Origin: Halobellus limi
Lineage (GTDB): Archaea > Halobacteriota > Halobacteria > Halobacteriales > Haloferacaceae
Assembly: GCF_004799685.1 (NCBI RefSeq)
Contig: NZ_CP031312.1
Location: forward strand, 1 to 64,000
Reading direction: 5' to 3'
DNA length: 64,000 bases
Shown here: positions 1 to 64,000 of the stretch, in pieces
Layout: the number at the start of each line of letters is the position of its first letter
How positions within the stretch are numbered: the first letter of the stretch is position 1
Position numbers and translations under genes: made by a program
The notes under the pieces: model-generated
What the model was told of the DNA's origin: nothing
What the model saw: the letters and a program-made list of their open reading frames with translations, nothing else
The model's database searches: none

Positions 1-1613
1 ATGAGCCACAACCACGACGCAAGCGAGGAGATCGACCCCGTGACCCTGGAGATCCTCCGGAACCAACTGGAGAGCGTCGCCACCGAGATGGGCCACGTGC
101 TCATCCGGGGGGCGTACTCGCCGAACATCAAGGAGCGCCAGGACTGCTCGACGGCGCTCTTCGACGCGTCGGGCCGGATGGTCGCCCAGGCCGAACACAT
201 CCCGGTCCACCTCGGCGCGATGCCCGACGCGGTCGACGTCGTCCTCGAGAAGGACCCGAAGCCGGGCGACGTCTTCGTCGTCAACGACCCCTTCGCCGGG
301 GGGACGCACCTGCCGGACATCACGCTGGTCTCGACGATCGCCCCCGACGACGAGGTGATCGGCTTCGCGGTGTCGCGGGCGCACCACGCCGACGTCGGCG
401 GCAGCGCACCCGGGAGTATGCCGCCGGGGGCACAGGAGATCTACGAGGAGGGGCTCCGGCTGCCGGCCGTCCGACTCGTCGACGGGGGCGAGCCGAACGA
501 GGCGGTCCACGAACTGATCCGGGCCAACGTCCGGACGCCGGACGAGCGCGAGGCCGACCTCCGGGCCCAGCGGGCGGCGAACCGGCGGGCCGAAGAGCGG
601 ATCGGAGAGCTACTGGACGAGCACGGCGAGACGCTGATCGACGCCTTCGACGCCGTCGTGGCGTACTCCCGCGACCGGGTCGAATCCGAACTCGCCGCCC
701 TCCCGGACGGGACCTATCGCGCGACGGACGTCCTCGAAGGCGACGGCGTGACCGACGAGGACGTCCCGATCGAGGTGGCCGTCACCGTCGACGGGGCGTC
801 GATCGACGTCGACTTCGCCGGGACGGCCGATCAGGTGGCGGGCAACCTGAACGCGCCGCTGTCCGTGGCCAAGAGCGCGGTCTACTTCGTCGTCCGAGCG
901 ATCACCGATCCGGAGATCCCGCCGAACCACGGCTGCTACGAGCCGGTCTCGGTCTCCGCCCCCGAGGGGTCGGTGCTCAACCCCAGGCCGCCGGCGGCGG
1001 TCGTCGGCGGCAACGTCGAGACGAGCCAGCGGGTCACGGACGTCACCCTGGCGGCGCTGGCCGCGGCCGTTCCGGACGAGGTCCCCGCCGGCGGGCAGGG
1101 GACGATGAACAACCTCATCATCGGCGACAGGAGCGGAGAGTTCACCTACTACGAGACGATCGGCGGCGGCTTCGGCGCCCGTCCCGAGAAGGACGGGATG
1201 GACGGCGTGCAGGTCGGGATGACCAACACGCTCAACACGCCCGTCGAGGCGATGGAGACCGAGTACCCGCTCCGGGTCGAGCGCTACGCCCTGCGCCCCG
1301 GAAGCGGCGGCGACGGGCGACACCGGGGCGGTCTGGGACTCGAACGGACGGTCACCGTCGAAACCGAGGCGACCGTGTCGCTGCTGACGGAACGCCGGCG
1401 GACGGCTCCCCGCGGGAATCCACGGCGGCGACGACGGTGCGACCGGGAGAACCTCGTCGACGACGAGGAAGTCCCCTCGAAGGCCTCCATCGACGTCGAG
1501 GCGGGGACGACCGTCTCGATCCGGACCCGGCGTGGGGGGCACGGCGACCCCGAAGACCGGGACCCGGCGCGAGAGACGCCGACCGACGCGACGGGAAGGT
1601 CGACGACCGATGA
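1..1613 (+). pseudogene. hyuB: Hydantoinase B / 5-oxoprolinase-type subunit, frameshifted near the 3' end
   Basis: HyuB-family subunit, which with HyuA makes ATP-dependent hydantoinase/oxoprolinase enzymes that open cyclic imide rings in the cytoplasm. The first ~465 residues are intact and typical: the DPVTLEILRNQLES start, NDPFAGGTHLPD at ~95, SRAHHADVGG at ~125, and the C-terminal GGDGRHRGGLGLER at ~440. After that the frame is disturbed. There is one extra A near 1416, one G lost near 1448, probably three bases lost near 1530 in the Gly-rich (R)TPGGGG motif, and one base lost near 1574. Correcting these gives a normal end and a TGA at 1611-1613, overlapping the next ATG (ATGA). Left unrepaired, the frame runs on to 1932. 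The start lies at the window edge, so an upstream hyuA cannot be seen. Identity is sure; whether the gene is truly broken or the consensus is wrong is not. Confidence 0.8.
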
Positions 1614-2396
1614 CCCGTCTCGGCGTCGTCGTCCCTCGTCGAACACCACCGTCGAACCGGAGTTCCGCGCCGCGCTTCCCGAGGACTGCACCGTGCACTC
1701 CGCGCGGATGCCGCTGGAGGACGTGACGGCCGAGGAACTCGACGCGATGGCCGACGACGCCGAGGAGGCCGCCTCGCTGCTCTCGCACGCGGCGGTCGAC
1801 GGCGTCGCCTACGCCTGCACCACGGGCAGTCTCATCCACGGCTCGGCTTCGACGCCCGTCTGGAGTCCCGGCTGTCCGCGGCCGCCGACGCGCCGGCGGT
1901 CGCGACCGCGCTCTCGGTCGTGCGGGCGCTGAACGCGCTCGACGCGGACCGGATCGCCGTCGCGACGCCGTACTCGGCGGACCTGGACCGACTGGAGCGC
2001 GAGTACCTGATCGAGAACGGGTTCGAGGTCGTCTCGATCGACGGCCGCGGGCTCGTCGAGAACACCGCAATCGGAGCGTTGGGGTCGGACGAGGCGGAAC
2101 GTCAGGGTCGAACCGTCCTCTCGAACGCCCCAGACGCGGACGCGCTGTTCGTCTCGTGCACGAACTATCGGTCGATGTCGGCGCTGGCGTCGCTGGAACG
2201 GGAGTTCGACGTCCCCGTCGTCTCGAGCAACGCGGCGACGGTCTGGGACCTGTGCAACACCGTCGGCGTGCGGCCGAAACTGGACGTGCGGCTCCGGGAA
2301 GCCACCCCGCCGACGGCGTGTAACCCGAGTGGGCTCGCCCCGCTGCCGACGTCGCGGACGCGGTGTGAGTTGCGCTCGCATCGACCTACGGGGTAG
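1610..2396 (+). pseudogene. Asp/Glu racemase superfamily protein (maleate isomerase / arylmalonate decarboxylase type), two frameshifts
   Basis: The protein starts MTRLGVVVP, and after a one-base deletion near 1633 continues SSNTTVEPEF, the usual opening of maleate cis-trans isomerases and arylmalonate decarboxylases. The first catalytic Cys lies in YACTTGSLIHG (~1810-1840). A second one-base deletion near 1842 moves the frame again, and the rest follows from 1920, including the second catalytic Cys in FVSCTNYRS (~2150) and the SSNAATVWD motif. Both active-site cysteines survive. The last ~35 codons look degenerate. The start overlaps the hyuB stop (ATGA), so the two were one operon. The pairing of hydantoinase with a racemase-type enzyme fits breakdown of cyclic amides or imides; the actual substrate is unknown. 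Confidence 0.75.
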
Positions 2397-2558
2397 ACGG
2401 ACGGACCGCCCGAAACGGTTGGCCGACCTCACCGCACGGTTCGGAACCGCCGGAGGGAGCGTCTCGACCTCCCGTTGGACCCCCGGTCCCGGACTTTTGC
2501 GGCGACGTTTGGGCTGCGATCCCACAAGATGATGTTCCGCCGGTCCTATCGGGGAGCG

Positions 2559-3182
2559 ATGACAACGTGGGACGAACGGTTTCGCGAAGGTGAGTACCCG
2601 CTCGACCCCGATCCGGCGCCGGTCCTCCGGCAGTACGTCGATTCGTTTCGGACGGCCGAGCCCTGGACATCGCCACCGGAACCGGGCGGAACGCCGTGTT
2701 CTCGCCGAGAACGGCTATACCGTCGACGCGCTCGACAAATCGCGGGAAGGGCTCCGGATCGCACGGGAGAACGCGAGAAGCGAGGCGTCGACGAGCACTG
2801 TTCGTGGATCCAGGGCGACGCCTTCGAGCACGCTTATCCGGAGGACACCTACGACGTGATCACGATTCAGTCGTTCCGAATCCTGGATCGCCTCACCGAC
2901 GTCAAAGCGGCGCTCGCTCCTGACGGCGTCATATACTATCAGACGCATCTCCGCACGAGTAAACCGGTCGATTACGGCCCGTCCGAACGCCACCGCGTCG
3001 GGCGAACGAACTGCTCAGAGCCTGTCTCGACCTGACGGTCCTCCACTACCGAGAGTTCACCACCGGGGGAAGGTCACCGGGGGGCGTACGCGCAAGTGAT
3101 CGCACGGAACTCACACGGGCATACGCAAGGGACACCCCACGAACCGGGTCCCGAGTTCACCGAATCGGACACCGAGGACTGA
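2559..3182 (+). pseudogene. SAM-dependent class I methyltransferase, several frameshifts
   Basis: The start MTTWDERFREGEYPLDPDPAP is typical of TehB-like/class I methyltransferases of haloarchaea. The SAM-binding motif can be rebuilt only by switching frame: ALDIATGTGRNAVFLAENGY spans about 2655-2715 and needs single-base deletions near 2647 and 2699 to be undone. Further breaks lie near 2777, 3001 and 3068. The later segments GDAFEHAYPEDTYDVIT (~2818-2865) and GVIYYQTHLRTSKPVDYGP (~2930-2985) are intact. The frame ends FTESDTED-TGA at 3182. In total at least five indels occur in 620 nt. It is a soluble cytoplasmic enzyme by family; its substrate cannot be told. Confidence 0.7.
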
Positions 3183-3285
3183 CCAGTCGCTTCGGTCCGT
3201 CCTGTCGAGTCTCGCGCGGCGGTCGATCCCGTGTTCGATCGTGCAGCCTTATTACGGAGAAGCGTTCATTGCGTCTAGAGGACGG

Positions 3286-4247
3286 ATGTCGACCTACTCG
3301 TTCCCGCCGCGTTGTTCGTCGGAAGCCTCGGAGCGCTGCTGTTCGGCTCGGAGCTGTCACGTCGGCCGCCGAAGAGATCGGCCTCTCGCTCGGGGTCTCT
3401 CCGTTCATAATCGGAGTGACGGTCGTGGCGGGCGGACGTCGCTACCGGAACTGACCTCGTCGATCCTGCGGTGCTCCGCGGCGCACCGGAGATCGTTATG
3501 GGGAGCGTCGTCGGGTCGAACATCTCGAATATGCTCTTGTGCTGGGAATCGCGGCTGTCGTCGGCGGCAACATCCGCGTGATTCGCGAACTCGTCGAAGT
3601 CGATCTCCCGTTGCTCGTCGCGTCCGCGGTGTTTCTCCTCTTGGCGACGTGGGGCTCTCCGTTCGGTGGTACGAAGGGCTGCCGCGTTGGTGCGCTCGGC
3701 GTGTACGTCCAGTTCACCATCAGAGAGAAAGACCGATACGTCGGGATGCTGGTCGACGAAATGTCGAAGAAAGCGGGCGAGACGGGCCCCCGAAGAGCTC
3801 CGGCCACAGGCGACGCGGGACGTACGCTCGGTTGCTCCTGAGTCTGGGAGTGGTCTTCGTGCGGCGTACGGCTCGTCGAGTCCATCATTACGCTCTCGAC
3901 GACCTCCAGATCGGGACGGAGATCGTCGCGATCACCGCAGTGGCGGTGGCACGTCGCTTCCCGAGGTCGTCGTCAGCGTCGTCGCCGTACGGAGAGAACT
4001 CCCCGGGTGGCCGTCGGGAACGTTCTGGGTTCGAATCTCTACAACAGCTTTCTGGTGACGGCGTCCCGAGTCTCGCGGGTGACCTCGTCGTCCCGACGAG
4101 TATTCGGTCCTACGGGCTGCCCGCGATGGTCCTGATCACGGTGCTGTATTTCTTCATCACGCAGGACCGCGAAATCAGCGCTGGGAGGGAATGACGCTGT
4201 TGCTGCTGTACGTGGTCTTCGTCGTGAACCTCGGGAGCTTTCTCTGA
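3286..4247 (+). pseudogene. Ca2+/cation antiporter (CaCA family, YrbG type), heavily frameshifted
   Basis: Pieces in all three frames join into one CaCA exchanger. The first alpha repeat reads GGTSLPEL (near 3440) followed by GSVVGSNISNML (near 3500-3535). The second reads GTSLPEVV (near 3950) followed by GNVLGSNLYNSF (near 4015-4050). These duplicated alpha repeats carry the acidic ion-binding residue of the family. Between them is a hydrophilic linker (REKDRYVGMLVDEMSKKAGE). At least six single-base losses are needed to explain it, for example GGC(C)ACG near 3436 and TTG(G)TGCTG near 3538. The stop TGA at 4245-4247 gives up its last base to the palindromic repeat that follows. The start is approximate. 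It would be an inner-membrane protein of ~320 residues. Confidence 0.75.
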
Positions 4248-4327
4248 TACTGATGACTCTCGTCTCTTCCCGCCGAGCGCCGGCAACGGTGGTGGCGCTC
4301 GGCGGTAAAAGTGAGAGCAATCAGTAT
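4247..4327 (+). repeat. Stop-anchored palindromic repeat, copy A
   Basis: 81-bp imperfect palindrome. The outer arms are ATACTGAT / ATCAGTAT, followed inward by ACTCTC / GAGAG, and the inner arms are CCGCCGAGCGCC / GGCGCTCGGCGG around a short GGCAACGGT centre. Related copies lie at 28456-28538 and 50364-50445. The first base is the final A of the antiporter TGA stop, as in the other two copies. It could fold as a long hairpin and act as a terminator, or be a small non-autonomous mobile element. Confidence 0.85.
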
Positions 4328-4647
4328 GAGTCGAGGACTCATTACGTGCCGTGTGTGCGGTCCAGCCGCGTGTGCGCCCCCGCCGAGATCGGACGCTGAC
4401 CCTCCTGTTCACGCGAAGGGGTGGTGGCCGCCTGAGTATGCGTCTCCGGGCCAGGCCCTCCGCGGTTGCGCCGACTCGCATCAGCAGCGGGTCGGAGAGC
4501 ACCCACAAGGTGTTGTTCTCGGGACTTCGAGACCGACAGCCGCCGAGCAAGCGTGCGTGACGACTGACGGAAATTCTACGAATTCAAGGGGTTTCGGAGG
4601 CGTCCGAGATGTGATTCGATAGCACAACCCATCGAGAGTGGATCAGT
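4328..4647. other. Intergenic region, no supported gene
   Basis: 320 nt between palindrome copy A and the small minus-strand gene. Short open frames on both strands (for example one reading WVLSDPLLMRVGATAEGLA on the minus strand near 4450-4510) have no family I recognise. Given the decay on both sides, this may hold more gene remnants. Confidence 0.4.
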
Positions 4648-4847
4648 TCATACGTCGAACCCGTTCCGCCTGAGCGCCTCTGCCAGCTCACCGTCGGGGT
4701 CCGCCGCGACTCGACCAACGACGACTCCGGTCTCGTCGTCGTATATAGCTCAGAGTCGATGTTGTCAGGGATCTCGTTCGCGTGTGTCTTATCGACGACC
4801 GCAACGGACAGTTTCGGCGTGGTGTCCGGATCTTCTGACTCGCTCAT
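4648..4847 (-). pseudogene. Small hypothetical acidic protein, frameshifted
   Basis: The start MSESEDPDTTPKLSVAVVDK is clean. Near 4740 the frame breaks in a TATATACGACGACGAG stretch. Restoring it gives YDDETGVVVGRVAADPDGEL, then AEALRRNGFDV and a TGA at 4648, a sensible end for a ~65-residue soluble haloarchaeal protein. Read without correction, the frame becomes Arg/Ser-rich and unlike its neighbours. No family recognised. It is divergent from the SLC13 permease gene. Confidence 0.5.
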
Positions 4848-4948
4848 TACCCGATGGTACGAGCGAGCGACGTTTGGCCTTTACCATTCACGTATACGAT
4901 GCTCTTCGCGACGAGGGCGTTCGGCGACAGCGTGGCGAACCGTACTAC

Positions 4949-4954
4949 TATATA
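4949..4954 (+). promoter_or_regulatory. TATA-like box for the SLC13 permease gene
   Basis: TATATA within CTACTATATAGG, 32-37 nt before the GTG at 4986. That spacing fits transcription starting at or just before the start codon, as is usual in haloarchaea. Confidence 0.5.
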
Positions 4955-4985
4955 GGCCCCGCCGGGATCCACACGTAGTTGATTC

Positions 4986-6991
4986 GTGACGAACGAACTG
5001 CAGGCCCTCGCACTATCGACGCCGGTACCCCTCCAGCAACTCCCGGTCGAGTTACCAGTCTCGATGGACGTGTTCGTCGTACTGGCGATCGTTGCCGTCG
5101 TCTTCGTCCTCTTCGTCACCCAGCCCGTTCCGATCGACGCCACCGCGGTCGGCCTGGTGGTCGCACTCGTGCTCCTCGGCCGGTGGACCGGCGTGTCGCC
5201 GGAGCAGGGCGTCTCGGGATTTCGAACCCCGCGACGCTGACCGTACTGGCGATGTTCGTCCTGAGCGAGGGCGTCCGACGGACCGGCGTTATCCAGATCC
5301 TCACGCGGAAGCTGATCGCGTTCGCCGGGGACGACGAGTTCCGGCAGCTGCTCGCCACGGTCACGCTCTCCGGACCGCCCGGCGGGGTCGTCAGCAACGT
5401 CTCGGTCGTCGCCGTGTTGATACCGGCGATAATGAACCTCGCTCGGCAGACGAAGACGTCCCCCTCGAAGCTCCTGATACCACTGTCGTTCGCGTCGATG
5501 CTCGGCGGGATGCTCACCGTCGTCGGGACGATAACGAACCTCCTGGCGAGCGAGGTGTGGACTCAGGTGGGCGGTCCCGACGCGCAGCCGTTCTCGCTGC
5601 TCGAGTTCACGCACCTGGGCGCCATCGTCTTGCTCGTGGGCATCGTGTATCTGCTCACCGTCGGTCGATACCTCACTCCGGCACGGATCGAGCCGGCGGA
5701 GTCGCCCACCGACGCGTTCGGTATGACAGACTATCTCACCGACGTCGTCGTGATGGAGGACTCGCCGCTCGTCGGTTCTCGGGTCGGGGAACTGAGCGAG
5801 CGGGACCTCGATCTCGACGTGTTCCAGATCGTTCGAGGCGACCGAACGATCGCCCACGGACTCGGATCGGAACGGGTCCAGACCGGCGACGTCCTCTCGG
5901 TCAGGACCGATCAAGAAACCCTCCAGGAGGTCATCGAGCACGAGCACCTCCGATTGTTACCGGAGGTTATGGAGGCAGCCACGGAGGACGACGCGGCGCT
6001 ACCGCCGGGCTTCTCGCCGGAGCGTCACGGCTGGGAGCCGCCCGACGCGGATCCCAGCGGCTCTCTCGCCGAGGACGACGGGTCTAGCGAAGACACGGAG
6101 GAGGACGGCGACGAGACGGTCGAGGAGGCCCCCGACGAGGAGATCGAACTCACCGAAGTCGTGCTGTTGCCCGGGCCCTGGTCGAGTCGGCGCAGCGGTG
6201 TCGCAGACTTCGAGCGCGACTACGACGTGACCGTGCTGGCGATCCGGCGCGGCGACGAGGTGATCCGACAGCGCCTCCGGGAGGTACGGTTGCAGGCCGG
6301 CGACGTCATCCTCGTCCAGGCCTCCGATCGAGTGCTCGACCGCATCGCGAGGGACACGAACGTCGCCATCGCGAGCGAGGACAGGTGGGAGGACTTCGAC
6401 CGGTCGAAGATCCCCGTCGCGCTGGGGATCCTCGCCGGCGCTCTCGGACTCGCGGCCCTCGACGTCCTCACGCTTATGGTGAGTGCGCTGACGGGCGTGG
6501 CGGCGATGTTCTTCACCGGCATCCTCACGCCCGAGGAGGCGTACGACGCCGTCGACTGGGAGGTGATCTTCATGGTGGCGGGCGTCATCCCGCTCGGCAT
6601 CGCGGTCGAGGCGTCCGGGACGGCGGCCCTCATCGCCGACCTCGTCGTTTCCGTCAGCGTCCTCCTTCCCGCGATCGCGCTCCTTGGGCTGTTCTACCTG
6701 GGGACAGCGGTCATCACGGAGATGGTGAGCAACTCCGCCAGCGTCGTCTTGATGTTGCCGATCGGGGTCGAGGTTGCGAGCCAACTCGGCGCCAACCCCT
6801 TCGCGTTCGCGATGGCCGTGACCTTCGCGGCCAGCACCCCGTTACTGACCCCGGTCGGCTATCAGACTAACCTGATGGTCTACGGTCCCGGCGGGTACAA
6901 GTTCACCGACTTCGCCCGCGTCGGCGCGCCGCTCCAGCTCATCCTGACTGTCGTCACGACGGCGGGCATCGCGTACTTCTGGGGACTGTAG
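4986..6991 (+). pseudogene. SLC13/DASS-type permease with two TrkA-C (RCK_C) domains, one frameshift
   Basis: Membrane anion or dicarboxylate transporter of the SLC13-like class, with two cytoplasmic TrkA-C domains inserted between its halves. GTG start (VTNELQALAL). Membrane segments occupy roughly residues 25-80 and 95-225. The TrkA-C domains lie near 240-325 (VVMEDSPLVGSRVGEL) and 375-460 (EIELTEVVLLPGP), separated by an acidic linker. A second membrane half follows, with EMVSNSASVVLMLPI and TPVGYQTNLMVYGPGGYK. A single T appears to be lost near 5219 (GGATTTCGAAC instead of GGATTTTCGAAC); restoring it joins the first 78 residues to the remaining ~590 and gives the family motif FSNPATLTVLAMFVLSEG. 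Apart from this the gene is complete, so this break is a good candidate for a sequencing error. Confidence 0.8.
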
Positions 6992-7502
6992 CTCCGGGGT
7001 TCGGGCGCCAAACAGCCGTAGAGAACGTTTCCCGGACGCTCGCACACGAACTTCAGCGGAAGGGCTTCCATCCCCGCTTGAGGGCGCTCTGTCAGTACGC
7101 CCTGCAGGCGGGACGATGACCGTGAGCGCGAGTGACGTGCGGTTCCATCGACGCGCGGGATATCCGTGAGGCGGCGACAGATGCGTCGATAGAGTGGGAT
7201 ATGCAAACAAGACAGACGACCTGACGGCGGCGGGGACGTCCCTCCGAGAAAACAGCGATACGGGAGCCAGGACGATCGCACGGTCCGTGCGGGTCGAGTG
7301 GGACTCCACGAGTAATCGGAGAAACCATACACGAACGTCCAAAGAAGTGCGCACAAATCCGCAGGTTACCTCCGTGGGTCGGTTGCCGAACCCCCGACGG
7401 AGAAACCCTCGCGCTTTAGCGCTCTCTGGGGCGGATACCGGTGGGAATCAGGAAACGAAGCCGTCGGGAGGTGGTCGCTCTGAAGCCAGAGGCGCCCGAG
7501 GA
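6992..7502. other. Intergenic region with a possible TnpB tail near its end
   Basis: About 510 nt without a complete gene. The last ~140 nt (7360-7502) contain a short hairpin, GCGC-TTTA-GCGC, near 7411-7425 and, with one frame change near 7455, a tail reading GGNQETKPS / [16 protein letters not shown]-stop. That ending resembles the C-terminal tails of haloarchaeal IS200/IS605-type TnpB proteins as I remember them. It could be the stub of such an element. Support is weak, and nothing else in the segment is recognised. Confidence 0.3.
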
Positions 7503-8435
7503 TCAGTTGGACTGATCCGGACCCTGTGCGTGCCCGGCGCGTTCGGCCGCCTCGACGAGTGTGCCGAGCGTCCGCTGGACGTCGTCGTTCCGGAGCGCCG
7601 AGATCAGTCCGAACAGGCCGACCCGCCGGTCAGCCGTCTCGTCGGTGAACGCACTGGCCCCGGCGTCGAGCGTCTCGACGACCCGAGGGTCGCTCGCGCG
7701 CTCGGCCACGTCCGCGGCCCGTCCCAACTGCGTGCCGAGTCGGTAGTACTCTTCGGTGCTCCGGTCGGCGGCGTCGCCGAACCCTTCGACCAGCGCGAAT
7801 AGCCCGCGGACGGTCTCCATGTTCTCGCCCAGGGCGACGAGCGCGTCGACCGACTCCGCGCGGTCGAACGCCGTCGCGAGCCGATGCACGTCCGCGCGCG
7901 CCGCCTCGGCGGCCGCCTCGTCTTCGGGCGCGACGTCCGCGAGCGCGTCGCTGGCCACTTCGAGCGTCGACAGCAGGTCGAGGAACGTGTCGGTGTTGTC
8001 GCCGAGCCGGTGCAACAAGACCAGCGTCTCCTCGCGCTCGAACGCCGTCCGGAGCTGTGCGATTCCGCCGCGGTTCTCGGCGGCGACGGTACGCAACTCG
8101 GGGACGAGCTCCGCCGAGAGGTCCTGTGCGACGACGACCAGGTCGAGCAGGTCCGCCAGCGCGTCGGCGTTGTCGCCGACGCGCGTGAGGAGTCGCATCG
8201 TCTCTTCGTTCTCCAGGGCGGTCCGGAGGTCGGCCACCGGCTCGCGGTTCTCTTCGACGGCCGTCCGTAACTCCGGCACCAGATCGTCACTCAGTCCTCT
8301 GATGACTGACAGTAGATCCAGGAGTTCGATCAGGTCCTCGGCGTGTGCGTCGACGCGGGCGGCCACCGCCTGGATGTCGGCCTCCCCGGCGGTGTCGGTC
8401 GCGAGCGTGCTCGCGTCGGATGGTGTCTCACTCAT
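7503..8435 (-). CDS. DUF1641 protein (last gene of the SQR operon)
   Basis: 310 residues, soluble, acidic and strongly alpha-helical. The core is a repeated module: [20 protein letters not shown] with [19 protein letters not shown] (~58-102), and again [20 protein letters not shown] with [19 protein letters not shown] (~115-163). DUF1641 proteins are regularly encoded beside sulfide:quinone oxidoreductases and some formate dehydrogenases. Their role is unknown; a membrane-associated partner or assembly role for the flavoprotein is inferred only from context. It follows the upstream sqr by 4 nt. The paralogue at 9635-10294 follows the other sqr, so an sqr-DUF1641 pair has been duplicated. The duplicated halves are far diverged, so the event is old. 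Confidence 0.8.
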
Positions 8436-8439
8436 CGGC

Positions 8440-9615
8440 TCAGGGTACCGGATCGTAGCCGCGCATCCAGACGTTCCAGTACAGCGATGGGATCACGTTG
8501 ACGTCGAGGATCCAGTTGAGTCGGCTCACGATCGGCGCGGAGATGGAGTCCTCGTAGTCGAACTCCGCGATCATCGCCTTGCCCCTCTCGACGAGGATCG
8601 GACAGGCGGTGTAGCCGTCGTAGTCCGGGACCAGCGACCTGTCTTCGAGGTACCGCTCGACGTTATCGACGACGACGTGGGACTGCTTGCGCGCGGCCGA
8701 AGCGGTTCGGGAGGTAGGCACGTCGGCGTTGTCGCCCAGCGCGAACACGTTCGGGTACGCCTCGTGCTGGAGCGTGTGGTCGTCGACGGAGACGTACTCA
8801 CCGCCGTCGGTCAGCGGCGAGTTCTCGACGACGAACTCGTGGCCGTACTGGGGCGGCACCGGCGCGTACAGGTCGTACTCGAGCGCGTCGCCCTCCTCTG
8901 AACGGACCGTCCGGTTCTCGTAGTCGACCTCCGCGACGGTGAACTCGGGGACGAACGTGATGTCGCGGTCGTCCCAGATCTCCGCGATCCGCTCTTGGTA
9001 CGGTGCCTTCGGCCCCGTGCCGAACACCGCCGAACCGGGCTTCGTCATCACGAGTTCGGCGTCGTCGCGCAGGCCGCGCTCGCGGAGGTACTCCTCCATC
9101 AGCATCGTGAGCTTCAGCGGCGCGCCGCCGCACTTGATCGGCGTGTCCGGGACTGTCACCAGGAACCGTCCGCCGTCGAATTCGTCGACCGCGTCACCCA
9201 GCGCCCGCGCCGCGGATTCGTGGTAGAACGGGTAGACCGAATCCGTCCGGTTCCACCCCTCGAGCATCCCCGGCACCGCCTCCGGGCGACGGTCGTTCCC
9301 GACCGCGGAGATGAGGATGTCGTACTCGTAGGTCCCCGACTCTCCGGCGACGGTCCGGTCGTCCGGATCGATTCCGACGATCTCGTCGTGGACGAACGAA
9401 ACCTCGTCGTGAAGCAACTCGCGGGTGTCGCGTCGTTGCTCTTCGAGGTCCATATAGTCGAACGGAATCAGGTAGTACGCGGGCTGGTAGCTGTGCGTCC
9501 GGCTCTTGTCGATCACGGTCACGTCGGCGTCGATGCGCCGACGGAGCGCGTTCGCCGTCATCGTCCCCGCGGCGCCGCCGCCGAGGACGAGAACGGTGGG
9601 TCGTGTTGCTGTCAT
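8440..9615 (-). CDS. sqr: Sulfide:quinone oxidoreductase-family flavoprotein (second copy)
   Basis: 391-residue FAD enzyme expected to oxidise sulfide to zero-valent sulfur and pass electrons to menaquinone at the inner face of the membrane. The N-terminal FAD fold reads LVLGGGAAGTMTANAL (~9-25). The second FAD motif is VFALGDNADVPTSRTAS (~290-306). The two redox cysteines expected in SQR are at C162 (PIKCGGAPLK) and C338 (YTACPILVERG). The Trp/Tyr-rich C-terminus suits membrane attachment. I start at the ATG at 9615, 20 nt after the preceding DUF1641 stop; an ATG at 9642 would add nine residues and overlap that gene. It is more divergent from the other SQR than recent duplicates would be, so the two probably differ in substrate or direction. 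Confidence 0.85.
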   Translation of the reverse strand: MTATRPTVLVLGGGAAGTMTANALRRRIDADVTVIDKSRTHSYQPAYYLIPFDYMDLEEQRRDTRELLHDEVSFVHDEIVGIDPDDRTVAGESGTYEYDILISAVGNDRRPEAVPGMLEGWNRTDSVYPFYHESAARALGDAVDEFDGGRFLVTVPDTPIKCGGAPLKLTMLMEEYLRERGLRDDAELVMTKPGSAVFGTGPKAPYQERIAEIWDDRDITFVPEFTVAEVDYENRTVRSEEGDALEYDLYAPVPPQYGHEFVVENSPLTDGGEYVSVDDHTLQHEAYPNVFALGDNADVPTSRTASAARKQSHVVVDNVERYLEDRSLVPDYDGYTACPILVERGKAMIAEFDYEDSISAPIVSRLNWILDVNVIPSLYWNVWMRGYDPVP

Positions 9616-9634
9616 AGTTCTGTATGCTCGGTCG

Positions 9635-10294
9635 TCATCCATCGTTCGGTCCGTCTCCGTCGGGAGCCACGGTCCCGATGCCGCGGACGACCGCGAGGAG
9701 GTATCCCATCCCGGCTTTGACCTCGGGGTCGCGCAACGCACCCAGTAAACCGACCGGGCCGACCGGTTCGGCCTCTTCGGCGCTGGCCGCGCTGACGCCC
9801 TCCAGAATCCGCACGAGTCCGCGGCGCACCTCCTCGTCGGCGGTCGTATCGGCGAGCTCGCCCAGCGAAGTGCCGGTCGCGGCGACCGTCTCGACCATCT
9901 CGTCGTCCGTCGCGTCCGTCAGGAGCGCGACCGCGTCCGCGACCTCCGCGACCCGGTCGAGCGTCCCGCTCCGCTGGAGCATCGCGAGGCGCTCTACGGC
10001 CTCGGCGAGGTCGTCGCCGTGCTGTCCGACCGCCCCACTGAGCTCGACTGCTCTCTGGTCAGCGAGCTCCGTCGCGGCCAGCCCGAGCGTCGTCGCGTCG
10101 GCCGTGAGCGACTCGACCATCTCGTCGTCGAGGCCGTCCTCGACGAGCGCGAGCGCGTCCAGGAGGGTCGACAGCTGCCCCGACTGCTCCAGCAGGGCGA
10201 CGACGGCTTCGGGGTTGTCCGCGATCGCCTCGCGAACTTCGGTCGGGATCGACTCCGCATCGACACCCGTACCGTCCTCGTCGGTCGCGCTCAT
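9635..10294 (-). CDS. DUF1641 protein (paired with the first SQR)
   Basis: 219-residue acidic helical protein. It has DNPEAVVALLEQSGQLSTLLD (~29-49) and the DUF1641 C-terminal signature VGLLGALRDPEVKAGMGYLL (~187-206), comparable to [20 protein letters not shown] in its paralogue at 7503-8435. The shared C-terminal pattern 'V-G-L-x-G-x-x-x-A-L-R' is the best sign of common origin. Its ATG overlaps the stop of the upstream sqr (ATGA), indicating translational coupling. Function unknown; the fixed neighbourhood points to a partner of SQR. Confidence 0.8.
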   Translation of the reverse strand: MSATDEDGTGVDAESIPTEVREAIADNPEAVVALLEQSGQLSTLLDALALVEDGLDDEMVESLTADATTLGLAATELADQRAVELSGAVGQHGDDLAEAVERLAMLQRSGTLDRVAEVADAVALLTDATDDEMVETVAATGTSLGELADTTADEEVRRGLVRILEGVSAASAEEAEPVGPVGLLGALRDPEVKAGMGYLLAVVRGIGTVAPDGDGPNDG

Positions 10295-11439
10295 CACAAC
10301 ACCCCGCGGGCGGTCAGCCAGTACGACTGGTTGTACCCGAGCTTCGACCAGTGGATCAGCTTGGAGGGCGGCTTCGGCGTCGGCTCCGACTCGTAGTCGA
10401 AGGCGATGTAGGTCGCCTCGTCCTCGCCGCTCTCGATGAAGCAGACGGTCTTGCCGTCGTACTCGGTGGTGGGGCGCTGGCCGCGGACGACGCTCGCCAA
10501 CCGGTCCGCCAGCGAGGTGGCCGCGTAGTGGGCCGCACTCCCCGCCTTGCTCGTCGGGAGGTCGGCGATGTCGCCGAGAGCGTAGACGTCCTCGGCGTTC
10601 GTCGCCTCCAGCGTCGCCGGGTCGACGTCGACCCAGCCGTCGTCGCCGAGGCCGGCGTCCCGGACGACGTCGCTCCCCTCGTGCGGCGGGATCGACACCA
10701 GCAGGTCGTAGGACAGCTCCCGCCCCTCGACGGTGTGGAGCACCTGCTCGTCGGGATCGACCCGCTCGGGGTTGAAGAACGTCTCCACGTTGACGTCCCG
10801 TTCGTTCATCAGCGGGCCGGCCCACTCGGCGACCGACTGGATGCCGTGGGCGCGGTTGATCGGGTAGGTGTACGTGATCTCGATGTCCTCGCGCAGCCCC
10901 CGCTCGCGGAACCACGTGTCCGCCAGGAGCGGAAACTCGAGCGGCGCGACCGGGCACATGTGCGGCACGCCGATGACCGACAGCACGAGGTGGCCCTCGG
11001 TGAACTCCGCGAGCGCCTCGCGGAGCTCCTCGGTCGCCGCGGGCCCGTAGAAGTGGTGTCCCCCCTCGGCCAGCCCCGGGGTCTCCTCGGGCGTGACTTG
11101 CGCGCCCATCGCGAGTACGAGGTGATCGTACGCGAGGTCCGACCGGGCGCCGTCGAACGAGACCGTCTTCGCGTCGGTGTCGACGGCGCTCACCCGATCG
11201 ATCAGCAGTTCGACGCGCCGGTCGATCAGGTCCGCGAGCGGTCGCTTCGCGTCCGCGGGCGTCTTCTCTCCGAATGGCACGTACAGCCACGTCGGCTTGT
11301 AGACGTGCTCTTCGCCGTCGTTGATGAGGGTGACCTCGACGTCTCCCCCTTCGATCTCGTCGGCGACCTCGTCGGCGAGGGTGTTCGCCAGCACGGACCC
11401 CGCCGTCCCGCCGCCGACGACGACGACGCGTTCAGTCAT
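10294..11439 (-). CDS. sqr: Sulfide:quinone oxidoreductase-family flavoprotein (first copy)
   Basis: 381 residues. The FAD-binding start is VVVVGGGTAGSVLANTLADE (~5-24), and the second FAD motif is VYALGDIADLPTSKAGSAAH (~285-304). Redox cysteines sit at C162 (PHMCPVAPLEFP) and C333 (KTVCFIESG), matching the two-cysteine SQR arrangement. The PHMCP-type motif and the end GYNQSYWLTARGVL resemble archaeal SQRs. It overlaps the tusA stop by 8 nt and the following DUF1641 start by 4 nt, so all five genes of the set are almost certainly one transcript. The expected role is cytoplasmic-side sulfide oxidation with electrons going to quinone, and TusA taking up the sulfane sulfur. Confidence 0.88.
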   Translation of the reverse strand: MTERVVVVGGGTAGSVLANTLADEVADEIEGGDVEVTLINDGEEHVYKPTWLYVPFGEKTPADAKRPLADLIDRRVELLIDRVSAVDTDAKTVSFDGARSDLAYDHLVLAMGAQVTPEETPGLAEGGHHFYGPAATEELREALAEFTEGHLVLSVIGVPHMCPVAPLEFPLLADTWFRERGLREDIEITYTYPINRAHGIQSVAEWAGPLMNERDVNVETFFNPERVDPDEQVLHTVEGRELSYDLLVSIPPHEGSDVVRDAGLGDDGWVDVDPATLEATNAEDVYALGDIADLPTSKAGSAAHYAATSLADRLASVVRGQRPTTEYDGKTVCFIESGEDEATYIAFDYESEPTPKPPSKLIHWSKLGYNQSYWLTARGVL

Positions 11440-11677
11440 CGATCCGCACGTACAGGTCCCAGTGGTCGCCGCGATCGACCACGTCGACGAGTTCGTTTCC
11501 GGACTCGGAGGCCCACTCGGAGACGTCCGGCTCGGTCTCCTCGTTCGAGCTCTGAAGCCGGATCACTGTCCCCGGGTCGACGTCTTTCGCCTTGCCGACC
11601 AAGTCCATCATTGGACCGGGACAGGACGATCCGATCGCGTTCACCGTCACGTCAGCTTCGAGTCGTGTATCGCTCAT
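11432..11677 (-). CDS. tusA: TusA-family sulfur-carrier protein
   Basis: 81 residues with the TusA signature SSCPGPMMDLVGKAK; the persulfide-carrying Cys is C19. TusA proteins accept sulfane sulfur as a Cys-persulfide and hand it on. As the first gene of an SQR operon it most likely takes the product of sulfide oxidation rather than serving tRNA thiolation. The C-terminus is acidic, as usual in halophiles. The overlap with sqr (8 nt) supports tight co-expression. Only a weak TATA-like element is visible 21-30 nt upstream (CATTAGGATC on the minus strand). Confidence 0.88.
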   Translation of the reverse strand: MSDTRLEADVTVNAIGSSCPGPMMDLVGKAKDVDPGTVIRLQSSNEETEPDVSEWASESGNELVDVVDRGDHWDLYVRIDD

Positions 11678-11780
11678 TCAATATCGCCCCGTGGTAGATC
11701 CTAATGATCGATGGGCATATGCGTTGAGTTGTCACACGACAACTGTCGTCGGAATCGCGCTGTCAGCGGGGTATGGCCGG

Positions 11781-11966
11781 TCAGCCCTTCCCGACGGACT
11801 CCCAGTTCCTGTATAAGGCTACGCCGAACGCGAGGACGATCCCGCCAACGGCGAGTTGCCGACCGACCGTACCGATCTCTCCGGCGATGCCAGCGATAAC
11901 GGCGCGGGCCGCCATCACGAGCGTAACGACCGCGACGAGCGACAAGACGGCGTGACGCGTTTCCAT
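11781..11966 (-). CDS. Small two-helix membrane protein
   Basis: 61 residues starting METRHAVLSLVAVVTLVMAA. Two hydrophobic helices, about 5-25 and 36-53, are joined by a short GEIGTVGRQ loop, with a basic end (YRNWESVGKG). No family recognised. An alternative upstream start would add seven basic residues. Its codon use fits its neighbours, so I take it as real. It lies alone between the SQR operon and the UspA genes. Confidence 0.55.
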   Translation of the reverse strand: METRHAVLSLVAVVTLVMAARAVIAGIAGEIGTVGRQLAVGGIVLAFGVALYRNWESVGKG

Positions 11967-12091
11967 ACGCGACCGTAGGGGCCTCACGTCCCAAAAGGAT
12001 CAGTTGGCACAGGACAACACCTCTCGGATCTCCACACCGCAGACGGCCCTGTGAAAGCGAGTGCGGTGGTTCATCGAAAGAGGCCCGGAAC

Positions 12092-12238
12092 GACGTCGAT
12101 GCGAACGAGTTCATCTTCGCGATCCTCGGCACGACCGGGAGAGACCGATATCTGAGAGGTGAGAGAAGTGCGAAGATCGCTCGAACGTCTTCAGTTCCGG
12201 TGATGGGAGTTCGAGAACCGAGATCGAGCGGTAGGTGA
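12092..12238 (+). pseudogene. UspA-domain C-terminal remnant
   Basis: The frame reads NDVDANEFIFAILGTTGRD, then RYLRGERSAKIARTSSVPVM and GVREP, and stops at 12238. This is the end of a universal stress domain: the G-T-T-G-R-D-R-Y-L-R-G run matches the nucleotide-binding G-2x-G-9x-G region, and SSVPVM is the terminal beta strand. The first ~90 residues of the domain are missing and no start codon is available. It sits just upstream of an intact tandem UspA gene, so it is probably a deletion relic of a neighbouring paralogue. Confidence 0.6.
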
Positions 12239-12303
12239 ACCACCGCCACGGGAGGCGGTAACAAGCCACTTGAGAGTGATGCCCGTAGGTACGCACAGGA
12301 CAC

Positions 12304-13173
12304 ATGTACGACGACATTCTGCTCCCGTTCGACGGAAGCGATGGGGCTGCGGAGGCATTGCATCACGCGGCCGAGATCGCACACTGGGCCGACGCCACGA
12401 TCCACGTGCTGTTCGTCGCGGACACGACGCGCGACAGTGTCACGGTCGTCGAGACCCGGGTCGTCGACGCCCTCGTTCAGGAGGGCGAGGACACCGCCGA
12501 GGAAGCAGAGAAGACACTGAACACGCTCGGTGTCGACCACGGCTCCGACGTCGTCCAGGGGAATCCAGCGCCGACGATCGTCGAGTACGCCGAGCGATAC
12601 GAGTACGATTTGATCGTGATGCCGACCCACGGTCGGGAGGGGATGTCACGGTATCTCATCGGAAGCGTCACGGAGAAGGTCGTCCGACTCTCTCCGGTCC
12701 CCGTTCTGACGGCGCGGATGCGGGCCGACGAACGACTGGTGTTCCCCTACGAGAACATCCTCATACCGACCGACGGGAGTGCGGGTGCGGCCCACGCTGC
12801 CGAGTACGGTCTCGCACTCGCGGCGGCCCTCGATGCGACTGTTCACGTGCTGTCTGTCGTCGACGAGACGTCGCTGGGTCCGGACGTTCGCTCGACTATT
12901 TCGGGGCGTGAGCGCGAACAGGCAGCGACCGATGCGGTGGACGACGTCGCGTCCGAGGCGGAGACACGCGGCGTCTCGAACGCTGTCCGACACGTCGAGC
13001 ATGGCTCCCCGATCGAGGTACTCCTCGACACCGTCGAATCGAACGGTATCCACGCCGTCGTGATGGGAACGACCGGGCGGCGCGGAAGTGACCGAATACT
13101 CCTCGGGAGCGTCGCCGAGAAGACCGTTCGCTCTGCGCCGGTTCCCGTTATCACGGTCGGAGGCGGGGAGTAG
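12304..13173 (+). CDS. Tandem universal stress protein (two UspA domains)
   Basis: 289 residues, cytoplasmic. Domain 1 (~1-140) starts MYDDILLPFDGSDGAAEAL and ends with MPTHGREGMSRYLIGSVTE and SPVPVLTA. Domain 2 (~148-289) starts ENILIPTDGSAGAAHAAEY and ends MGTTGRRGSDRILLGSVAE and APVPVITVGG. Both keep the G-2x-G-9x-G(S) loop of ATP-binding UspA proteins, so both are expected to bind nucleotide. Domain 1 is more acidic. UspA proteins respond to stress or energy state; the specific role is unknown. Fragments of two further UspA genes lie nearby (12092-12238 and 17465-17570), which suggests a local family that has expanded and partly decayed. Confidence 0.9.
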   Translation: MYDDILLPFDGSDGAAEALHHAAEIAHWADATIHVLFVADTTRDSVTVVETRVVDALVQEGEDTAEEAEKTLNTLGVDHGSDVVQGNPAPTIVEYAERYEYDLIVMPTHGREGMSRYLIGSVTEKVVRLSPVPVLTARMRADERLVFPYENILIPTDGSAGAAHAAEYGLALAAALDATVHVLSVVDETSLGPDVRSTISGREREQAATDAVDDVASEAETRGVSNAVRHVEHGSPIEVLLDTVESNGIHAVVMGTTGRRGSDRILLGSVAEKTVRSAPVPVITVGGGE

Positions 13174-13212
13174 CGGCTCTGTGAGGTGACTCGCGGCCAT
13201 CGAACTTCCTTG

Positions 13213-13221
13213 CTTATTTAT
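13213..13221 (+). promoter_or_regulatory. TATA element for the CNNM/CorC-type gene
   Basis: CTTATTTAT, 26-34 nt upstream of the ATG at 13247; fits a leaderless haloarchaeal transcript. Confidence 0.5.
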
Positions 13222-13246
13222 TGCGAGCGTTCGGTAGTGGGCCTTG

Positions 13247-14311
13247 ATGACCCCGCTCGAACTCAGCCTTCGCCTGATCGCTGGTCTCGCTCTCATCTTG
13301 ACCAACGGCTTTTTCGTCGCTATCGAGTTCGCACTGACGCGCGCTCGGCAGTTCAGCGAACAGGAGTTCATCGACGGGAACCCCGCCCTCGAACGGGCGT
13401 GGGAGATGACACAGAACCTGGAGATCTATCTGACGACCTGCCAGGTCGGGATCACGGCGTCGAGTATCGCGGTCGGGATCGTCGCAGAGCCCGCACTGGC
13501 GGCGTTGTTCGAGCCGTATTTCGCCACCACGCCGCTCGCGTCCATCGGGGCGGGTGCGATAATCGCATTCGGGATCATCAATCTCTTGCACCTCACCCAC
13601 GGGGAACAGACACCGACCTACCTCGGCGTCGAGCGCTCTCGGATGGTGTGTCGGTACGGGGCGACGCCGCTGTACTGGTTCAACTGGCTCATCTCCCCGC
13701 TCATCACGCTCGGCGACTGGATCGCCAAGGCCACGCTCAAGCTGTTCGGCATCGAGATGACCGGGGCGTGGCTGGAAACCGAAGAGGAGGTCCTCGAATC
13801 ACGGGCCCAACTCCGCAATCGGCTGCACTCGCTTCTCGAGGAGGGCGAACTCCCGGAGGAGCGGCGCGACGAAGTCCTCGGCGCACTCGATATCGACGAG
13901 CTCTCGGTCAGCGAGATTATGGTTCCGGCGGACGACATCGTCGCGCTCTCGACCACGCTCTCGGTCGACGAGAACTTCGATCGCATCCGCCACACGCCGC
14001 ACACCCGATTCCCGCTGGTGGGCGAGGGGCTGACGGACTTCCACGGGATCGTGTACGCCCCGTCGATCATCGACCACTACGAGGACCTCGTGGACGGCAA
14101 CGTCACCTTCACCGAGATCGCGGCCCCCTCGATGACACTCGCGGCGGAGACGAACGTCAGCAACGCGTTCGATCAGTTCCAGGCCGAGGATCAGGAACTC
14201 GCGCTCGTCCTCGAAAACGGCGAAGTCGTGGGGCTCCTCACGGCGACGGACACCCTCGAAGCGGTGATGGGTGAACTCGAGGATCCGCTCGACCAGCAGG
14301 CGTCAACGTGA
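13247..14311 (+). CDS. CNNM/CorC-type membrane protein (DUF21 plus CBS pair)
   Basis: 354 residues, membrane protein of the HCC/CNNM family (related to MpfA/YhdP), linked to Mg2+ or other divalent-cation efflux. The DUF21 membrane domain (~1-190) has TNGFFVAIEFALTRAR (~18-33), TCQVGITASSIAVGIVAEPA (~65-84) and helices to ~170. The linker DELSVSEIMVPADDIVALS (~222-240) is the usual entry to the CBS pair (~225-345). I see no CorC_HlyC transporter-associated domain after the CBS pair, so this is a short version. A TTG one codon earlier could also start translation. The neighbouring P-type cation ATPase is consistent with ion homeostasis but is convergent, not in an operon. Confidence 0.82.
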   Translation: MTPLELSLRLIAGLALILTNGFFVAIEFALTRARQFSEQEFIDGNPALERAWEMTQNLEIYLTTCQVGITASSIAVGIVAEPALAALFEPYFATTPLASIGAGAIIAFGIINLLHLTHGEQTPTYLGVERSRMVCRYGATPLYWFNWLISPLITLGDWIAKATLKLFGIEMTGAWLETEEEVLESRAQLRNRLHSLLEEGELPEERRDEVLGALDIDELSVSEIMVPADDIVALSTTLSVDENFDRIRHTPHTRFPLVGEGLTDFHGIVYAPSIIDHYEDLVDGNVTFTEIAAPSMTLAAETNVSNAFDQFQAEDQELALVLENGEVVGLLTATDTLEAVMGELEDPLDQQAST

Positions 14312-14513
14312 CTCGGTCATCCCTCCGATCGAGCGACGACTCGGTGCCCCCCGATCGGCCTGCACAGCCTCGGTTCGGGGCGAAAACGGACAGGGAAGGA
14401 CCCGTTGACGGCCGAACGCGGTGCGTATCCGGGTGATCCGCAGGCGGAAGACGGAGCGATCGGCGGCGACCCCGAAATCGGATACCGACCCGGCGCCGTC
14501 CTCGCGGGTGCGG

Positions 14514-17252
14514 CTACTCCGACGTCCGAGATTCGAACAGTCGGCTATTCAGCGCGGACAGGGCCACGTTGAGGAGGAGGAACACGACGAACCCGACGGC
14601 GATCCATCCCCACTCGACGAGGGTGAGGGGAACGACCTGGAAGAAGTCGTGAAGCGGTGTGTACAGGACCGCGAGCTGGACGAGGAGTGACGCGCCGATC
14701 GCACCGACGAGCCATAGATTCGAGCGGAGCGTCTGGTCGTACCGAGAGCGGATGACCTGAATTCGGATCAGCTCGACGACCACGATGAACGTGAACAGGA
14801 GCGACTGCGCGCGGAGAAGCGACCCCGTGCGGTCGAGCGCGTAAAAAAAGATACCCAGGCCCGTCACCGCTAACAGAACCGCGATCGTCAGTATCGACAC
14901 GAGCACGCGCGTGTTTATCACCCCTTCGTCGGTGGGTCGCGGGGGCCGGTCCATGAGCCCGTCCGCGTGTGGGTCTGCCCCCAACGCGAGGGCGGGAAGC
15001 GTGTCCGCGACGAGGTTGATCCAGAGGATCAGGACCGGTGTCAAGATCAACGCTTGCGACGTCCCCGAGAACTGTTCGGGGAGGAGCAAACTCCCGAGTA
15101 ACACGCCGAGGAACACCACCAGTACCTCGCCGGTGTTGGTCGAGACGAGGTAGTTGACGAACTTGCGGACGTTCTCGAAGATGCCCCGTCCCTCTTCGAT
15201 GGCGTCGCGAATCGTCGCGAAGTTGTCGTCCTGCAGAATCATATCAGACGCCTGCCGAGCGACGTCGGTGCCGCGCTGTCCCATCGCCACCCCGACGTCG
15301 GCCTGCGTGAGCGCCGGGGCGTCGTTGACGCCGTCGCCGGTCATCACCACGTTGTGTCCGTTGCCTTGGAGCGCGTGCAGAATGCGGACCTTGTGATCCG
15401 GTTCGACCCGGGCGAACACGTCCACGTCTTCGATAGTTCGCCCCAGTTCCTCGTCGGACTGTTCGGTGACGTCACCGCCCGTGAGGGCGCCATCGGAGTC
15501 GAGCCCGATTTGCTCGCCGACGGCTCGAGCGGTCGCGAGGTTGTCGCCGGTCGCCAACACCGTTCGAACGCCGGCCGATCGACAGTCGGCGATCGCGTCC
15601 TCGACTCCCTCCCGGGGTGGATCGAGCATCCCTTGTAAGCCGAGAAACACCATCCCGTCCTCGATTCGCTCCGGGTCGGCCGAGGGGTCACCGACGGGCT
15701 TCGACGCGAATCCCAGCACCCGAAGCGCGTCGGTCGCGAACGACTGCGTTCGGTCGAGGATCTCCTGTCGCTTTTCGTCGGTGAGTTCGGACACGTCGCC
15801 ACCTTCGAGGACGGCGTCGCACCGTTCCAGGACGGTTTCGGGCGCCCCCTTCATATACGCCGTCGGCTCTTCGCCTCCGACGATGACGGTCATCCGCTTT
15901 CGCTCCGAGGAGAACTGGATCTCCCGGATCCGCTCTTCGGACGGGTGAACACCCGCGTCGTCCGCCACCCGCCTGAGGGCGACTTCGGTCGGCTCACCGC
16001 GATACTCGCCGTCGTCCGTTCGGTCCACGTTGTTGCAGAGGGTCCCACACCGCAACAGCGGGGCGACTTCCGAACGACGCTCTCGATCGCCGTCAGCAGC
16101 AACCCGCTGGCTGTCAACCCCGTCAGGCGCCGATTCCGCGTTCGATTCAGACAGGTCGACGACGGTGCCGGAGGCGTAGAGCCGCGTCACCGTCATACGG
16201 TTTTCCGTCACCGTGCCCGTCTTGTCGGTGACGATAACGTCGACCGAACCGAGGCTCTCTACGACCGGGAGTCGTCTGACCAGCGCATTCCGATCGACCA
16301 TCTCTCGTGCGCCCAGTGCCAGCGTGAACGTCACGACCGCAGGGAGCCCCTCCGGAACGCCCGCGACGGCGAGGGTGATGCCAACGAGGAGAATCGCGGT
16401 CGGTTCTGTCGCCGTGAACAGGAACTGGACAGCGACGACCAAGAGGATCAACGACACGACGAGACCCCCTATTTGCTTGCCGAGGTGTTCGACTTCGGCC
16501 TGGAACGGCGTCTGTCTGTCGTCAGCCTCGTCCAACTGGGTGGCGATACCCCCGACCTCCGTCTCCATACCGGTCTCGACGACGACCGCCCTGCCTCGAC
16601 CCCTCACGGCGGTCGTATTCTTGTAGACCATGTTGCTGCGCTCGGCAAGCGGCGTGTCTTCGGCGACGCGCCCGGTCGTCTTCTCGACGGGCGTGCTCTC
16701 TCCGGTGAGCGGAGACTCGTTCGTCCGCAACTCCTCGGCGTCGAGTACTCTGGCGTCGGCCGGAATCGCGTCCCCCTGTTCGAAATAAATGACGTCTCCC
16801 GGGACGAGTCGCTCCGCGTCGATCGAGCGTTTCTCACCGTCACGCAGGACGATCGCCTCCGGAGTTGCGAGTTCACGAAGCGCTTCGATGGACCGGCTGG
16901 CCTGGTAATCCTGAACGAATCCGAACACGCTGTTGGCGGCGATGATGAGGACGATGAACACCGCCTCCGTGTAACTCGGCTCCCCGCCCGGAATGAATCC
17001 GGTGCCGAGTGACAGAAGCGCCGCCACGGCGAGAAGATAGATCAGCGGGTTACGGAACTGAGAGCGGAGCAGATCGAGGACCGACGTCCGTTCGGCCTCG
17101 CGGATGTCGTTCGTCCCGTACTCGGATAGCCTGCGGTCTGCCTCGTCGGACGAGAGCCCCTCCTCGTCGGTCGCCAACGCCGAGAAGATCTCGTCTGCCG
17201 GTGTCGTATACCAGGATTCCGCGTGGGTCGTGTCAGCGCTGGGGGGAGTCAT
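14514..17252 (-). CDS. P2-type cation-transporting ATPase
   Basis: 912-residue P-type ATPase. N-terminal cation-ATPase domain ~10-75, actuator loop TGES (183-186), PEGLP in helix M4 (300-304), phosphorylated Asp in DKTGT (D343), a KGAPE nucleotide-binding motif (~475), and TGDGVNDAPALTQADVG in the hinge (~635). The C-terminal helices include ILWINLVADTLPALALG (~745), the M6 region that carries ion ligands. Calcium pumps usually have N-x-x-TD there, while here it reads N-LVAD, so the ion (Ca2+, Mn2+, Na+ or other) is open. Located in the cytoplasmic membrane. It appears monocistronic. A TTTAAA ~72-77 nt upstream (17324-17329, read on the minus strand) may be part of its promoter. Confidence 0.9.
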   Translation of the reverse strand: MTPPSADTTHAESWYTTPADEIFSALATDEEGLSSDEADRRLSEYGTNDIREAERTSVLDLLRSQFRNPLIYLLAVAALLSLGTGFIPGGEPSYTEAVFIVLIIAANSVFGFVQDYQASRSIEALRELATPEAIVLRDGEKRSIDAERLVPGDVIYFEQGDAIPADARVLDAEELRTNESPLTGESTPVEKTTGRVAEDTPLAERSNMVYKNTTAVRGRGRAVVVETGMETEVGGIATQLDEADDRQTPFQAEVEHLGKQIGGLVVSLILLVVAVQFLFTATEPTAILLVGITLAVAGVPEGLPAVVTFTLALGAREMVDRNALVRRLPVVESLGSVDVIVTDKTGTVTENRMTVTRLYASGTVVDLSESNAESAPDGVDSQRVAADGDRERRSEVAPLLRCGTLCNNVDRTDDGEYRGEPTEVALRRVADDAGVHPSEERIREIQFSSERKRMTVIVGGEEPTAYMKGAPETVLERCDAVLEGGDVSELTDEKRQEILDRTQSFATDALRVLGFASKPVGDPSADPERIEDGMVFLGLQGMLDPPREGVEDAIADCRSAGVRTVLATGDNLATARAVGEQIGLDSDGALTGGDVTEQSDEELGRTIEDVDVFARVEPDHKVRILHALQGNGHNVVMTGDGVNDAPALTQADVGVAMGQRGTDVARQASDMILQDDNFATIRDAIEEGRGIFENVRKFVNYLVSTNTGEVLVVFLGVLLGSLLLPEQFSGTSQALILTPVLILWINLVADTLPALALGADPHADGLMDRPPRPTDEGVINTRVLVSILTIAVLLAVTGLGIFFYALDRTGSLLRAQSLLFTFIVVVELIRIQVIRSRYDQTLRSNLWLVGAIGASLLVQLAVLYTPLHDFFQVVPLTLVEWGWIAVGFVVFLLLNVALSALNSRLFESRTSE

Positions 17253-17464
17253 ACTGTCGAGAGGCTACAATCGGCACGGGCGTTCGAACGCCTGCTGGGG
17301 ACGCCGCACGCGGTCCGGTTCTATCTTTAAATTCGTACAGCTCTCCGCTCTCGGATATTACGGGTGATGTGAAAACACAGTCCGGGTATTCATAAACGTC
17401 CCGACGACCCTCCGTTTTCTCAGTGCGTTTCTCCAGTGCCGGGGGCGGACGCTGGGCCCGCCAA

Positions 17465-17570
17465 TACTGGAACAGTGACGTCCGGACGAGATGCGCAGTG
17501 ACGCTTCCCGGCACGTATCGGTCAAAGCCCGCTGGCCCGCGGGCGCCGACGACGATACAGAAGTAGAGAC
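17465..17570 (-). pseudogene. UspA-domain remnant
   Basis: Read on the minus strand: THGLYFCIVVGARGPAGFDR then YVPGSVTAHLVRTS. The G-A-R-G-x-x-G-x-D-R-Y-x-x-G-S-V-T pattern is the nucleotide loop of a UspA domain. Nothing before it on the minus strand resembles the rest of the domain: that DNA is instead the 76-bp palindrome at 17592-17667. The fragment may be the edge of an insertion or deletion. Confidence 0.5.
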
Positions 17571-17591
17571 CGTGCGTTTCGATCCACAATA

Positions 17592-17667
17592 GTAGCGTTT
17601 GCAAGTCTTCACTCACTCGATCGCACGCTGTCGTGCGATCGGCTGAGCAATCGGTTGCAAACGCTAC
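17592..17667. repeat. 76-bp two-tier palindrome
   Basis: Outer arms GTAGCGTTTGCAA (17592-17604) and TTGCAAACGCTAC (17655-17667) are perfect 13-bp inverted repeats. Inner arms CGATCGCACG (618-627 of this kb) and CGTGCGATCG (632-641) are perfect 10-bp inverted repeats around CTGT. Both pairs share the same centre (17629.5). The middle stretches pair partly through CTCA/TGAG. It is unrelated in sequence to the three 81-83 bp repeats. It may be a MITE-like element, or the joined ends of a lost insertion. Confidence 0.8.
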
Positions 17668-17859
17668 GATAGCTTGTGCATCGCTTCGTGAGCACTGTCG
17701 GGACGAGAGTCGAAATACGTGCCGGGAAGAACAGGGCGGTACGATTCGCTCGTGCTCTGTGCCAGGGTACCGGACTCTATCCGGCCATACTATCAGTTTC
17801 GAATACTGTTTTTGAAATTGATTAATTTGGCATCGAACGGTTCCATTCACCTGTTCACA

Positions 17860-18240
17860 ATCGGGGAGGAGAAGGCCGGTCTACAGTCCACCGGGGACAG
17901 GAACTCGGATCACGTCGCGGCCGACCAAACCGCGATCTAGATCGGCTATCACGGTACTGGCTGTACGCTACTGCCGACACTGACACTAACGAATACGTGC
18001 ACACAAAGCCCGGAACGGTACGAGACCTCGGTCTCTCCGAAATTTCTTTCGTTGAACCACGCGAGAAACACGACTCGAAGACGCACTGTTTCTCGTCGAT
18101 GACGCGCAGTGGCATCAGGAAACACTCCGTCCTCACGGCCTCCGATTTCAGCAGAAGACAACAGGAATCGGGATGCTGTCGAGTATATCTATGAAAATAT
18201 AAAACAACGGAAGAGACAATTTCCGGTTACTTCCGAAACG
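17860..18240 (+). mobile_element. Remnant of an IS6-like (ISH-type) transposase
   Basis: Pieces in more than one frame match the C-terminal half of haloarchaeal IS6-type DDE transposases. ATADTDTNEYVHTKPGTVRD (~17970-18030) covers the region after the second Asp. EKHDSKTHCFS, and in another frame ALFLVDDAQWHQETLRPHGL (~18085-18140), covers the next part. NRDAVEYIYENIKQRKRQF (~18165-18222) is the helix with the catalytic Glu. There are at least two frameshifts, the N-terminal helix-turn-helix is missing, and no terminal repeats are visible. It is a dead fragment between the P-type ATPase and the F420 oxidoreductase gene. Confidence 0.6.
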
Positions 18241-18368
18241 GCGATCCGGGGACAGCCGAAACGTAGGCGCTCGCAGGAGCAACGTGTCAAAACCAGCCGG
18301 CGGGTTGAGCGATGTCGCTACACGAAGAAGTCGACGGACGATGGCACAGCCGTGCAACTACGCCGGAG

Positions 18369-19040
18369 TCACGTAAACCGGACGCCGACGTCGTGCATCC
18401 CGTCGTTTTTCACCGCGAGATTGATCAGGAGCGGCGTGATCGATTCGACCTCGACGGCGTTCGAAATCGGCCCCGCGTAGACGGCCCGAAGCCCCTCGAC
18501 GTCCGCTATCACCGCTGCGACCGTTTCGGCCGCCGCCTCGTCGTCGGCGACGATCGCGGCGTCGAGACCTAACTCGGTATCGAGTGCTGCGAGCCGTTTT
18601 GCGGGGAGGTTGTGAAACGTCCCCACCACCGGAACGTTCGCGGGGACGGCCTCCGCGGCGGCCGCCGTGATGCTTTTTTCGGCCTCCGCTCTCTCGTAGT
18701 GAAACCCGTCGTCGTCGCGGGACATCTTCACGGCCGGACTGACCACGATCGTCTCCTCGTCCAACGCCCCGCTCACCGCCTCGATCGTGTCGACGACGTG
18801 TTCCGGGGGCACCGCGAGCACGACGATATCGGCGCCCTCCGTCGCCGCTCGGTTAGAGTCGCCTTCGACCGTCGCGCTCTCTGCGAATCCGCCGATTCGT
18901 TCGAGATAGTCCTCGGCGCACCGACGCGCTTTTCCTGGATCTCGTGACCCGATGACGAGTTCGTGATCCGTGTCTCGACCCAGACGCAAGGCGAGTCCCT
19001 CACCGACGTCTCCAGTACCGCCTAAGAGTGCAATCCGCAT
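18369..19040 (-). CDS. npdG: F420H2:NADP+ oxidoreductase
   Basis: 223 residues, cytoplasmic. The start MRIALLGGTGDVGEGLALRL has the NADP-binding Rossmann motif G-G-T-G-D-x-G-x-G. IGSRDPGKARRCAEDY (~31-46) holds the Ser-Arg that binds the 2'-phosphate of NADP. VLAVPPEHVVDT (~75) and VVGTFHNLPAKRL (~140-152) are typical of the family, and the C-terminal AVYAGPISNAVEVESITPLL resembles the F420 end. It moves hydride between NADPH and F420. It is divergent from the methylene-pterin reductase gene, which needs F420H2, so the pair makes a short redox route from NADPH to the C1 pool. Confidence 0.9.
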   Translation of the reverse strand: MRIALLGGTGDVGEGLALRLGRDTDHELVIGSRDPGKARRCAEDYLERIGGFAESATVEGDSNRAATEGADIVVLAVPPEHVVDTIEAVSGALDEETIVVSPAVKMSRDDDGFHYERAEAEKSITAAAAEAVPANVPVVGTFHNLPAKRLAALDTELGLDAAIVADDEAAAETVAAVIADVEGLRAVYAGPISNAVEVESITPLLINLAVKNDGMHDVGVRFT

Positions 19041-19060
19041 ATCCGTGCCTTCCCATATCC

Positions 19061-19070
19061 CAAAATAAAT
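19061..19070 (-). promoter_or_regulatory. TATA element for npdG
   Basis: ATTTATTTTG on the minus strand, 21-30 nt before the ATG at 19040; fits a leaderless transcript. Confidence 0.5.
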
Positions 19071-19172
19071 GTTTCGGTCGAGTGGAGGTTTCCCGCCGAG
19101 CGTTCGAGGTATCAAAACAATCAAATACCCTCGCGAATTCAATGCGAATGAGATATAATTGATCTTCAAAAA

Positions 19173-20195
19173 ATGATCAAAAGTAATACACCGTCGTTCG
19201 AGTGGGGAATCGAACTCACGCCCGACGTTCCGGCGAGTGACGTCGCCGAACTGGGGACGGTCGTCGAGTCGACCGGGTTCGATGTCGCGTTCGGATCGTG
19301 TCACTACAACAACCGTGACCCGTTCGTCGCGCTCGATCGCCTCGCGGCCGCGACCGACGAGATACGACTCGGGCCGGGGGTAGCGAACCCGTACGACGTC
19401 CATCCGGTGCGACTGGCGTCGCTGGTGGCGACGCTCTCGGAGGTCAGCAACGGGCGCACGGTGCTGGGGTTGGGGGCGGGCGATCCCTCCACCCTACGGA
19501 ACCTCGGCCTCGAGTGGGACCGACCGCTCACACGGGTTCGCGAGACGATGCGCGTCCACCGACGGCTCTGGGCGGGCGAGCGTGTCGACCACGACGGGAC
19601 CTTTCAGGTCAACGATGCGGGCTTGAACTACGAGGCGGACCAGGTCCCCGTGTTCGTCGGTGCGCAGGGACCGCGTATGATCCAGATGGCGGCGGAGAAC
19701 GCCGACGGAGTGCTGGTGAACGCCTCGCATCCGGACGACTACGCCTGGGCGGCAGAGCAGGTGAACTCCGGTCTCGATTCCCGAGCGGACTCCCGCGACG
19801 CGTTCACGTTCGCCGCCTTCGCGAGCGTCAGCGTCGACACGGACGCGTCCGCGGCGGAGAACGCCGCACGCCCCCCCGTCGCGTTCATCGCCGCCGGTGC
19901 CCCCGAGGAAGTCATAGAACGTCACGGACTCGACGCCGGTCGCACCGAGGAGATCGGGGCGGCGATCTCCGCAGGAGAGTTCGATCGGGCCTACGACCTG
20001 GTGACGGCGAACATGCTCGATACCTTCTGTATCGCCGGCACGCCGTCGTCGGTGGCTGATCGGATCGCATCCATTCGCGAATACACGGACGCCTTCGTCG
20101 CGGCGTCGCCGTTGGGACCGGACAGAAAGGAGGCGATCGAACTCCTCGGGGAGGTTCGTGAACGGCTGTCGACGCGGGGTCCGACGGATGACTGA
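19173..20195 (+). CDS. mer: F420-dependent methylene-tetrahydropterin reductase-like protein
   Basis: 340 residues of the luciferase-like (LLM) superfamily. Mer reduces methylene- to methyl-tetrahydromethanopterin (or a folate analogue) with F420H2 in the cytoplasm. The opening WGIELTPDVPASDVAELG and SCHYNNRDPFVALDRLA (~46-62) follow Mer, as do GPGVANPYDVHPVRLAS (~70-86) and VLGLGAGDPSTLRNLGLEW (~100-118). The ATG at 19173 gives a short lead-in before this conserved start. It is the first gene of an apparent operon, overlapping DUF447 by 8 nt, and is divergent from npdG. Other F420-dependent LLM enzymes look alike, but the neighbours (beta-RFAP synthase, MetE) make a pterin substrate the best reading. 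Confidence 0.82.
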   Translation: MIKSNTPSFEWGIELTPDVPASDVAELGTVVESTGFDVAFGSCHYNNRDPFVALDRLAAATDEIRLGPGVANPYDVHPVRLASLVATLSEVSNGRTVLGLGAGDPSTLRNLGLEWDRPLTRVRETMRVHRRLWAGERVDHDGTFQVNDAGLNYEADQVPVFVGAQGPRMIQMAAENADGVLVNASHPDDYAWAAEQVNSGLDSRADSRDAFTFAAFASVSVDTDASAAENAARPPVAFIAAGAPEEVIERHGLDAGRTEEIGAAISAGEFDRAYDLVTANMLDTFCIAGTPSSVADRIASIREYTDAFVAASPLGPDRKEAIELLGEVRERLSTRGPTDD

Positions 20196-20859
20196 CGGCG
20201 AGTGGCCGGTGGAACTCGTCGGCGTCGTCGAGAGCGTGACCTCGACACGCGATCCGGACGGCGACTGGAGCGTCGCCGCGCTCGGCTTACACGCGGGCGA
20301 CGACCACGATCCGGTCGATCCGGTTCGCGCGCGGACGTGGGGACAGACGAGGACGCGCAAGAACTTCGAGCGCCAGGGGGGCTGCTACGTCCAGTTCGTT
20401 CGCGATCCGTTCGTCTTCGTCGAGGCGGCCCTCGACGAGGTCGAGACCGACGACCCGGTCCTGGACGCTGCAATGGCGTGGGCCGAGGTCGACGTGACGC
20501 GGATCGACACGGGCGAATCCGGCGGCACGCAGTGGGTCGACTGGAGACTTCGGCCGGACCGCTCCGCCGTCGAACGGCGCCGCGTCCCGACGACGACTCG
20601 ATCGCTCGGTGCGGTTCTGGAACTGACCGTCGCGGGGTCACGCCTGGGGGTTCCCGAATACGACGACGACGAGCTTCGCGACAGAATGGCGTTCTTCGCC
20701 GAGGTCGCACACACGTGCGGCGGGCCGAGAGAGCGGGAAGCCGTCGCACTCGTCGCGTCGCTCACCGACTGGAATCCCCAAGCGCAGGACCTGGACCTGG
20801 ACCCGAATCTCGATCTCGAGACGGCGACCGACGCCGAGCCGAAACACGTCGATACATAG
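20188..20859 (+). CDS. DUF447 family protein
   Basis: 223 residues. GEWPVELVGVVESVTSTRD, then DGDWSVAALGLH and RARTWGQTRTRKNFERQGG, is the DUF447 N-terminal pattern of a split-barrel, FMN-type fold. VQFVRDPFVFVEAALDE follows. The C-terminal third (AFFAEVAHTCGGPREREAVA) is helical. DUF447 proteins occur in methanogens and haloarchaea near methanopterin genes, but their reaction is not known to me. It overlaps mer (ATGACTGA) and lies 14 nt before the beta-RFAP synthase gene, so a role in pterin biosynthesis or a flavin-dependent step is a reasonable inference only. Confidence 0.8.
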   Translation: MTDGEWPVELVGVVESVTSTRDPDGDWSVAALGLHAGDDHDPVDPVRARTWGQTRTRKNFERQGGCYVQFVRDPFVFVEAALDEVETDDPVLDAAMAWAEVDVTRIDTGESGGTQWVDWRLRPDRSAVERRRVPTTTRSLGAVLELTVAGSRLGVPEYDDDELRDRMAFFAEVAHTCGGPREREAVALVASLTDWNPQAQDLDLDPNLDLETATDAEPKHVDT

Positions 20860-20873
20860 CGAGGAACGAACGT

Positions 20874-21890
20874 ATGACTGCTCGGGTTACTGGCTGTGCC
20901 CGCCTCCATTTCGGGTTTCAGAACCTCTCTCCGGAGCGCGAGCGGCTCTTCGGCGGTCTGGGCGTGGCCCTGGATCGCCCGCGCGTCGTCGTCGAAGCCG
21001 ACCCGGCCGCCGACGTGCGGTGCACCGCCGCGGCGTCGGTCGACGACGAGACCGTCGCCGCTGCGACGAGATACGCCGAGCGGGCCGCCGCGCTCCTCGA
21101 GGTCGACGGGGCGCGGGTGATCGTCGAACGGGCCCTGCCGAGACACGTCGGCCTCGGGTCGGGAACCCAGCTGGCGCTGAGTACGCTCGCAGCGGTCGCC
21201 CGTGCACACGGTCGAGAGCCGGAGATCCGGAAGTACGCGGGTCGCCTGGGCCGCGGCAGGCGGAGCGGCGTCGGGATCGCCGCCTTCGAAGGCGGCGGCT
21301 TCGTCGTCGACGGTGGCCGCCCCACCGAGGCGTATCCCGTAGAGGGCGCCGCCGACGGCGTCTCGTCCGTCCCTCCGGTCACCGTTCGGCGGGACGTCCC
21401 CGAAGAGTGGCGGTTTCTGCTCGTTTTCCCGGACGTGCCCCCCGGGAAGAGCGGGAACGACGAAGACGCGAGTATGCGCGCGGTGCTCCGTCGGGCGGAC
21501 CCAGCGATCGCCGACCGGCTCGGGGCCACGGTCGCACAGCGAGTGTTGCCCGCGCTGGCGGAGGAGAACGTCGCGAGGTTCGGGGCGGCCGTGTCGACCG
21601 TCGATCGCCTCAACGGGCTGTGGTACGCCGACGAACAGGGTGACACGCACCGTCCGCCGGTCGGTCGTATCATCGACGAATTAGCCGACTCCCGGGGGGT
21701 CTTCGGCGTCGGCCAGTCCTCGTGGGGGCCTGCCGTGTACGGAGTGACGACCACGACGCACGCCGACGCGGCGCGCGAGGCCGGTACCCGCGCCCTCGAA
21801 CGGACGGGTGTCGGCGGCGACGTGATGATCGCCGCCGGTCGGAACCGCGGCGCAATTACTGATGAGAATAAAATAAACAGAAAGAATTAA
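20874..21890 (+). CDS. Beta-ribofuranosylaminobenzene 5'-phosphate synthase family protein
   Basis: 338 residues. Beta-RFAP synthase joins 4-hydroxybenzoate (or p-aminobenzoate) to PRPP with loss of CO2, the first committed step to the methanopterin side chain. TGCARLHFGFQNLSPERERL (~7-26) and FGGLGVALDRPRVVVE are typical. ALPRHVGLGSGTQLALSTLA (~87-106) is the GHMP-kinase-like Gly/Ser loop. GRGRRSGVGIAAFEGGGFVVD (split as ~125-145) and VFGVGQSSWGPAVYG (~280) complete the signature. It is in the mer-DUF447 operon. Its presence argues that this organism makes a methanopterin-type C1 carrier rather than relying only on folate. Confidence 0.88.
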   Translation: MTARVTGCARLHFGFQNLSPERERLFGGLGVALDRPRVVVEADPAADVRCTAAASVDDETVAAATRYAERAAALLEVDGARVIVERALPRHVGLGSGTQLALSTLAAVARAHGREPEIRKYAGRLGRGRRSGVGIAAFEGGGFVVDGGRPTEAYPVEGAADGVSSVPPVTVRRDVPEEWRFLLVFPDVPPGKSGNDEDASMRAVLRRADPAIADRLGATVAQRVLPALAEENVARFGAAVSTVDRLNGLWYADEQGDTHRPPVGRIIDELADSRGVFGVGQSSWGPAVYGVTTTTHADAAREAGTRALERTGVGGDVMIAAGRNRGAITDENKINRKN

Positions 21891-21896
21891 AATAAT
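21887..21896 (+). promoter_or_regulatory. TATA element for the first metE-like gene
   Basis: TTAAAATAAT, overlapping the beta-RFAP synthase stop and 20-29 nt before the ATG at 21916. It supports that start over the ATG at 21895, and a second transcript for the MetE pair. Confidence 0.45.
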
Positions 21897-21915
21897 GCAT
21901 ACTGACCATCGATAT

Positions 21916-22917
21916 ATGTCGCGCGTAGCCACGACGGTAGGACTGTATCCGCTCCCCGACTGGGCGAAAGACGAGCTCTCGGAACTGAAAGGACACCAGA
22001 AGGAGGACCTCATCAGCGGTGACGAGGGTGCGGCGGTGGCCGAGACGTACGACCGGGCGTGCGCCGAGGCGATCGAACGACAGCGAGAGGCGGATCTCGA
22101 TCGAATCGTCGGGGGGCAACTCCGCTGGGACGATATGCTCGGCTATCCCCTCGCCGTCCACGACGCGGTCGAGACCGGCGGCATCGTCCGGTACTACGAC
22201 AACAACAACTTCTATCGAGAGCTGGTCGTGGACGGCGAACTGACCTTCGACGGGACGCTCGCGGACGAACTCCGGGGCGTGACGTCGCGTACCGACGGGA
22301 CGCCGGTCCAGGCGGTTCTGCCGGGACCGTACTCGCTGGCCGATCTCGCCGTCGACGAACACTACGGTGACGACCGGGCGTTCCTCGCCGGCGTCGCCGA
22401 GTTTCTCGCCGCGGAGGGCGAAGCGTTCCCGGACGTCGAGACGGTCTTCCTCTTGGAGCCGTCGCTGGCCGTGAACCCACCGACGGGCGAGGAAACGCCC
22501 GTCGAGACCGACGACGTGACCGACGCCCTCTCTACGGTCGCCGAGGCGTTCGAGGCGGAAGTCGTCGTCCACACCTACTGGGGCGCGCTGTCGGCAGACG
22601 TGTACACCGCGGCGTTGGACGCCGCCGTCGATGGCCTGGGCTATGATCTCGTCAACGCCGGTGAGGAGGCCCTGGCGACCGCCTCGGAACACGGGACGCC
22701 GGATACGGTCGCCCTGGGCGTCGTCGACGGACAGAACACCCGGGTGGAATCGCTGCAGGAGATCGACGACCGCGTCTCGCGGTTCGAAGACGTCGCGAGC
22801 CCCGAGAGGACCTACCTCACGCCGAACACGGAGCTGTTTTACCTCCCGGTCACGAGCGCCGATGCGAAACTCGACGTACTCGGTCGAGCGGCGAACGTCT
22901 CGGAGGTGGAGCTATGA
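21916..22917 (+). CDS. MetE-like protein lacking the zinc ligands
   Basis: 333 residues, TIM-barrel of the cobalamin-independent methionine synthase family. TTVGLYPLPDWAKDELSELK (~5-24), QAVLPGPYSLADLAVDEHYG (~137-156) and ALGVVDGQNTRVESLQEIDD (~271-290) are family features. At the two zinc-ligand positions it reads VVHTYWG (no Cys after His) and TPNTELF (no Cys), where its downstream neighbour has IHVCYG and SPDCGLK. It therefore cannot hold catalytic zinc in the usual way and resembles the N-terminal, non-catalytic barrel of long MetE. Its stop overlaps the next start (ATGA). An ATG at 21895 would add seven residues. Confidence 0.82.
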   Translation: MSRVATTVGLYPLPDWAKDELSELKGHQKEDLISGDEGAAVAETYDRACAEAIERQREADLDRIVGGQLRWDDMLGYPLAVHDAVETGGIVRYYDNNNFYRELVVDGELTFDGTLADELRGVTSRTDGTPVQAVLPGPYSLADLAVDEHYGDDRAFLAGVAEFLAAEGEAFPDVETVFLLEPSLAVNPPTGEETPVETDDVTDALSTVAEAFEAEVVVHTYWGALSADVYTAALDAAVDGLGYDLVNAGEEALATASEHGTPDTVALGVVDGQNTRVESLQEIDDRVSRFEDVASPERTYLTPNTELFYLPVTSADAKLDVLGRAANVSEVEL

Positions 22918-24005
22918 GTAATCGCGAGCAGTTCCGACCCGCCGAGCACCCGAACGAGCACTTCCTGTTGACGACCGTCGTCGGCAGTTACCCGAAGCCG
23001 ACGTGGCTCGAAAACGAGTACGACCGCGTCGTGGACGCCGACGACGGCGTCGAGCGACCGGCGGAAGCGACCGACGGGGCCAGCGACGAATTCGCGGAGA
23101 CGCTGGACGACGCCGCCCGTCTCGTCACTCGGGAACACGAGCGCGCCGGCCTCGACGTCGTCGTCGACGGGGAGGTGCGCCGGACCGAGATGGTCGAGTA
23201 CTTCGCCGACAGGATCGGCGGCTACGAGTTCAACGGCCCGGTGAAGGTGTGGGGCCACAACTACTTCCACAAGCCCAGCGTGACCGACCGCGTTTCCTAC
23301 GACGACCCCTGGCTGCTCGAGGAGTTCGAGTTCACCGGTTCCGTCGCGACGAGCCCCGTGAAGGTCCCCATCACCGGTCCGTACACGCTCGCGAACTGGG
23401 CGTTCGACGAGCACTACGGGGACAGCGAGGAACTGGCGTACGACCTCGCAGACCTCGTGAACGAGGAGGTGCACGCGCTGGTCGAGGCGGGCGCGCGCTA
23501 CGTCCAGATCGACGAACCGGCGCTGGCGACGACGCCCGACGACCACGCCATCGTGGGCGCGTGTCTCGAACGGATCGCCGACGACGTTCCCGACGACGTC
23601 AGACTCGGGATCCACGTCTGCTACGGTGACTACTCGCGCATCTACCCCGAGATCCTCGAATACCCCGTGGACGAGGTCGACGTGGAGCTGGCCAACACGA
23701 ATTACGAGCAACTGGACGTGTTCACCGAACCGGAGTTCACCAAGGACTTCGCACTCGGTGTGGTCGACGCCCACGACGCCACGGTCGAACCCGTCGAAGA
23801 GATCAAGCGCAACATCGAGCACGGGCTGGAAGTCGTGCCGCCGGAGCGCCTCACGGTCAGTCCCGACTGCGGGTTGAAACTGTTGCCGCGTGAGGTCGCT
23901 TATCAGAAGATGGAAAACCTCGTACGGGCGGCACGGGAGGTCGAGGCCGAACTCGACGACGGCGAAATCAGCGCAGACAGGATCGCCACGGCGAGGGGAG
24001 ACTGA
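22914..24005 (+). CDS. metE: Methionine synthase, cobalamin-independent (core MetE type)
   Basis: 363 residues, catalytic MetE barrel that methylates homocysteine. TTVVGSYPKPTWLENEYDR (~20-38), VDGEVRRTEMVEYFADRIGG (~84-103) and VPITGPYTLANWAFDEHYG (~147-165) are present. YVQIDEPALATTPDDH (~196-211) is followed by IHVCYGDYS (~238) and LTVSPDCGLKLLPRE (~320-334); these His, Cys and Cys are the zinc ligands. It is overlapped by the zinc-less paralogue, so the two probably form a functional pair. Linkage with mer and beta-RFAP synthase suggests that methyl-tetrahydropterin, or a methyl carrier fed by it, is the donor rather than the polyglutamyl folate used by bacterial MetE. Confidence 0.88.
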   Translation: MSNREQFRPAEHPNEHFLLTTVVGSYPKPTWLENEYDRVVDADDGVERPAEATDGASDEFAETLDDAARLVTREHERAGLDVVVDGEVRRTEMVEYFADRIGGYEFNGPVKVWGHNYFHKPSVTDRVSYDDPWLLEEFEFTGSVATSPVKVPITGPYTLANWAFDEHYGDSEELAYDLADLVNEEVHALVEAGARYVQIDEPALATTPDDHAIVGACLERIADDVPDDVRLGIHVCYGDYSRIYPEILEYPVDEVDVELANTNYEQLDVFTEPEFTKDFALGVVDAHDATVEPVEEIKRNIEHGLEVVPPERLTVSPDCGLKLLPREVAYQKMENLVRAAREVEAELDDGEISADRIATARGD

Positions 24006-24122
24006 CGGGGATTATCGTAGGGGTCCATCGGTCCGGGTTCGTCCGAAGTCTTCACCCCAGCCGGCTCGACGGTTGTACTCCCACCTACACGGTACCCTCG
24101 CATCGTCCCGATTCGTGTTCCG

Positions 24123-25352
24123 CTACCAGTCGACGGGATGCTTGAGTTCCATCGCCCGACCCGAGTCCCCTCGGGGATAGACCACCATTTGATTTCCGTC
24201 CCACCACTGACCGGTGGTCGTGGTGATCTGGCCCGCCTTCGGAATTCCGTTCTCCTCGAACCCGAAGTCGCCGAGGACCGTATCGAACGTTGCCGTCCGG
24301 AGGGAGTCGCGGACGTCCGCGGGCGTGACAGAGCCGGCGGCGCTGACGGCCTGTGTGGTCACCTGGGCGAGGTTGTACGCCGACCCGACGACGATGGGCA
24401 TGAACTCTCCCTCGATCTCGTAGCGGTTTCGATACGTCTCTCGAAGCTCCTGACCGCCGTGCCCCGGCGGGAGCGGCCCCGGAGACATCATCGCGTACGC
24501 GCCGGTTTCGCCGAGCGCGGACCACCACTGGGTGGGATCGGCGGCGCGGACGAACTTCAGCACGTCGGGCGTCCAGGCACTCGACTCGATCTGGTTTACC
24601 GCGGTGATGCCACCCGGCGGAGTCGGACACGAGAGCAGCGCCTCGACGTCCGCGCTTTCGGACTGTGAGATGAGCGTCGAGAAGTCGGTGGATCCGATCT
24701 CGAAGATCTCGCGCAGGACGACCTCGTACCCCTCGTCGGTCAGGTACTCTTCCCAGTAGTCGGCCATCTCCTCGCCCCAGCCGGAGTTGGGTTCCCAGAT
24801 GCCGACGTCTGTCGGTCGCTCGGCCTCGGGGATGAGATCGAGCATCCCGACGGTGGAGGCGACGATGTCCCGGGACTTCGGGAACGGCGCGAAGGTCCAC
24901 TCGTAGTTGTCGTTCCGATGCGGGGCCTCGTAGGCGAACGTCACCCCGAGGAAGGGGAGCCCTTCGTTCTCCGAGAAGGCGCTGCCCGCCGTGACGAGCA
25001 GGCTGGAGAAGCTCCCCCAGACCACGTTCACGTCGTTGTTGCTGACGACCGACTGCAGCTGCTCACGCAGCGTCTGAGCGTCGCTCTCGTCGTCGCGGAG
25101 GATGTACTCGACGTCACGGTCGAGTTCCTCGCGCATCCGTTCGACCCCGAGTTCGTACCCGCGCTTGAGATCGCCGCCGAGCGACGAGTACGATCCGGTC
25201 TCGGGGATCGCCGCAGCGATCGTGAGCGTCTCGGTCCCGGATCCGCCACCGCCGCCGAGCGTACAGCCGCTGAGTCCCGAGACGGCGACGACGCCGGCGG
25301 TGCCTCTCTTGAGATACGATCGTCTACTGACCCGAGGTGGCATGTCAACCAT
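24123..25352 (-). CDS. ABC transporter substrate-binding lipoprotein (branched-chain amino acid/amide type)
   Basis: 409 residues. A twin-arginine signal (SRRSYLKR, ~9-16) and lipobox LSGC (Cys ~30) place it on the outer face of the membrane. The mature part is a type I periplasmic-binding fold (LivJ/LivK class): AAAIPETGSYSSLGGDLKRG (~47-66), DDESDAQTLREQLQSVVSN, VWGSFSSLLVTAGSAF. Such proteins bind amino acids, amides, urea or aromatic acids. No permease or ATPase genes of the Liv type are present on either side, so it is an orphan here. Neighbours on the same strand side are a Rieske protein and an amidohydrolase, which hints at a shared substrate. An ATG three codons downstream (25343) is an alternative start. 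Confidence 0.85.
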   Translation of the reverse strand: MVDMPPRVSRRSYLKRGTAGVVAVSGLSGCTLGGGGGSGTETLTIAAAIPETGSYSSLGGDLKRGYELGVERMREELDRDVEYILRDDESDAQTLREQLQSVVSNNDVNVVWGSFSSLLVTAGSAFSENEGLPFLGVTFAYEAPHRNDNYEWTFAPFPKSRDIVASTVGMLDLIPEAERPTDVGIWEPNSGWGEEMADYWEEYLTDEGYEVVLREIFEIGSTDFSTLISQSESADVEALLSCPTPPGGITAVNQIESSAWTPDVLKFVRAADPTQWWSALGETGAYAMMSPGPLPPGHGGQELRETYRNRYEIEGEFMPIVVGSAYNLAQVTTQAVSAAGSVTPADVRDSLRTATFDTVLGDFGFEENGIPKAGQITTTTGQWWDGNQMVVYPRGDSGRAMELKHPVDW

Positions 25353-25377
25353 TCCACCAGCCAGTAGATAAGAATAC

Positions 25378-25387
25378 TATAAAAATA
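25378..25387 (-). promoter_or_regulatory. TATA element for the substrate-binding protein gene
   Basis: ATTTTTATAG on the minus strand, 26-35 nt before the ATG at 25352, within a short AT-rich stretch. Confidence 0.5.
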
Positions 25388-25552
25388 TTCTGGTGGTTAG
25401 TTCGCGACTGGACAGAAACCGACGTGAAACAGCCTCAGAAGTGTCGGTCTGTACACCTCGCGGCTCCCTCCGCCGTAGCCCTCGCTCCGGCAGTTCGTGC
25501 GGCCGTGTGCGTGGAGAAGCAGCGACAGCGGACCTTTCGGCCGTCGGTGTCG

Positions 25553-25936
25553 TTACACCCGGACGTAGACGTTGTCGTCTTCGACGGCGACGTCGAACGT
25601 GGCGATGCGCTGCCCGGAGGCCTCGTTCTCGCCGGTTTCGAGGTCCCACTCCCAGAGGTGCCACGGACAGGAGACCGTACACTCCTCGGCGTTGACGCCG
25701 CCGCGTGACTCCGTCCAGGTGTGGTCGGCGTTGATCTTCTTCTCGCCGGCCTTACACAGCGGCGCGTGCTGGTGCGAGCAGCGGTTGCTGATCGCGTAGA
25801 ACTCGCCGTCGGCGTTGAACACCGCCACCTCGATCCCGTCGACTTCGACGGCGATCCCCCGACCGTTCTCGATCTCGTCGGTCTCGGCGACTTTCGTGTA
25901 CTCGTTTCCGTCGATCTGTGTGGTCTCAGCGCTCAT
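25553..25936 (-). CDS. Small Rieske [2Fe-2S] protein with a long inter-ligand insert
   Basis: 127 residues, soluble, no signal. The cluster ligands are C53-S-H55 (NRCSHQHAPLC) and C90-P-W-H93 (VSCPWHLWEWD), as in Rieske ferredoxins. The spacing between the two pairs is 34 residues, roughly twice the usual 15-17, and the insert carries ADHTWTESRGGVNAEEC with an additional Cys (C86; C61 is another). It starts 2 nt after the stop of the amidohydrolase, so they are cotranscribed. It may carry electrons to an oxygenase encoded elsewhere, or be part of a decarboxylase-like system; no oxygenase is visible here. Confidence 0.85.
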   Translation of the reverse strand: MSAETTQIDGNEYTKVAETDEIENGRGIAVEVDGIEVAVFNADGEFYAISNRCSHQHAPLCKAGEKKINADHTWTESRGGVNAEECTVSCPWHLWEWDLETGENEASGQRIATFDVAVEDDNVYVRV

Positions 25937-25938
25937 TG

Positions 25939-27078
25939 TCACAGTCTGAGGATGTCGCGGGCGTTCCGGTGGAGGACGGCGTCTCGAAGGTCCTCGTCGT
26001 CGCGGAAGGCGCGGCTGGTGAAGAACCACGTCGGCGGGTCCAGCGTCTGATGCGGCCAGTCCGAGGAGTACATAAACGTGTCCTCGGCCATACTCAGGTT
26101 CAGGAGGCTCTTCGCCTCGCCGGCGCGGCGGGGCAGCGCCATCGGTTGCGTGCAGACGTAGATGTTCTCTCGGAGGTATTCGCTCGGCGCCTTTTCGAGG
26201 TACTGTTCGCCGTCCTCGAACTTCCGGGGCGTGATCTTGACGTCCTCGGGGTGCATCTCGTAGAACTCGTCCATCCGATAGCGCACGAAGGGCAGCCACC
26301 AGTGGCCGGCCTCCTGAAAGACGACGTTGAGGTCGGGGTACCGATCGAACACCCCGCGCATAATCATATTGACCGTGTTCACCATCCCGTGGATGGGCCA
26401 GTCGAAGCCCAGCACTTCCGTCCACGTGAGCATCTCGTCGCCGATGTAGGAGTGCTGCGGCCAGAAGGCGAGCGAGCCGTGCAGGATCAGCGGGAGGCCC
26501 AGGTCCTCGAGCTTCTCGAAGACGGGATCGAACTCCTCGATTCCCCACGGCTCCCGCGGATCGAACCAACTGTACACGGCGGCGACGTCGCTCTCGTCGC
26601 CCCACCGGTCCAGTTCCTCGAGTGCGGCGTCGACGTCCCACTTCGCGATCGACAGCGCCGTGGGGACTCCCTCGTCGACGAAGTTATCGAGCATATAGGA
26701 GTTGCCGGCCTCGAGGACGGCGTTCTTCAGCACCGGGTGGTGCTGGTGCGGGAGCATATTGAGCGCGCAGTTGACGATCGGCGTGTCGATAGCGAACTTC
26801 TCACAGGCCTCGCGGACGTCTTCTGCGACCTCGGCGCGACCCTGCGTGAACAGCCCCTCGTTGCCCTCGGCGATGGCGTACGCGGCGTCCCACTTGTCCG
26901 GGATGGGCCACATCCCGAACTCCGTCGAGAGCCGGTCCAGTGCTCGGTCGTCCTCCACGTACGGCCGCAGGTCCTCCTCCAGCGGGTTGACGTGGAAGTC
27001 CATGTCGACGACGTCGACGTCGAACGCCTCTTCGGGTACCTCCGTATCCGGGTCTAATCGCTGTATCGACGATCCCAT
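25939..27078 (-). CDS. Amidohydrolase family 2 protein (ACMSD/LigJ-like)
   Basis: 379 residues, cytoplasmic TIM-barrel metal enzyme. The first metal motif is VDMDFHVNP (~24-32), with H-x-N in place of the common H-x-H. LPLILHGSLAFWPQH (~197-211) gives the barrel His. VFQEAGHWWLPFVRYRMDEF (~256-275) and MYSSDWPHQ (~340), with the late catalytic Asp, follow. Family members decarboxylate or hydrolyse aromatic and other ring-derived acids. The following Rieske gene and the nearby binding protein fit a catabolic set for such a compound, probably under the IclR gene at 27447-28214. The substrate is not predictable. Confidence 0.8.
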   Translation of the reverse strand: MGSSIQRLDPDTEVPEEAFDVDVVDMDFHVNPLEEDLRPYVEDDRALDRLSTEFGMWPIPDKWDAAYAIAEGNEGLFTQGRAEVAEDVREACEKFAIDTPIVNCALNMLPHQHHPVLKNAVLEAGNSYMLDNFVDEGVPTALSIAKWDVDAALEELDRWGDESDVAAVYSWFDPREPWGIEEFDPVFEKLEDLGLPLILHGSLAFWPQHSYIGDEMLTWTEVLGFDWPIHGMVNTVNMIMRGVFDRYPDLNVVFQEAGHWWLPFVRYRMDEFYEMHPEDVKITPRKFEDGEQYLEKAPSEYLRENIYVCTQPMALPRRAGEAKSLLNLSMAEDTFMYSSDWPHQTLDPPTWFFTSRAFRDDEDLRDAVLHRNARDILRL

Positions 27079-27100
27079 ACCGGCAGCGTCGGAATCGAAG

Positions 27101-27110
27101 ATTATAAATT
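27101..27110 (-). promoter_or_regulatory. TATA element for the amidohydrolase-Rieske operon
   Basis: AATTTATAAT on the minus strand, 23-32 nt before the ATG at 27078; leaderless spacing. Confidence 0.55.
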
Positions 27111-27446
27111 ATTTGGTTGCCCCGACGGGGGTTCCGCTCCGGAGAAGTTCTGTGATGCCCCCGCACAGCGCGATGACGGGGAAAGCGATCCATTTCTGAT
27201 TTCGGTATACACGAAACCAAACGACGCCGATACGGAGACGGGACCACTCACCTGTCACCACACGCACGCCCCGGGGCGTACCGCGGTCTAGGTGCGAGTC
27301 TCGGGCGTCTTCCCTCGGATACCCGCCGAACCGTTTTGGCAGAAGCGAAACGGTGTCGCGATGTCGTAACAGTCGTACCTTTGTTATTATCTCAGGGAGA
27401 TCGTCCGATGCGTATCCTCGCGGGACGTCACCGGCCGACCGTCCGG
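27111..27446. other. Intergenic region between the amidohydrolase and IclR genes
   Basis: About 335 nt. On the minus strand an open frame without any start codon ends at 27109 with WIAFPVIALCGGITELLRSG. It might be the tail of a lost membrane protein but is unsupported. No other structure is seen. Confidence 0.35.
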
Positions 27447-28214
27447 CTACTGGTACGCCAGTCTGAGTTCGGTCTCGTTCGTCGCGGTCGTGACCAGTTC
27501 GATCATCCGCTCCCGGTGCGCGTCGTTGCGCATCCGAGCGACCGGTTCGGCGATCGCGATCGCGCCGAAGACGTCTCCGTCCGCGACGATCGGTGCAGCG
27601 ACCGCCGAGACGCCCTCGGCCGCCTCGTGTTCGTTCATCGCGTAGCCCCGTTCTCGGATCGTCTCCAGTTCGGCTTCGAGTTCCGCCCGGGTCGTGATCG
27701 ACTCGTGGGTCCGCTCCGGCAGTCCGTGTCGCTCCACCACGTCGTCGACGTGCTCGTCGGTCGAGAACGCCAGCATCGCTTTGCCCGAGGCGAGACAGTG
27801 CATGTACTCGTGTTTGCCGAGTCGTTCGTGCGTTTCGATCGACTGCTCGCCCATCTCTCTGGCGAGATACACCGCCTTCCCCGCCTCCTCGACCATCAGC
27901 CAGACCGCGGCACCGCTCTCTTGGGCCACCGTCTCGAGCGGCTCCCGGGCCTTTTCGTGAACCTGAAACTGGTCTCTGGCACGGATTCCGAAATCAAAGA
28001 ACTGGAGCGCGAGTCGGTAGGTGCCGTCGTCGTTCACGACGTATCCCAGATGCACGAGCGTCTGGAGATAATCGTACAGCGTGCTGTCGGAGACGTCGAG
28101 CCGTTCGGACAGTTCGGTGAAGGTCGCACTCTCCAGGTCGCGAAGTGTTTCGAGTATATCGAACGTACGAACCGCGGATTTTATCGTCCGATTCGGGGGC
28201 TCTGAGTCGTTCAT
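27447..28214 (-). CDS. IclR-family transcriptional regulator
   Basis: 255 residues. The N-terminal winged helix (~10-70) has SAVRTFDILETLRDLESATF and LDVSDSTLYDYLQTLVHLGY. The ligand-binding IclR domain (~80-250) has YMHCLASGKAMLAF (~136-149) and ERGYAMNEHEAAEGVSAVAA (~187-206). IclR proteins sense small catabolic metabolites. It shares its strand with the amidohydrolase-Rieske set and lies ~370 nt upstream of it, so it may control that set. It has its own leaderless promoter. Confidence 0.9.
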   Translation of the reverse strand: MNDSEPPNRTIKSAVRTFDILETLRDLESATFTELSERLDVSDSTLYDYLQTLVHLGYVVNDDGTYRLALQFFDFGIRARDQFQVHEKAREPLETVAQESGAAVWLMVEEAGKAVYLAREMGEQSIETHERLGKHEYMHCLASGKAMLAFSTDEHVDDVVERHGLPERTHESITTRAELEAELETIRERGYAMNEHEAAEGVSAVAAPIVADGDVFGAIAIAEPVARMRNDAHRERMIELVTTATNETELRLAYQ

Positions 28215-28238
28215 ACCGCAGTATTCTTCGCAAATGCG

Positions 28239-28248
28239 TATAAATATT
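28239..28248 (-). promoter_or_regulatory. TATA element for the IclR gene
   Basis: AATATTTATA on the minus strand, 25-34 nt before the ATG at 28214. Confidence 0.5.
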
Positions 28249-28455
28249 GGCTTCGGGACCTGCGAAGTGCTGTCGCGTCGACGCCGTGAGAACGGTATCG
28301 GGTTCCGAAGGGGACGTGCGTCAGAGATCGTATTTCAGAGGGCCCCGGGTACGCACCGCCGCGTGGTCGGATGCATACGCAGTTACAACGGATACAAGGC
28401 GGTAAACCGTCACCGAGTGAGCGAATCTCGGAGAGTGGTCGACAGGAGTCGCCGC
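28249..28455. other. Intergenic stretch before palindrome copy B
   Basis: Together with the promoter and copy B this makes 322 nt without a gene. I see no conserved frame in it. Confidence 0.4.
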
Positions 28456-28538
28456 ATACTGGTTACTCTCGTCTCGTACCGCCGAGCGCCGGCAACAAGA
28501 GTGGCGCCCCGGCGGTACAAAGTGAGAGCAACCAGTAT
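28456..28538 (-). repeat. Stop-anchored palindromic repeat, copy B
   Basis: 83-bp palindrome: outer arms ATACTGGTTACTCTC / GAGAGCAACCAGTAT, inner CCGCCGAGCGCC / GGCGCCCCGGCGG. Reading away from lpdA on the minus strand, the first base is the last A of the lpdA TGA stop. Its internal orientation relative to the adjacent gene is opposite to copies A and C. Where copy A has A/T pairs in the outer arm, this copy has G/C on both sides (TACTGGTT with AACCAGTA), so pairing is kept. Confidence 0.85.
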
Positions 28539-29944
28539 CAGCGGTTGAGCGTGTGGATCGCCAGGTCGTGTTCGTTGGCCGCGGCCTCGGAGATCGCCTC
28601 CGAAAGCGTCGGGTGGGGGTGGATCGATTCGGCGAGTTCGGCCGTCGTCAGCCCCTCCTCGACGGCGAGCGTGACCTCCGAGATCAGCTCCGAGGCCTCC
28701 GGCCCGACGATCTGCCCGCCGAGCACGACGCCGTCGTCGCCGCTCACGAGACGGACGAACCCGTCAGTGTGTCCCGTCGTGAGCGCGCGTCCGCTGGCGC
28801 GCATCGGGAACTCCCCGACCGAGACGTCGTGGTCGGTCGCCTCGGCCTCCTCGCGGGACAGTCCGACCGTCGCGATCTCCGGAGACGTGAACGCGACGGC
28901 GGGGATCGCGCGGTCCTCGGCCGAAGGACCCCGCCCGGCTATCGCGGCGGCGGCGATCTCGCCCTCGGCCGACCCGGCGTGCGCGAGCATCGGCTCGCCC
29001 GCCACGTCGCCGACGGCGAACACGTGATCGAGGTCCGTGCGTCCGTGCTCGTCTGTCGGGACGAATCCGTCCCCGTCCGGTTCGAGCCCGATCCGGTCGA
29101 GAGCCACCGTGTCGGTCACGGGACTCCGACCCACGGCGACGAGTACCTTGTCCGCGTCGTACTCTCGGCGCTCCTCGCTGTCGACGTCTTCGGTCGCGAC
29201 CGTGACGCCTCCCTCGGTGGACTGACACGCCGAGGCGAGTTCGCCGTAGTTCGTCTCGATCCCCAGCTCCGAGGCCGCCGACGAAACCGGGGCGACCAGG
29301 TCCGACGGGAACGCGGGCATCATCGTATCGAGCGCCTCCACGACGGTCACGTCGACGCCGAGTTTCGCGAACAGCATCGAGAGCTCCATCCCGATGTAGC
29401 CCGCACCGACGACCACGAGGCTGTCCGGGCGTTCCTCGAGCGCCAGCGCCTCCTTGGCGTCGAGCACCCCGGGCCGGTCGAACTCGAATCCCGGCAGCTC
29501 GATCGGACGGCTGCCCGTCGCCAACACAGCGTGTTCGAAGGTGAGGCGTTCGGACTCGCCGTTCGGCCCGTCGATCTGGACGGAGTGTTCGTCCTCGAAC
29601 GCCGCACGCCCCTCCAGGAGCGAGACGCGGTTGGCCTTGCAGAGCTTCTCGACGCTCCGGTTCATATTCTCGACGACGTCGTCCTTCCACTCGACCATCC
29701 GCCCGAAGTCGACGTCGACGTCGGCCGTGATCCCCATCTGTGACCAGTTTCGAGCGTCGTGGGCGACGTTGGCCGCCGAGATCAGCGCCTTCGAGGGGAT
29801 GCAACCGCGGTTGAGACAGGTCCCGCCCAGGGTGTTCTCCTCGACGAGCGTCACGTCGAGGTCGTACTGCGCCGCCCGGATCGCGGCGACGTACCCCGCC
29901 GGCCCCCCGCCGACGACGAGTACCTCGGTGTCGAATTCACTCAT
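28538..29944 (-). CDS. lpdA: Dihydrolipoyl dehydrogenase (L-protein of the gcv operon)
   Basis: 468 residues. FAD fold VLVVGGGPAGYVAAIRAAQY (~8-27), redox-active disulfide GGTCLNRGCIPSKAL (C43 and C48), NAD domain VVVGAGYIGMELSMLFAKLG (~175-194), and catalytic His with Glu in HPHPTLSEA near the C-terminus. It reoxidises the lipoyl arm of GcvH with NAD+ in the cytoplasm. It overlaps the stop of gcvPB by 8 nt and closes the operon, so it is probably a dedicated L-protein rather than the E3 of a 2-oxoacid complex, though it could serve both. The start ATG at 29944 follows from family length; the long upstream extension is Arg-rich and not real. Confidence 0.93.
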   Translation of the reverse strand: MSEFDTEVLVVGGGPAGYVAAIRAAQYDLDVTLVEENTLGGTCLNRGCIPSKALISAANVAHDARNWSQMGITADVDVDFGRMVEWKDDVVENMNRSVEKLCKANRVSLLEGRAAFEDEHSVQIDGPNGESERLTFEHAVLATGSRPIELPGFEFDRPGVLDAKEALALEERPDSLVVVGAGYIGMELSMLFAKLGVDVTVVEALDTMMPAFPSDLVAPVSSAASELGIETNYGELASACQSTEGGVTVATEDVDSEERREYDADKVLVAVGRSPVTDTVALDRIGLEPDGDGFVPTDEHGRTDLDHVFAVGDVAGEPMLAHAGSAEGEIAAAAIAGRGPSAEDRAIPAVAFTSPEIATVGLSREEAEATDHDVSVGEFPMRASGRALTTGHTDGFVRLVSGDDGVVLGGQIVGPEASELISEVTLAVEEGLTTAELAESIHPHPTLSEAISEAAANEHDLAIHTLNR

Positions 29945-31382
29945 CGTCTCCCCCCACGTCCTGCCAGGAGAGCCGCGGGTTCCGCGCGGCGGTCGTCTGG
30001 TCGATTCGCGCCGCGGCGGTCGTCGTGGGAGCCTCGGCGAGCTCTTCTTTCGTCTTCTCACTCGCCGCCGTGAAAGCCGCCGCCAACACGTCGAGTTGTT
30101 CCTTGCTCAGGGCCTCCGTGGGTTCTGTCATCAGCGCCTCGTCGACGATCTCGGGCCACTTGGTCGTCGGCGGGTGGACCCCCTCGTCGAGCATCCCCTT
30201 CGCGAACTCCGCCGCGTCGACGTCGCCGGCGCTGGCGACGAACTCGTGGTGGAACGGGCCGTAGGGGATGTCGAGATCGATCCGCTCGGCGAGGTAGTTC
30301 GCGTTCAGAACGGCCATCGCCGAGGTGTCCTTCAGCCCGCCGTCGCCGAGGCGGGAGATGTACGCGTAGGTCTTCAGGAGCACCAGCCAGTTGCCGTGGA
30401 AGCCGTGGACTTTCCCGATGCTCTCTGCGGGCTCGTAGAACTCGAAGGAGCCGTCGTCGGTCTCGCGGACGTGCGGGTCGGGGAGGAAGTCGGTGAGTTC
30501 CTCGACGACGCCGATCGGACCCGCGCCTGGACCGCCGCCGCCGTGCGGCGACGCGAACGTCTTGTGCACGTTGTAGTGCATAATGTCGAAGCCCATGTCG
30601 CCCGGGCGGGCCCGTCCGAGCAGCGCGTTGAGGTTCGCGCCGTCGTAGTACAGCAAGCCGCCCGCGTCGTGGACGATCTCGGCGATCTCCTCGATGTCGC
30701 GCTCGAAGAGTCCGAGCGTGTTCGGGTTCGTCAGCATCAGCGCCGCCGTCGAATCGCCCACGGCCTCTTCGAGCGCGTCGACGGGCACCCGCCCGTCCTC
30801 GTCGCTCGGGAGTTCGACGACGTCGTACCCGCACATCGCGGCGCTCGCGAAGTTCGTTCCGTGTGCGGACGCGGGCACGATCACCTCCCGGCGCTCGTCG
30901 TCCTCGCCGTTCGAGCGGTGATACGCCCGCGCCACGAGCAGGCCGGTGAACTCCCCGGCCGCGCCGGCGGGCGGTTGCAGGGTCGCGGTCGCCATCCCCC
31001 CGATTTCGGCCAGATACTCCTGAAGCCCGTGGAGCACCGCGAGGGTCCCCTGGGCGTCCTCGTCGGGACGGTCGGGGTGGATCGCACCCTCCTCCAGCGC
31101 CGCGACGTCCTCGATGAACTTCGGGTTGTACTTCATCGTACAGCTCCCGAGCGGGTAGGGCCCGTGTTCGACCGAGTAGGTCATCTGCGAGAGCCGCGTG
31201 TAGTGGCTCGCGACCTCGGGTTCGGCCGGTTCGGGGAGCGTCAGTTCGTCGCGAACCAGTTCGTCGGGAAGGTCGACGTCGTCGTGGGTGACGGTCTCCG
31301 TCCGCTTTTCGGACAGGAGCGGTTCGTTGACCGCCTCGCCGCTTTCGGTCTCCCGTTCCCAGGTGGCCTGTCGGTAGTTCAT
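29937..31382 (-). CDS. gcvPB: Glycine dehydrogenase (decarboxylating) subunit 2
   Basis: 481 residues, PLP-carrying half of the archaeal two-subunit P-protein. [15 protein letters not shown] (~74-88), [15 protein letters not shown] (~135-149), [16 protein letters not shown] (~171-186), and the PLP-binding Lys K274 in [16 protein letters not shown]. With GcvPA it decarboxylates glycine and passes the aminomethyl group to GcvH lipoate. It overlaps gcvPA by 4 nt and lpdA by 8 nt. Complete and typical. Confidence 0.95.
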
Positions 31383-32755
31383 GCGAGCACCTCCTCGACG
31401 GCCGCGACGAGATCGTCCACCTCGCCGCTGTTGGTTTCGGTCACGCACACCTGAATCTCGTACTCCCCGACCTCGTGGACGAGGAAGCCTCGATCCGCCA
31501 GTTCGGAGGCCACCTCCGCGGCGGGGCGCTCCGTGCGCGCGACGAACTCGCGGAAGTGATGGCGGTCGTCGGCCGGTGCGGAGACGCCGTCGATCTCGTC
31601 GAGGCGCGCCGCGGTCTCTGCGGCCCGCGTCACGCACTCCTCGGCGAGGCTCGAAAGCCCCGTCGCACCCAGCGAGGCGACGTGAATCGCGGTTCGAAGC
31701 GCCACCCACGCCTGGTTCGTGCAGATGTTCGAGGTGGCCCGCTCCTTGCGGATGTGCTGCTCTCGGGTCTGCAGCGTCAGCGTGTACGCGCGGCGTCCGT
31801 CGGCCGTCTCGCTGGTCCCCACGAGCCGTCCGGGGACCTGTCGGAGGTATCCCTCCTTGACGGCGAACAGCCCGAGTCCCATCCCGTGGCTGGCCGAGAG
31901 CCCGAGGACGCTCGCGTCGCCGATGACGATGTCCGCGCCCACCGCGGCCGGCTCCTCCAAGAGTGCCAGCGCGACCGGGTCGGACCCGAGACAGAACGCC
32001 GCCTCGTGTTCGTCAGCCAGGGTCGCCACGTCCGACAACCGCTCCTCGATCGTCCCCCGGGCCGTCGGGGACTCGGCGTAGACCATCACGACGTCCTCGC
32101 CGATGCGGTCCGAGAGCGCGTCGAAGTCGGTGTTCCCGTCGACGAGCGGATACGTCTCCACCGTCAGCTCCGCCCCGTCGGCGTAGTTTTCTAACACGCT
32201 ACGCCGTTCCGAGCGGATCGTCTCGGGGACGAGCACGCGCGACCCGCTGGTGTCTCGGACGCGCGCCGCGAGCGCGGCCGCCTCGCCGAGCGCGGTCGCG
32301 GCGTCGTACATCGAACAGTTGGCGACGTCGAGTCCGGTCAGTTCGACGATCATCGACTGGAACTCGAAGAGCGCCTGGAGGAATCCCTGCGACGTTTCGG
32401 GCTGATACTGCGTGTAGGAGGTCAGAAACTCCGAGCGCAGCGAGAGGTAGTCGACGACGGAGGGCACGTAGTGGTCGTAGTGGCCGCGGCCGAGGAACTC
32501 GGTCCGGTCGGCGTTCCGCCCGAGCAGGTCCTCGATCTCGGTCACGACCTCGAACTCCGACTTCGCCTCGATGTCGAACTCGCCGTCGAACGCCACCGCC
32601 TCCGGGACGTCGAACAGTTCTTCCACGCTGTCGGCGCCGATCGCCGAGAGCATCGATTCCACCTCCTGCGGGGTCTGTGGGGCGAAGGGGCTCGATTCGT
32701 CCGCCTCGTGCGACCCGCCCGTTCCGTCGTGCTGTATTCGTTGCATGGTGGTCAT
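31379..32755 (-). CDS. gcvPA: Glycine dehydrogenase (decarboxylating) subunit 1
   Basis: 458 residues. [20 protein letters not shown] (~101-120) and [20 protein letters not shown] (~124-143) are hallmark motifs of Gcv[22 protein letters not shown] and [20 protein letters not shown] are also typical. It has a ~35-residue acidic N-terminal lead-in ([20 protein letters not shown]). The ATG at 32755 overlaps the gcvH stop (ATGA); an ATG three codons later is possible. Complete. Confidence 0.95.
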
Positions 32756-33126
32756 TCGATCTGCTCGCGGTATTCGTCCGCGTCGAGCGCGTCCTCGGGT
32801 ACCTGTCCGTCGATCTCGAAGAGCCAGCCCTCGCCGTACGGGTCGGTGTTGAGCAGCTCCGGCTGGTCGAGAACGGCGTCGTTCGTCGCGGTCACCGTCC
32901 CCGACACCGGGGTGTAGATGTCCGAGACCGCCTTGATGCTCTCGACGACGGCGCAGGCCGCCCCGCTCTCGAGGGATTCGCCCTCCGCCGGGAGTTCGAC
33001 GAACACGACGTCGCCGAGTTCGTCCTGTGCGAAGTCGGTGATCCCGATCCGTCGGGCGTCTCCGCGGTCGTCGATCCATTCGTGTGAGTCGGTGTACCGT
33101 AACTCGTCGGGTGTCTCGTACGTCAT
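32752..33126 (-). CDS. gcvH: Glycine cleavage system H protein
   Basis: 124 residues. [20 protein letters not shown] at the start, [15 protein letters not shown], and the lipoylated Lys K65 in [17 protein letters not shown]. It carries the aminomethyl group between P, T and L proteins. A 63-nt gap separates it from gcvT upstream and it overlaps gcvPA downstream. No lipoate ligase or lipoyl synthase gene is seen nearby. Confidence 0.95.
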
Positions 33127-33189
33127 CGTTTCTGTGGTTCGTGGAAATCGTCGTCGGTCATTGTCTCTAGTGGGAACGTTCGGTGCGCG

Positions 33190-34287
33190 TCACTCGCCGC
33201 ACGATTCGAGGAACGGCGTGTCGACGACGGTGGCATCGACGGACCGGTCGCGGACCGACACGGAAAGCTCGGTGCCGCTGGCGGCGAACTCGGCGTCGAC
33301 GTACCCGAGCGCGATCGGGATTCCGAGCGTGGGACTCATCGTCCCGCTGGTCACTCGGCCGATGGGACCGTCGTCGGAACGGATCTCGTAACCGTGGCGG
33401 GCGATCGCCCGCTCCTCGAGGCGCAGTCCGACGATCCGCTCGTCGACGCCCGCCTCGCGGACGGCTTCCAGAGCCGACCGGCCGACGAAGTCGCCGCTGT
33501 CGAGGTCGACGGCGAACCCGATGCCGGCCTCGAAGGGGTCGTGCGGTTCGTCCTCGGGGTCGAAGTCCTGCCCGGAGAGCAGCAGGCCCGCCTCCAGTCG
33601 GAGGGTGTCTCTCGCTCCGAGCCCGCAGCGCTGCACGTCGTCGAACAGGCGGTCGATCTCCGCCGCGTCCGCGCCGGGGAAGACGACCTCGACGCCGTCC
33701 TCGCCAGTGTACCCCGTGCGAGCGACGAGACACTCGACGTCCCCGATCGACGTTTCCGTCAGGGTGAAGGGGTCCAGCTCGGAGATCCGTTCGTCCGCCG
33801 CTTCGTCGACCCGCTCGACCGCGTCCGGCCCCTGTATCGCGACCATCCCGAGCTCTGCGGTCCGGTTCTCGACGGCGACGTCGAGGTCCCAGCGGTCGGC
33901 GTGCTCGCGCAGCCGGTCGTACATCTCCTCGTCGTGCCCGGCGTTCGGAACGACGAGGTACTCGCTCTCGGTCGGGTGATCGTACACGACGATGTCGTCG
34001 AGCATAGCCCCGTCGGAGCGGAGGAAACACGAGTACTGCGCCTCGCCCGGGTCGACCCCTCGGACGTCGCTCGGGGTCAGTCGATGCAACAACGTCTCCG
34101 CGTCGGGTCCGTCGACGGCCAGCTGTCCCATGTGGCTCACGTCGAACAGCCCGACACCCTGCCGGACGGCTCGGTGCTCCGCCCGGATCGAGTCGAACGA
34201 GACCGGCATCTCCCACCCGCCGAAGTCGGTGAAGTCCGCACCCGCCCGGCGGTGAGATTCGTACAGCGGTGTTCGGTTGGATGACAC
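33190..34287 (-). CDS. gcvT: Aminomethyltransferase (glycine cleavage T protein)
   Basis: 365 residues, GTG start. FTDFGGWEMPVSFDSIRAEH (~19-38), GLFDVSHMGQLAVDGPDA (~46-63), ECLVARTGYTGEDGVEVVFP (~184-203) and LGARDTLRLEAGLLLSGQDF (~224-243) are diagnostic. It releases ammonia from aminomethyl-lipoyl GcvH and forms methylene-tetrahydropterin, feeding the same C1 pool that the mer/metE cluster draws on. First gene of the gcv operon. The TATA box 24-33 nt upstream makes the GTG start convincing. Confidence 0.95.
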   Translation of the reverse strand: MSSNRTPLYESHRRAGADFTDFGGWEMPVSFDSIRAEHRAVRQGVGLFDVSHMGQLAVDGPDAETLLHRLTPSDVRGVDPGEAQYSCFLRSDGAMLDDIVVYDHPTESEYLVVPNAGHDEEMYDRLREHADRWDLDVAVENRTAELGMVAIQGPDAVERVDEAADERISELDPFTLTETSIGDVECLVARTGYTGEDGVEVVFPGADAAEIDRLFDDVQRCGLGARDTLRLEAGLLLSGQDFDPEDEPHDPFEAGIGFAVDLDSGDFVGRSALEAVREAGVDERIVGLRLEERAIARHGYEIRSDDGPIGRVTSGTMSPTLGIPIALGYVDAEFAASGTELSVSVRDRSVDATVVDTPFLESCGE

Positions 34288-34310
34288 AAGTTACAGTATA
34301 CAACTGCAAG

Positions 34311-34320
34311 TATTTATGCG
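34311..34320 (-). promoter_or_regulatory. TATA element for the gcv operon
   Basis: CGCATAAATA on the minus strand, 24-33 nt before the gcvT GTG at 34287. The region up to 34355 is AT-rich and could hold a regulator site. Confidence 0.55.
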
Positions 34321-34718
34321 TTTTTTACTTGGATAATTACGTATTCGTTGAATTATGGTCGAGAAGATTTCGCGAGATGTGAATCGAATCGGTCAGCCGC
34401 CGGCGCACGCCGACCGCGGTCCCAGGCTGTTCGGGTCGACGGCACGACCGGACGGTTCGGCCCGCTTCTGACGGATCCCGAGCGAGAGCGAGAGTCCGAA
34501 CGGGCGGATTTTCCGATCGCCGTCTCGTCGAATCCGGGACGGAGTTCGCTCCTGCGGAATCGGGTAAGTACACACGTTTGTCCTATCGCGCCCGGAGTCT
34601 TCCCAATCACAGGTTTATCTGCCGATCGGTGACTGAACGTAATCGCGTCGGCCGTGAGCTCCCGCGCCTTCTCGGAAGCAGTCCTCGAAACACCCCTGTG
34701 ATTCGCGTCTCGTGAATG
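34321..34718. other. Intergenic region between gcvT and a divergent IclR gene
   Basis: About 400 nt. Small frames on both strands are Arg/Ser-rich and overlap one another, as expected for non-coding GC-rich DNA. No family, hairpin or repeat recognised, apart from AT-rich DNA near 34320-34360. Confidence 0.4.
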
Positions 34719-34727
34719 TTTATATAT
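34719..34727 (+). promoter_or_regulatory. TATA element for the IclR gene at 34748
   Basis: TTTATATAT, 21-29 nt before the GTG start; leaderless spacing and a strong AT core. Confidence 0.6.
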
Positions 34728-34747
34728 CCCCCCGCGAACGACGACCC

Positions 34748-35494
34748 GTGCCAGAACACGGACGCGAGCTGACGACGACCGCCACCTCGCTTCGGATCGT
34801 CGACGCGATCAAGCGGCTGGAGGGAGCACGGATGAGCGAGATCGCCACGGAACTGGGGCTGGCCAACAGTACCGTCCACGCGCACCTGGCGACGCTTCGC
34901 AACCACGAACTCGTCGTGAAGGAGGGCAACGAGTTCCACCTGGGAATCAAGTTCTTCCACCTCGGCGAGCAGGCGCGGCACCGAAAGCCCGAGTACGAGA
35001 TCGTCCGACGACACGCCCACGAACTGAGCAACCGCCTGAACGAGGAGGTCGCGTTCGCCATCACCGAGCACGGCCGGTCGGTCATCATCTTCGACGAGAA
35101 CAACGATCCCGCGAAGGAGGGGTTTCAGGTGGGACGGTACTTCCACATGCACAACTCCGCGAGCGGCAAGGCGATGCTCGCGGAGTTCTCCCGCGGGCGC
35201 GTCGACGAGGTGCTGGAGCGGTGGGGGCTGCCGAAGGAGACGGAGAACACGATCCAGCGCGCCGAGGAACTCTACGACGAGTTGGAGCGGACCCGCGAAC
35301 GGGGGTACTCGCTCAACCGACAGGAGGCCCTGGAGGGACTGATGGCCGTCGGGATGGCCATCACGACCCCCGACGGGGACGTACTGGGATCGCTCGACGT
35401 GTCGGGACCGCCGTACCGCCTCTCCGAGGAAGAGATCGTCCCCGAGCTGCGCGAGGCGGTGACCCAGATCGAACGGGAGATCGCCTCCCGGTGA
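34748..35494 (+). CDS. IclR-family transcriptional regulator
   Basis: 248 residues with a GTG start placed by the TATA box. Winged helix ~8-65 (LRIVDAIKRLEGARMSEIAT, LGLANSTVHAHLATLRNHEL). Ligand domain with RYFHMHNSASGKAMLAEFS (~124-142) and RERGYSLNRQEALEGLMAVG (~180-199). Divergent from the gcv operon at ~460 nt, so glycine or C1 control is possible. Equally it could act on the DUF5058 operon further downstream. No paralogue-specific feature decides between these. Confidence 0.9.
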   Translation: MPEHGRELTTTATSLRIVDAIKRLEGARMSEIATELGLANSTVHAHLATLRNHELVVKEGNEFHLGIKFFHLGEQARHRKPEYEIVRRHAHELSNRLNEEVAFAITEHGRSVIIFDENNDPAKEGFQVGRYFHMHNSASGKAMLAEFSRGRVDEVLERWGLPKETENTIQRAEELYDELERTRERGYSLNRQEALEGLMAVGMAITTPDGDVLGSLDVSGPPYRLSEEEIVPELREAVTQIEREIASR

Positions 35495-35537
35495 GTCCTC
35501 GACGCCGAGGCGATACACTCTCGGCCGGGACCGGTAC

Positions 35538-36194
35538 CTACTCGTCGTCGGGACCGAGAAGCAGTACGCTGATCGACTGGGCGGTGGGCAGCTTCCACCC
35601 GCGATTGACCGCGATCAGCCGGGTCACGACAGTGACGGCGGCACACAGCGCAGCGGCGACACCGTCCGTGGCGAGGACGGTCGTGACGACCCAGTACGTG
35701 CCACCGCCCAGTACCGCACAGCTGGCGTAGAAGTCCGTCACGAGAATGAACGGCGAGCGGTCCAACAGGAGGTCGGCGAACGCCCCCCCGCCGGCCGCGT
35801 TGATGGTCGCGATCGCGATCACGCCGAAGCTCGGAACCCCCGTCTCCGTCGCCACGATCGCGCCGGCCGTCGCGAAGGCACCGAGTCCGACGGCGTCGGC
35901 GAGCATCGTGACCGGGTGCTCCTCGGGCGAATCGATGACGACGTTCAACCCGACCGCGAGAAGCACGCCGAGCAGTCCGAGGCTGATCTCTCCGAGCGAG
36001 CTCAACGCCAGCGGAACCCGATTGACGAGGATGTCGCGGGTCGTTCCACCGACGAACGCGGTCGCGAGACCGACGACGGCGACCCCGAACAGGTCGAACT
36101 GTTCGCGTATCGCCTTCGCCGATCCGACGAGCGCGAACGCGACCAGTCCGATCGTGTTCATCACGGCGAAGGGGTCTCCCAGTAGGCTACTCAC
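35538..36194 (-). CDS. TRIC-type cation channel family membrane protein (UPF0126/YadS)
   Basis: 218 residues, about seven membrane helices in two related halves. GLVAFALVGSAKAIREQFDL and FVGGTTRDILVNRVPLALSS in the first half, then GLGAFATAGAIVATETGVPS and AAGGGAFADLLLDRSPFILV in the second; the repeated G-G-G/T-x-x-D-x-L motif is the family signature. Related bacterial and archaeal TRIC proteins conduct K+/Na+. I prefer the GTG at 36194 (VSSLLGDPFAVMNTIG); an ATG at 36239 adds 15 polar residues. It stands alone between an IclR gene and the DUF5058 operon, transcribed away from the latter. Confidence 0.8.
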   Translation of the reverse strand: MSSLLGDPFAVMNTIGLVAFALVGSAKAIREQFDLFGVAVVGLATAFVGGTTRDILVNRVPLALSSLGEISLGLLGVLLAVGLNVVIDSPEEHPVTMLADAVGLGAFATAGAIVATETGVPSFGVIAIATINAAGGGAFADLLLDRSPFILVTDFYASCAVLGGGTYWVVTTVLATDGVAAALCAAVTVVTRLIAVNRGWKLPTAQSISVLLLGPDDE

Positions 36195-36337
36195 GATGAC
36201 CTTGCACCGGTATCCTCCATCGACACTGGCACTTTTCAACGCTCCGATCGACGCGTCGCGCTCGCGAACGACGTCTCCTCCCCGTTCGTTCGTCCAACGT
36301 GTTAGCGGTTCGAGAGGCCATTAGCTGGGATCGATGG

Positions 36338-36345
36338 TTATATAT
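36338..36345 (+). promoter_or_regulatory. TATA element for the DUF5058-M20 operon
   Basis: TTATATAT, 27-34 nt before the ATG at 36372. Confidence 0.55.
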
Positions 36346-36371
36346 GCGAAATTGAGAGAGGAAAAATTGTT

Positions 36372-37121
36372 ATGATGTGGCCCGAGCTGGTACCGCTAGT
36401 GCCAGCCTACATGGACATCGCCAATAGCCGGTGGCTGTGGCTCTCGACGGTCCCGGTCGTCCTGGTCGTACTGCTGCAAGCGACGATCTTCCTCCGGCGC
36501 GCGTGGAACGACGGAAAGGAGATGGGACTCTCAGAGCAGAAACTGAAGACGGGGTTCAAGACCGGGATCATCTCGGCCATCGGCCCGTCGATCGCGGTGT
36601 TGGCGGGGATGTTGGCGTTGATCGCCACGGTCGGCGGTCCGGTGGCCTGGATGCGTCTGACGGTGATCGGGTCGGTGGCCTTCGAGCTACCGGCCGCGGA
36701 ACTGGGCGTCAGCCAGTTCGGATACAGCCTGGGTGACGAGGGAATCACCGAAACGGCGTACGCGACGGCGGTCTGGGCGATGACCCTCGGTGGGACCGGC
36801 TGGCTGCTCGTCTCGGCGTTCGGCACGCGACACATGGAGACGGTCAGAACGAAGATCAGCAACGGCAACGAGACGCTCATCCCGATCATCAGCGCCGCGG
36901 CGATGCTCGGGGCCTTCGCGTACTTTCTGAGCGGGGAGATCACCGCCGGGACGCCGGAGACCGGTTCGGTCGCAGTCGGCGGACTCGCGATGCTCGGACT
37001 GCTGCACCTCGCCGACAGCCGGGACGTGCAGTGGCTCCGGGAGTGGGCGCTCGGTGCGGCGATGTTGGTCGGCCTCCTGGCCGGTGTCGCGCTGCGGGTG
37101 ACCGTGGGGAGTTGGTGGTAA
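36372..37121 (+). CDS. DUF5058-family membrane protein
   Basis: 249 residues, six to seven predicted helices. WLWLSTVPVVLVVLLQATIF is the first, followed by a cytoplasmic loop RRAWNDGKEMGLSEQKLKTG and a helix reading IISAIGPSIAVLAGMLALIA. A loop SVAFELPAAELGVSQFGYS lies near ~104-122. DUF5058 proteins are found next to M20-type amidohydrolases and a second small membrane protein, as here, so I read the two membrane proteins as a two-part carrier for an N-acyl or peptide-like substrate. That role is inference. It is separated from the next gene by 1 nt. Confidence 0.78.
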   Translation: MMWPELVPLVPAYMDIANSRWLWLSTVPVVLVVLLQATIFLRRAWNDGKEMGLSEQKLKTGFKTGIISAIGPSIAVLAGMLALIATVGGPVAWMRLTVIGSVAFELPAAELGVSQFGYSLGDEGITETAYATAVWAMTLGGTGWLLVSAFGTRHMETVRTKISNGNETLIPIISAAAMLGAFAYFLSGEITAGTPETGSVAVGGLAMLGLLHLADSRDVQWLREWALGAAMLVGLLAGVALRVTVGSWW

Positions 37122-37122
37122 G

Positions 37123-37878
37123 ATGTCTGAGAGTCAATACAAAGAGGAGAACGCGACTGGCGCGGGCGAACAGGACGTGTACAACGAGAGCTTCGTCCCC
37201 TACGTCAACAAGTGGGGCCGGCGGACCAACGTCCTCGCGGTCCTGCTCTCGCTGGGACCGGCGGTCGCGCTGTTGGCCGTCTTCGGCATCCTGCCCCCCA
37301 GAGCGGCCATCGTCGGGGCGGTCGCCTCGGTCGCGATCACGTTCGGCTGGGCCTGGTTCATCGAACCGCTGTCGTATTATCCGGTCCTGGGCATTCCCGG
37401 GACGTACATGGCGTTCCTGTCGGGCAACATCTCCAACCTTCGGTTGCCCTGTGCCGCCGCAGCCCAGGAGGCCTCGGACGTCGAGACGGGGACGCCGCAG
37501 GCGAGCATCATCTCGACAGTCGCGATCGCCGCCTCGATCTTCGTCAACACCGCAGTCCTGGGAATCGGGTCGGTCGCGCTCGTCTCTGCCTTCCAGGCGC
37601 TCCCCGAACTGTGGCGAAACGCGCTCGAATCGTATCTGGTCCCGGCGGTCTTCGGCGCCATCTTCGCGCAGTTCGGGCGGGACTACCCGAGAGTCGCCGG
37701 AATCGGATTCTCCATCGCGTTGGCTATGACGCTGCTGTTGGAACTCGGCTACCTGGCCTTCCTCCCGAGTTACCCCCTGTACGCGGTGATAATCGTCTCC
37801 GTCTTCGGCACGACGCTCATCGCCCGCTGGATGTGGCAGCACGATATGATCTCACCGCCCGACGAAGCGAACGAGTGA
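37123..37878 (+). CDS. Membrane protein, partner of the DUF5058 protein
   Basis: 251 residues. A polar N-terminus (~1-35) is followed by six or seven helices: LAVLLSLGPAVALLAVFGIL, IVGAVASVAITFGWAWFIEP and others. The loop YYPVLGIPGTYMAFLSGNIS then NLRLPCAAAAQEASDV (~84-120) is rich in Gly/Pro and polar residues inside the membrane region, as in transport sites. I do not know a characterised family. The tight spacing behind DUF5058 and before the M20 gene supports one operon. Confidence 0.72.
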   Translation: MSESQYKEENATGAGEQDVYNESFVPYVNKWGRRTNVLAVLLSLGPAVALLAVFGILPPRAAIVGAVASVAITFGWAWFIEPLSYYPVLGIPGTYMAFLSGNISNLRLPCAAAAQEASDVETGTPQASIISTVAIAASIFVNTAVLGIGSVALVSAFQALPELWRNALESYLVPAVFGAIFAQFGRDYPRVAGIGFSIALAMTLLLELGYLAFLPSYPLYAVIIVSVFGTTLIARWMWQHDMISPPDEANE

Positions 37879-37888
37879 CGTCGATAGT

Positions 37889-37990
37889 ATGAATACGGAC
37901 GCCGACGATACGAACACGATCACCGACAGTACGAGCACGAACACCGACGATACGAACACGAACACCGGCGAAATCACGACTCACCAATGA
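37889..37990 (+). CDS. 33-residue Thr/Asp/Asn-rich ORF built of 21-bp repeats
   Basis: Open frame MNTDADDTNTITDSTSTN, then TDDTNTNTGEITTHQ, ending in TGA. DNA from about 37908 to 37970 is three tandem 21-bp units of the type GATACGAACACGAACACCGAC. The last A of the CAA codon begins the ATGA that overlaps the M20 start, so translation could pass straight on. It begins 10 nt after the membrane-protein stop. It may be a real leader-like peptide for coupling, or simply repeat DNA that happens to stay open. No family recognised. Confidence 0.4.
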   Translation: MNTDADDTNTITDSTSTNTDDTNTNTGEITTHQ

Positions 37991-39279
37991 CGACGAACCC
38001 ACACCTGCCGACGAAACAGGAACTGATCGACCTCCGGCGCGAATTCCACCGGTTCCCGGAGCCGGGCTGGCGCGAGTTCTGGACGACGGCCCGGATCGTC
38101 GAGGAGCTCGAACGCATCGGCGTCGACGAGATCCACCTCGGGGGCGACGCCCTCGATACCGACGAGCGACTGGGAGTCCCGGACGAACGGGAGTTAGGAG
38201 AGTGGTTCGATCGAGCGGCGTCCCGGACGGATCGGACGGACGTCCTCGAGCAACTCGAAGGGGGACGGACCGGCGTCGTCGCCGTCGTCGACCGCGGCGA
38301 GGGGCCGACCGTCGGGCTCCGCGTCGACATCGACGCCCTCCCGATCACCGAGTCGTCCGACGAGGGGCACAGGCCGGCCGCGGAGGGCTTCCGCTCGGAG
38401 AACGAGGGGTTCATGCACGCCTGCGGCCACGACTCCCACATCACGTTCGGACTGGGGACGCTCCGGACGGTCGTCGCGAGCGATTTCAGTGGCACGTTCA
38501 AGGTGTTTTTCCAGCCGTCGGAGGAACTCCTCGGGGGCGGGAAGCCGATGGCCGCCGGCCCGCACGTCGACGACGTGGATCACTTGATCGGGGCGCACGT
38601 CGGACTCGACTACCCGACGGGGACCGTGGTCGCGGGCCTCGACGAGGCGCTCGCCTTCGCGCGGTTCGACGTCACCGTCAGGGGCGAATCCGCTCACGCG
38701 GGGTTGGCGCCCAACGAGGGCCGCAACGCGGTGCAAGCGCTCGTGACGGCGACGAGCAACGTCTACGGCATTCCGCGTCACAGAGACGGTGCCACCCGGG
38801 TCAACGTCGGCGAACTCGACTCCGAGAACGCCGCCAACGTGATCGCCGACGAGGCGACCGCGACGGTGGAAGTGCGAGGGGAGTCGAACGAACTGATGGA
38901 GTACATGCGCGACTCGGTCCGCCGACACGTCGACTCGGCGGCGGAAGCGCACGGCTGTGAGGCCGAGATATCGCTCATCGGCGAGTCGATCCGCGAGGAC
39001 AGCGACGAAGAGCTGGTCGACCTCGTCGCCGGGATCGCGGGAGACACCGACGGCGTTTCCACGGTCCACCGACGCAGGAGCATCGGTGCGAGCGAGGACG
39101 CCACCTACCTCATGCGAGCCGTCAAGGACAACGGCGGGACGGCGTCCTACGTCGGAATCGGCGGCGGGAACCCCAGCGGACACCACACGCCGACGTTCGA
39201 CGTCGACGAGGACTGCCTGCCCATCGGCGTCTCGGTCCTCTCGGAAGCCGTCCTCGACCTCCTGGGCGATCCGGTTTAG
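37987..39279 (+). CDS. M20-family amidohydrolase (AbgB-like)
   Basis: 430 residues, cytoplasmic metallopeptidase. The M20 metal-site motifs are LRVDIDALPI (~111-120) and HACGHDSHITFG (~144-155); VFFQPSEELLGGGKPM (~170) holds the catalytic Glu-Glu; GESAHAGLAPNEGRNAVQAL is the dimerisation-domain start; SEDATYL and GGNPSGHHTPTFDVDED come near the C-terminus. The insert at ~50-95 (DEIHLGGDALDTDERLG and on) is like p-aminobenzoyl-glutamate hydrolase subunit B rather than hippurate hydrolase. It cleaves an amide bond of an N-acyl amino acid or aryl-glutamate, probably imported by the two membrane proteins before it. Confidence 0.85.
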   Translation: MTTNPHLPTKQELIDLRREFHRFPEPGWREFWTTARIVEELERIGVDEIHLGGDALDTDERLGVPDERELGEWFDRAASRTDRTDVLEQLEGGRTGVVAVVDRGEGPTVGLRVDIDALPITESSDEGHRPAAEGFRSENEGFMHACGHDSHITFGLGTLRTVVASDFSGTFKVFFQPSEELLGGGKPMAAGPHVDDVDHLIGAHVGLDYPTGTVVAGLDEALAFARFDVTVRGESAHAGLAPNEGRNAVQALVTATSNVYGIPRHRDGATRVNVGELDSENAANVIADEATATVEVRGESNELMEYMRDSVRRHVDSAAEAHGCEAEISLIGESIREDSDEELVDLVAGIAGDTDGVSTVHRRRSIGASEDATYLMRAVKDNGGTASYVGIGGGNPSGHHTPTFDVDEDCLPIGVSVLSEAVLDLLGDPV

Positions 39280-39411
39280 GGGTCGATTCCGGGCGTACGA
39301 GTCGCGAGCGTGGGGCCCGGCTCTTCCGACGACGTGGGTTCGGAACGTGCCGCCGGGACGAGATGAGACGTCGGACAGCGATCTGCACGTTCGGAGAGGC
39401 ATTCATACCAA

Positions 39412-39427
39412 TTTACTATACAGTAAA
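39412..39427. promoter_or_regulatory. Perfect 6-4-6 inverted repeat TTTACT-ATAC-AGTAAA
   Basis: Symmetric AT-rich site ~130 nt after the M20 stop. It looks like a dimeric-regulator operator but faces no promoter, so it could as well be part of a 3' end structure. Confidence 0.3.
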
Positions 39428-39460
39428 GGAATAAGATAGTTAGTCGTCAACCGCACTCGC

Positions 39461-39475
39461 GTTGCCGGCGGCAAC
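39461..39475. repeat. 15-nt palindrome GTTGCCG-G-CGGCAAC
   Basis: Seven-base perfect arms around one G, about 180 nt beyond the M20 stop and near the end of the convergent ApbC gene. Possible terminator stem, but there is no clear T-tract. Confidence 0.35.
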
Positions 39476-39847
39476 CGGGGCGGAATGCCTTGACGTCCGC
39501 AGGGAATGTCACCTCATACAAAAAGATCTTCGGACGTTATTCAGCGATTTACGCCGTTTTTCCACGACATCTGAGGGACACGTTCTCGATCGGATCCCGC
39601 TACCGGACGCGAGTGCTGCGGAAACCTGTAAGCTCTGATCTCGAAGTTTATTTAGTGACTTTAAATAGTATTTTTCATATATTTTATCGTACCTGACGTA
39701 GAGTCGATAGATGAGTATCGCGGCCGTTCGCCGTCGCGTGGGATGGAGAAATCCGAACGGACGGCCGAACCGCACCGACCGCGTTTCACGACCTACGAGG
39801 CGGCGCTTTCGACGGCGGCGGGGAGTCGCGCGACCGAAGCGGGACGG

Positions 39848-40927
39848 TCAGTCGCCGGCCTCAGCAGTCTGCTGCCGGTGGTGGCGTCGCAAGACGCCGA
39901 CCTTGTTCGCGACCGTGGCCGCCAGGTCCCGAAACGCCGCCGCGGCCTCGCCCGCGTCCCGACGAACGATCGGCCTGCCGTCGTCGGCTCCCTGACGGAC
40001 GGCCGGATCCAGCGGGAGCGATCCGAGGTAGGGGACGTCGACCGCGTCGGCGAGCGACCGGCCGCCGTCTTCGCCGAAGACCTCGTGGCGGTCTCCGCAG
40101 CTGGGGCAGACGAATCCGCTCATGTTCTCGACGACGCCCAGCACGTTGGTCCGGTACTCGCCGAACATCTGGACGCCGCGACGGGTGTCGTCGACGGCGA
40201 CGGACTGCGGCGTCGTGACGACGACCGTGCCGGTGACGGGGAGGTGCTGGAGCACGGTCAGCTGAACGTCGCCGGTGCCCGGCGGGAGGTCAACGACGAG
40301 GTAGTCCAGCGACCCCCACGAGACGTCGGTAAAGAGGTCGGTGAGCGTGTTCTGTGCGACCGGCCCGCGCCAGACGACCGGATCGTCCTCGTCGATCAGC
40401 AGCCCGACGCTCATCAGTTCGATCCCGTGGGCGGTCGGCGGTTCGATCCGATCCTCGCCGTCGACGGTCGTCACGTCGGGGTCCTCGTCGGCGCCGAGCA
40501 TCCGGGGGACGTTCGGTCCGTACACGTCGGCGTCGAACAGTCCCACGTCCGCGCCGCGGTCGGCCAACCCGGCCGCGAGGTTGACGGCGACGGTGCTCTT
40601 TCCGACGCCGCCCTTGCCGCTCGCGACGGCGATCACGTTTCGAACGCCGGGCAGGACCGACGATTCGGCGGCGTCGAACAGGGGAACGGTGGCCGAGAGT
40701 TCGGCTTCGAGTCCCGCATCCTCGGCGACCGCGCGGACGCGGTCGGCGATGTCGGACTCGTCGGGCGCGTGCGGCGCACCGAGCGCAAGCTCGATAGAGG
40801 CCGTCCCGTCTTCGACGGCGACGTCGGCGAGCAGTCCGGCGCTGACGATATCGGTGCCGAGCGCCGGGTCCTCGACGGTCCGGAGGCGATCACGGAGGTC
40901 GGAGTCGGAGATGTCTGGTGAGGTCAT
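39848..40927 (-). CDS. Mrp/ApbC-type iron-sulfur carrier ATPase
   Basis: 359 residues, cytoplasmic. An N-terminal MIP18/DUF59 domain (~8-80; LRDRLRTVEDPALGTDIV) precedes the P-loop ATPase with deviant Walker A SGKGGVGKS (104-111), FDADVYGPNVPRMLG, and DYLVVDLPPGTGDVQLT. FVCPSCGDRH (~268) has the C-x-x-C that binds the [4Fe-4S] cluster. It delivers clusters to apoproteins. It lies 11 nt after the torD-like gene, at the end of an operon whose products need four or five FeS clusters, which suggests it serves that enzyme. Confidence 0.9.
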   Translation of the reverse strand: MTSPDISDSDLRDRLRTVEDPALGTDIVSAGLLADVAVEDGTASIELALGAPHAPDESDIADRVRAVAEDAGLEAELSATVPLFDAAESSVLPGVRNVIAVASGKGGVGKSTVAVNLAAGLADRGADVGLFDADVYGPNVPRMLGADEDPDVTTVDGEDRIEPPTAHGIELMSVGLLIDEDDPVVWRGPVAQNTLTDLFTDVSWGSLDYLVVDLPPGTGDVQLTVLQHLPVTGTVVVTTPQSVAVDDTRRGVQMFGEYRTNVLGVVENMSGFVCPSCGDRHEVFGEDGGRSLADAVDVPYLGSLPLDPAVRQGADDGRPIVRRDAGEAAAAFRDLAATVANKVGVLRRHHRQQTAEAGD

Positions 40928-40938
40928 CGTCTGAGAGG

Positions 40939-41712
40939 TCACGACGGTGTCGTTTCGGACGCCTGCGGATCGGTTCCCACGACTTCCCCCGCGTCCCACG
41001 CGGTGAACGTCCGCGCGAGACGGGCGATCGCGGCGAAGACGCCTTCGACCGTGTCGCGGCTCGCGACGGCCTCTTCGAACCGGTCGATCCAGCCCAGCCG
41101 CGAGAGCGTCCGGGCCTGGAGTTCGCGGACCGCGTCGAGTTTCGCCTCGCTTCCGCCCTCCTCGAGGAGCGACGCCTCCCGTTCACACAGCGCGCGCACG
41201 AACTCGAAGCACGCGGCCACGTGATCGGGGATGTCGTCCCCGCGCTCGGGCGAAAACCCGGCGGCGGCGTACAACCGCGCCATCTCGGCCGCCGGATCGC
41301 CGAGGAGTTCGCCGGCCTCGCCGGCGGTGTGGTACCGCGAGTCGGACTCGAACTCCTCGCTCGGCTCGGTCGCGTGGGCGGACGCGAACGGGGGGACGTA
41401 GTGGCTCCCCGGCACGACGAACAGGTTGTCGTACCCGATGGCCAGCGAGTCGGCGTCGTGGCTGTCGCCGCACAGACCGGTCGTCTCGATGTCGACCGGG
41501 AACGCGTCGGCGACGGCCGCGAACGTCCCCCGTTCGAGCGCGGCCGCGGTCGTCTCCGCCTCGCCGTCGAAGGTCGCGGCCAACAGCCCGTACAGGCGGG
41601 CACGCGCCGTCGCCATCGCCGGGTCGTCCGAGCCGTCCGGTGGCTCCGGGTCACCGGCTACCGGTGATCCACCGGCACCCTCGTCGGCGCCGGCGGCGGT
41701 GTTCTCCGCCAT
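40939..41712 (-). CDS. TorD/DmsD-family maturation chaperone
   Basis: 257 residues, all-helical and acidic. ARARLYGLLAATFDGEAET (~35-53), YDNLFVVPGSHYVPPFASAH (~93-112) and FFSPERG-like AAGFSPERGDDIPDHVAACF (~147-166, with DHVAACFEFV) are TorD-family traits. These cytoplasmic chaperones bind the twin-arginine signal of Mo enzymes and hold the apoprotein until cofactor is loaded. It lies 5 nt after the Mo subunit gene, whose Tat signal is the expected client. Confidence 0.88.
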   Translation of the reverse strand: MAENTAAGADEGAGGSPVAGDPEPPDGSDDPAMATARARLYGLLAATFDGEAETTAAALERGTFAAVADAFPVDIETTGLCGDSHDADSLAIGYDNLFVVPGSHYVPPFASAHATEPSEEFESDSRYHTAGEAGELLGDPAAEMARLYAAAGFSPERGDDIPDHVAACFEFVRALCEREASLLEEGGSEAKLDAVRELQARTLSRLGWIDRFEEAVASRDTVEGVFAAIARLARTFTAWDAGEVVGTDPQASETTPS

Positions 41713-41717
41713 CCGGA

Positions 41718-44700
41718 TCACCGCCGCTCCACGTCGACGAAGGCGTCGTACTGCGCGTTGCTCCCGCCGACGAGATCCGAGAGGCCGGTGTCGCCGAGTT
41801 CCTCGTCCAGCGGCTGGACGTGGTTGATGGCGAAGCCGGCGTCCCGACCCTTCGCGTAGCTGGCCTCCTCGGCCATCGGCTCGTCGAACTGGTAGGAGCT
41901 GTGGCCGTCGGCCTCGACGGCCGGGCGCGTCTCGCCGTCGATCGTCTCGGCCGTCGCGCCGTCGCCGGTCCGCCCCCAGCCCCACATCGCGCCGACGACG
42001 CCGGGACGGATCCCGCCGGTGACCATCGCGACGGCGTCGACGGTCTCGCGGCCGGCGTCGACGACGATGTCGTCGCCGTTCTCGATACCGCGTTCCTCGG
42101 CGTCCCGCGGGTTGATCCACACGGGGTTCTCGGGGCGGGTCTCGCGGAGCCACGGGCTGTTCTGGGTGCGGTGCATCCCCTGCGTCCGCGGCTTCCAGTT
42201 GATCAGCCGCAACGGGCGCTCCGGCTCGTCGTCACCGTCCACCGCGGCCTGCACGGTGCCGTCGTAGTGCTCGACGTCGTCGACCCGCGGGAGCGGATCG
42301 AACCGCTCGCCGGTGTAGGAGTGTTTCCCCTTCGGGACGACCTCGCTGTAGAAGTCGACGCGCGATTCGAGTTTGTATCGCATATGGTCGCCGTCGTAGG
42401 CGTTCGAGTCGTCCGCGCGCTCGGCGTAGTCGTAGTCGTGGCCGTGCTCGGCGAACGCCTCGTCGTAGTCGTCGGTCGGCTCCTCGAAGCGACCGCCCCG
42501 GTTCAGCACCGTGACGACCTTCGGCCACTCCTCGTCGGTGACGGCCGCCCGCCAGCGGTCGAGGTCGAACTGCTCGCCGAGGCCGTTCTCGTGGCTCTCG
42601 CGGAACACCCGCAGTTCGTCCTCGCTGGCGTCCGCGACCGGGTCGCGGTCGTAGGCGATGTTGGCCGCGAGTTTCAGGTAGAAGTCCTCGGCCCGTTCGA
42701 GCGGCCACAGGTTCCCCTCGGCGTCCGGGATCGCGTCCTCGCCGACGCCGGGGAGATCGAGCTCCGACCACAGCTCGATCAGCACGTCCTCGAACGGACG
42801 CGCGTCGGGGACGACCGAGACCGCCGGCTGGCTGATCTTCTCGTCGGCCAGCCGCTTGTTCGGGTAGGTGCCGAAGTTCTCCCAGCGTTCGAGGTAGGTC
42901 GGCTCGGGCAGGATGTAGTCGGCGTACTGGCTCGTGTCTCCGATGACGGTGTCCGAGGCGACGATCAGCGGGATCGCGTCGGTGTCTTCGAGGATCGCCG
43001 GGATCTCGTCGCCGCCGGCGACCGCCATCACGTGGTTGTTCGAGTAGGGCCGAATGAAGAGCGCCTCGACGCCGTAGGGGTACTCCTCTGCGGCGCTGCC
43101 GTAGAGTTCCTGGGTGGCCTGCGGCGGCGCGACGGGGAACCACGGCCGTTTCGCCGGGTACCCGTCGTCGCGATCGAACAGCGAGGTGTCCTCGTAGTTG
43201 ACCCCGCCGCGCAGCAGCGGAATCCCCCACGGCGAGTGGCTGTCGGGCACCGAACCGAGTTCGTACCGGCCCGACATCGTGCTGTAGCCCGCGTGGGGCG
43301 TGATCTGCCCGCCCTTCCAGTCGTAGTTGCCGATGAGGTGCTGGAGGGTGGCGATCGCCCGCGTGTTGTAGAAGCCGTTCGTGTGCTTCGCCGGGCCGCG
43401 GTAGGCCATGATCGCCGCGCGCTTGCCGTGGCTCGTGAACTCGTCGGCGAGTTCTGCGATCCGTTCGGCCGAGACGCCGGCCATCTCTGCGTACTCCTCG
43501 ACGGTGTGCTCGAAGACGCGCTCGCGGTACTGGCTCCAGACGCTTCGAACCGCCCTCCCGTCGACGGTCACGTCGACGTCGAGGACGGCCGTGTCGACCT
43601 CGCTCGCGGGGCGCGGCTCGCCCGTCGTGGCGTCGACGGCGACGAAGTCGTCGGCGGTGTCGGCGTCCTCCGAGACGAGCCCGAGGTCGCCGGCGCGCGC
43701 CTTCGACCCGGACGGCTCGTCGACGAGGACGAGGTGCGTGGCGTCGCTCCACGTCGGCTCGTCGTCGTCGCTCGCGGCCGACCGCGAGGGGTTCTGGAGG
43801 TACGTCAGGTCGTGGCGGTCGTGCTCGATGATCCACCGCGCCATTCCGAGCGCGAGCGCCCCGTCGGCGCCGGGTTCGACGGGCACCCACGTGTCGGCCT
43901 TCTCGGCGGTCTTCGACAGGCGCGGGTCGACGACGTCCATCCGCATCCCGTCTTCGATGGCGTTCGTCAGCTTCGGCGCGAGCCACGTCGGTCCCTTGTT
44001 GGCGACCATCGGGTTGGTCCCCCACACGAGGAGGTACTCGCAGTTCTCGATGTCGGGGTACTGCCGCTTCTTCGGGGCGTCGTGAGAGCGGACGTTGCCC
44101 ATCACGCTCGAGACGCCGCAGGTCCCCGCGTGGTGGACGCTGTTTATCGATCCCAGCCCCTGGTGCCAGAGCCGGTTCCGGATGAAGTTGCGGCGGAACC
44201 CGCCGACGTCGACGATCTGGTTGGCCTTCGGTCCCAGGTCGGGGTGGTCGGTGTCGACGAGGTCGTCGGCGTACTTCTCGTCGAAGTCAGCCTTCGACAT
44301 CTCGCCGTTCTGAACGGCCTCCCAGTCGCTCATCACCGCCTCCTGGGAGGCGTACCCCCAGATGTCTTTCAGCCCGGGGTGGCCGAGTTCGTCGTCGCCC
44401 TCGACGATATCTCGAATCACTCGGTCCCACGAGACGGTCTTCCACTCGCCGGAGCCGCGCGGGCCGACCCGTTTCATCGGCTTGCGGACCCGGTAGCTGT
44501 CGAAGGCCGTCTGGATGCCCGCCTGACCTTTCAGACAGATCCGGCCCCCGGAGAGCGACCAGCGGTCGCCGTCGACGTCGCCGCTCCCCTCGACGTCTCC
44601 CATCGCCACGTCCTCGGGGTCGCTCTCGTAGGGGACCTGCGAGAACGGCTGCGTGTTGAGGAACGAGTAGGGGTTCCCCGCGAGCTTTCGGACGAGCGAA

Positions 44701-44972
44701 CTGTACTCACCGGTGCCGCTCCCCTCGGCGAGCCGCACCTTGATCGGACAGAAGGTGTTGCACTGCCCGCAGGTGGTGTGGATCACGTCGCTGGCCCCGT
44801 ACTCCCCGTAGTCGGTCCCGACGTAGTGGCGTTCGTCGTCGGTCCACAGGTCGTCGACGTCCATCTCGACGGCGGCGTTGCTGGCCGCCGCGACGAGTCC
44901 GATGCTCCCGGCCGCCTTGACGAAGTCGCGCCGCGAAACCCCGGCGCGGTCGTCGGTGTCGTTCGTGCTCAT
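41718..44972 (-). CDS. Molybdopterin oxidoreductase catalytic subunit (TtrA/PsrA/SoeA group)
   Basis: 1,084 residues. Twin-arginine signal SRRDFVKA (~13-20). FeS ligands C68-GQ-C71-NTF-C75 and C146 (GGRICLKGQ) bind a [4Fe-4S] cluster. The Mo ligand is Cys in HHAGTCGVSS (C285). The molybdopterin-binding C-terminal domain follows (~870-1050; PVWINPRDAEERGIENGDDI). The length and the large inserts (~190-260 and ~395-475) are closest to archaeal tetrathionate/polysulfide-reductase-type enzymes, though sulfite dehydrogenase (SoeA) cannot be excluded. It is exported folded and faces the outside. It overlaps the nrfD gene by 4 nt. The SQR operon elsewhere in the window supports a sulfur substrate. 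Confidence 0.85.
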   Translation of the reverse strand: MSTNDTDDRAGVSRRDFVKAAGSIGLVAAASNAAVEMDVDDLWTDDERHYVGTDYGEYGASDVIHTTCGQCNTFCPIKVRLAEGSGTGEYSSLVRKLAGNPYSFLNTQPFSQVPYESDPEDVAMGDVEGSGDVDGDRWSLSGGRICLKGQAGIQTAFDSYRVRKPMKRVGPRGSGEWKTVSWDRVIRDIVEGDDELGHPGLKDIWGYASQEAVMSDWEAVQNGEMSKADFDEKYADDLVDTDHPDLGPKANQIVDVGGFRRNFIRNRLWHQGLGSINSVHHAGTCGVSSVMGNVRSHDAPKKRQYPDIENCEYLLVWGTNPMVANKGPTWLAPKLTNAIEDGMRMDVVDPRLSKTAEKADTWVPVEPGADGALALGMARWIIEHDRHDLTYLQNPSRSAASDDDEPTWSDATHLVLVDEPSGSKARAGDLGLVSEDADTADDFVAVDATTGEPRPASEVDTAVLDVDVTVDGRAVRSVWSQYRERVFEHTVEEYAEMAGVSAERIAELADEFTSHGKRAAIMAYRGPAKHTNGFYNTRAIATLQHLIGNYDWKGGQITPHAGYSTMSGRYELGSVPDSHSPWGIPLLRGGVNYEDTSLFDRDDGYPAKRPWFPVAPPQATQELYGSAAEEYPYGVEALFIRPYSNNHVMAVAGGDEIPAILEDTDAIPLIVASDTVIGDTSQYADYILPEPTYLERWENFGTYPNKRLADEKISQPAVSVVPDARPFEDVLIELWSELDLPGVGEDAIPDAEGNLWPLERAEDFYLKLAANIAYDRDPVADASEDELRVFRESHENGLGEQFDLDRWRAAVTDEEWPKVVTVLNRGGRFEEPTDDYDEAFAEHGHDYDYAERADDSNAYDGDHMRYKLESRVDFYSEVVPKGKHSYTGERFDPLPRVDDVEHYDGTVQAAVDGDDEPERPLRLINWKPRTQGMHRTQNSPWLRETRPENPVWINPRDAEERGIENGDDIVVDAGRETVDAVAMVTGGIRPGVVGAMWGWGRTGDGATAETIDGETRPAVEADGHSSYQFDEPMAEEASYAKGRDAGFAINHVQPLDEELGDTGLSDLVGGSNAQYDAFVDVERR

Positions 44973-46240
44973 TCGTGGTCACCTCCTGAAAGCGGCGTCA
45001 GCGGTAGCAGCTCCGCACCGACCGTATAGAGCAGGAAGCCGACGCCGATGATGCCGATGCTCGTTCCCCACTCGACGGGCGTGGGGAAGTACGACCCGTG
45101 CGGAAGCCCCTCCAGCACGGGGGTGATCTGTGCGGGAATCACGATGTTGAACCGGACCGCGACGACGCCGACGACGGTGCTCAGCCCGGCCAGCACCATC
45201 ACCGACGGCGTGCGTCGCCACGAGCGCTTGCTGAGGAGCACCAGCGGGAACACCCAGCTGGCACCCACTATGAACCACCAGAACGACCACGACATCTCGC
45301 CGAAGAGGACGACGAGCCACGTCTCGACCGCGTGCGGGTGGAAGCTCGTGAACGCGATCAGCGCCTCGATGGCCGTGAGGGCGGCGTCGACGAGGATGAA
45401 TCCCAGCAACAGCTGGGCGAGTTGATCCAGCAGGTCCCGATCGACGGCGTCGCCGTCGAACAGCCGCGTCCGGAGGACGTAGATCATCATCACCAGCGCC
45501 GTTCCGCTCAGGAGCGCCGACACGATGAATATCACCGGGAAGAGACCGCTGTTCCAGTACGGACGGGCCTTCGAGACCGCGAACAGCACGCCGGTCCCGC
45601 CGTGGACCATGAAGATGGCGAGCGGGATCCCGACGATCCCGACGCGCTTGAGCCACCGCTCGTCGAAGGCTGCCGACGCGTCGCTCGTGTCGACGCGACC
45701 GAGCGCGAGCAGCCGGTACAGGGTCGCGCGCGTCCCGTCGAGACGGGTCGCGAGCCGGGCGAGGTCGATCCGCATCGAGAAGTACAGCTCCGCGACGAGG
45801 ATCCCGATGTACGCCACGTAGGCGTGGACCTCCCACGAGAGCGCCGAGGTGAGCTGCCGCCAGACGAACGGGTAGTACATCCGCTCCATCCGTCCGAGGT
45901 CGATCCAGACGAAGAGCAGCGCCACCGCCATACTGACGATGGCCGCGAACAGCGCGTCGCGGTCGATCCGGTGCATCGCCCCGACGTCGAAGACGTTCGC
46001 CAGCGTGCTCACGAGGAACGCGCCGGCCGAGAGGCCGACGAAGTAGATGTAGAAGGCGACCCACGCGCCCCACGGGACGACGCTCGTGAGGTTCGTGCTC
46101 GCCATCCCCCGCGTGAGTCGCAGGTACGTCGCGTACGCGCCGCCGGCGACGAGCACGGCGACGAAGGCGTACCAGACGATCCGCAGCCTGCCGTCTTCGA
46201 ACCCCGGAGCGAACTCGAAGTGTGAACTCTGTGTTGCCAT
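44969..46240 (-). CDS. NrfD/PsrC-type membrane anchor subunit
   Basis: 423 residues, about nine to ten helices. VVPWGAWVAFYIYFVGLSAG (~54-73) is the NrfD start motif, then a GAFLVST segment, RMERMYYPFVWRQLTSALSW (~117-136) near the quinone site, and VHGGTGVLFAVSKARPYWNS (~215-234). It anchors the FeS and Mo subunits and exchanges electrons with menaquinone. It is the middle gene of the FeS-NrfD-Mo order. It has no haem ligands, as expected for the family. Confidence 0.9.
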   Translation of the reverse strand: MATQSSHFEFAPGFEDGRLRIVWYAFVAVLVAGGAYATYLRLTRGMASTNLTSVVPWGAWVAFYIYFVGLSAGAFLVSTLANVFDVGAMHRIDRDALFAAIVSMAVALLFVWIDLGRMERMYYPFVWRQLTSALSWEVHAYVAYIGILVAELYFSMRIDLARLATRLDGTRATLYRLLALGRVDTSDASAAFDERWLKRVGIVGIPLAIFMVHGGTGVLFAVSKARPYWNSGLFPVIFIVSALLSGTALVMMIYVLRTRLFDGDAVDRDLLDQLAQLLLGFILVDAALTAIEALIAFTSFHPHAVETWLVVLFGEMSWSFWWFIVGASWVFPLVLLSKRSWRRTPSVMVLAGLSTVVGVVAVRFNIVIPAQITPVLEGLPHGSYFPTPVEWGTSIGIIGVGFLLYTVGAELLPLTPLSGGDHE

Positions 46241-46244
46241 CGTC

Positions 46245-47279
46245 CTATTTGAGGTAGTAGACGTTGGGGTCGGTCCCCTCGTCCTCTTTCAGTTGGAACG
46301 CCCGCGACGAGTCGGCCATCTTCGCCACGTCGCTGTCGGGATCGTCGAGGTCGCCCATGTTCCGGGCGTCGCCGATGCAGGTCTCGACGCAGGCCGGCTC
46401 CTCGCCGCGCTCCAGACGGTGCGTACAGAAACTGCACTTGCGGATGTTGCCGATCGGCGACTCCCCGTCCTCGCGCGGCCCCCGGTCGACGCCGTACTCG
46501 GGGCTCGTCACCTCGCCGGCCCCGTCGACCTCGTCGTCGTAGTCCCCGCCGAAGTCGAAGTATCGCGCGCCGTACGGACAGGCGATGTTGCAGTACCGAC
46601 AGCCGATACACCGGTCGTAGTCGATGTTGACCACGCCGTCGTCCATCTTGTACGTCGCCGAGACCGGACACACCTGCACGCAGGGCGGGTTGTCACACTG
46701 CATACACGGACGCGGGACGTTCGTCCGCGTGACGTTCGGGAACTCGCCGTGTTCCTCCTCCATCACGACGTTGTAGGAGACGCCCGGCGGGGTCCGGTTC
46801 TCGGACTTGCACGCGACCGTACAGGAGTCACAGCCGACGCACTTCTGGAGGTCGATCACCATCCCCCACTTCTCGTCGCCCGCGCCGATGCCGCCCTCGG
46901 AGCCGTCGCCCTCGACCTGTGCCGCCTCCGTCGACACCGCGTCCATCGACCCGACGGTACAGCTCAGCGACTCGGCCGTCTCCGTCGAGACGGTCTGGTC
47001 GCCGGCGTCGACCGCCGGGTTCGGCGTCTCCCGATACGCCGCACCGAACTCGTCGGCGGCGGCCTCGTCGTACTTCTCCCAGTACTCGTCGCCGGTGAGT
47101 TCACCGCGCGCGACGCGCTGTGCGTCCTCGGCCATCGCGATTCCGAGGTCGGTGTCCGCCTCGACGTCCGCGAGTTCGTCTCTCGGATCGGGACGCTCCT
47201 CTTCCACCATCGCGTCGAGGTCGGCCTTGCCGACGTTCGGGATTCCGGGGAGCGCGTCTCCGTCGTCTGTGGTACTCAT
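46245..47279 (-). CDS. Four-cluster ferredoxin subunit (DmsB/PsrB type) with a long N-terminal extension
   Basis: 344 residues. The four-cluster core begins at ~138: CVGCDSCTVAC (C147 on), CMQCDNPPCVQVCPVSATYK, CIGCRYCNIACPYGARYF, and CSFCTHR with CVETC. It carries electrons between Mo subunit and NrfD. The first ~138 residues are acidic and have no FeS motif and no Tat signal, so it must leave the cell by hitch-hiking with the Mo subunit. I use the ATG at 47279; a GTG three codons upstream is possible. First gene of the operon. The extension is unusual and unassigned. Confidence 0.88.
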   Translation of the reverse strand: MSTTDDGDALPGIPNVGKADLDAMVEEERPDPRDELADVEADTDLGIAMAEDAQRVARGELTGDEYWEKYDEAAADEFGAAYRETPNPAVDAGDQTVSTETAESLSCTVGSMDAVSTEAAQVEGDGSEGGIGAGDEKWGMVIDLQKCVGCDSCTVACKSENRTPPGVSYNVVMEEEHGEFPNVTRTNVPRPCMQCDNPPCVQVCPVSATYKMDDGVVNIDYDRCIGCRYCNIACPYGARYFDFGGDYDDEVDGAGEVTSPEYGVDRGPREDGESPIGNIRKCSFCTHRLERGEEPACVETCIGDARNMGDLDDPDSDVAKMADSSRAFQLKEDEGTDPNVYYLK

Positions 47280-47572
47280 CGCCACCACCCGTAGTCGGTC
47301 GTCTCGCCGACGAACGGCCGCGTCCGCGTCGGCGGATCACTCGTTGCGTTCATACACGTAAACGTACGCAGACACCCGTAGAAAGGGTCATACCAATACT
47401 GTTTGGATCGGGGCGGACCGGGCGCGGTTCGGGGCGCGTCGCGGCGCGCGAGTGCGACCGCGGACATTATCAGCGGGGAACGGTCACCTCCGTGTATGAA
47501 CGAGTCGTGTCGGCACGGACGGACGGTCGACGGGCGGGAGAGACCCGCCCGTCGGGGACGGACACGGATCGC
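47280..47572. other. Divergent intergenic region between the FeS subunit and the sensor-regulator gene
   Basis: 293 nt carrying both promoters. I see no strong TATA box or hairpin. The neighbourhood of 47380-47410 (CATACCAATACTGTTTGG) is the least GC-rich part. Confidence 0.4.
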
Positions 47573-49420
47573 ATGAACTGGATCATCGCCCTCTCGATCG
47601 CACTGCGGCTGCTCGGCGTGGGTTACTCGGTCCTGCTGCTCGCCCGTACCCGCGACCGACGGTTCGGCTTTCTGACGCTGCTTCTGTCGTTTATGACTCT
47701 TCGGCAACTGCTCACGGTGCGGACGGCGAACACCGGACTCGAAGAGCTTCCCGGGCTCGTCGTGAGCGGGCTCACCCTGCTGACGGTGTATTACCTCTCG
47801 GAGTACGTCGACGAAGAAGACGCCGTCAAGACACGGCTGCAGACGGTGAACGAGCGGCTCCGGAGCTTTCGGAAGGCCATCGAGCACGCCGGGCACGCGA
47901 TCTTCCTCACCGATCCTGACGGGACCATCGAGTACGCGAACCCGGCCGTCGAGTCGGTCACGGGATACGAGCCGGAGGAGGTGCTCGGCGAGAACCCGCG
48001 CCTCTGGCAGTCCGGAAAGCACGACGAGGCGTTCTACGCCGAGCTGTGGGAACAGATCGAGTCGGGAGCCGTCTGGGAGGGAGAGCTGACGAACCGACGG
48101 AAGTCGGGCGAGCTCTGCTGGATCGATGCGACGATCGCACCGATCACCGAGAACGGGGACGTCGAGCGCTACGTCGCGATCGAACGCGACGTCACCGAGC
48201 GAAAGGAGCGCGAGATGCGAATCGAGGGGCAGAACGAGCGTCTGACGCTACTGAACAACACGAACGAGGTTCTCCGCGACATCAACCGCGAGCTCGTCGC
48301 CGCGTCGACGCGCGAGGAGATCGAGTCGGCGGTGTGCGAACAGTTCGCCTCCTCGGACCTCTTCGACGCGGCGTGGATCGGCAGCCGGGGGCTCGTCGAC
48401 GCCACGGTGAGCCCGCGCTCGTGGGCCGGAACCGACGTCGACTCGGTCGACGGCCACGTCGAGGCGTTGTGTGCCGGCGACCGCACGCCGGTCGAGCGGG
48501 CGCTGGAGGGGGACGGTCCCGTCTTCACCGACAGCGGCGAGGACGTGTCGGAGACCCCAGACGGGGAACGGAGCGTCGTGGTTCCGCTCGCGTACCGCGG
48601 CGCGGAGTACGGCGTTCTCGTCGTCGTGACCGACAACCCGAACGCCTTCGATCAGGTCGAATGCGGGATCTTCGCCGAACTCGGTCGCACCGTCGCCGAC
48701 GCGATCAGCGCCGTCGAGAGCAAGCGAACGCTCGCTTCCGACAGCGTGACCGAACTGGAGTTCCAGTTGGCGGGCATCGACGAGCCGGTCGCGAATATGG
48801 CGGCACGCCTCGACTGTACGGTCACCGTCGAACACGTGGGGGCAACCGGCGACAGCGACCACGTTCAGTACGTGACCGTCGGGGACGGCGAGCCGGACGC
48901 CGTCACCGAGTACGCCGCCGAGGCCGATCACATCGACGCGGCACGACACCTCTACACGCACGGGGACCGTGCACTGTTCCGGCTGTCGGTCGACGGACAG
49001 TCGATCGTCGCGACGCTGGCACAGTACGGGGCGGGTGTCGAGTCGCTGTCGGTGTCCGGGACGAGCGGACGGTTGGTCGCACACGTCGCCAGTTCGAACG
49101 ACATCCGAACCGTCGTCGACGCGCTCCGGGCGACCTACGACGACCTGACGCTCGTCGCACAGCGCGAGTGCGAGCGAGACGTCCAGACCGAAGCCGGGTT
49201 CAGGAAGCAGCTATCAGGTATGTTGACAGACCGGCAGCGCGAAGCGGCGCGCACGGCGTACTTCGCCGGGTTCTTCGACTGGCCCCGCGAGCACAGCGGC
49301 GAGGAGGTCGCGTCGATGATGGACATCTCGCAGACGACGTTCACACAGCACCTCCGGGCGGCCGAAAAGAAGCTCTTCTCGGCGCTGTTCGAGGAGACGG
49401 TGGCGAATCAACTGGAGTGA
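47573..49420 (+). CDS. Membrane PAS-GAF-HTH_10 sensor-regulator (Bat-like)
   Basis: 615 residues. Two or three membrane helices (~1-75). PAS ~97-215 (AIEHAGHAIFLTDPDGTIEY, NPAVESVTGYEPEEVLGENP). A GAF-like domain ~230-385. A bacterio-opsin-activator-type middle region ~390-540. HTH_10 at the C-terminus (LTDRQREAARTAYFAGFFDW, ~547-566, and MMDISQTTFTQHLRAAEKKL). The family couples redox, light or ligand sensing directly to DNA binding. It is divergent from the Mo-enzyme operon, the most likely target. The start MNWIIALSIALRLLGVGYS gives a clean first membrane helix. Confidence 0.85.
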   Translation: MNWIIALSIALRLLGVGYSVLLLARTRDRRFGFLTLLLSFMTLRQLLTVRTANTGLEELPGLVVSGLTLLTVYYLSEYVDEEDAVKTRLQTVNERLRSFRKAIEHAGHAIFLTDPDGTIEYANPAVESVTGYEPEEVLGENPRLWQSGKHDEAFYAELWEQIESGAVWEGELTNRRKSGELCWIDATIAPITENGDVERYVAIERDVTERKEREMRIEGQNERLTLLNNTNEVLRDINRELVAASTREEIESAVCEQFASSDLFDAAWIGSRGLVDATVSPRSWAGTDVDSVDGHVEALCAGDRTPVERALEGDGPVFTDSGEDVSETPDGERSVVVPLAYRGAEYGVLVVVTDNPNAFDQVECGIFAELGRTVADAISAVESKRTLASDSVTELEFQLAGIDEPVANMAARLDCTVTVEHVGATGDSDHVQYVTVGDGEPDAVTEYAAEADHIDAARHLYTHGDRALFRLSVDGQSIVATLAQYGAGVESLSVSGTSGRLVAHVASSNDIRTVVDALRATYDDLTLVAQRECERDVQTEAGFRKQLSGMLTDRQREAARTAYFAGFFDWPREHSGEEVASMMDISQTTFTQHLRAAEKKLFSALFEETVANQLE

Positions 49421-49449
49421 CGTGGCCGCGATACGGACCCGAGCGTACG

Positions 49450-50298
49450 TCACTCGGCGCGGAGTCGGACCGTGACTCCGTCGGGAGCCTCGAACTCGAT
49501 GCCACCGTCGCGCTCGGCGACAGCGACGTCGGCGCCGGCGAGGCGCTCGCGAACCGCACGCACCGCGGCGTCGTCGGGGACCAGCACCTCGAACCACGCC
49601 AGGCCGCGACCGCCCGCGGGGGAGGACCGCCCGTTCCAGGCGTTGAGTCCGAGGTGGTGGTGGTACCCGCCGGCGGCGACGAAAAGCGCCGCCCCGGCGT
49701 CCATCCGCACTTCGAATCCGAGCGTCTCGACGTAGAAGTCGCGGGCGGTCGGCACCGACGTGACCTCCAGGTGGACGTGCCCGAGCGTGGTCCCCTCGGG
49801 CGCGGTCGATCCGCCGTTCGACTCGGCGGCGATGTCGTCGAGATCGAGCGGGCGAGTCGCCATTTCGACGCCGCCGTCTGCCGTCCGCGGCCACTCCGCT
49901 CGCGGCCGGTCGCGGTAGATCTCGACGCCGTTCCCCTCCGGGTCCGAGAGGTAGAGCGCCTCGCTCACGTCGTGGTCCGACGCGCCGTCGAGCGTCCAGC
50001 CGTCGCTGATCCGTTCGAGCGCCGCCCCCAGCGCCGCGCGCGAGGGGAGGCGGAACGCGTTGTGGAACAGCCCCGCCTGATCGCGACCGCGGGGCGGGGC
50101 GTCCGCGTCACGGCGCAGGACGAGAAGCGGCGTGCCGTCGACGCCGAGCGTCGCGGTTCCGTCGTCCCGTGCGAGAACCGCGAGGCCGACGACTGTCCGG
50201 TAGAACTCGGTCACCGCGTCGAGGTCGTGGACGGAGAGCGCGGTGCGACCGAGTCGCGTCTCCGGGGGGAGCGAGGGAGAGTCTGCGGAGCCTGTCAT
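49450..50298 (-). CDS. Two-domain VOC protein (catechol dioxygenase/glyoxalase fold)
   Basis: 282 residues. VOC domain 1 (~12-130: LGRTALSVHDLDAVTEFYRT, then YLSDPEGNGVEIYRDR with the metal-site Glu) and domain 2 (~165-282: TLGHVHLEVTSVPTARDFYV, GGYHHHLGLNAW, FEAPDGVTVRLRAE). Two tandem VOC modules, as in CatE-like extradiol dioxygenases. The His and Glu positions are in place, so a metal enzyme is likely. Substrate unknown. I start at the ATG at 50298; an upstream ATG would add 11 residues. Not obviously in an operon. Confidence 0.82.
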   Translation of the reverse strand: MTGSADSPSLPPETRLGRTALSVHDLDAVTEFYRTVVGLAVLARDDGTATLGVDGTPLLVLRRDADAPPRGRDQAGLFHNAFRLPSRAALGAALERISDGWTLDGASDHDVSEALYLSDPEGNGVEIYRDRPRAEWPRTADGGVEMATRPLDLDDIAAESNGGSTAPEGTTLGHVHLEVTSVPTARDFYVETLGFEVRMDAGAALFVAAGGYHHHLGLNAWNGRSSPAGGRGLAWFEVLVPDDAAVRAVRERLAGADVAVAERDGGIEFEAPDGVTVRLRAE

Positions 50299-50363
50299 CG
50301 TCCCGACTAGGTATCCCCGCTGGGAATCCATTTCGATTCGGGAGGCGGTTCCGGATCCGTCTC

Positions 50364-50445
50364 ACACTGATCACTCTCACTTTGTACCGCCGAGCGCCAC
50401 CCCCGTTGCCGGCGTTCGGTGGGAAGAGACGAGAGTAATCAGTGT
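50364..50445 (-). repeat. Stop-anchored palindromic repeat, copy C
   Basis: 82-bp palindrome: outer arms ACACTGAT / ATCAGTGT with CACTCTC / GAGAG next, inner CCGCCGAGCGCCACC / GGCGTTCGGTGGG. It sits between the VOC gene start and the ccdA stop; its last base on the + strand is complementary to the final A of the ccdA TGA. The outer pair is C/G here where copies A and B have T/A, again with both arms changed. Confidence 0.85.
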
Positions 50446-51098
50446 CACAGCACGTCGAGGACGACGACGGAGAGGTAGATCTGTCCCAGTCCGGCGACGA
50501 CGAGCAACGCGCCGGCGGCCTGCTTCAACCGTCCGGAGTACCCGCCGAACGAGCGCCAGGCGTCCACACCGGCGTCCGAGAGGAGGGTCACGCCGAGCAG
50601 CGGAACGGCGACCGTCGCGGCGTAGGTCCCGAGGACGACGAGCCCCCGCGTCGGAGCGAGCGACGACGCCTGCGCGACGACGCCCAGAAACAGCGGCACG
50701 ACACAGCCCGCCGCCGCGAGCGCGTAGACGGCGCCGAAGACGCCGAAGCCGAGAAGCGACTCGGGGCGTTTCGGGAGCGGGATCGTCGGCGACGCGCGAC
50801 CGGTGAGGACGAGCAGTCCGAAGACGACGAGGAGGCCGCCGATGACGGGTTCGAAGAGCGGGAGGACCGACGTGAGGCGCCGGCCGACCGCGAACACGAG
50901 CGCGGCGATTCCGCCGAGTGCGACCACCGCGCCCGTCGCCGCCGTGAGTCCGGAGACCACCGCCGGGGGGCGGTCGTCCTGCTGGAGGTAGAACCCGACG
51001 TAGCCGGGAAGCAGCGGGAACGCACAGGGGGCGAAGAATGTGGTGAGTCCCGCGCTGGCGGCGAAGGCGACGGCGCCGAGGAAGGCCGCGGAACTCAC
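50445..51098 (-). CDS. ccdA: CcdA-type membrane thiol transporter
   Basis: 217 residues, six helices, GTG start overlapping the TlpA stop (GTGA). Redox cysteines lie in TTFFAPCAFPLLPGYVGFYL and AAAGCVVPLFLGV, the pair that moves reducing equivalents across the membrane. CcdA keeps extracytoplasmic thioredoxin-like proteins reduced for haem ligation or copper-site assembly. The partners here are TlpA and Sco1. Its stop abuts palindrome copy C. Confidence 0.88.
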   Translation of the reverse strand: MSSAAFLGAVAFAASAGLTTFFAPCAFPLLPGYVGFYLQQDDRPPAVVSGLTAATGAVVALGGIAALVFAVGRRLTSVLPLFEPVIGGLLVVFGLLVLTGRASPTIPLPKRPESLLGFGVFGAVYALAAAGCVVPLFLGVVAQASSLAPTRGLVVLGTYAATVAVPLLGVTLLSDAGVDAWRSFGGYSGRLKQAAGALLVVAGLGQIYLSVVVLDVL

Positions 51099-51634
51099 GG
51101 CTCTTCGAGCACCCGATCCAGTTCGGTCCGGATCGTGTCGGCGAGCGTGAGGCCGGCCTTCTGCCAGCGGATCGTCCCCGAGGCGTCCGCGACGGCGTGA
51201 TACGGGATGCCGCCGGCACCAAGTGCTGCCATCAAGTCGCTGTCGGGGTCGACGCCGACGGTCCACGCGCCGTGGTGGCGGCGCCACCAGGCGCGGACGT
51301 CCCGTTCGGTGAGCGTCCCGCCCAGCCGCTCGTTCGTGATCGAGACGAACGCCACCCGATCGCCGTACTCCTCGTGGACGGTCGAGAGCACGTTCATCTG
51401 TTCCTTGCAGGGCGCACACCACGTCGCGAAGAGGTCGATGAACGTCGGCGTTCCCTCCTGGGGAACCGTGATCTCGCCCGCCTCGGACCCCGGCGCGTCG
51501 ATCGTCTCGAAGGTGAGCGGAAGCCCCGAGGAATCCTCACCCGTCGGGGAGGGGAGGCCGCCGCGGACGGCGAGGACGCTCCCGCCGGTGAGTCCGAGGC
51601 CGCCGATCGCCGTCAGGAGTTGTCGTCGGTTCAT
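51095..51634 (-). CDS. TlpA/ResA-like thioredoxin-fold protein
   Basis: 179 residues. An Arg-Arg-containing signal segment (MNRRQLLTAIGGLGLTGGSV) suggests Tat export. The thioredoxin domain has TWCAPCKEQM (C73, C76) and the cis-Pro in GGIPYHAV. It acts outside the membrane as a disulfide reductase, with CcdA as electron source. It overlaps ccdA by 4 nt and follows the Sco1 gene by 21 nt. Confidence 0.9.
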   Translation of the reverse strand: MNRRQLLTAIGGLGLTGGSVLAVRGGLPSPTGEDSSGLPLTFETIDAPGSEAGEITVPQEGTPTFIDLFATWCAPCKEQMNVLSTVHEEYGDRVAFVSITNERLGGTLTERDVRAWWRRHHGAWTVGVDPDSDLMAALGAGGIPYHAVADASGTIRWQKAGLTLADTIRTELDRVLEEP

Positions 51635-51655
51635 TGGATGGATACGGCGGAAGGG

Positions 51656-52321
51656 CTACCCGTTCCGGACGGTTTCGAGGTCGTCGATCAGCCGTTCCGG
51701 GTCCGGCGAGTCGGTCCGGTAGGCCCGCTCGACGTAGCCGTCGGCGTTCACGAGGTAGGTCATCGCCGAGTGGGCGAACATGTACATATCCATATCGTCG
51801 GGGTGCGTGCGCTCGAACGTGACGCCGAACTCCTCCTCGACGGTCGCCTTCGCGCGCTCGACGGACGACGGACGCAGGAAGCGCCAGTTGCCGGCGTCGA
51901 GGGCGACGTTCATCTCTCCGGCGTAGGTTTCGAGGCGCTCGGCGTCGTCGCGCTCCGGGTCGAACGTCACCGGGAGGAAGGTCACCTCGTCGGCGTACTC
52001 CTCCCGGATCGAGTGCGTCTGCACGTTCCGCATCGACTGGATCAAGACCGGACAGACCGTGTTGCAGTGGCTGTAGAAGAACGTGTAAAGCGACGGCGTG
52101 TCGACCGAGCGGGTCGCGACCTCGGCGTCACCGATCGGGTCCGGCAGCGTCACGTCGGGAATCCGCTGGCCCCACGCGGGGTAGGGGAGTTCCTCGCTCG
52201 TGTACTCGCGGTCCGGTTCCGGGAGGACCACGTCGGGGTTCGAGTCAGAGAGGCCGAGACAGCCCGCGGTGCCGGCGAGGCCCGCGCCCGCGGCGCCCTG
52301 GAGGAAGGTCCGTCGTTGCAT
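51656..52321 (-). CDS. Sco1/SenC-family lipoprotein
   Basis: 221 residues. Twin-arginine start MQRRTFLQG with lipobox TAGC (C21). Copper ligands C86-NTV-C90 (YSHCNTVCPV) and a late His in MFAHSAMTYLV (~181-191). The insert DERDDAERLETYAGEM-type region is normal for the family. Sco1 helps build the CuA centre of haem-copper oxidases. With TlpA and CcdA downstream it forms a cytochrome-oxidase assembly set; no oxidase genes are in view. Confidence 0.9.
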   Translation of the reverse strand: MQRRTFLQGAAGAGLAGTAGCLGLSDSNPDVVLPEPDREYTSEELPYPAWGQRIPDVTLPDPIGDAEVATRSVDTPSLYTFFYSHCNTVCPVLIQSMRNVQTHSIREEYADEVTFLPVTFDPERDDAERLETYAGEMNVALDAGNWRFLRPSSVERAKATVEEEFGVTFERTHPDDMDMYMFAHSAMTYLVNADGYVERAYRTDSPDPERLIDDLETVRNG

Positions 52322-52454
52322 TCTGGGTGTATTGTGTCAGGTTCGCACGGCTATAAGCGAAGCGGTCGGTTCCCAACGAGTGAAAACGGTCGAGATCGTC
52401 CGAAGTCGTCCGAGAGAGGGTCCGATTTCGGGCGGACGGCGTCTAAACGAACGA

Positions 52455-52473
52455 AGGGAAGGGAAGGGAAGGG
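52455..52473 (+). other. G-quadruplex-like tract GGGAAGGGAAGGGAAGGG
   Basis: Four GGG runs spaced by AA on the + strand, just beyond the 3' end of the GH42 gene (minus strand). The minus-strand transcript carries the C-rich side. Possible replication or termination element, or chance repeat. Confidence 0.6.
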
Positions 52474-52478
52474 AGTGG

Positions 52479-54545
52479 CTATCGGAGCGAGACGTCCGCC
52501 AGTTCGGCATCGACGACGCCGACGTCGAAGCCGGGGATCGACGGATCGCCGACGTGCCATGTCGCGTCGGATCCGACGTCGACGTCGACGGGGTCGGAAC
52601 CGAAGTTGAGGAGCCACACGTACCCGTCGCGCGCGGTGACGCGGACGGTCTCGGGGAACCGCTCGGCGTGGGAGACGCCCGCCCGGTCGAGGAGGTCGAC
52701 GACGAGCGCGTCGGCGAGGTCGGCCTCGGGCCAGACGCCGCAGTAGGTCACGGAGCCATCGCCGAAGGCGTTGTCGAGGATCGCGGGACGCTCGGCCGCG
52801 ACGCCGGCGGTGTACTCGCCGACCGCCGTCCCCCCGTCGGGAGCGAGCCACTCGGCCCACGTCCGGAAGTCGTACTCGTCGCCGCGGTACGAGAGTCGCG
52901 TCTCGATCGAGTCGGGGAGGCTCTCGTGTTGATCGACGCGCCCGCCGACGAGGTCGGCGAACGGGCCGGGCGCGAGGTCCGACTGGAGGCGATTCCCGGG
53001 GAGTTTGTACCCGGTTCGCGGGCCGACGAGCAGGTGACCGCCGTCGGCGACGTACGCCTCGAACTGGCCCGCGATCGACCCGTCGGCGAGGTGGACCGTC
53101 GGCGCGACGACGGCGTCGTAGCCGTCGAGGTCGACGTCAGCGCCGGGCGAGACGTCGACGACGTCGACCTGGAGACCCCGGGCGCGGAGCGCGCGGTAGA
53201 ACGCGCCCACGAGGCCCCAGTAATCGAACTCCGGGGCGTGGGGCTGTGCGGAGAGCGCCCAGAGGTCGTCGTACGAGAAACACAGCGCGACGGGCGCGTC
53301 GACGCCGTCGAGTTCGCCGAGTGCCTCGAACTCGGCGGCCGCGCGTTCGGCGTCCTGATACCCGCGGTCGGGCGAGCCGTCGTGCTTCCGCAGGCCCGCG
53401 TGGTACTGTTCCTGGCCCTGCCGACAGCGGCGCCACCGGAAGTAGGAGACGACGTTCGCGCCGTGGGCGACGGCCTGGTGGGCCCACAGCCGCATCGCGC
53501 CCTCGCCGGGCTGCGGACAGCGCGGCGGCCAGTTGACGTCGCCGGGCTGTTGCTCCATCACCCAGAAGCCGTTCGGGCCGCGGTAGAGGTCGTGGTTGAG
53601 GCTCACCTGGTCGGGGTCGCCGGCGCGGAGTCGGTCGTCGGTGACCGCCTCCGTGTTCCGATCCTGCGCGAAGCCCGTGGGGTAGGAGTCCCAGGTGGCG
53701 AAGTCGAGCGCGTCGCCGACGCTGAAGGCGTCCAGCGTGTCGAAGTGGCCCATGAAGTTGTGCGTCACGAACCACTCGTCGTTCGCCTCGCGGATGATCT
53801 CGGCCTGCAGCTGGTTGTAGTCGACGACGCTCCCGTTGGCGAACCGGGCGTAATCCAGCAGGCGCGAGGGGTGGTGTTCCGCCGCGGTGTGGCGCGGCGG
53901 GTCGATTTCGTCGAAGGAGCCGTACCGCTGGCTCCAGAACGCCGTCCCCCACGTCTCGTTGAGAGCGTCGACGTCCCCGTACCGCTCGCGGCACCACTCG
54001 CGGAACGCCGCCGCGCAGTCCTCGCAGTAGCAGCGGACGGTCTCGTGGCAGCCGTACTCGTTGTCGGTCTGCCAGCCGACGACCGCGTCGACGTCGGCGT
54101 AGCGCTCCGCCATCTCCCGCGCGATCCGCGCGGACTCCTCCCGGTAGACGTCGGAGTTGAAGCAGTAGTGGCGGCGGCTCCCGAACGCGCGGGTCGTCCC
54201 GTCGGGCTCCACCTGGAGGATCTCGGGACGTTCGTCGACCAGCCACTTCGGCGGCGTCGCCGTCGGGGTACACAGGACGACGTCGATGCCCGCGTCGGAG
54301 AGCAGCGAGACGGCGGTGTCGAGCCACTCGAAGTCGAACTCGCCGCGTTCGGGTTCGAGCCGTCCCCACGAGAACTCGGCCATCCGGACCACGTCGATGC
54401 CCGCCTCGGCCATCTGCCGGACGTCGGTCTCCCAGCGCTCGCGGGGCCAGTGTTCGGGGAAGTAACAGACGCCGATCCGCGGGGTCGCCGCGGCTGTAGC
54501 GGGCGCGCGATTCGTTCCGTCGTCGGTGTCGATGTCGTCAGTCAT
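52479..54545 (-). CDS. GH42 beta-galactosidase
   Basis: 688 residues, three-domain GH42. Acid/base Glu E163 in WQTDNEYG and nucleophile Glu E331 in WVMEQQPGDVNWP. Cysteines C128, C172, C174 and C177 (CYCEDC) match the zinc site of Thermus GH42 in spacing. YFRWRRCRQGQEQYHAGL (~375) is also typical. It hydrolyses beta-galactosides. No signal peptide, so it acts inside the cell on imported oligosaccharides. Last gene of the galactoside operon, 3 nt after GH36. Confidence 0.92.
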   Translation of the reverse strand: MTDDIDTDDGTNRAPATAAATPRIGVCYFPEHWPRERWETDVRQMAEAGIDVVRMAEFSWGRLEPERGEFDFEWLDTAVSLLSDAGIDVVLCTPTATPPKWLVDERPEILQVEPDGTTRAFGSRRHYCFNSDVYREESARIAREMAERYADVDAVVGWQTDNEYGCHETVRCYCEDCAAAFREWCRERYGDVDALNETWGTAFWSQRYGSFDEIDPPRHTAAEHHPSRLLDYARFANGSVVDYNQLQAEIIREANDEWFVTHNFMGHFDTLDAFSVGDALDFATWDSYPTGFAQDRNTEAVTDDRLRAGDPDQVSLNHDLYRGPNGFWVMEQQPGDVNWPPRCPQPGEGAMRLWAHQAVAHGANVVSYFRWRRCRQGQEQYHAGLRKHDGSPDRGYQDAERAAAEFEALGELDGVDAPVALCFSYDDLWALSAQPHAPEFDYWGLVGAFYRALRARGLQVDVVDVSPGADVDLDGYDAVVAPTVHLADGSIAGQFEAYVADGGHLLVGPRTGYKLPGNRLQSDLAPGPFADLVGGRVDQHESLPDSIETRLSYRGDEYDFRTWAEWLAPDGGTAVGEYTAGVAAERPAILDNAFGDGSVTYCGVWPEADLADALVVDLLDRAGVSHAERFPETVRVTARDGYVWLLNFGSDPVDVDVGSDATWHVGDPSIPGFDVGVVDAELADVSLR

Positions 54546-54548
54546 AGC

Positions 54549-56702
54549 TCAGCGTGGAAATTCGAACTCGTTGGGGCCCGGCGCGGCGGTCAGTTCGACG
54601 AGGGCGGCATCGCCGCAGGTCTCGTCGGTCCGCCACGTACCGGGGGCCGAGGCGAACAGCGTCGTCGGCTCGTCGGCGTCCACAGACACCGAGAGCGTTC
54701 CGTCGGTCCAGTCGACCGCAGTCACCTGCGCGGCCGCGTTGGCCAAGTGCTCGGCACCGACGAGCACCGGTCGCGGGTCCGAGGTCGACGGTGCGCAGTG
54801 GACGAGCAGGCAGCCGTGGGGGTCTATCTCCCGTTCGACTGGCCCGGCGTGGAGCCGCCGAGCGTCGTCAGCCGGCGCGAAGGCCTCCCACGCCAACCCG
54901 TCGCCGCCGGCGTCGATATCGACGTATTCCGCGGGATCCACCCGAACGCGACGCGACTCGTCCGACCAGTTGAACGCCGCGACGGCGACCGCGCCGTCGG
55001 CGTCGCGCTCGCAGACGACCCGTTCGGGGAGCTCTCGGGCTCCGAAGTCGTCGACGCGACCGTCTTCGACCGGCGGAAGCGTCCGTTCGAACAGCCGTCG
55101 GCCAGCCTCGTCGATCTCGCTCACGGCGTCGCTCAGGAAGTTCGAGCCGCCCGTGAGCGCGACCAGCGCCGCGAACGACTCCCGCTCGGCGGCGGTGAGT
55201 TCGGTCGTCCACCGGACGAGTTGGCAGTCCGGGTCGTTCACCCAGAGCCGGCGGTGGCAGAACTGGCGGTTGAGGACGTTTCGGACGGCGTTCTCGTGTG
55301 CCGGCTGGCTGGCGCTGTCGCCCTGGCGCCGCCAGTACGGCGCGGTGTCGGGCCCGACGCGCATCGCGTCGACGAGGCCGACGCTCGGGAAGCCCGGCGC
55401 GCCGCAGCCGAGGACGAACGCGTCGCCGACGGCGTCCCGGACGGTTTCGAGCCCCCGCCGATACGCCTCCGCCCGCGTCACGTCGGCGTGGCGGTCGCCG
55501 GGCAGCGCCGCGGCGTAGAGGAAGTCGAGTTTGAGGTACTCGAAGCCCCACTCCCCGACGACGGTCTCGAACGTCTCGGCGAGCCAGGCGGCGACCTCGG
55601 GATGCGTGACGTCCAGGGCGTACATCGGCCCGTGGCGCGCGCCGGCGTCGACCGGGTCGCCGCCCTCGGTGACGAGCCACTCCGGGTGCTCGTCGGCGAG
55701 GCGGGAGTCGGCCTGGACGTAGAACGGCGCGAGCCAGAGGCCGGGGTCGTAGCCCGCGGCCTCGACGTCGGCGCGCAGTTCGGCCATCGAATCGAAGCCC
55801 GCCGCGAGCGTGCGCCAGTCGCCGAACGCCGTCTCGTAGCCGTCGTCGATCTGCACGAGGTCGACATCGACGCCCCAGTCGTCGAGGTCGGCCGCGTTCT
55901 CGCGCACGTCGTCGGCGGTGACGTCCGTGAAGTAGTGGTACCACGAGCACCACCCGGTCGGCACCGACTCGGGGACGCGCGCGTCCATCCGGTCGCCGAC
56001 CGCGTCGGCGAGGTCGGTCAAGGCGTCCGAGACCGGCCGGCCGGCGTCGATTCGGAGCGTCGCGCTCTCGCGGCGGTCGCCCGGGGCGAGTTCGACGCCG
56101 TCGAGCGGGCAGACCGCGGTGAGCGACGTCCCGTTTCGTTCCGAATCGGCCCGCAGGTCGAACCGCGTCAGGTAGGCGTCGTGCTCCAGGAAGCCGAGCG
56201 CGAGCCGGCCGGGGTCGCCCGAGAGCGCCGTGACGGCGTGACTCGTCGTCGCGTCGCGCGGCGCGGCGAGGTCGACCATCTGGGGCCGGTCAGCCGGCTT
56301 CTCCTCGGGGAAGGACTCGTCGAGGCGCAGCGTCGCGGTCGGCGTCCACGACTGATAGCCGTGGACGAACGCCCGGTCTGTCGGTCCGAACGGCGTCGCC
56401 CCGTCGAGGACGTCTATCGCCTGGAGTCGAATCGGCTCCGTCGAGCGGTTCTCGACCGCGACGGTGACGTCGACGGCGCCGTGGTCGCTGTCGTCGAGTC
56501 CGGCGTCGACAGCCGAGAGCGACACGTCGACGTCGAGAGCGGCAGACGCGCTCTCCGCCCCCGCTGCGTCGGCGAGTCGAACGCCGACGGTTCCGGAGGC
56601 GAGCGGTTCGTCCGCGTCACCCGCGGTGGCGGCTTCGACCGTGAGCCGTCCCGTTTCGTCGTCGTACGCGACGACCGTCGGGTCGGTGGCGACTCGCGTC
56701 AC
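54549..56702 (-). CDS. GH36 alpha-galactosidase
   Basis: 717 residues. N-terminal beta-sandwich (~1-230), then the barrel: TGWCSWYHYFTDVTADDV (~249-266), VQIDDGYETAFGDW, catalytic nucleophile D393 in YLKLDFLY, and acid/base Asp (likely D452) in AMRVGPDTAPYW. No signal, so cytoplasmic. GTG start overlapping the SDR stop (GTGA). It gives the cluster activity on alpha-galactosides such as melibiose- or raffinose-type sugars alongside GH42. Other alpha-glycosidase specificities are less likely given the neighbours. Confidence 0.88.
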   Translation of the reverse strand: MTRVATDPTVVAYDDETGRLTVEAATAGDADEPLASGTVGVRLADAAGAESASAALDVDVSLSAVDAGLDDSDHGAVDVTVAVENRSTEPIRLQAIDVLDGATPFGPTDRAFVHGYQSWTPTATLRLDESFPEEKPADRPQMVDLAAPRDATTSHAVTALSGDPGRLALGFLEHDAYLTRFDLRADSERNGTSLTAVCPLDGVELAPGDRRESATLRIDAGRPVSDALTDLADAVGDRMDARVPESVPTGWCSWYHYFTDVTADDVRENAADLDDWGVDVDLVQIDDGYETAFGDWRTLAAGFDSMAELRADVEAAGYDPGLWLAPFYVQADSRLADEHPEWLVTEGGDPVDAGARHGPMYALDVTHPEVAAWLAETFETVVGEWGFEYLKLDFLYAAALPGDRHADVTRAEAYRRGLETVRDAVGDAFVLGCGAPGFPSVGLVDAMRVGPDTAPYWRRQGDSASQPAHENAVRNVLNRQFCHRRLWVNDPDCQLVRWTTELTAAERESFAALVALTGGSNFLSDAVSEIDEAGRRLFERTLPPVEDGRVDDFGARELPERVVCERDADGAVAVAAFNWSDESRRVRVDPAEYVDIDAGGDGLAWEAFAPADDARRLHAGPVEREIDPHGCLLVHCAPSTSDPRPVLVGAEHLANAAAQVTAVDWTDGTLSVSVDADEPTTLFASAPGTWRTDETCGDAALVELTAAPGPNEFEFPR

Positions 56703-57529
56703 CTGCCGTCCTCCCGATCGTCGCTCGCGTCTGGGTCAGCCTCTCGCCGCGCCCGGTAGTCCGGGAGCGTCCCGTCCTGCATCACGGCCGAGCGGCCGCC
56801 GTCGACGAGGAGGTTCGCGCCCGTGACGAACCCGGCCTCGTCGCTCGCGAGGAAGGCGACCGCCGCGGCGACGTCTGCGGGTTCCCCGAGTCGTCCGACC
56901 GGATGGATCGACTCGATCTCGCGGCGCTCCTCGTCGCTCATCTCCGAGAGCGTGCGCTCGATGGCGACCCAGCCGGGGTTGACGGTGTTGACGCGGATGT
57001 CGGGTCCGAGATCCAGCGCCATCGCCCGCGTCATTCCGTCGATCCCCGATTTGACCGCGTTGTACGGGAACATCTCCGGCATCGTCAGGAAGGCGTGATT
57101 CGAGGAGGTGTTGACGATCGCCCCCTCGTCCATCCGCGCGGCGGCCTCCTTCGCGCAGAGCCAGAAGGCCCGGAAGTCCGTCTCGACGACGAACTCCCAG
57201 TCCTCCATCGTCGCCTCCGCGACGCCGGTGTTCGTCTCGACCCCGGCGTTGTTCACGAGGACGTCGAGGCCGCCGTAGGTCTCGACGGTCGCCTCGAAGA
57301 GCGCGGCGATGTCGTCCGGTTCTCGCATGTCCGCGCGGACGAAGACGGCCTCGCCGCCCTCGGCCTCGATGTCGGCGACGGTCGCCTCGCCGGCCTCGCG
57401 GGTCCGGCCGGTGACGACGACGCGCGCGCCCTCCCGGGCGAGGCGCTTCGCGACGCCCGCACCGATGCCGCGCGTCGAGCCGGTGACCACGGCCACTCTG
57501 TCGGTGAATCGGTCCGCCACCGCGATCAC
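56699..57529 (-). CDS. SDR oxidoreductase, candidate D-galactose 1-dehydrogenase
   Basis: 276 residues. Rossmann start AVVTGSTRGIGAGVAKRLAR, NNAGVETNTG, catalytic Ser in NTSSNHAF and Tyr/Lys in YNAVKSGIDGMTRAMALDL, ending NLLVDGGRSAVMQDG. GTG start overlapping the upstream stop (GTGA); a GTG three codons later is possible. Placement between a galactonate dehydratase and two galactosidases makes oxidation of galactose to galactonolactone the natural reading, but the family alone does not fix the substrate. Confidence 0.82.
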   Translation of the reverse strand: MIAVADRFTDRVAVVTGSTRGIGAGVAKRLAREGARVVVTGRTREAGEATVADIEAEGGEAVFVRADMREPDDIAALFEATVETYGGLDVLVNNAGVETNTGVAEATMEDWEFVVETDFRAFWLCAKEAAARMDEGAIVNTSSNHAFLTMPEMFPYNAVKSGIDGMTRAMALDLGPDIRVNTVNPGWVAIERTLSEMSDEERREIESIHPVGRLGEPADVAAAVAFLASDEAGFVTGANLLVDGGRSAVMQDGTLPDYRARREADPDASDDREDGR

Positions 57530-58674
57530 CACTCCGCGACGCTGCCGTCCTCGTGCCGCCAGACGGGGTTGTGCCAGTCGACCTCGTCTGTGACCTCGCG
57601 GACGCGCCGCTCGTCGATGTCGATTCCCAGTCCGGGGTCGGTCGGCAGTTCGACGTAGCCGTCGCGGTACTCGAAGACCGAGGGGTCCGCGAGGTAGTCG
57701 AGCACGTCGCTCCCCTCGTTGTAGTGGATGTCGAGGCTCTGCTCCTGGATGAGCACGTTCGGCGAGCAGGCGTCGACCTGCACGCACGAGGCCAGAGCGA
57801 TCGGCCCGAGCGGGCAGTGGGGAGCCATCGCGACGTCGTAGGCCTCCGCCATCCCGACGATCTTCTTCACCTCGGTGATGCCGCCGGCGTGAGAGAGGTC
57901 CGGTTGGATGACGTCGACCGCGCCGTCCTCGAAGATCTCCTTGAAGTCCCACCGGGAGTACATCCGCTCGCCCGTCGCGATCGGCGTCGTGGTGTGTTCC
58001 GCCAGTTCCGGGAGGCAGTCGTTGTGCTCGGGGAGGACGGGCTCTTCGATGAACATCGGGTCGTACGGCTCCAGCGCCTTCGCGAGGCGTTTGGCCATCG
58101 ACTTCGAGACGCGGCCGTGGAAGTCGACGCCGATGTCGACCTCCGGGCCCACGGTCTCTCTGACCGTCGCGATCCGCTCGCGCGCGTCGTCGATCGCCCC
58201 GGGGTTGTCGATCCGCCGGAGTTCGGCCGTCGCGTTCATCTTCAGGGCGCTGAACCCCTCGTCGACCTTCTCCTGGGCGGCCTGGGCGACCCCCTCGGGG
58301 CGGTCGCCGCCGACCCACTGGTACACGCGCACGCGGTTCCGCGCGCGGCCGCCGAGCAGTTCGTAGATCGGCGCGCCGAACTGCTTGCCCTTGAGGTCCC
58401 ACAGCGCCTGATCGATGCCGGCGATGGCGGACATCAGGACCGGCCCGCCGCGGTAGAACCCGCCGCGGTACATCGTCTGCCAGTGGTCCTCGATCGGCGT
58501 CGGGTCCTCGCCGAGGAGGTAGGTGTCGAGCAGTTCCTCGACGGCCGTCTCGACCGTCCGGGCGCGGCCCTCGACGACGGGTTCGCCCCAGCCGACGCGG
58601 CCGTCGCTCGTCTCGATCCGGAGGAACAGCCACCGCGGCGGGACCTGATAGAGGTCGTAGTCGACGATCCGCAT
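57526..58674 (-). CDS. Enolase-superfamily sugar acid dehydratase, D-galactonate dehydratase type
   Basis: 382 residues. N-terminal capping domain ~1-115 (WGEPVVEGRARTVETAVEEL). The metal ligands D184, E210 and E236 lie in GVDFHGRVSK, MFIEEPVLPEHND and GERMYSRW. The two catalytic His fall at H186 and H286 (MAPHCPLGPIAL), each one residue off the positions known for Escherichia coli DgoD. QEQSLDIHYNEGSDVLDYL (~320) is also DgoD-like. It would turn D-galactonate into 2-keto-3-deoxygalactonate. TGATG overlap with the ABC ATPase gene. Arabinonate or gluconate dehydratases are close relatives, so the sugar is probable, not proven. Confidence 0.86.
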   Translation of the reverse strand: MRIVDYDLYQVPPRWLFLRIETSDGRVGWGEPVVEGRARTVETAVEELLDTYLLGEDPTPIEDHWQTMYRGGFYRGGPVLMSAIAGIDQALWDLKGKQFGAPIYELLGGRARNRVRVYQWVGGDRPEGVAQAAQEKVDEGFSALKMNATAELRRIDNPGAIDDARERIATVRETVGPEVDIGVDFHGRVSKSMAKRLAKALEPYDPMFIEEPVLPEHNDCLPELAEHTTTPIATGERMYSRWDFKEIFEDGAVDVIQPDLSHAGGITEVKKIVGMAEAYDVAMAPHCPLGPIALASCVQVDACSPNVLIQEQSLDIHYNEGSDVLDYLADPSVFEYRDGYVELPTDPGLGIDIDERRVREVTDEVDWHNPVWRHEDGSVAEW

Positions 58675-59864
58675 CACTCGACCACCTCCTCGATCTGGTC
58701 ACCGTCGGCGTCCGATCCCGAGTCCGATCGGGATTTCGCGCCCTCGCGGTTCGGGATGGCGTCGTCGCGGTCCGGAACGTCGCCCTCGCGTTTCGTCTTC
58801 AGCGACTCGCCCGTGTCGGGGTCGAAGAGGTACAGCGCCGACTCCGGGAAGGAGAACGACACCGTCTCGTCGGTTCCGGGCCGCTTCGTCGGGTCGATGC
58901 GGGCCGTTACCTCTCGGCCGCCGAGCGTGGCGTACAGGAAGTTCTCGTTGCCCATCGGTTCGAGGACGTTCGCCGTCATCTCGATCCCGTCGTCGACGAG
59001 CGTGATGTCCTCGGGGCGGATCCCGACGCGCACGGTGTCGAGGCCCTCGACGGGGGAGGCGTCCGAGAGGTGGTAGGTGAACGCGCCGGGGCCGTCGAGC
59101 CGCGCGCCGTCGACCGTCGCGTCGAAGACGTTGATACTCGGCGAGCCGATGAAGTCGGCGACGAACTCGTTGACCGGCGTGCGGTAGACCTCCTCGGCGC
59201 TGCCGACCTGCTGGAGCGTGCCCTCGTTCATCACGGCGATCCTGTCGCCCATCGCCATCGCCTCCGTCTGGTCGTGCGTCACGTACACGGTAGTCACGTC
59301 GAGGTCGTGTTGCAGCGTCTGCAGTTCCGTCCGCATCTGCGATCGGAGCTTCGCGTCGAGGTTCGAGAGCGGTTCGTCCATCAGGAACACCTCGGGGTCG
59401 CGGACGATCGCGCGCCCGAGCGCGACCCGCTGCTGCTGGCCGCCGGAGAGCTCCTTCGGCTTCTGGTCAAGCAGGTCCTCGATGCCGAGCATCTCGGCGA
59501 CATCTTCTACCTGTCGGTCGATCTCGGCCGCCGTCTGCTGCGTCGAGAGCTTCAGGCCGAAGCCGATGTTCTTCCGCACGTTCATGTGCGGGTAGAGCGC
59601 GTAGTTCTGGAAGACCATCGCCACGTCGCGGTCGCGGGCGCGGCGGTCCGTCACGTCGCGGTCGCCGAACGTGATCGTGCCGCTCGTGACGTCCTCCAAC
59701 CCGGCGATGCAGCGCAGCGTGGTCGTCTTCCCGCAGCCGGAGGGGCCGACCAGAACGAGGAACTCGCCGTCTTCGATCTCCAGGTCGACGTCTTCGACCG
59801 CGACGACCGTCCCCTCGCCGTCTCCGAACTCCTTTCGTACCGTATCGAGTGTGATTCCTGACAT
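58674..59864 (-). CDS. Sugar ABC transporter ATPase (MalK/UgpC type)
   Basis: 396 residues. Walker A VGPSGCGKTTTLRC (~38-51), Q-loop MVFQNYALYPH, signature LSGGQQQRVALGRA, Walker B VFLMDEPLSNLDA, then the C-terminal TOBE/OB regulatory domain (~235-345). The last ~45 residues are a polar acidic tail (KSRSDSGSDADGDQIEEVVE), a halophile addition. It powers the two permeases at 59868-61797. It lies 3 nt from the upstream permease gene. Confidence 0.93.
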   Translation of the reverse strand: MSGITLDTVRKEFGDGEGTVVAVEDVDLEIEDGEFLVLVGPSGCGKTTTLRCIAGLEDVTSGTITFGDRDVTDRRARDRDVAMVFQNYALYPHMNVRKNIGFGLKLSTQQTAAEIDRQVEDVAEMLGIEDLLDQKPKELSGGQQQRVALGRAIVRDPEVFLMDEPLSNLDAKLRSQMRTELQTLQHDLDVTTVYVTHDQTEAMAMGDRIAVMNEGTLQQVGSAEEVYRTPVNEFVADFIGSPSINVFDATVDGARLDGPGAFTYHLSDASPVEGLDTVRVGIRPEDITLVDDGIEMTANVLEPMGNENFLYATLGGREVTARIDPTKRPGTDETVSFSFPESALYLFDPDTGESLKTKREGDVPDRDDAIPNREGAKSRSDSGSDADGDQIEEVVE

Positions 59865-59867
59865 AGT

Positions 59868-60791
59868 TTACTCCTTGACAGAGCCCGCGAGAATCCCGCT
59901 GACGAACTGCTTCTGCAAGAACAGGAACAGCACGAAGATCGGGATGATCGAGAGCGTTGCGGCGACCATGATCTGGTCGTAGTAGACGCGCTGTGCACCG
60001 ACGAGCTGGTTGATCGCGACGGGGATCGTGTACTTGCCCTGATCGAGGATGACAAGCGGGAACAAAAAGAGGTTCCACTGGAAGAGAAAGAGGATGATCG
60101 AAAGCGCCGCCAGCGACGACTTCATCGTCGGCAGCGCGATCTTGTAGTACAGCTGGAACTCCGTCGCGCCGTCCATCCGCGCGGACTCCAAGAGCGCGTC
60201 CGGGATCGACCGCATGTTCTGTCGCATCAGGAAGATCCCGAGCGGGTTCGCCAGCCACGGGAGGATGATCGCCCAGTAGCTGTTCGTCAGCCCGATCTGG
60301 CTCATCAGGAGGAACAGCGGGATGACCAGCAGCTGGATCGGCAGGATCAGCGTCGCGAGGATGGCGTAGAAGATGGGTTTCTTGAACCGGAACTCGTACT
60401 TCGCGAAGGCGAAGCCGGCCATCGAGCACAGAAGCAGCGACAGGATAGTGTAGACGCCGGCGACGAAGATGCTGCTCTCGATCGCGCCCATATTCCAGAG
60501 GTTCCAGAAGTCGTAGGCAATGTAGATGGGACCGAGTTCGATGTACTGCGTCATCTCGCCGACGTGTCCGACGAACTGGACGTTGTCGCGGGCCCGCAGC
60601 GCCTGGAAGTTGCCGAGGAAGCTGTCGCCAGGGATCAGCGTCGGGTCGGTCGAGGAGAGGAACTCCGACTCCTTCAGCGTCGAGGCGACGAAGATCCAGT
60701 AGAGGGGGACGAGCGTCACCACGGCGCCGAGCAGGATGAACCCGTAGGTGAGGAACTGCCAGACGGCCTCGCGGCGGGTCTCCTCACGCAT
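59868..60791 (-). CDS. Sugar ABC permease (MalG type)
   Basis: 307 residues, six helices (first at ~15-35, LTYGFILLGAVVTLVPLYW). The coupling EAA loop reads ESARMDGATEFQLYYKIALP (~207-226). A long extracytoplasmic loop (~45-105) follows the first helix. The start ATG at 60791 overlaps the MalF-type stop by 8 nt. Confidence 0.92.
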   Translation of the reverse strand: MREETRREAVWQFLTYGFILLGAVVTLVPLYWIFVASTLKESEFLSSTDPTLIPGDSFLGNFQALRARDNVQFVGHVGEMTQYIELGPIYIAYDFWNLWNMGAIESSIFVAGVYTILSLLLCSMAGFAFAKYEFRFKKPIFYAILATLILPIQLLVIPLFLLMSQIGLTNSYWAIILPWLANPLGIFLMRQNMRSIPDALLESARMDGATEFQLYYKIALPTMKSSLAALSIILFLFQWNLFLFPLVILDQGKYTIPVAINQLVGAQRVYYDQIMVAATLSIIPIFVLFLFLQKQFVSGILAGSVKE

Positions 60792-61797
60792 CGCTCTCAC
60801 CTCCGACGTTGAGCTGGATCGCCGAGAAGACGCTCACGATGCCGATGAGGACGTACGTGAGCGCGCTGGCGTACCCGAGTCGGAAGTCGATGAACGCCGT
60901 CTGGTAGATGTACTGGACGATGGTGATCGTCGAGTCCAGCGGCGCGCCGCCGCCGTTGATGATGACGGGCTCGCTGAACAGCTTGAACGTCCCGATCGTC
61001 GAGGTGACGAACACGAAGAGCAGCACGGGGCGGAGCTGCGGGACCGTGACGTACCGGAACTTCTCGATCCGGTTCGCGCCGTCGATCTCGGCGGCCTCGT
61101 AGAGCTGCTGGGGGATGTTCTGGAGCCCCGCGAGCAGGATGATCATGTTGTAGCCCGTCCACCGCCAGGTCACCGCCCCGACGATGGTCATCCGCGACCA
61201 GAAGGAACTGGTCAGCCAGGGGATCGCGGGCAGTCCCAGCGAGGTCAACACGTAGTTGATCAGCCCGGCGTCCTGCATCATCAGGAGGAACACCGTCGAG
61301 TAGGCGACGAGGTTCGCCGAGACTGGAAGCGCGAGCACCGTGCGGAAGACGCCGCGCAGTTTCACGAACGACGCGTCGAGCGCGACGGCGAAGAGCAGAG
61401 CGAGCGCCACCATCAGCGGCACCTGCACGACGAGGATGAACGTCGTGTTGAACATCGCCTGGTGGAACAGCGTGTCGGTGAACATCCGCGTGTAGTTCTG
61501 GAGCCCCACGAAGCTGAGGTCCGCGATGCTCGTCAGCCGGTAGCTGAAGAAGCCGGTGTCGATCCACAGCAGCGTCTCGTCGCCGACCCCCTCGAACCTG
61601 AAGAACGAGAGGTAGAACGTGTAGACGATCGGGAACGCGAGGAAGAGGCCGAAGAGGAGAAACGCCGGCAGTAAGAACACGTAGCCGACGACGCCCTCGC
61701 CGGGCGTCGGCATCCGCTCGCCGACCGACTGTCGCGCGAACCGCAGGCGATCGCGTACCGACGGGTTCGATCCCGAAAGCGAATCTCGAGTGGCCAT
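60784..61797 (-). CDS. Sugar ABC permease (MalF type)
   Basis: 337 residues. A basic N-terminus precedes six helices (first VVGYVFLLPAFLLFGLFLAF, ~36-55). The coupling motif is YEAAEIDGANRIEKFRYVTV (~237-256). INGGGAPLDSTITIVQYIY (~285-303) is typical of sugar permeases. It lies 9 nt after the binding-protein gene and forms the channel with the MalG-type partner. Confidence 0.92.
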   Translation of the reverse strand: MATRDSLSGSNPSVRDRLRFARQSVGERMPTPGEGVVGYVFLLPAFLLFGLFLAFPIVYTFYLSFFRFEGVGDETLLWIDTGFFSYRLTSIADLSFVGLQNYTRMFTDTLFHQAMFNTTFILVVQVPLMVALALLFAVALDASFVKLRGVFRTVLALPVSANLVAYSTVFLLMMQDAGLINYVLTSLGLPAIPWLTSSFWSRMTIVGAVTWRWTGYNMIILLAGLQNIPQQLYEAAEIDGANRIEKFRYVTVPQLRPVLLFVFVTSTIGTFKLFSEPVIINGGGAPLDSTITIVQYIYQTAFIDFRLGYASALTYVLIGIVSVFSAIQLNVGGESDA

Positions 61798-61806
61798 CGA
61801 TCGTCC

Positions 61807-63177
61807 TCAGGCGAGGTCGCGATCGGTCCGGTCGGCCACCTGCTGTGCGGCCGCGTCGACGGCCTCCTTGGGCGTCTTGTCGCCGGCCATCATGTCGCGG
61901 AAGTGCGAGTTGATGGCCTGCGTGACCTCCGGCGTGTCGATCGTGTACCGGTACGGCGCGATCTCGGGCGCGATCTCCGCGTAGATGCGGCCCGCCTCCT
62001 GCCCGCCCAGGAACTCGTTCGGTTGGTCGAAGGCCTCGGACTCGTAGGTCGTCTCCAGCGCCGGGAACAGGCCGTACTCGCGGTACATCGTGAGCTGACT
62101 CTCCTCGCGGCCGAGGGCGTACTTCATGAAGTCCCACGCGCGCTTCGCCTTCTCGTCGGAGATCTGTGCCGGGATCGTCAGGTTCGAGCCGCCCCAGTTG
62201 GTCGCTCGCGATCCCCCGGATTCGACCGCCGGGGGCTTGAACACGCCCCAGTCGCCGGACGTATCGCCGAGTTCGGCCTTCAGCGTCCCCTCCATCCACG
62301 CGCCCGCGGTGAGGCTCGCTGTGGTCCCGTCGCCGAACGCGGTGAACCAGCCGGAGGACCACGAGGCGAGGTCGTTGGCGATCCCCGAGTCGCGGATCTC
62401 CTTGAGGATGCGGGCGACCTGCAGGCTCTTGTCCGAGGCGACGTTGACCGCGCCGTTCGCGGTGAACGGCTGCCCGCCGATCTGTCGGAGCATCATCCGC
62501 CAGAGGCCGTCGTAGTCGTTCGACGGGAGGTTCAGGAGGTACTGACCGTCGGGGAGTTTCTGTCCCTCCTCGATGTACTGGTCCCAGGTTTCGACGGTGC
62601 TCACGTCGATGTCGTGCTCCTCCAGGACGCTGCGGCGGTAGAAGGTCACGACGGGGCCGATGTCCCACGGGAGCGCGTACGTGCCGCCGTCCTTCTCGAG
62701 CGGCCCCCACTTGCCCTCGACGAAGTCACCCTTGATTCCCGAGTCTTCGAGCCACCCCGAAATGTCGCGGAGTCCGCCCGTGTCCACCCAGGAAGCGGCG
62801 TCGACGCTCTCCATCATCGAGGCGGCCGGCGCGCCCGTCCCCGAGAGCAGCCGCGATTTGAACCGGTCTTTCAGGTCCGAGCGACCGATCTGGTTGATCG
62901 AGACGTCGCCGCCGTTGGCCTCCTCGTAGGGGTCGTCGATGAGGTCCATCGCCCGCGCGGCCACGTCCCAGCCCCAGACCTCTGCCGACCCCGCGAGCTG
63001 TGACTGCGGCGTCGACGTCGCGTCGCCGGAGTCGGTACTGCCACCGCTCGATTGCGTCGTGTCCGTCGGCTCGGGGTCACCCGTTCCGACACACCCGGCG
63101 AGTCCCGCGAGACCCGCGATTCCAGCACCTTTGAGAACAGTTCGCCGTCCGACCGAGCGTCCATCATTATTTGTCAT
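61807..63177 (-). CDS. Sugar ABC substrate-binding lipoprotein (family 1)
   Basis: 456 residues. Twin-arginine signal GRRTVLKGAG with lipobox LAGC (C ~29), then a Thr/Ser/Asp-rich spacer (~32-60), and the solute-binding domain with YALPWDIGPVVTFYRRSVLE (~170) and GAWMEGTLKAELGD (~290). I choose the ATG at 63177 because the TATA element lies 27-41 nt before it; the ATG at 63198 would be too close. First gene of the galactoside operon. Binding specificity (galactosides) is inferred from the enzymes downstream. Confidence 0.92.
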   Translation of the reverse strand: MTNNDGRSVGRRTVLKGAGIAGLAGLAGCVGTGDPEPTDTTQSSGGSTDSGDATSTPQSQLAGSAEVWGWDVAARAMDLIDDPYEEANGGDVSINQIGRSDLKDRFKSRLLSGTGAPAASMMESVDAASWVDTGGLRDISGWLEDSGIKGDFVEGKWGPLEKDGGTYALPWDIGPVVTFYRRSVLEEHDIDVSTVETWDQYIEEGQKLPDGQYLLNLPSNDYDGLWRMMLRQIGGQPFTANGAVNVASDKSLQVARILKEIRDSGIANDLASWSSGWFTAFGDGTTASLTAGAWMEGTLKAELGDTSGDWGVFKPPAVESGGSRATNWGGSNLTIPAQISDEKAKRAWDFMKYALGREESQLTMYREYGLFPALETTYESEAFDQPNEFLGGQEAGRIYAEIAPEIAPYRYTIDTPEVTQAINSHFRDMMAGDKTPKEAVDAAAQQVADRTDRDLA

Positions 63178-63203
63178 ATCGAGGCTCACGTTCAACATAG
63201 GAA

Positions 63204-63218
63204 ATAATTAACTTAAAT
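63204..63218 (-). promoter_or_regulatory. TATA region for the galactoside operon
   Basis: AGATTTAAGTTAATTATTTC on the minus strand covers this AT-rich site, 27-41 nt before the ATG at 63177. Confidence 0.5.
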
Positions 63219-63455
63219 CTTTGGAATGATTGTATCTAAAACGACGTTAGAAGCCGTCTAGACGTGTTTTCGTTGAATAGTGGGTGAGTATTCATAACAA
63301 AATCGTTTATTCATAGTGAACAAATTCGGACTGTAGAAAAGTACCTCAACTGCGGTTAGAGACGTTCTAACGCAGCTTTAATCCCGATTTGGGCCTTTCC
63401 CGGAAATCGTCATCATTTATCACTATTTACAAAGATCGTTTGTCGATGCTGAACA
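63219..63455. other. AT-rich divergent control region
   Basis: Together with the two promoters this is ~310 nt between the importer operon and the IclR gene. It is much more AT-rich than the rest of the window (for example 63285-63315, 63400-63430). Likely site of regulator binding; no clear palindrome found by eye. Confidence 0.45.
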
Positions 63456-63464
63456 GTATTTAAG
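63456..63464 (+). promoter_or_regulatory. TATA element for the IclR gene at 63489
   Basis: GTATTTAAG, 25-33 nt before the GTG start. Confidence 0.55.
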
Positions 63465-63488
63465 TGATTCCGGAACGTACCTTCGGCC

Positions 63489-64000
63489 GTGACCGAGTAT
63501 CCAGTCGGTGCGACCCGGACGTCCGGTCGCATCGTTCGCGCGCTGGAAGGTGGCAGAGAGGCCGGCGTCACCGAACTGGCCGACGAGTTGGACCTGTCGA
63601 AGGCGTCCGTGCACAACCACCTCGTGACGCTCGAACGGCTGGGTGTCGTCATCTCCGCCGACGGACGGTACCGCCTCGGTCTGCGGTTCCTCGACCTCGG
63701 GATGTCGGTCCGCGACGGAATGCCGCTGTACGAGGTGGCCCGGTCCGAACTCAGGGGACTCGCGGAATCGACCGGCGAATCGACGGCGCTGGTGGTAGCC
63801 GAGGACGGGCGGGCCGTCCACGCGGCGGTCGAGGACCCCGATCGGAACGGTCGGCGGGTCCGGCTCGGGGACCGTCTCCCGCTGCACGCGACGGCCGCGG
63901 GGAAGTTGATCCTCGCCTACCGGTCCCGAGAGGCCGTCGAAGAGTACGTCGAGGCGTACGGGCTGGACCGCCACACCGACCGGACGATCCGGTCTCGGGC
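63489..64000 (+). CDS. IclR-family regulator, cut by the window end
   Basis: 170 residues visible of ~250. Winged helix (~10-65) with ALEGGREAGVTELADELDLS and KASVHNHLVTLERLGVVIS. The ligand domain begins with YRLGLRFLDLGMSVRD (~61-76) and reaches LPLHATAAGKLILAYRSREA (~130-150). GTG start set by the TATA box. Divergent from the galactoside importer operon with an AT-rich shared control region, so it is the probable regulator of that operon, in the way other haloarchaeal IclR-type proteins control sugar genes. Confidence 0.88.
   Translation, partial: MTEYPVGATRTSGRIVRALEGGREAGVTELADELDLSKASVHNHLVTLERLGVVISADGRYRLGLRFLDLGMSVRDGMPLYEVARSELRGLAESTGESTALVVAEDGRAVHAAVEDPDRNGRRVRLGDRLPLHATAAGKLILAYRSREAVEEYVEAYGLDRHTDRTIRSR

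Follow-up and report, generated by a model that had tools for sequence, protein, structure and literature searches.

A transferable cassette in Halobellus limi joins mer, DUF447 and a beta-RFAP synthase homologue to a split methionine synthase

Introduction

Split methionine synthases of the MetE type were described for Halobacteria by Price, Deutschbauer and Arkin in 2021 (PMC7857596), and in halophilic and thermophilic archaea they are encoded by adjacent genes for a non-catalytic, pterin-binding-type subunit and a catalytic subunit that keeps the zinc and homocysteine residues. Two further enzymes give points of comparison for the locus presented here. The methylene-tetrahydropterin reductase (Mer) of M. 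jannaschii has a catalytic Glu6 and the pterin-site residues Asp96 and Phe233 (PMC11094777), and the beta-RFAP synthase (MptG) of M. thermautotrophicus (MTH0830) binds p-aminobenzoate (pABA) through Arg26, with a D19N variant that retains about a third of Vmax (PMC6787355).

The prevailing view is that haloarchaea swapped methanopterin for folate. They are described as tetrahydrofolate users in which methanopterin-specific enzymes are absent, their Mer, Mch and MptG homologues have been re-annotated accordingly, and the MptG homologue HVO_2628 is considered likely not to make RFAP (PMC8305020, PMC4500146). In bacteria, plasmids of Azospirillum brasilense and Phyllobacterium zundukense carry tetrahydromethanopterin (H4MPT) clusters in which MptG and DUF447 sit in one C1 cluster with mch.

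The cassette that we describe, from a window of 64,000 nucleotides (the whole stretch of Halobellus limi DNA analyzed), shares with the published split MetE systems the adjacent subunit genes and the kept zinc and homocysteine residues, but differs from them in that its MetE pair is a horizontally acquired second copy joined to mer, mptG and DUF447. It shares MptG and DUF447 with the two bacterial clusters but, unlike them, has no fae, methylene-H4MPT dehydrogenase or formyl-transfer genes.

Results and Discussion

A six-gene cassette of foreign origin

A preliminary description of this DNA reported npdG, mer, DUF447, a beta-RFAP synthase homologue and two metE-like genes lying together, and we confirmed all six at that place. 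The coordinates below are corrected limits; family scans of npdG, DUF447 and metE-N were run with slightly shortened starts.

18296..24006, no strand: whole cassette (blastn similarity of 85% to the block of genome G219, Halobellus genus; tblastn gene order)
18369..19040, minus strand: npdG, F420H2:NADP oxidoreductase (passes TIGR01915, 200.9 bits against a cut-off of 149.8)
19041..19172, no strand: intergenic stretch of 132 bp between npdG and mer, presumed promoters
19173..20195, plus strand: mer, F420-dependent methylene-tetrahydropterin reductase (profile scores, conserved residues)
20188..20859, plus strand: DUF447 protein, PF04289 and PF20766 (domain scores)
20874..21890, plus strand: mptG-like gene, homologue of beta-RFAP synthase, MptG (TIGR00144, active-site residues)
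21916..22917, plus strand: metE-N-like gene, non-catalytic (pterin-binding-type) subunit of split MetE (domain scores, zinc ligands absent)
22914..24005, plus strand: metE-C, catalytic subunit of split MetE (NF003317, zinc/homocysteine residues and pterin-site Trp)

The five plus-strand genes from mer to metE-C look like a single operon because they either overlap (8 nt for mer/DUF447, 4 nt for metE-N/metE-C) or are separated by short gaps (14 nt for DUF447/mptG-like, 25 nt for mptG-like/metE-N), and npdG diverges from mer across the 132 bp. Whereas mer, DUF447 and the mptG-like gene are single copies in this genome, a second npdG lies elsewhere (C1:2795906) and the cassette MetE pair is a second copy beside a native pair at C1:1070766-1072825.

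The clustering exceeds chance. Among 113 Halobacteria genomes with DUF447, MptG and Mer, only that of H. limi (G000) has any pair of their starts within 3 kb; the block recurs in G219, which holds the same six genes by tblastn and gene order, and the nucleotide match between the two ends at the cassette edges, the flanks giving no match by blastn. Including H. clavatus, in which mer, DUF447 and mptG lie together in that order, a block joining MptG and DUF447 to Mer was found in three genomes in all (G000, G219 and H. clavatus). Trees place the cassette genes apart from native Halobellus genes, and by this comparison the cassette is a discrete block with a foreign phylogeny, evidently acquired by horizontal transfer. 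Inspection of the cassette edges for repeats revealed no clear flanking repeat. Most haloarchaea carry these genes at separate sites but inherit them as a set.

The MetE pair is a split methionine synthase

The metE-C product passes NF003317 (505.1 bits against 406) and keeps equivalents of S433, E484, D599, H641, C643, E665 and C726 (residue list from PMC7857596). The metE-N product scores 40.3 bits with PF08267 (cut-off 27), yet higher with PF01717 (53.9), and the zinc set is present in none of 33 N subunits. A Trp occupies the pterin site in all 33 split catalytic subunits, including that of the window, compared with Phe in each of three lone MetE proteins examined.

The preliminary description had called these proteins core MetE, a label that we replace with split MetE containing a pterin-binding-type subunit, as in PMC7857596. 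A core MetE taking its methyl group from a methyl-corrinoid or another non-pterin donor would fit the single-domain catalytic subunit, haloarchaeal examples of which were listed as core MetE in literature that PMC7857596 corrected, and lone MetE does exist in haloarchaea, as in G001, a genome that encodes a corrinoid methyltransferase pair as well. We nevertheless regard such a donor as highly improbable for the cassette enzyme: the gene for a pterin-binding-type subunit adjoins and overlaps metE-C, and the protein has the pterin-site Trp that the three lone proteins examined lack. We therefore reject the core MetE (Mes) families for this pair.

Conserved sites in Mer, the MptG homologue and DUF447

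The Mer of the window is a full-length homologue of the M. jannaschii enzyme, scores 447.8 with NF002619 (cut-off 276) and keeps Glu6, Asp96 and Phe233. Among haloarchaeal Mer proteins, Glu6 and Asp96 are present in 26/26 and Phe233 in 23/26, with Tyr in the other 3. In contrast to the M. jannaschii protein, it falls below the TIGR03555 cut-off (331.6 against 348.7), which is reached in none of 116 haloarchaea, and its role would lie in methionine synthesis rather than methanogenesis. At the site called Gln178 in PMC11094777, for which the mapping is not secure, the numbered reference chain has Asn, as do 26/26 haloarchaeal proteins.

The MptG homologue passes TIGR00144 (151.1, cut-off 113.5) and falls below the cut-off of the equivalog NF040726 (175.1 against 328), a failure that we set aside as an argument against its identity, since the model also rejects two MptGs that lie in bacterial H4MPT clusters (164.3 and 176.7). 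It conserves all 46 positions fixed across the haloarchaeal and bacterial sets. The pABA-binding Arg26 of the M. thermautotrophicus enzyme is present as Arg24 and is kept in 26/26 haloarchaeal proteins. Six residues by which the relative ForT binds PRPP (R19, H99, S104, T106, R135 and S139 in ForT numbering) are all present, and Ser142 of ForT is replaced by Gly, as in four bacterial MptGs. The difference from the M. thermautotrophicus enzyme is at Asp19, replaced by Asn (Asn17 in the window protein) in 26/26 haloarchaeal proteins examined but retained in 4/4 bacterial ones.

The only solved relatives found were ForT (6YQQ) and 8AP0 and 8AOZ, which are named beta-RFAP synthase and match over the same range. 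These relatives, along with the conserved ForT PRPP-binding residues, could be accommodated if the MptG homologue were a ForT-like C-nucleoside synthase that makes, with DUF447, a non-pterin cofactor or signal needed by Mer or MetE. This seems improbable to us, given the pABA-binding Arg of RFAP synthase throughout the haloarchaeal proteins, the TIGR00144 match, and the joint occurrence of DUF447 and MptG both in the two bacterial H4MPT clusters and in the same 4 of 14 control genomes. One of these controls is Sulfolobus, which has DUF447 and MptG and gave no Mer, Mch or NpdG match.

The DUF447 protein scores 66.1 with PF04289 (DUF447_N; cut-off 24) and 41.6 with PF20766 (cut-off 24.8), and is homologous to 2IML, 2PTF and 2NR4, small archaeal proteins with solved structures; its own predicted structure, built from three sequences, is poor (mean pLDDT of 50.4). 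A search of open-licence literature by title or abstract start returned no paper tying DUF447 or haloarchaeal MptG to methionine.

Co-loss of mer, DUF447 and mptG

DUF447, MptG and a strong Mer match are each found in 113/116 haloarchaeal genomes, and the same three genomes (G001, G007 and G018) lack all of them, a coincidence with a chance of about 4e-6 for two random triples if kinship is ignored. In a wider draw MptG was missing from 10/391 genomes, 8 of which were also without DUF447 and strong Mer, compared with 1 of 25 MptG-positive genomes tested alongside. These co-losses are spread over four lineages. Mch is present in 116/116 genomes, and NpdG and a pterin-binding (DHPS-type) domain are each present in 15/15 genomes tested, including G001, G007 and G018; the loss is specific, with folate and F420 genes retained in the three losers examined. 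The exceptions are G121 and G253, in which MptG is absent but DUF447, Mer and MetE are kept, and G367, in which MptG is present without DUF447 or strong Mer; these three assemblies are fragmented (70, 170 and 360 contigs, respectively).

A functional link among mer, DUF447 and MptG is well supported by the co-loss, the transferable cassette and the presence of DUF447 within the H4MPT clusters of Azospirillum and Phyllobacterium. Five of the eight co-loss genomes are also without split MetE; four of them (G001, G007, G314 and G352) encode a lone MetE, and only an N-subunit remnant is left in G018. Three Halobellus genomes (G217, G288 and G342) speak against a strict dependence, retaining a native split MetE with key residues and having no Mer, MptG or DUF447.

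The published view would have Mer and split MetE work on methyl-tetrahydrofolate, with the MptG homologue and DUF447 serving some other role; their disappearance alongside Mer would be a coincidence or reflect a broader decay of biosynthesis, and the cassette would be a loose cluster. We judge this unlikely, though it draws on annotations that assign haloarchaeal Mer and Mch to tetrahydrofolate (PMC8305020, PMC4500146), the DHPS-type domains in every genome tested, the three Halobellus genomes with split MetE but without MptG and DUF447, and the Asn at the Asp19 position of MptG. It sits poorly with the absence of all three genes from the same 3/116 genomes, with the spread of the losses over four lineages and the persistence of Mch, NpdG and DHPS-type genes in the three losers tested, with the recurrence of the MptG, DUF447 and Mer block in three genomes, and with the conserved active-site residues of MptG.

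A proposed methionine-making module

On balance, MptG and DUF447 probably provide a methanopterin-like compound that serves F420-dependent Mer and split MetE as methyl carrier; here we infer both the chemical identity of the carrier and the reaction of DUF447. The cassette would then be a nearly self-contained, horizontally transferred methionine-making module. Judging by homology, and for Mer and split MetE also by kept residues, NpdG would use NADPH to form F420H2, Mer would use F420H2 to reduce methylene to methyl on the tetrahydropterin, and split MetE would transfer this methyl group to homocysteine. MptG would join PRPP to p-aminobenzoate, or to a closely related compound, in the manner of methanopterin synthesis and as a step toward the methyl carrier, and DUF447 may catalyze a later step of carrier synthesis, most plausibly a reductive one. 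Apart from the core MetE label, the proposal in the preliminary description of a single functional unit leading from F420H2 through Mer to methionine, and including MptG, is retained on the evidence of the co-loss, the cassette and the bacterial H4MPT clusters, which also bear out its placement of DUF447 in the same pathway.

A methanopterin-like carrier in haloarchaea contradicts the published annotation (PMC8305020), and the co-loss and the cassette assign MptG and DUF447 to the methyl branch. Haloarchaea would then divide their C1 work between folate, serving formyl, methenyl and methylene chemistry, and a methanopterin-like pterin that serves the methyl branch. We offer only as a tentative possibility the broader combination of two carriers with divided labor, a role for DUF447 as the missing reductase, opening the ribofuranose ring that MptG leaves in its product, whether in methanogens, Sulfolobus or H4MPT bacteria, and a whole branch that is mobile between species as one cassette. 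DUF447, an unnamed family common to methanogens, Sulfolobus, haloarchaea and H4MPT bacteria, gains a testable place in carrier synthesis.

Other C1 genes

With E. coli MetF as the tblastn query, nothing convincing was found in 800 kb of the H. limi genome (C1 958396-1758395) or in the examined stretches of other genomes, the lone exception being an ORF of G352 (E value of 3.6e-9). A second dihydropteroate synthase was rejected as a member of the set because its presence does not track MptG: G018 retains one without MptG, and G021 has MptG and a single pterin-binding match. The second pterin-binding match in G001 and G007 is a methyl-THF:corrinoid methyltransferase-like protein (family scan for G001). 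The H. limi genome itself encodes one dihydropteroate synthase passing TIGR01496 (168.8 against 162.6).

Cassette organization and mobility

The gene cluster reported in the preliminary description was recovered, and it includes a homologue of mptG (beta-RFAP synthase) and genes for the noncatalytic, pterin-binding-type (metE-N) and catalytic (metE-C) subunits of a split MetE.

18369-24005, npdG on the minus strand; mer, DUF447, mptG, metE-N, and metE-C on the plus strand (the cassette)
20874-21890, plus strand, mptG
24123-30061, minus strand, separate catabolic cluster downstream of the cassette

Because the mer and DUF447 reading frames share 8 nt and those of metE-N and metE-C share 4 nt, with gaps of 14 and 25 nt at the other plus-strand junctions, the five plus-strand genes likely form a single predicted transcript. 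The window occupies the opening 64 kb of a 397,862-bp contig (C2) in a 3.75-Mb genome, and a genome search found Mer, DUF447, and MptG in the cassette only, with second copies of split MetE and npdG on another contig, C1. The downstream catabolic cluster comprises an ABC-type binding protein, a Rieske-like ORF, an amidohydrolase, an IclR-type regulator, and a dihydrolipoamide dehydrogenase-like protein (two calls backed by a family scan, the remainder made by eye). Elsewhere outside the cassette, 49649-50252 matches positions 1579-2182 of a compared stretch (L138) at 68% nucleotide identity.

Of the 113 genomes that have DUF447, MptG, and Mer, H. limi was the only one with any pair of their start points at most 3 kb apart, counting best hits only and with 36 to 48 of 113 pairs, depending on the pair, split over different contigs. 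The full six-gene block was found in one further genome, G219 (identities of 81% for npdG, 90% for mer, 76% for DUF447, 76% for mptG, 84% for metE-N, and 90% for metE-C), and mer-DUF447-mptG also occurs in Halobellus clavatus (NZ_FNPB01000004.1). Nucleotide similarity spans 18296-24006 with G219 and 19168-21853 with H. clavatus, and no flank matches beyond the cassette were found in the compared stretches (19 kb and 17 to 19 kb, respectively). The cassette mer, mptG, and DUF447 each grouped in a single clade (100/99 or 100/100 support), separate from the native genes of the genus; native Halobellus mer joined its own family (100/99), the cassette metE-C fell outside its family (96/95), and the cassette mptG clade was placed, weakly, beside native mptG (83/85). 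In the native metE-C tree, H. limi, G219, G217, G288, and G342 formed one clade (99/97), all five members of which are missing native mer, DUF447, and mptG, with the cassette present in H. limi and G219. This pattern fits either a loss after which the genes were regained together or a gain with repeated later losses.

Co-inheritance of MptG, DUF447, and Mer

Among 116 Halobacteria genomes, DUF447, MptG (111 above the cutoff), and Mer (E ≤ 1e-40) were each found in 113, and the same three genomes (G001, G007, and G018) lacked them all. Widening the sample to 391 genomes that were at least 90% complete, the first set among them, gave MptG in 381; DUF447 and Mer were then scored in the 10 MptG-less genomes and in 25 MptG-positive genomes hand-picked from the window's own genus, sisters of the genomes with losses, and genomes whose MptG match was weak or split. 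Eight of the 10 also lacked DUF447 and any Mer match of at least 260 bits (strong Mer), and these represent four lineages: G217/G288/G342 in the window's genus, G314/G352, G001/G007, and G018. The exceptions, G121 and G253, have DUF447 and strong Mer and are assemblies of 70 and 170 contigs. In the MptG-positive set, DUF447 and strong Mer were each present in 24 of 25, with G367 (360 contigs, 92% complete) having neither.

Mch was found in 116 of 116 genomes, and NpdG and a DHPS-type pterin-binding domain each in 15 of 15, in all cases including the three first-draw genomes with losses; folate and F420 genes thus outlast MptG, DUF447, and Mer. Methionine synthase is also altered in some of these lineages: the best MetE match in G001, G007, G314, and G352 is a lone MetE (320 to 332 bits), and G018 lacks catalytic MetE and retains only a 315-aa N-type remnant (L149, 8534-9481) in a gene order (ksgA, mscS, hemK) that resembles, by eye, the native Halobellus metE locus. 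The clearest result against a strict dependence of split MetE on MptG and DUF447 is that the native split MetE is still complete in G217, G288, and G342, which have no MptG, DUF447, or strong Mer.

Methionine synthase

Most Halobacteria are described as having a split MetE, with pterin-binding and catalytic subunits, as their only methionine synthase (Price et al. 2021, PMC7857596). All seven zinc and homocysteine residues that PMC7857596 lists are present in the window metE-C. The zinc set is kept in none of 33 N subunits. At the pterin site we scored the equivalent of Thermotoga maritima Trp539, which we take to stack on the pterin: it is Trp in all 33 split catalytic subunits and one fused MetE, versus Phe in all three lone MetE proteins examined (G001, G314, and G352). 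This residue pattern identifies the window pair as split MetE, and the "core MetE" of the preliminary description is not borne out.

A corrinoid methionine route is possible in G001, which encodes a methyl-THF:corrinoid methyltransferase-like protein and a corrinoid protein away from its lone MetE. These two adjoin each other (L163, 6390-7046 and 7235-8083), with MtaA-like ORFs noted by eye. In G352 (L148, 8820-19499), the lone MetE lies within ∼10 kb of GcvT-type demethylase, RamA-like activator, MetF-like, and MtrH-like ORFs, assigned by eye except the MetF-like one, which was found by search. A full-length fused bacterial-type MetE accompanies split MetE in the Halobellus genomes G217 (L144, 9085-11436) and G313 (L145), and G057 has a second catalytic MetE (L157, 8737-9756; 501.6 bits) for which no adjoining N subunit was found.

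The methyl carrier and DUF447

By homology, NpdG would use NADPH to form F420H2, Mer would reduce methylene- to methyl-tetrahydropterin, and split MetE would transfer the methyl group to homocysteine. Co-loss and co-transfer assign MptG and DUF447 to this methionine methyl branch, where they would synthesize the carrier. The preliminary interpretation stands in part: the single pathway through F420H2, Mer, and MetE and the membership of DUF447 are supported, the MetE type is not, and the methanopterin-like carrier stands as a proposal.

From MptG chemistry and residues, we tentatively infer that the carrier is a methanopterin-like pterin. The window MptG departs at none of 46 positions fixed in haloarchaea (90% or more of 26 proteins) and in four bacterial proteins, and it keeps the PRPP residues of the related ForT (Arg19, His99, Ser104, Thr106, Arg135, and Ser139; PMC8183095) and the pABA-binding Arg26 of the Methanothermobacter thermautotrophicus enzyme MTH0830 (PMC6787355). 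At Asp19 of MTH0830, the characterized RFAP synthase (PMC6787355), the four bacterial MptGs also have Asp, but all 26 haloarchaeal proteins have Asn (residue 17 of the window MptG); this fixed Asn is a class signature and may reflect an altered acceptor. A D19N RFAP synthase is reported to retain about one third of Vmax with a threefold KM (PMC6787355). In Mer, Glu6 (26/26), Asp96 (26/26), and Phe233 (23/26) are conserved among haloarchaea (sites per PMC11094777).

The methanopterin-like reading runs against PMC8305020 and PMC4500146, which treat haloarchaea as tetrahydrofolate users and reannotate Mer to match, the former citing White 1988. Dual carriers have precedent in Methanosarcina barkeri, which uses both folates and archaeal analogues (as cited in PMC3261824).

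In 14 control genomes, DUF447 and MptG matches fell in the same four (Methanocaldococcus jannaschii, Haloferax volcanii, Sulfolobus acidocaldarius, and Methanosarcina acetivorans), and the Sulfolobus control had no Mer, Mch, or NpdG match. DUF447 (PF04289) proteins also occur in H4MPT clusters on plasmids of two bacteria, Azospirillum brasilense and Phyllobacterium zundukense. Their neighbors there are DUF6513, dihydroneopterin aldolase, and methanofuran genes, and both clusters also carry mptG, methylene-H4MPT dehydrogenase, mch, and fae. No DUF447 was found within the 31 kb examined around a Thiodictyon mptG cluster. Methanofuran synthesis is not known from haloarchaea or Sulfolobus, which makes the MptG branch a better fit for DUF447 than methanofuran synthesis. 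The solved relatives of DUF447 (2IML, 2PTF, and 2NR4) are presumably flavin-binding split barrels, from which a reductive role would be a guess. A folate analogue containing a tetrahydroxypentyl arylamine is reported from Sulfolobus (Zhou and White 1992, cited in PMC3261824).

Several genomes had two MptG matches, among them G178, where one (C1, 131130-131960) scored 287.8 bits against 186.8 for the next best haloarchaeon listed and looks laterally acquired. In G097 (C12, 147960-149032) and G107 (C7, 136405-137362), the match came in two abutting or overlapping pieces, resembling a frameshift or stop.
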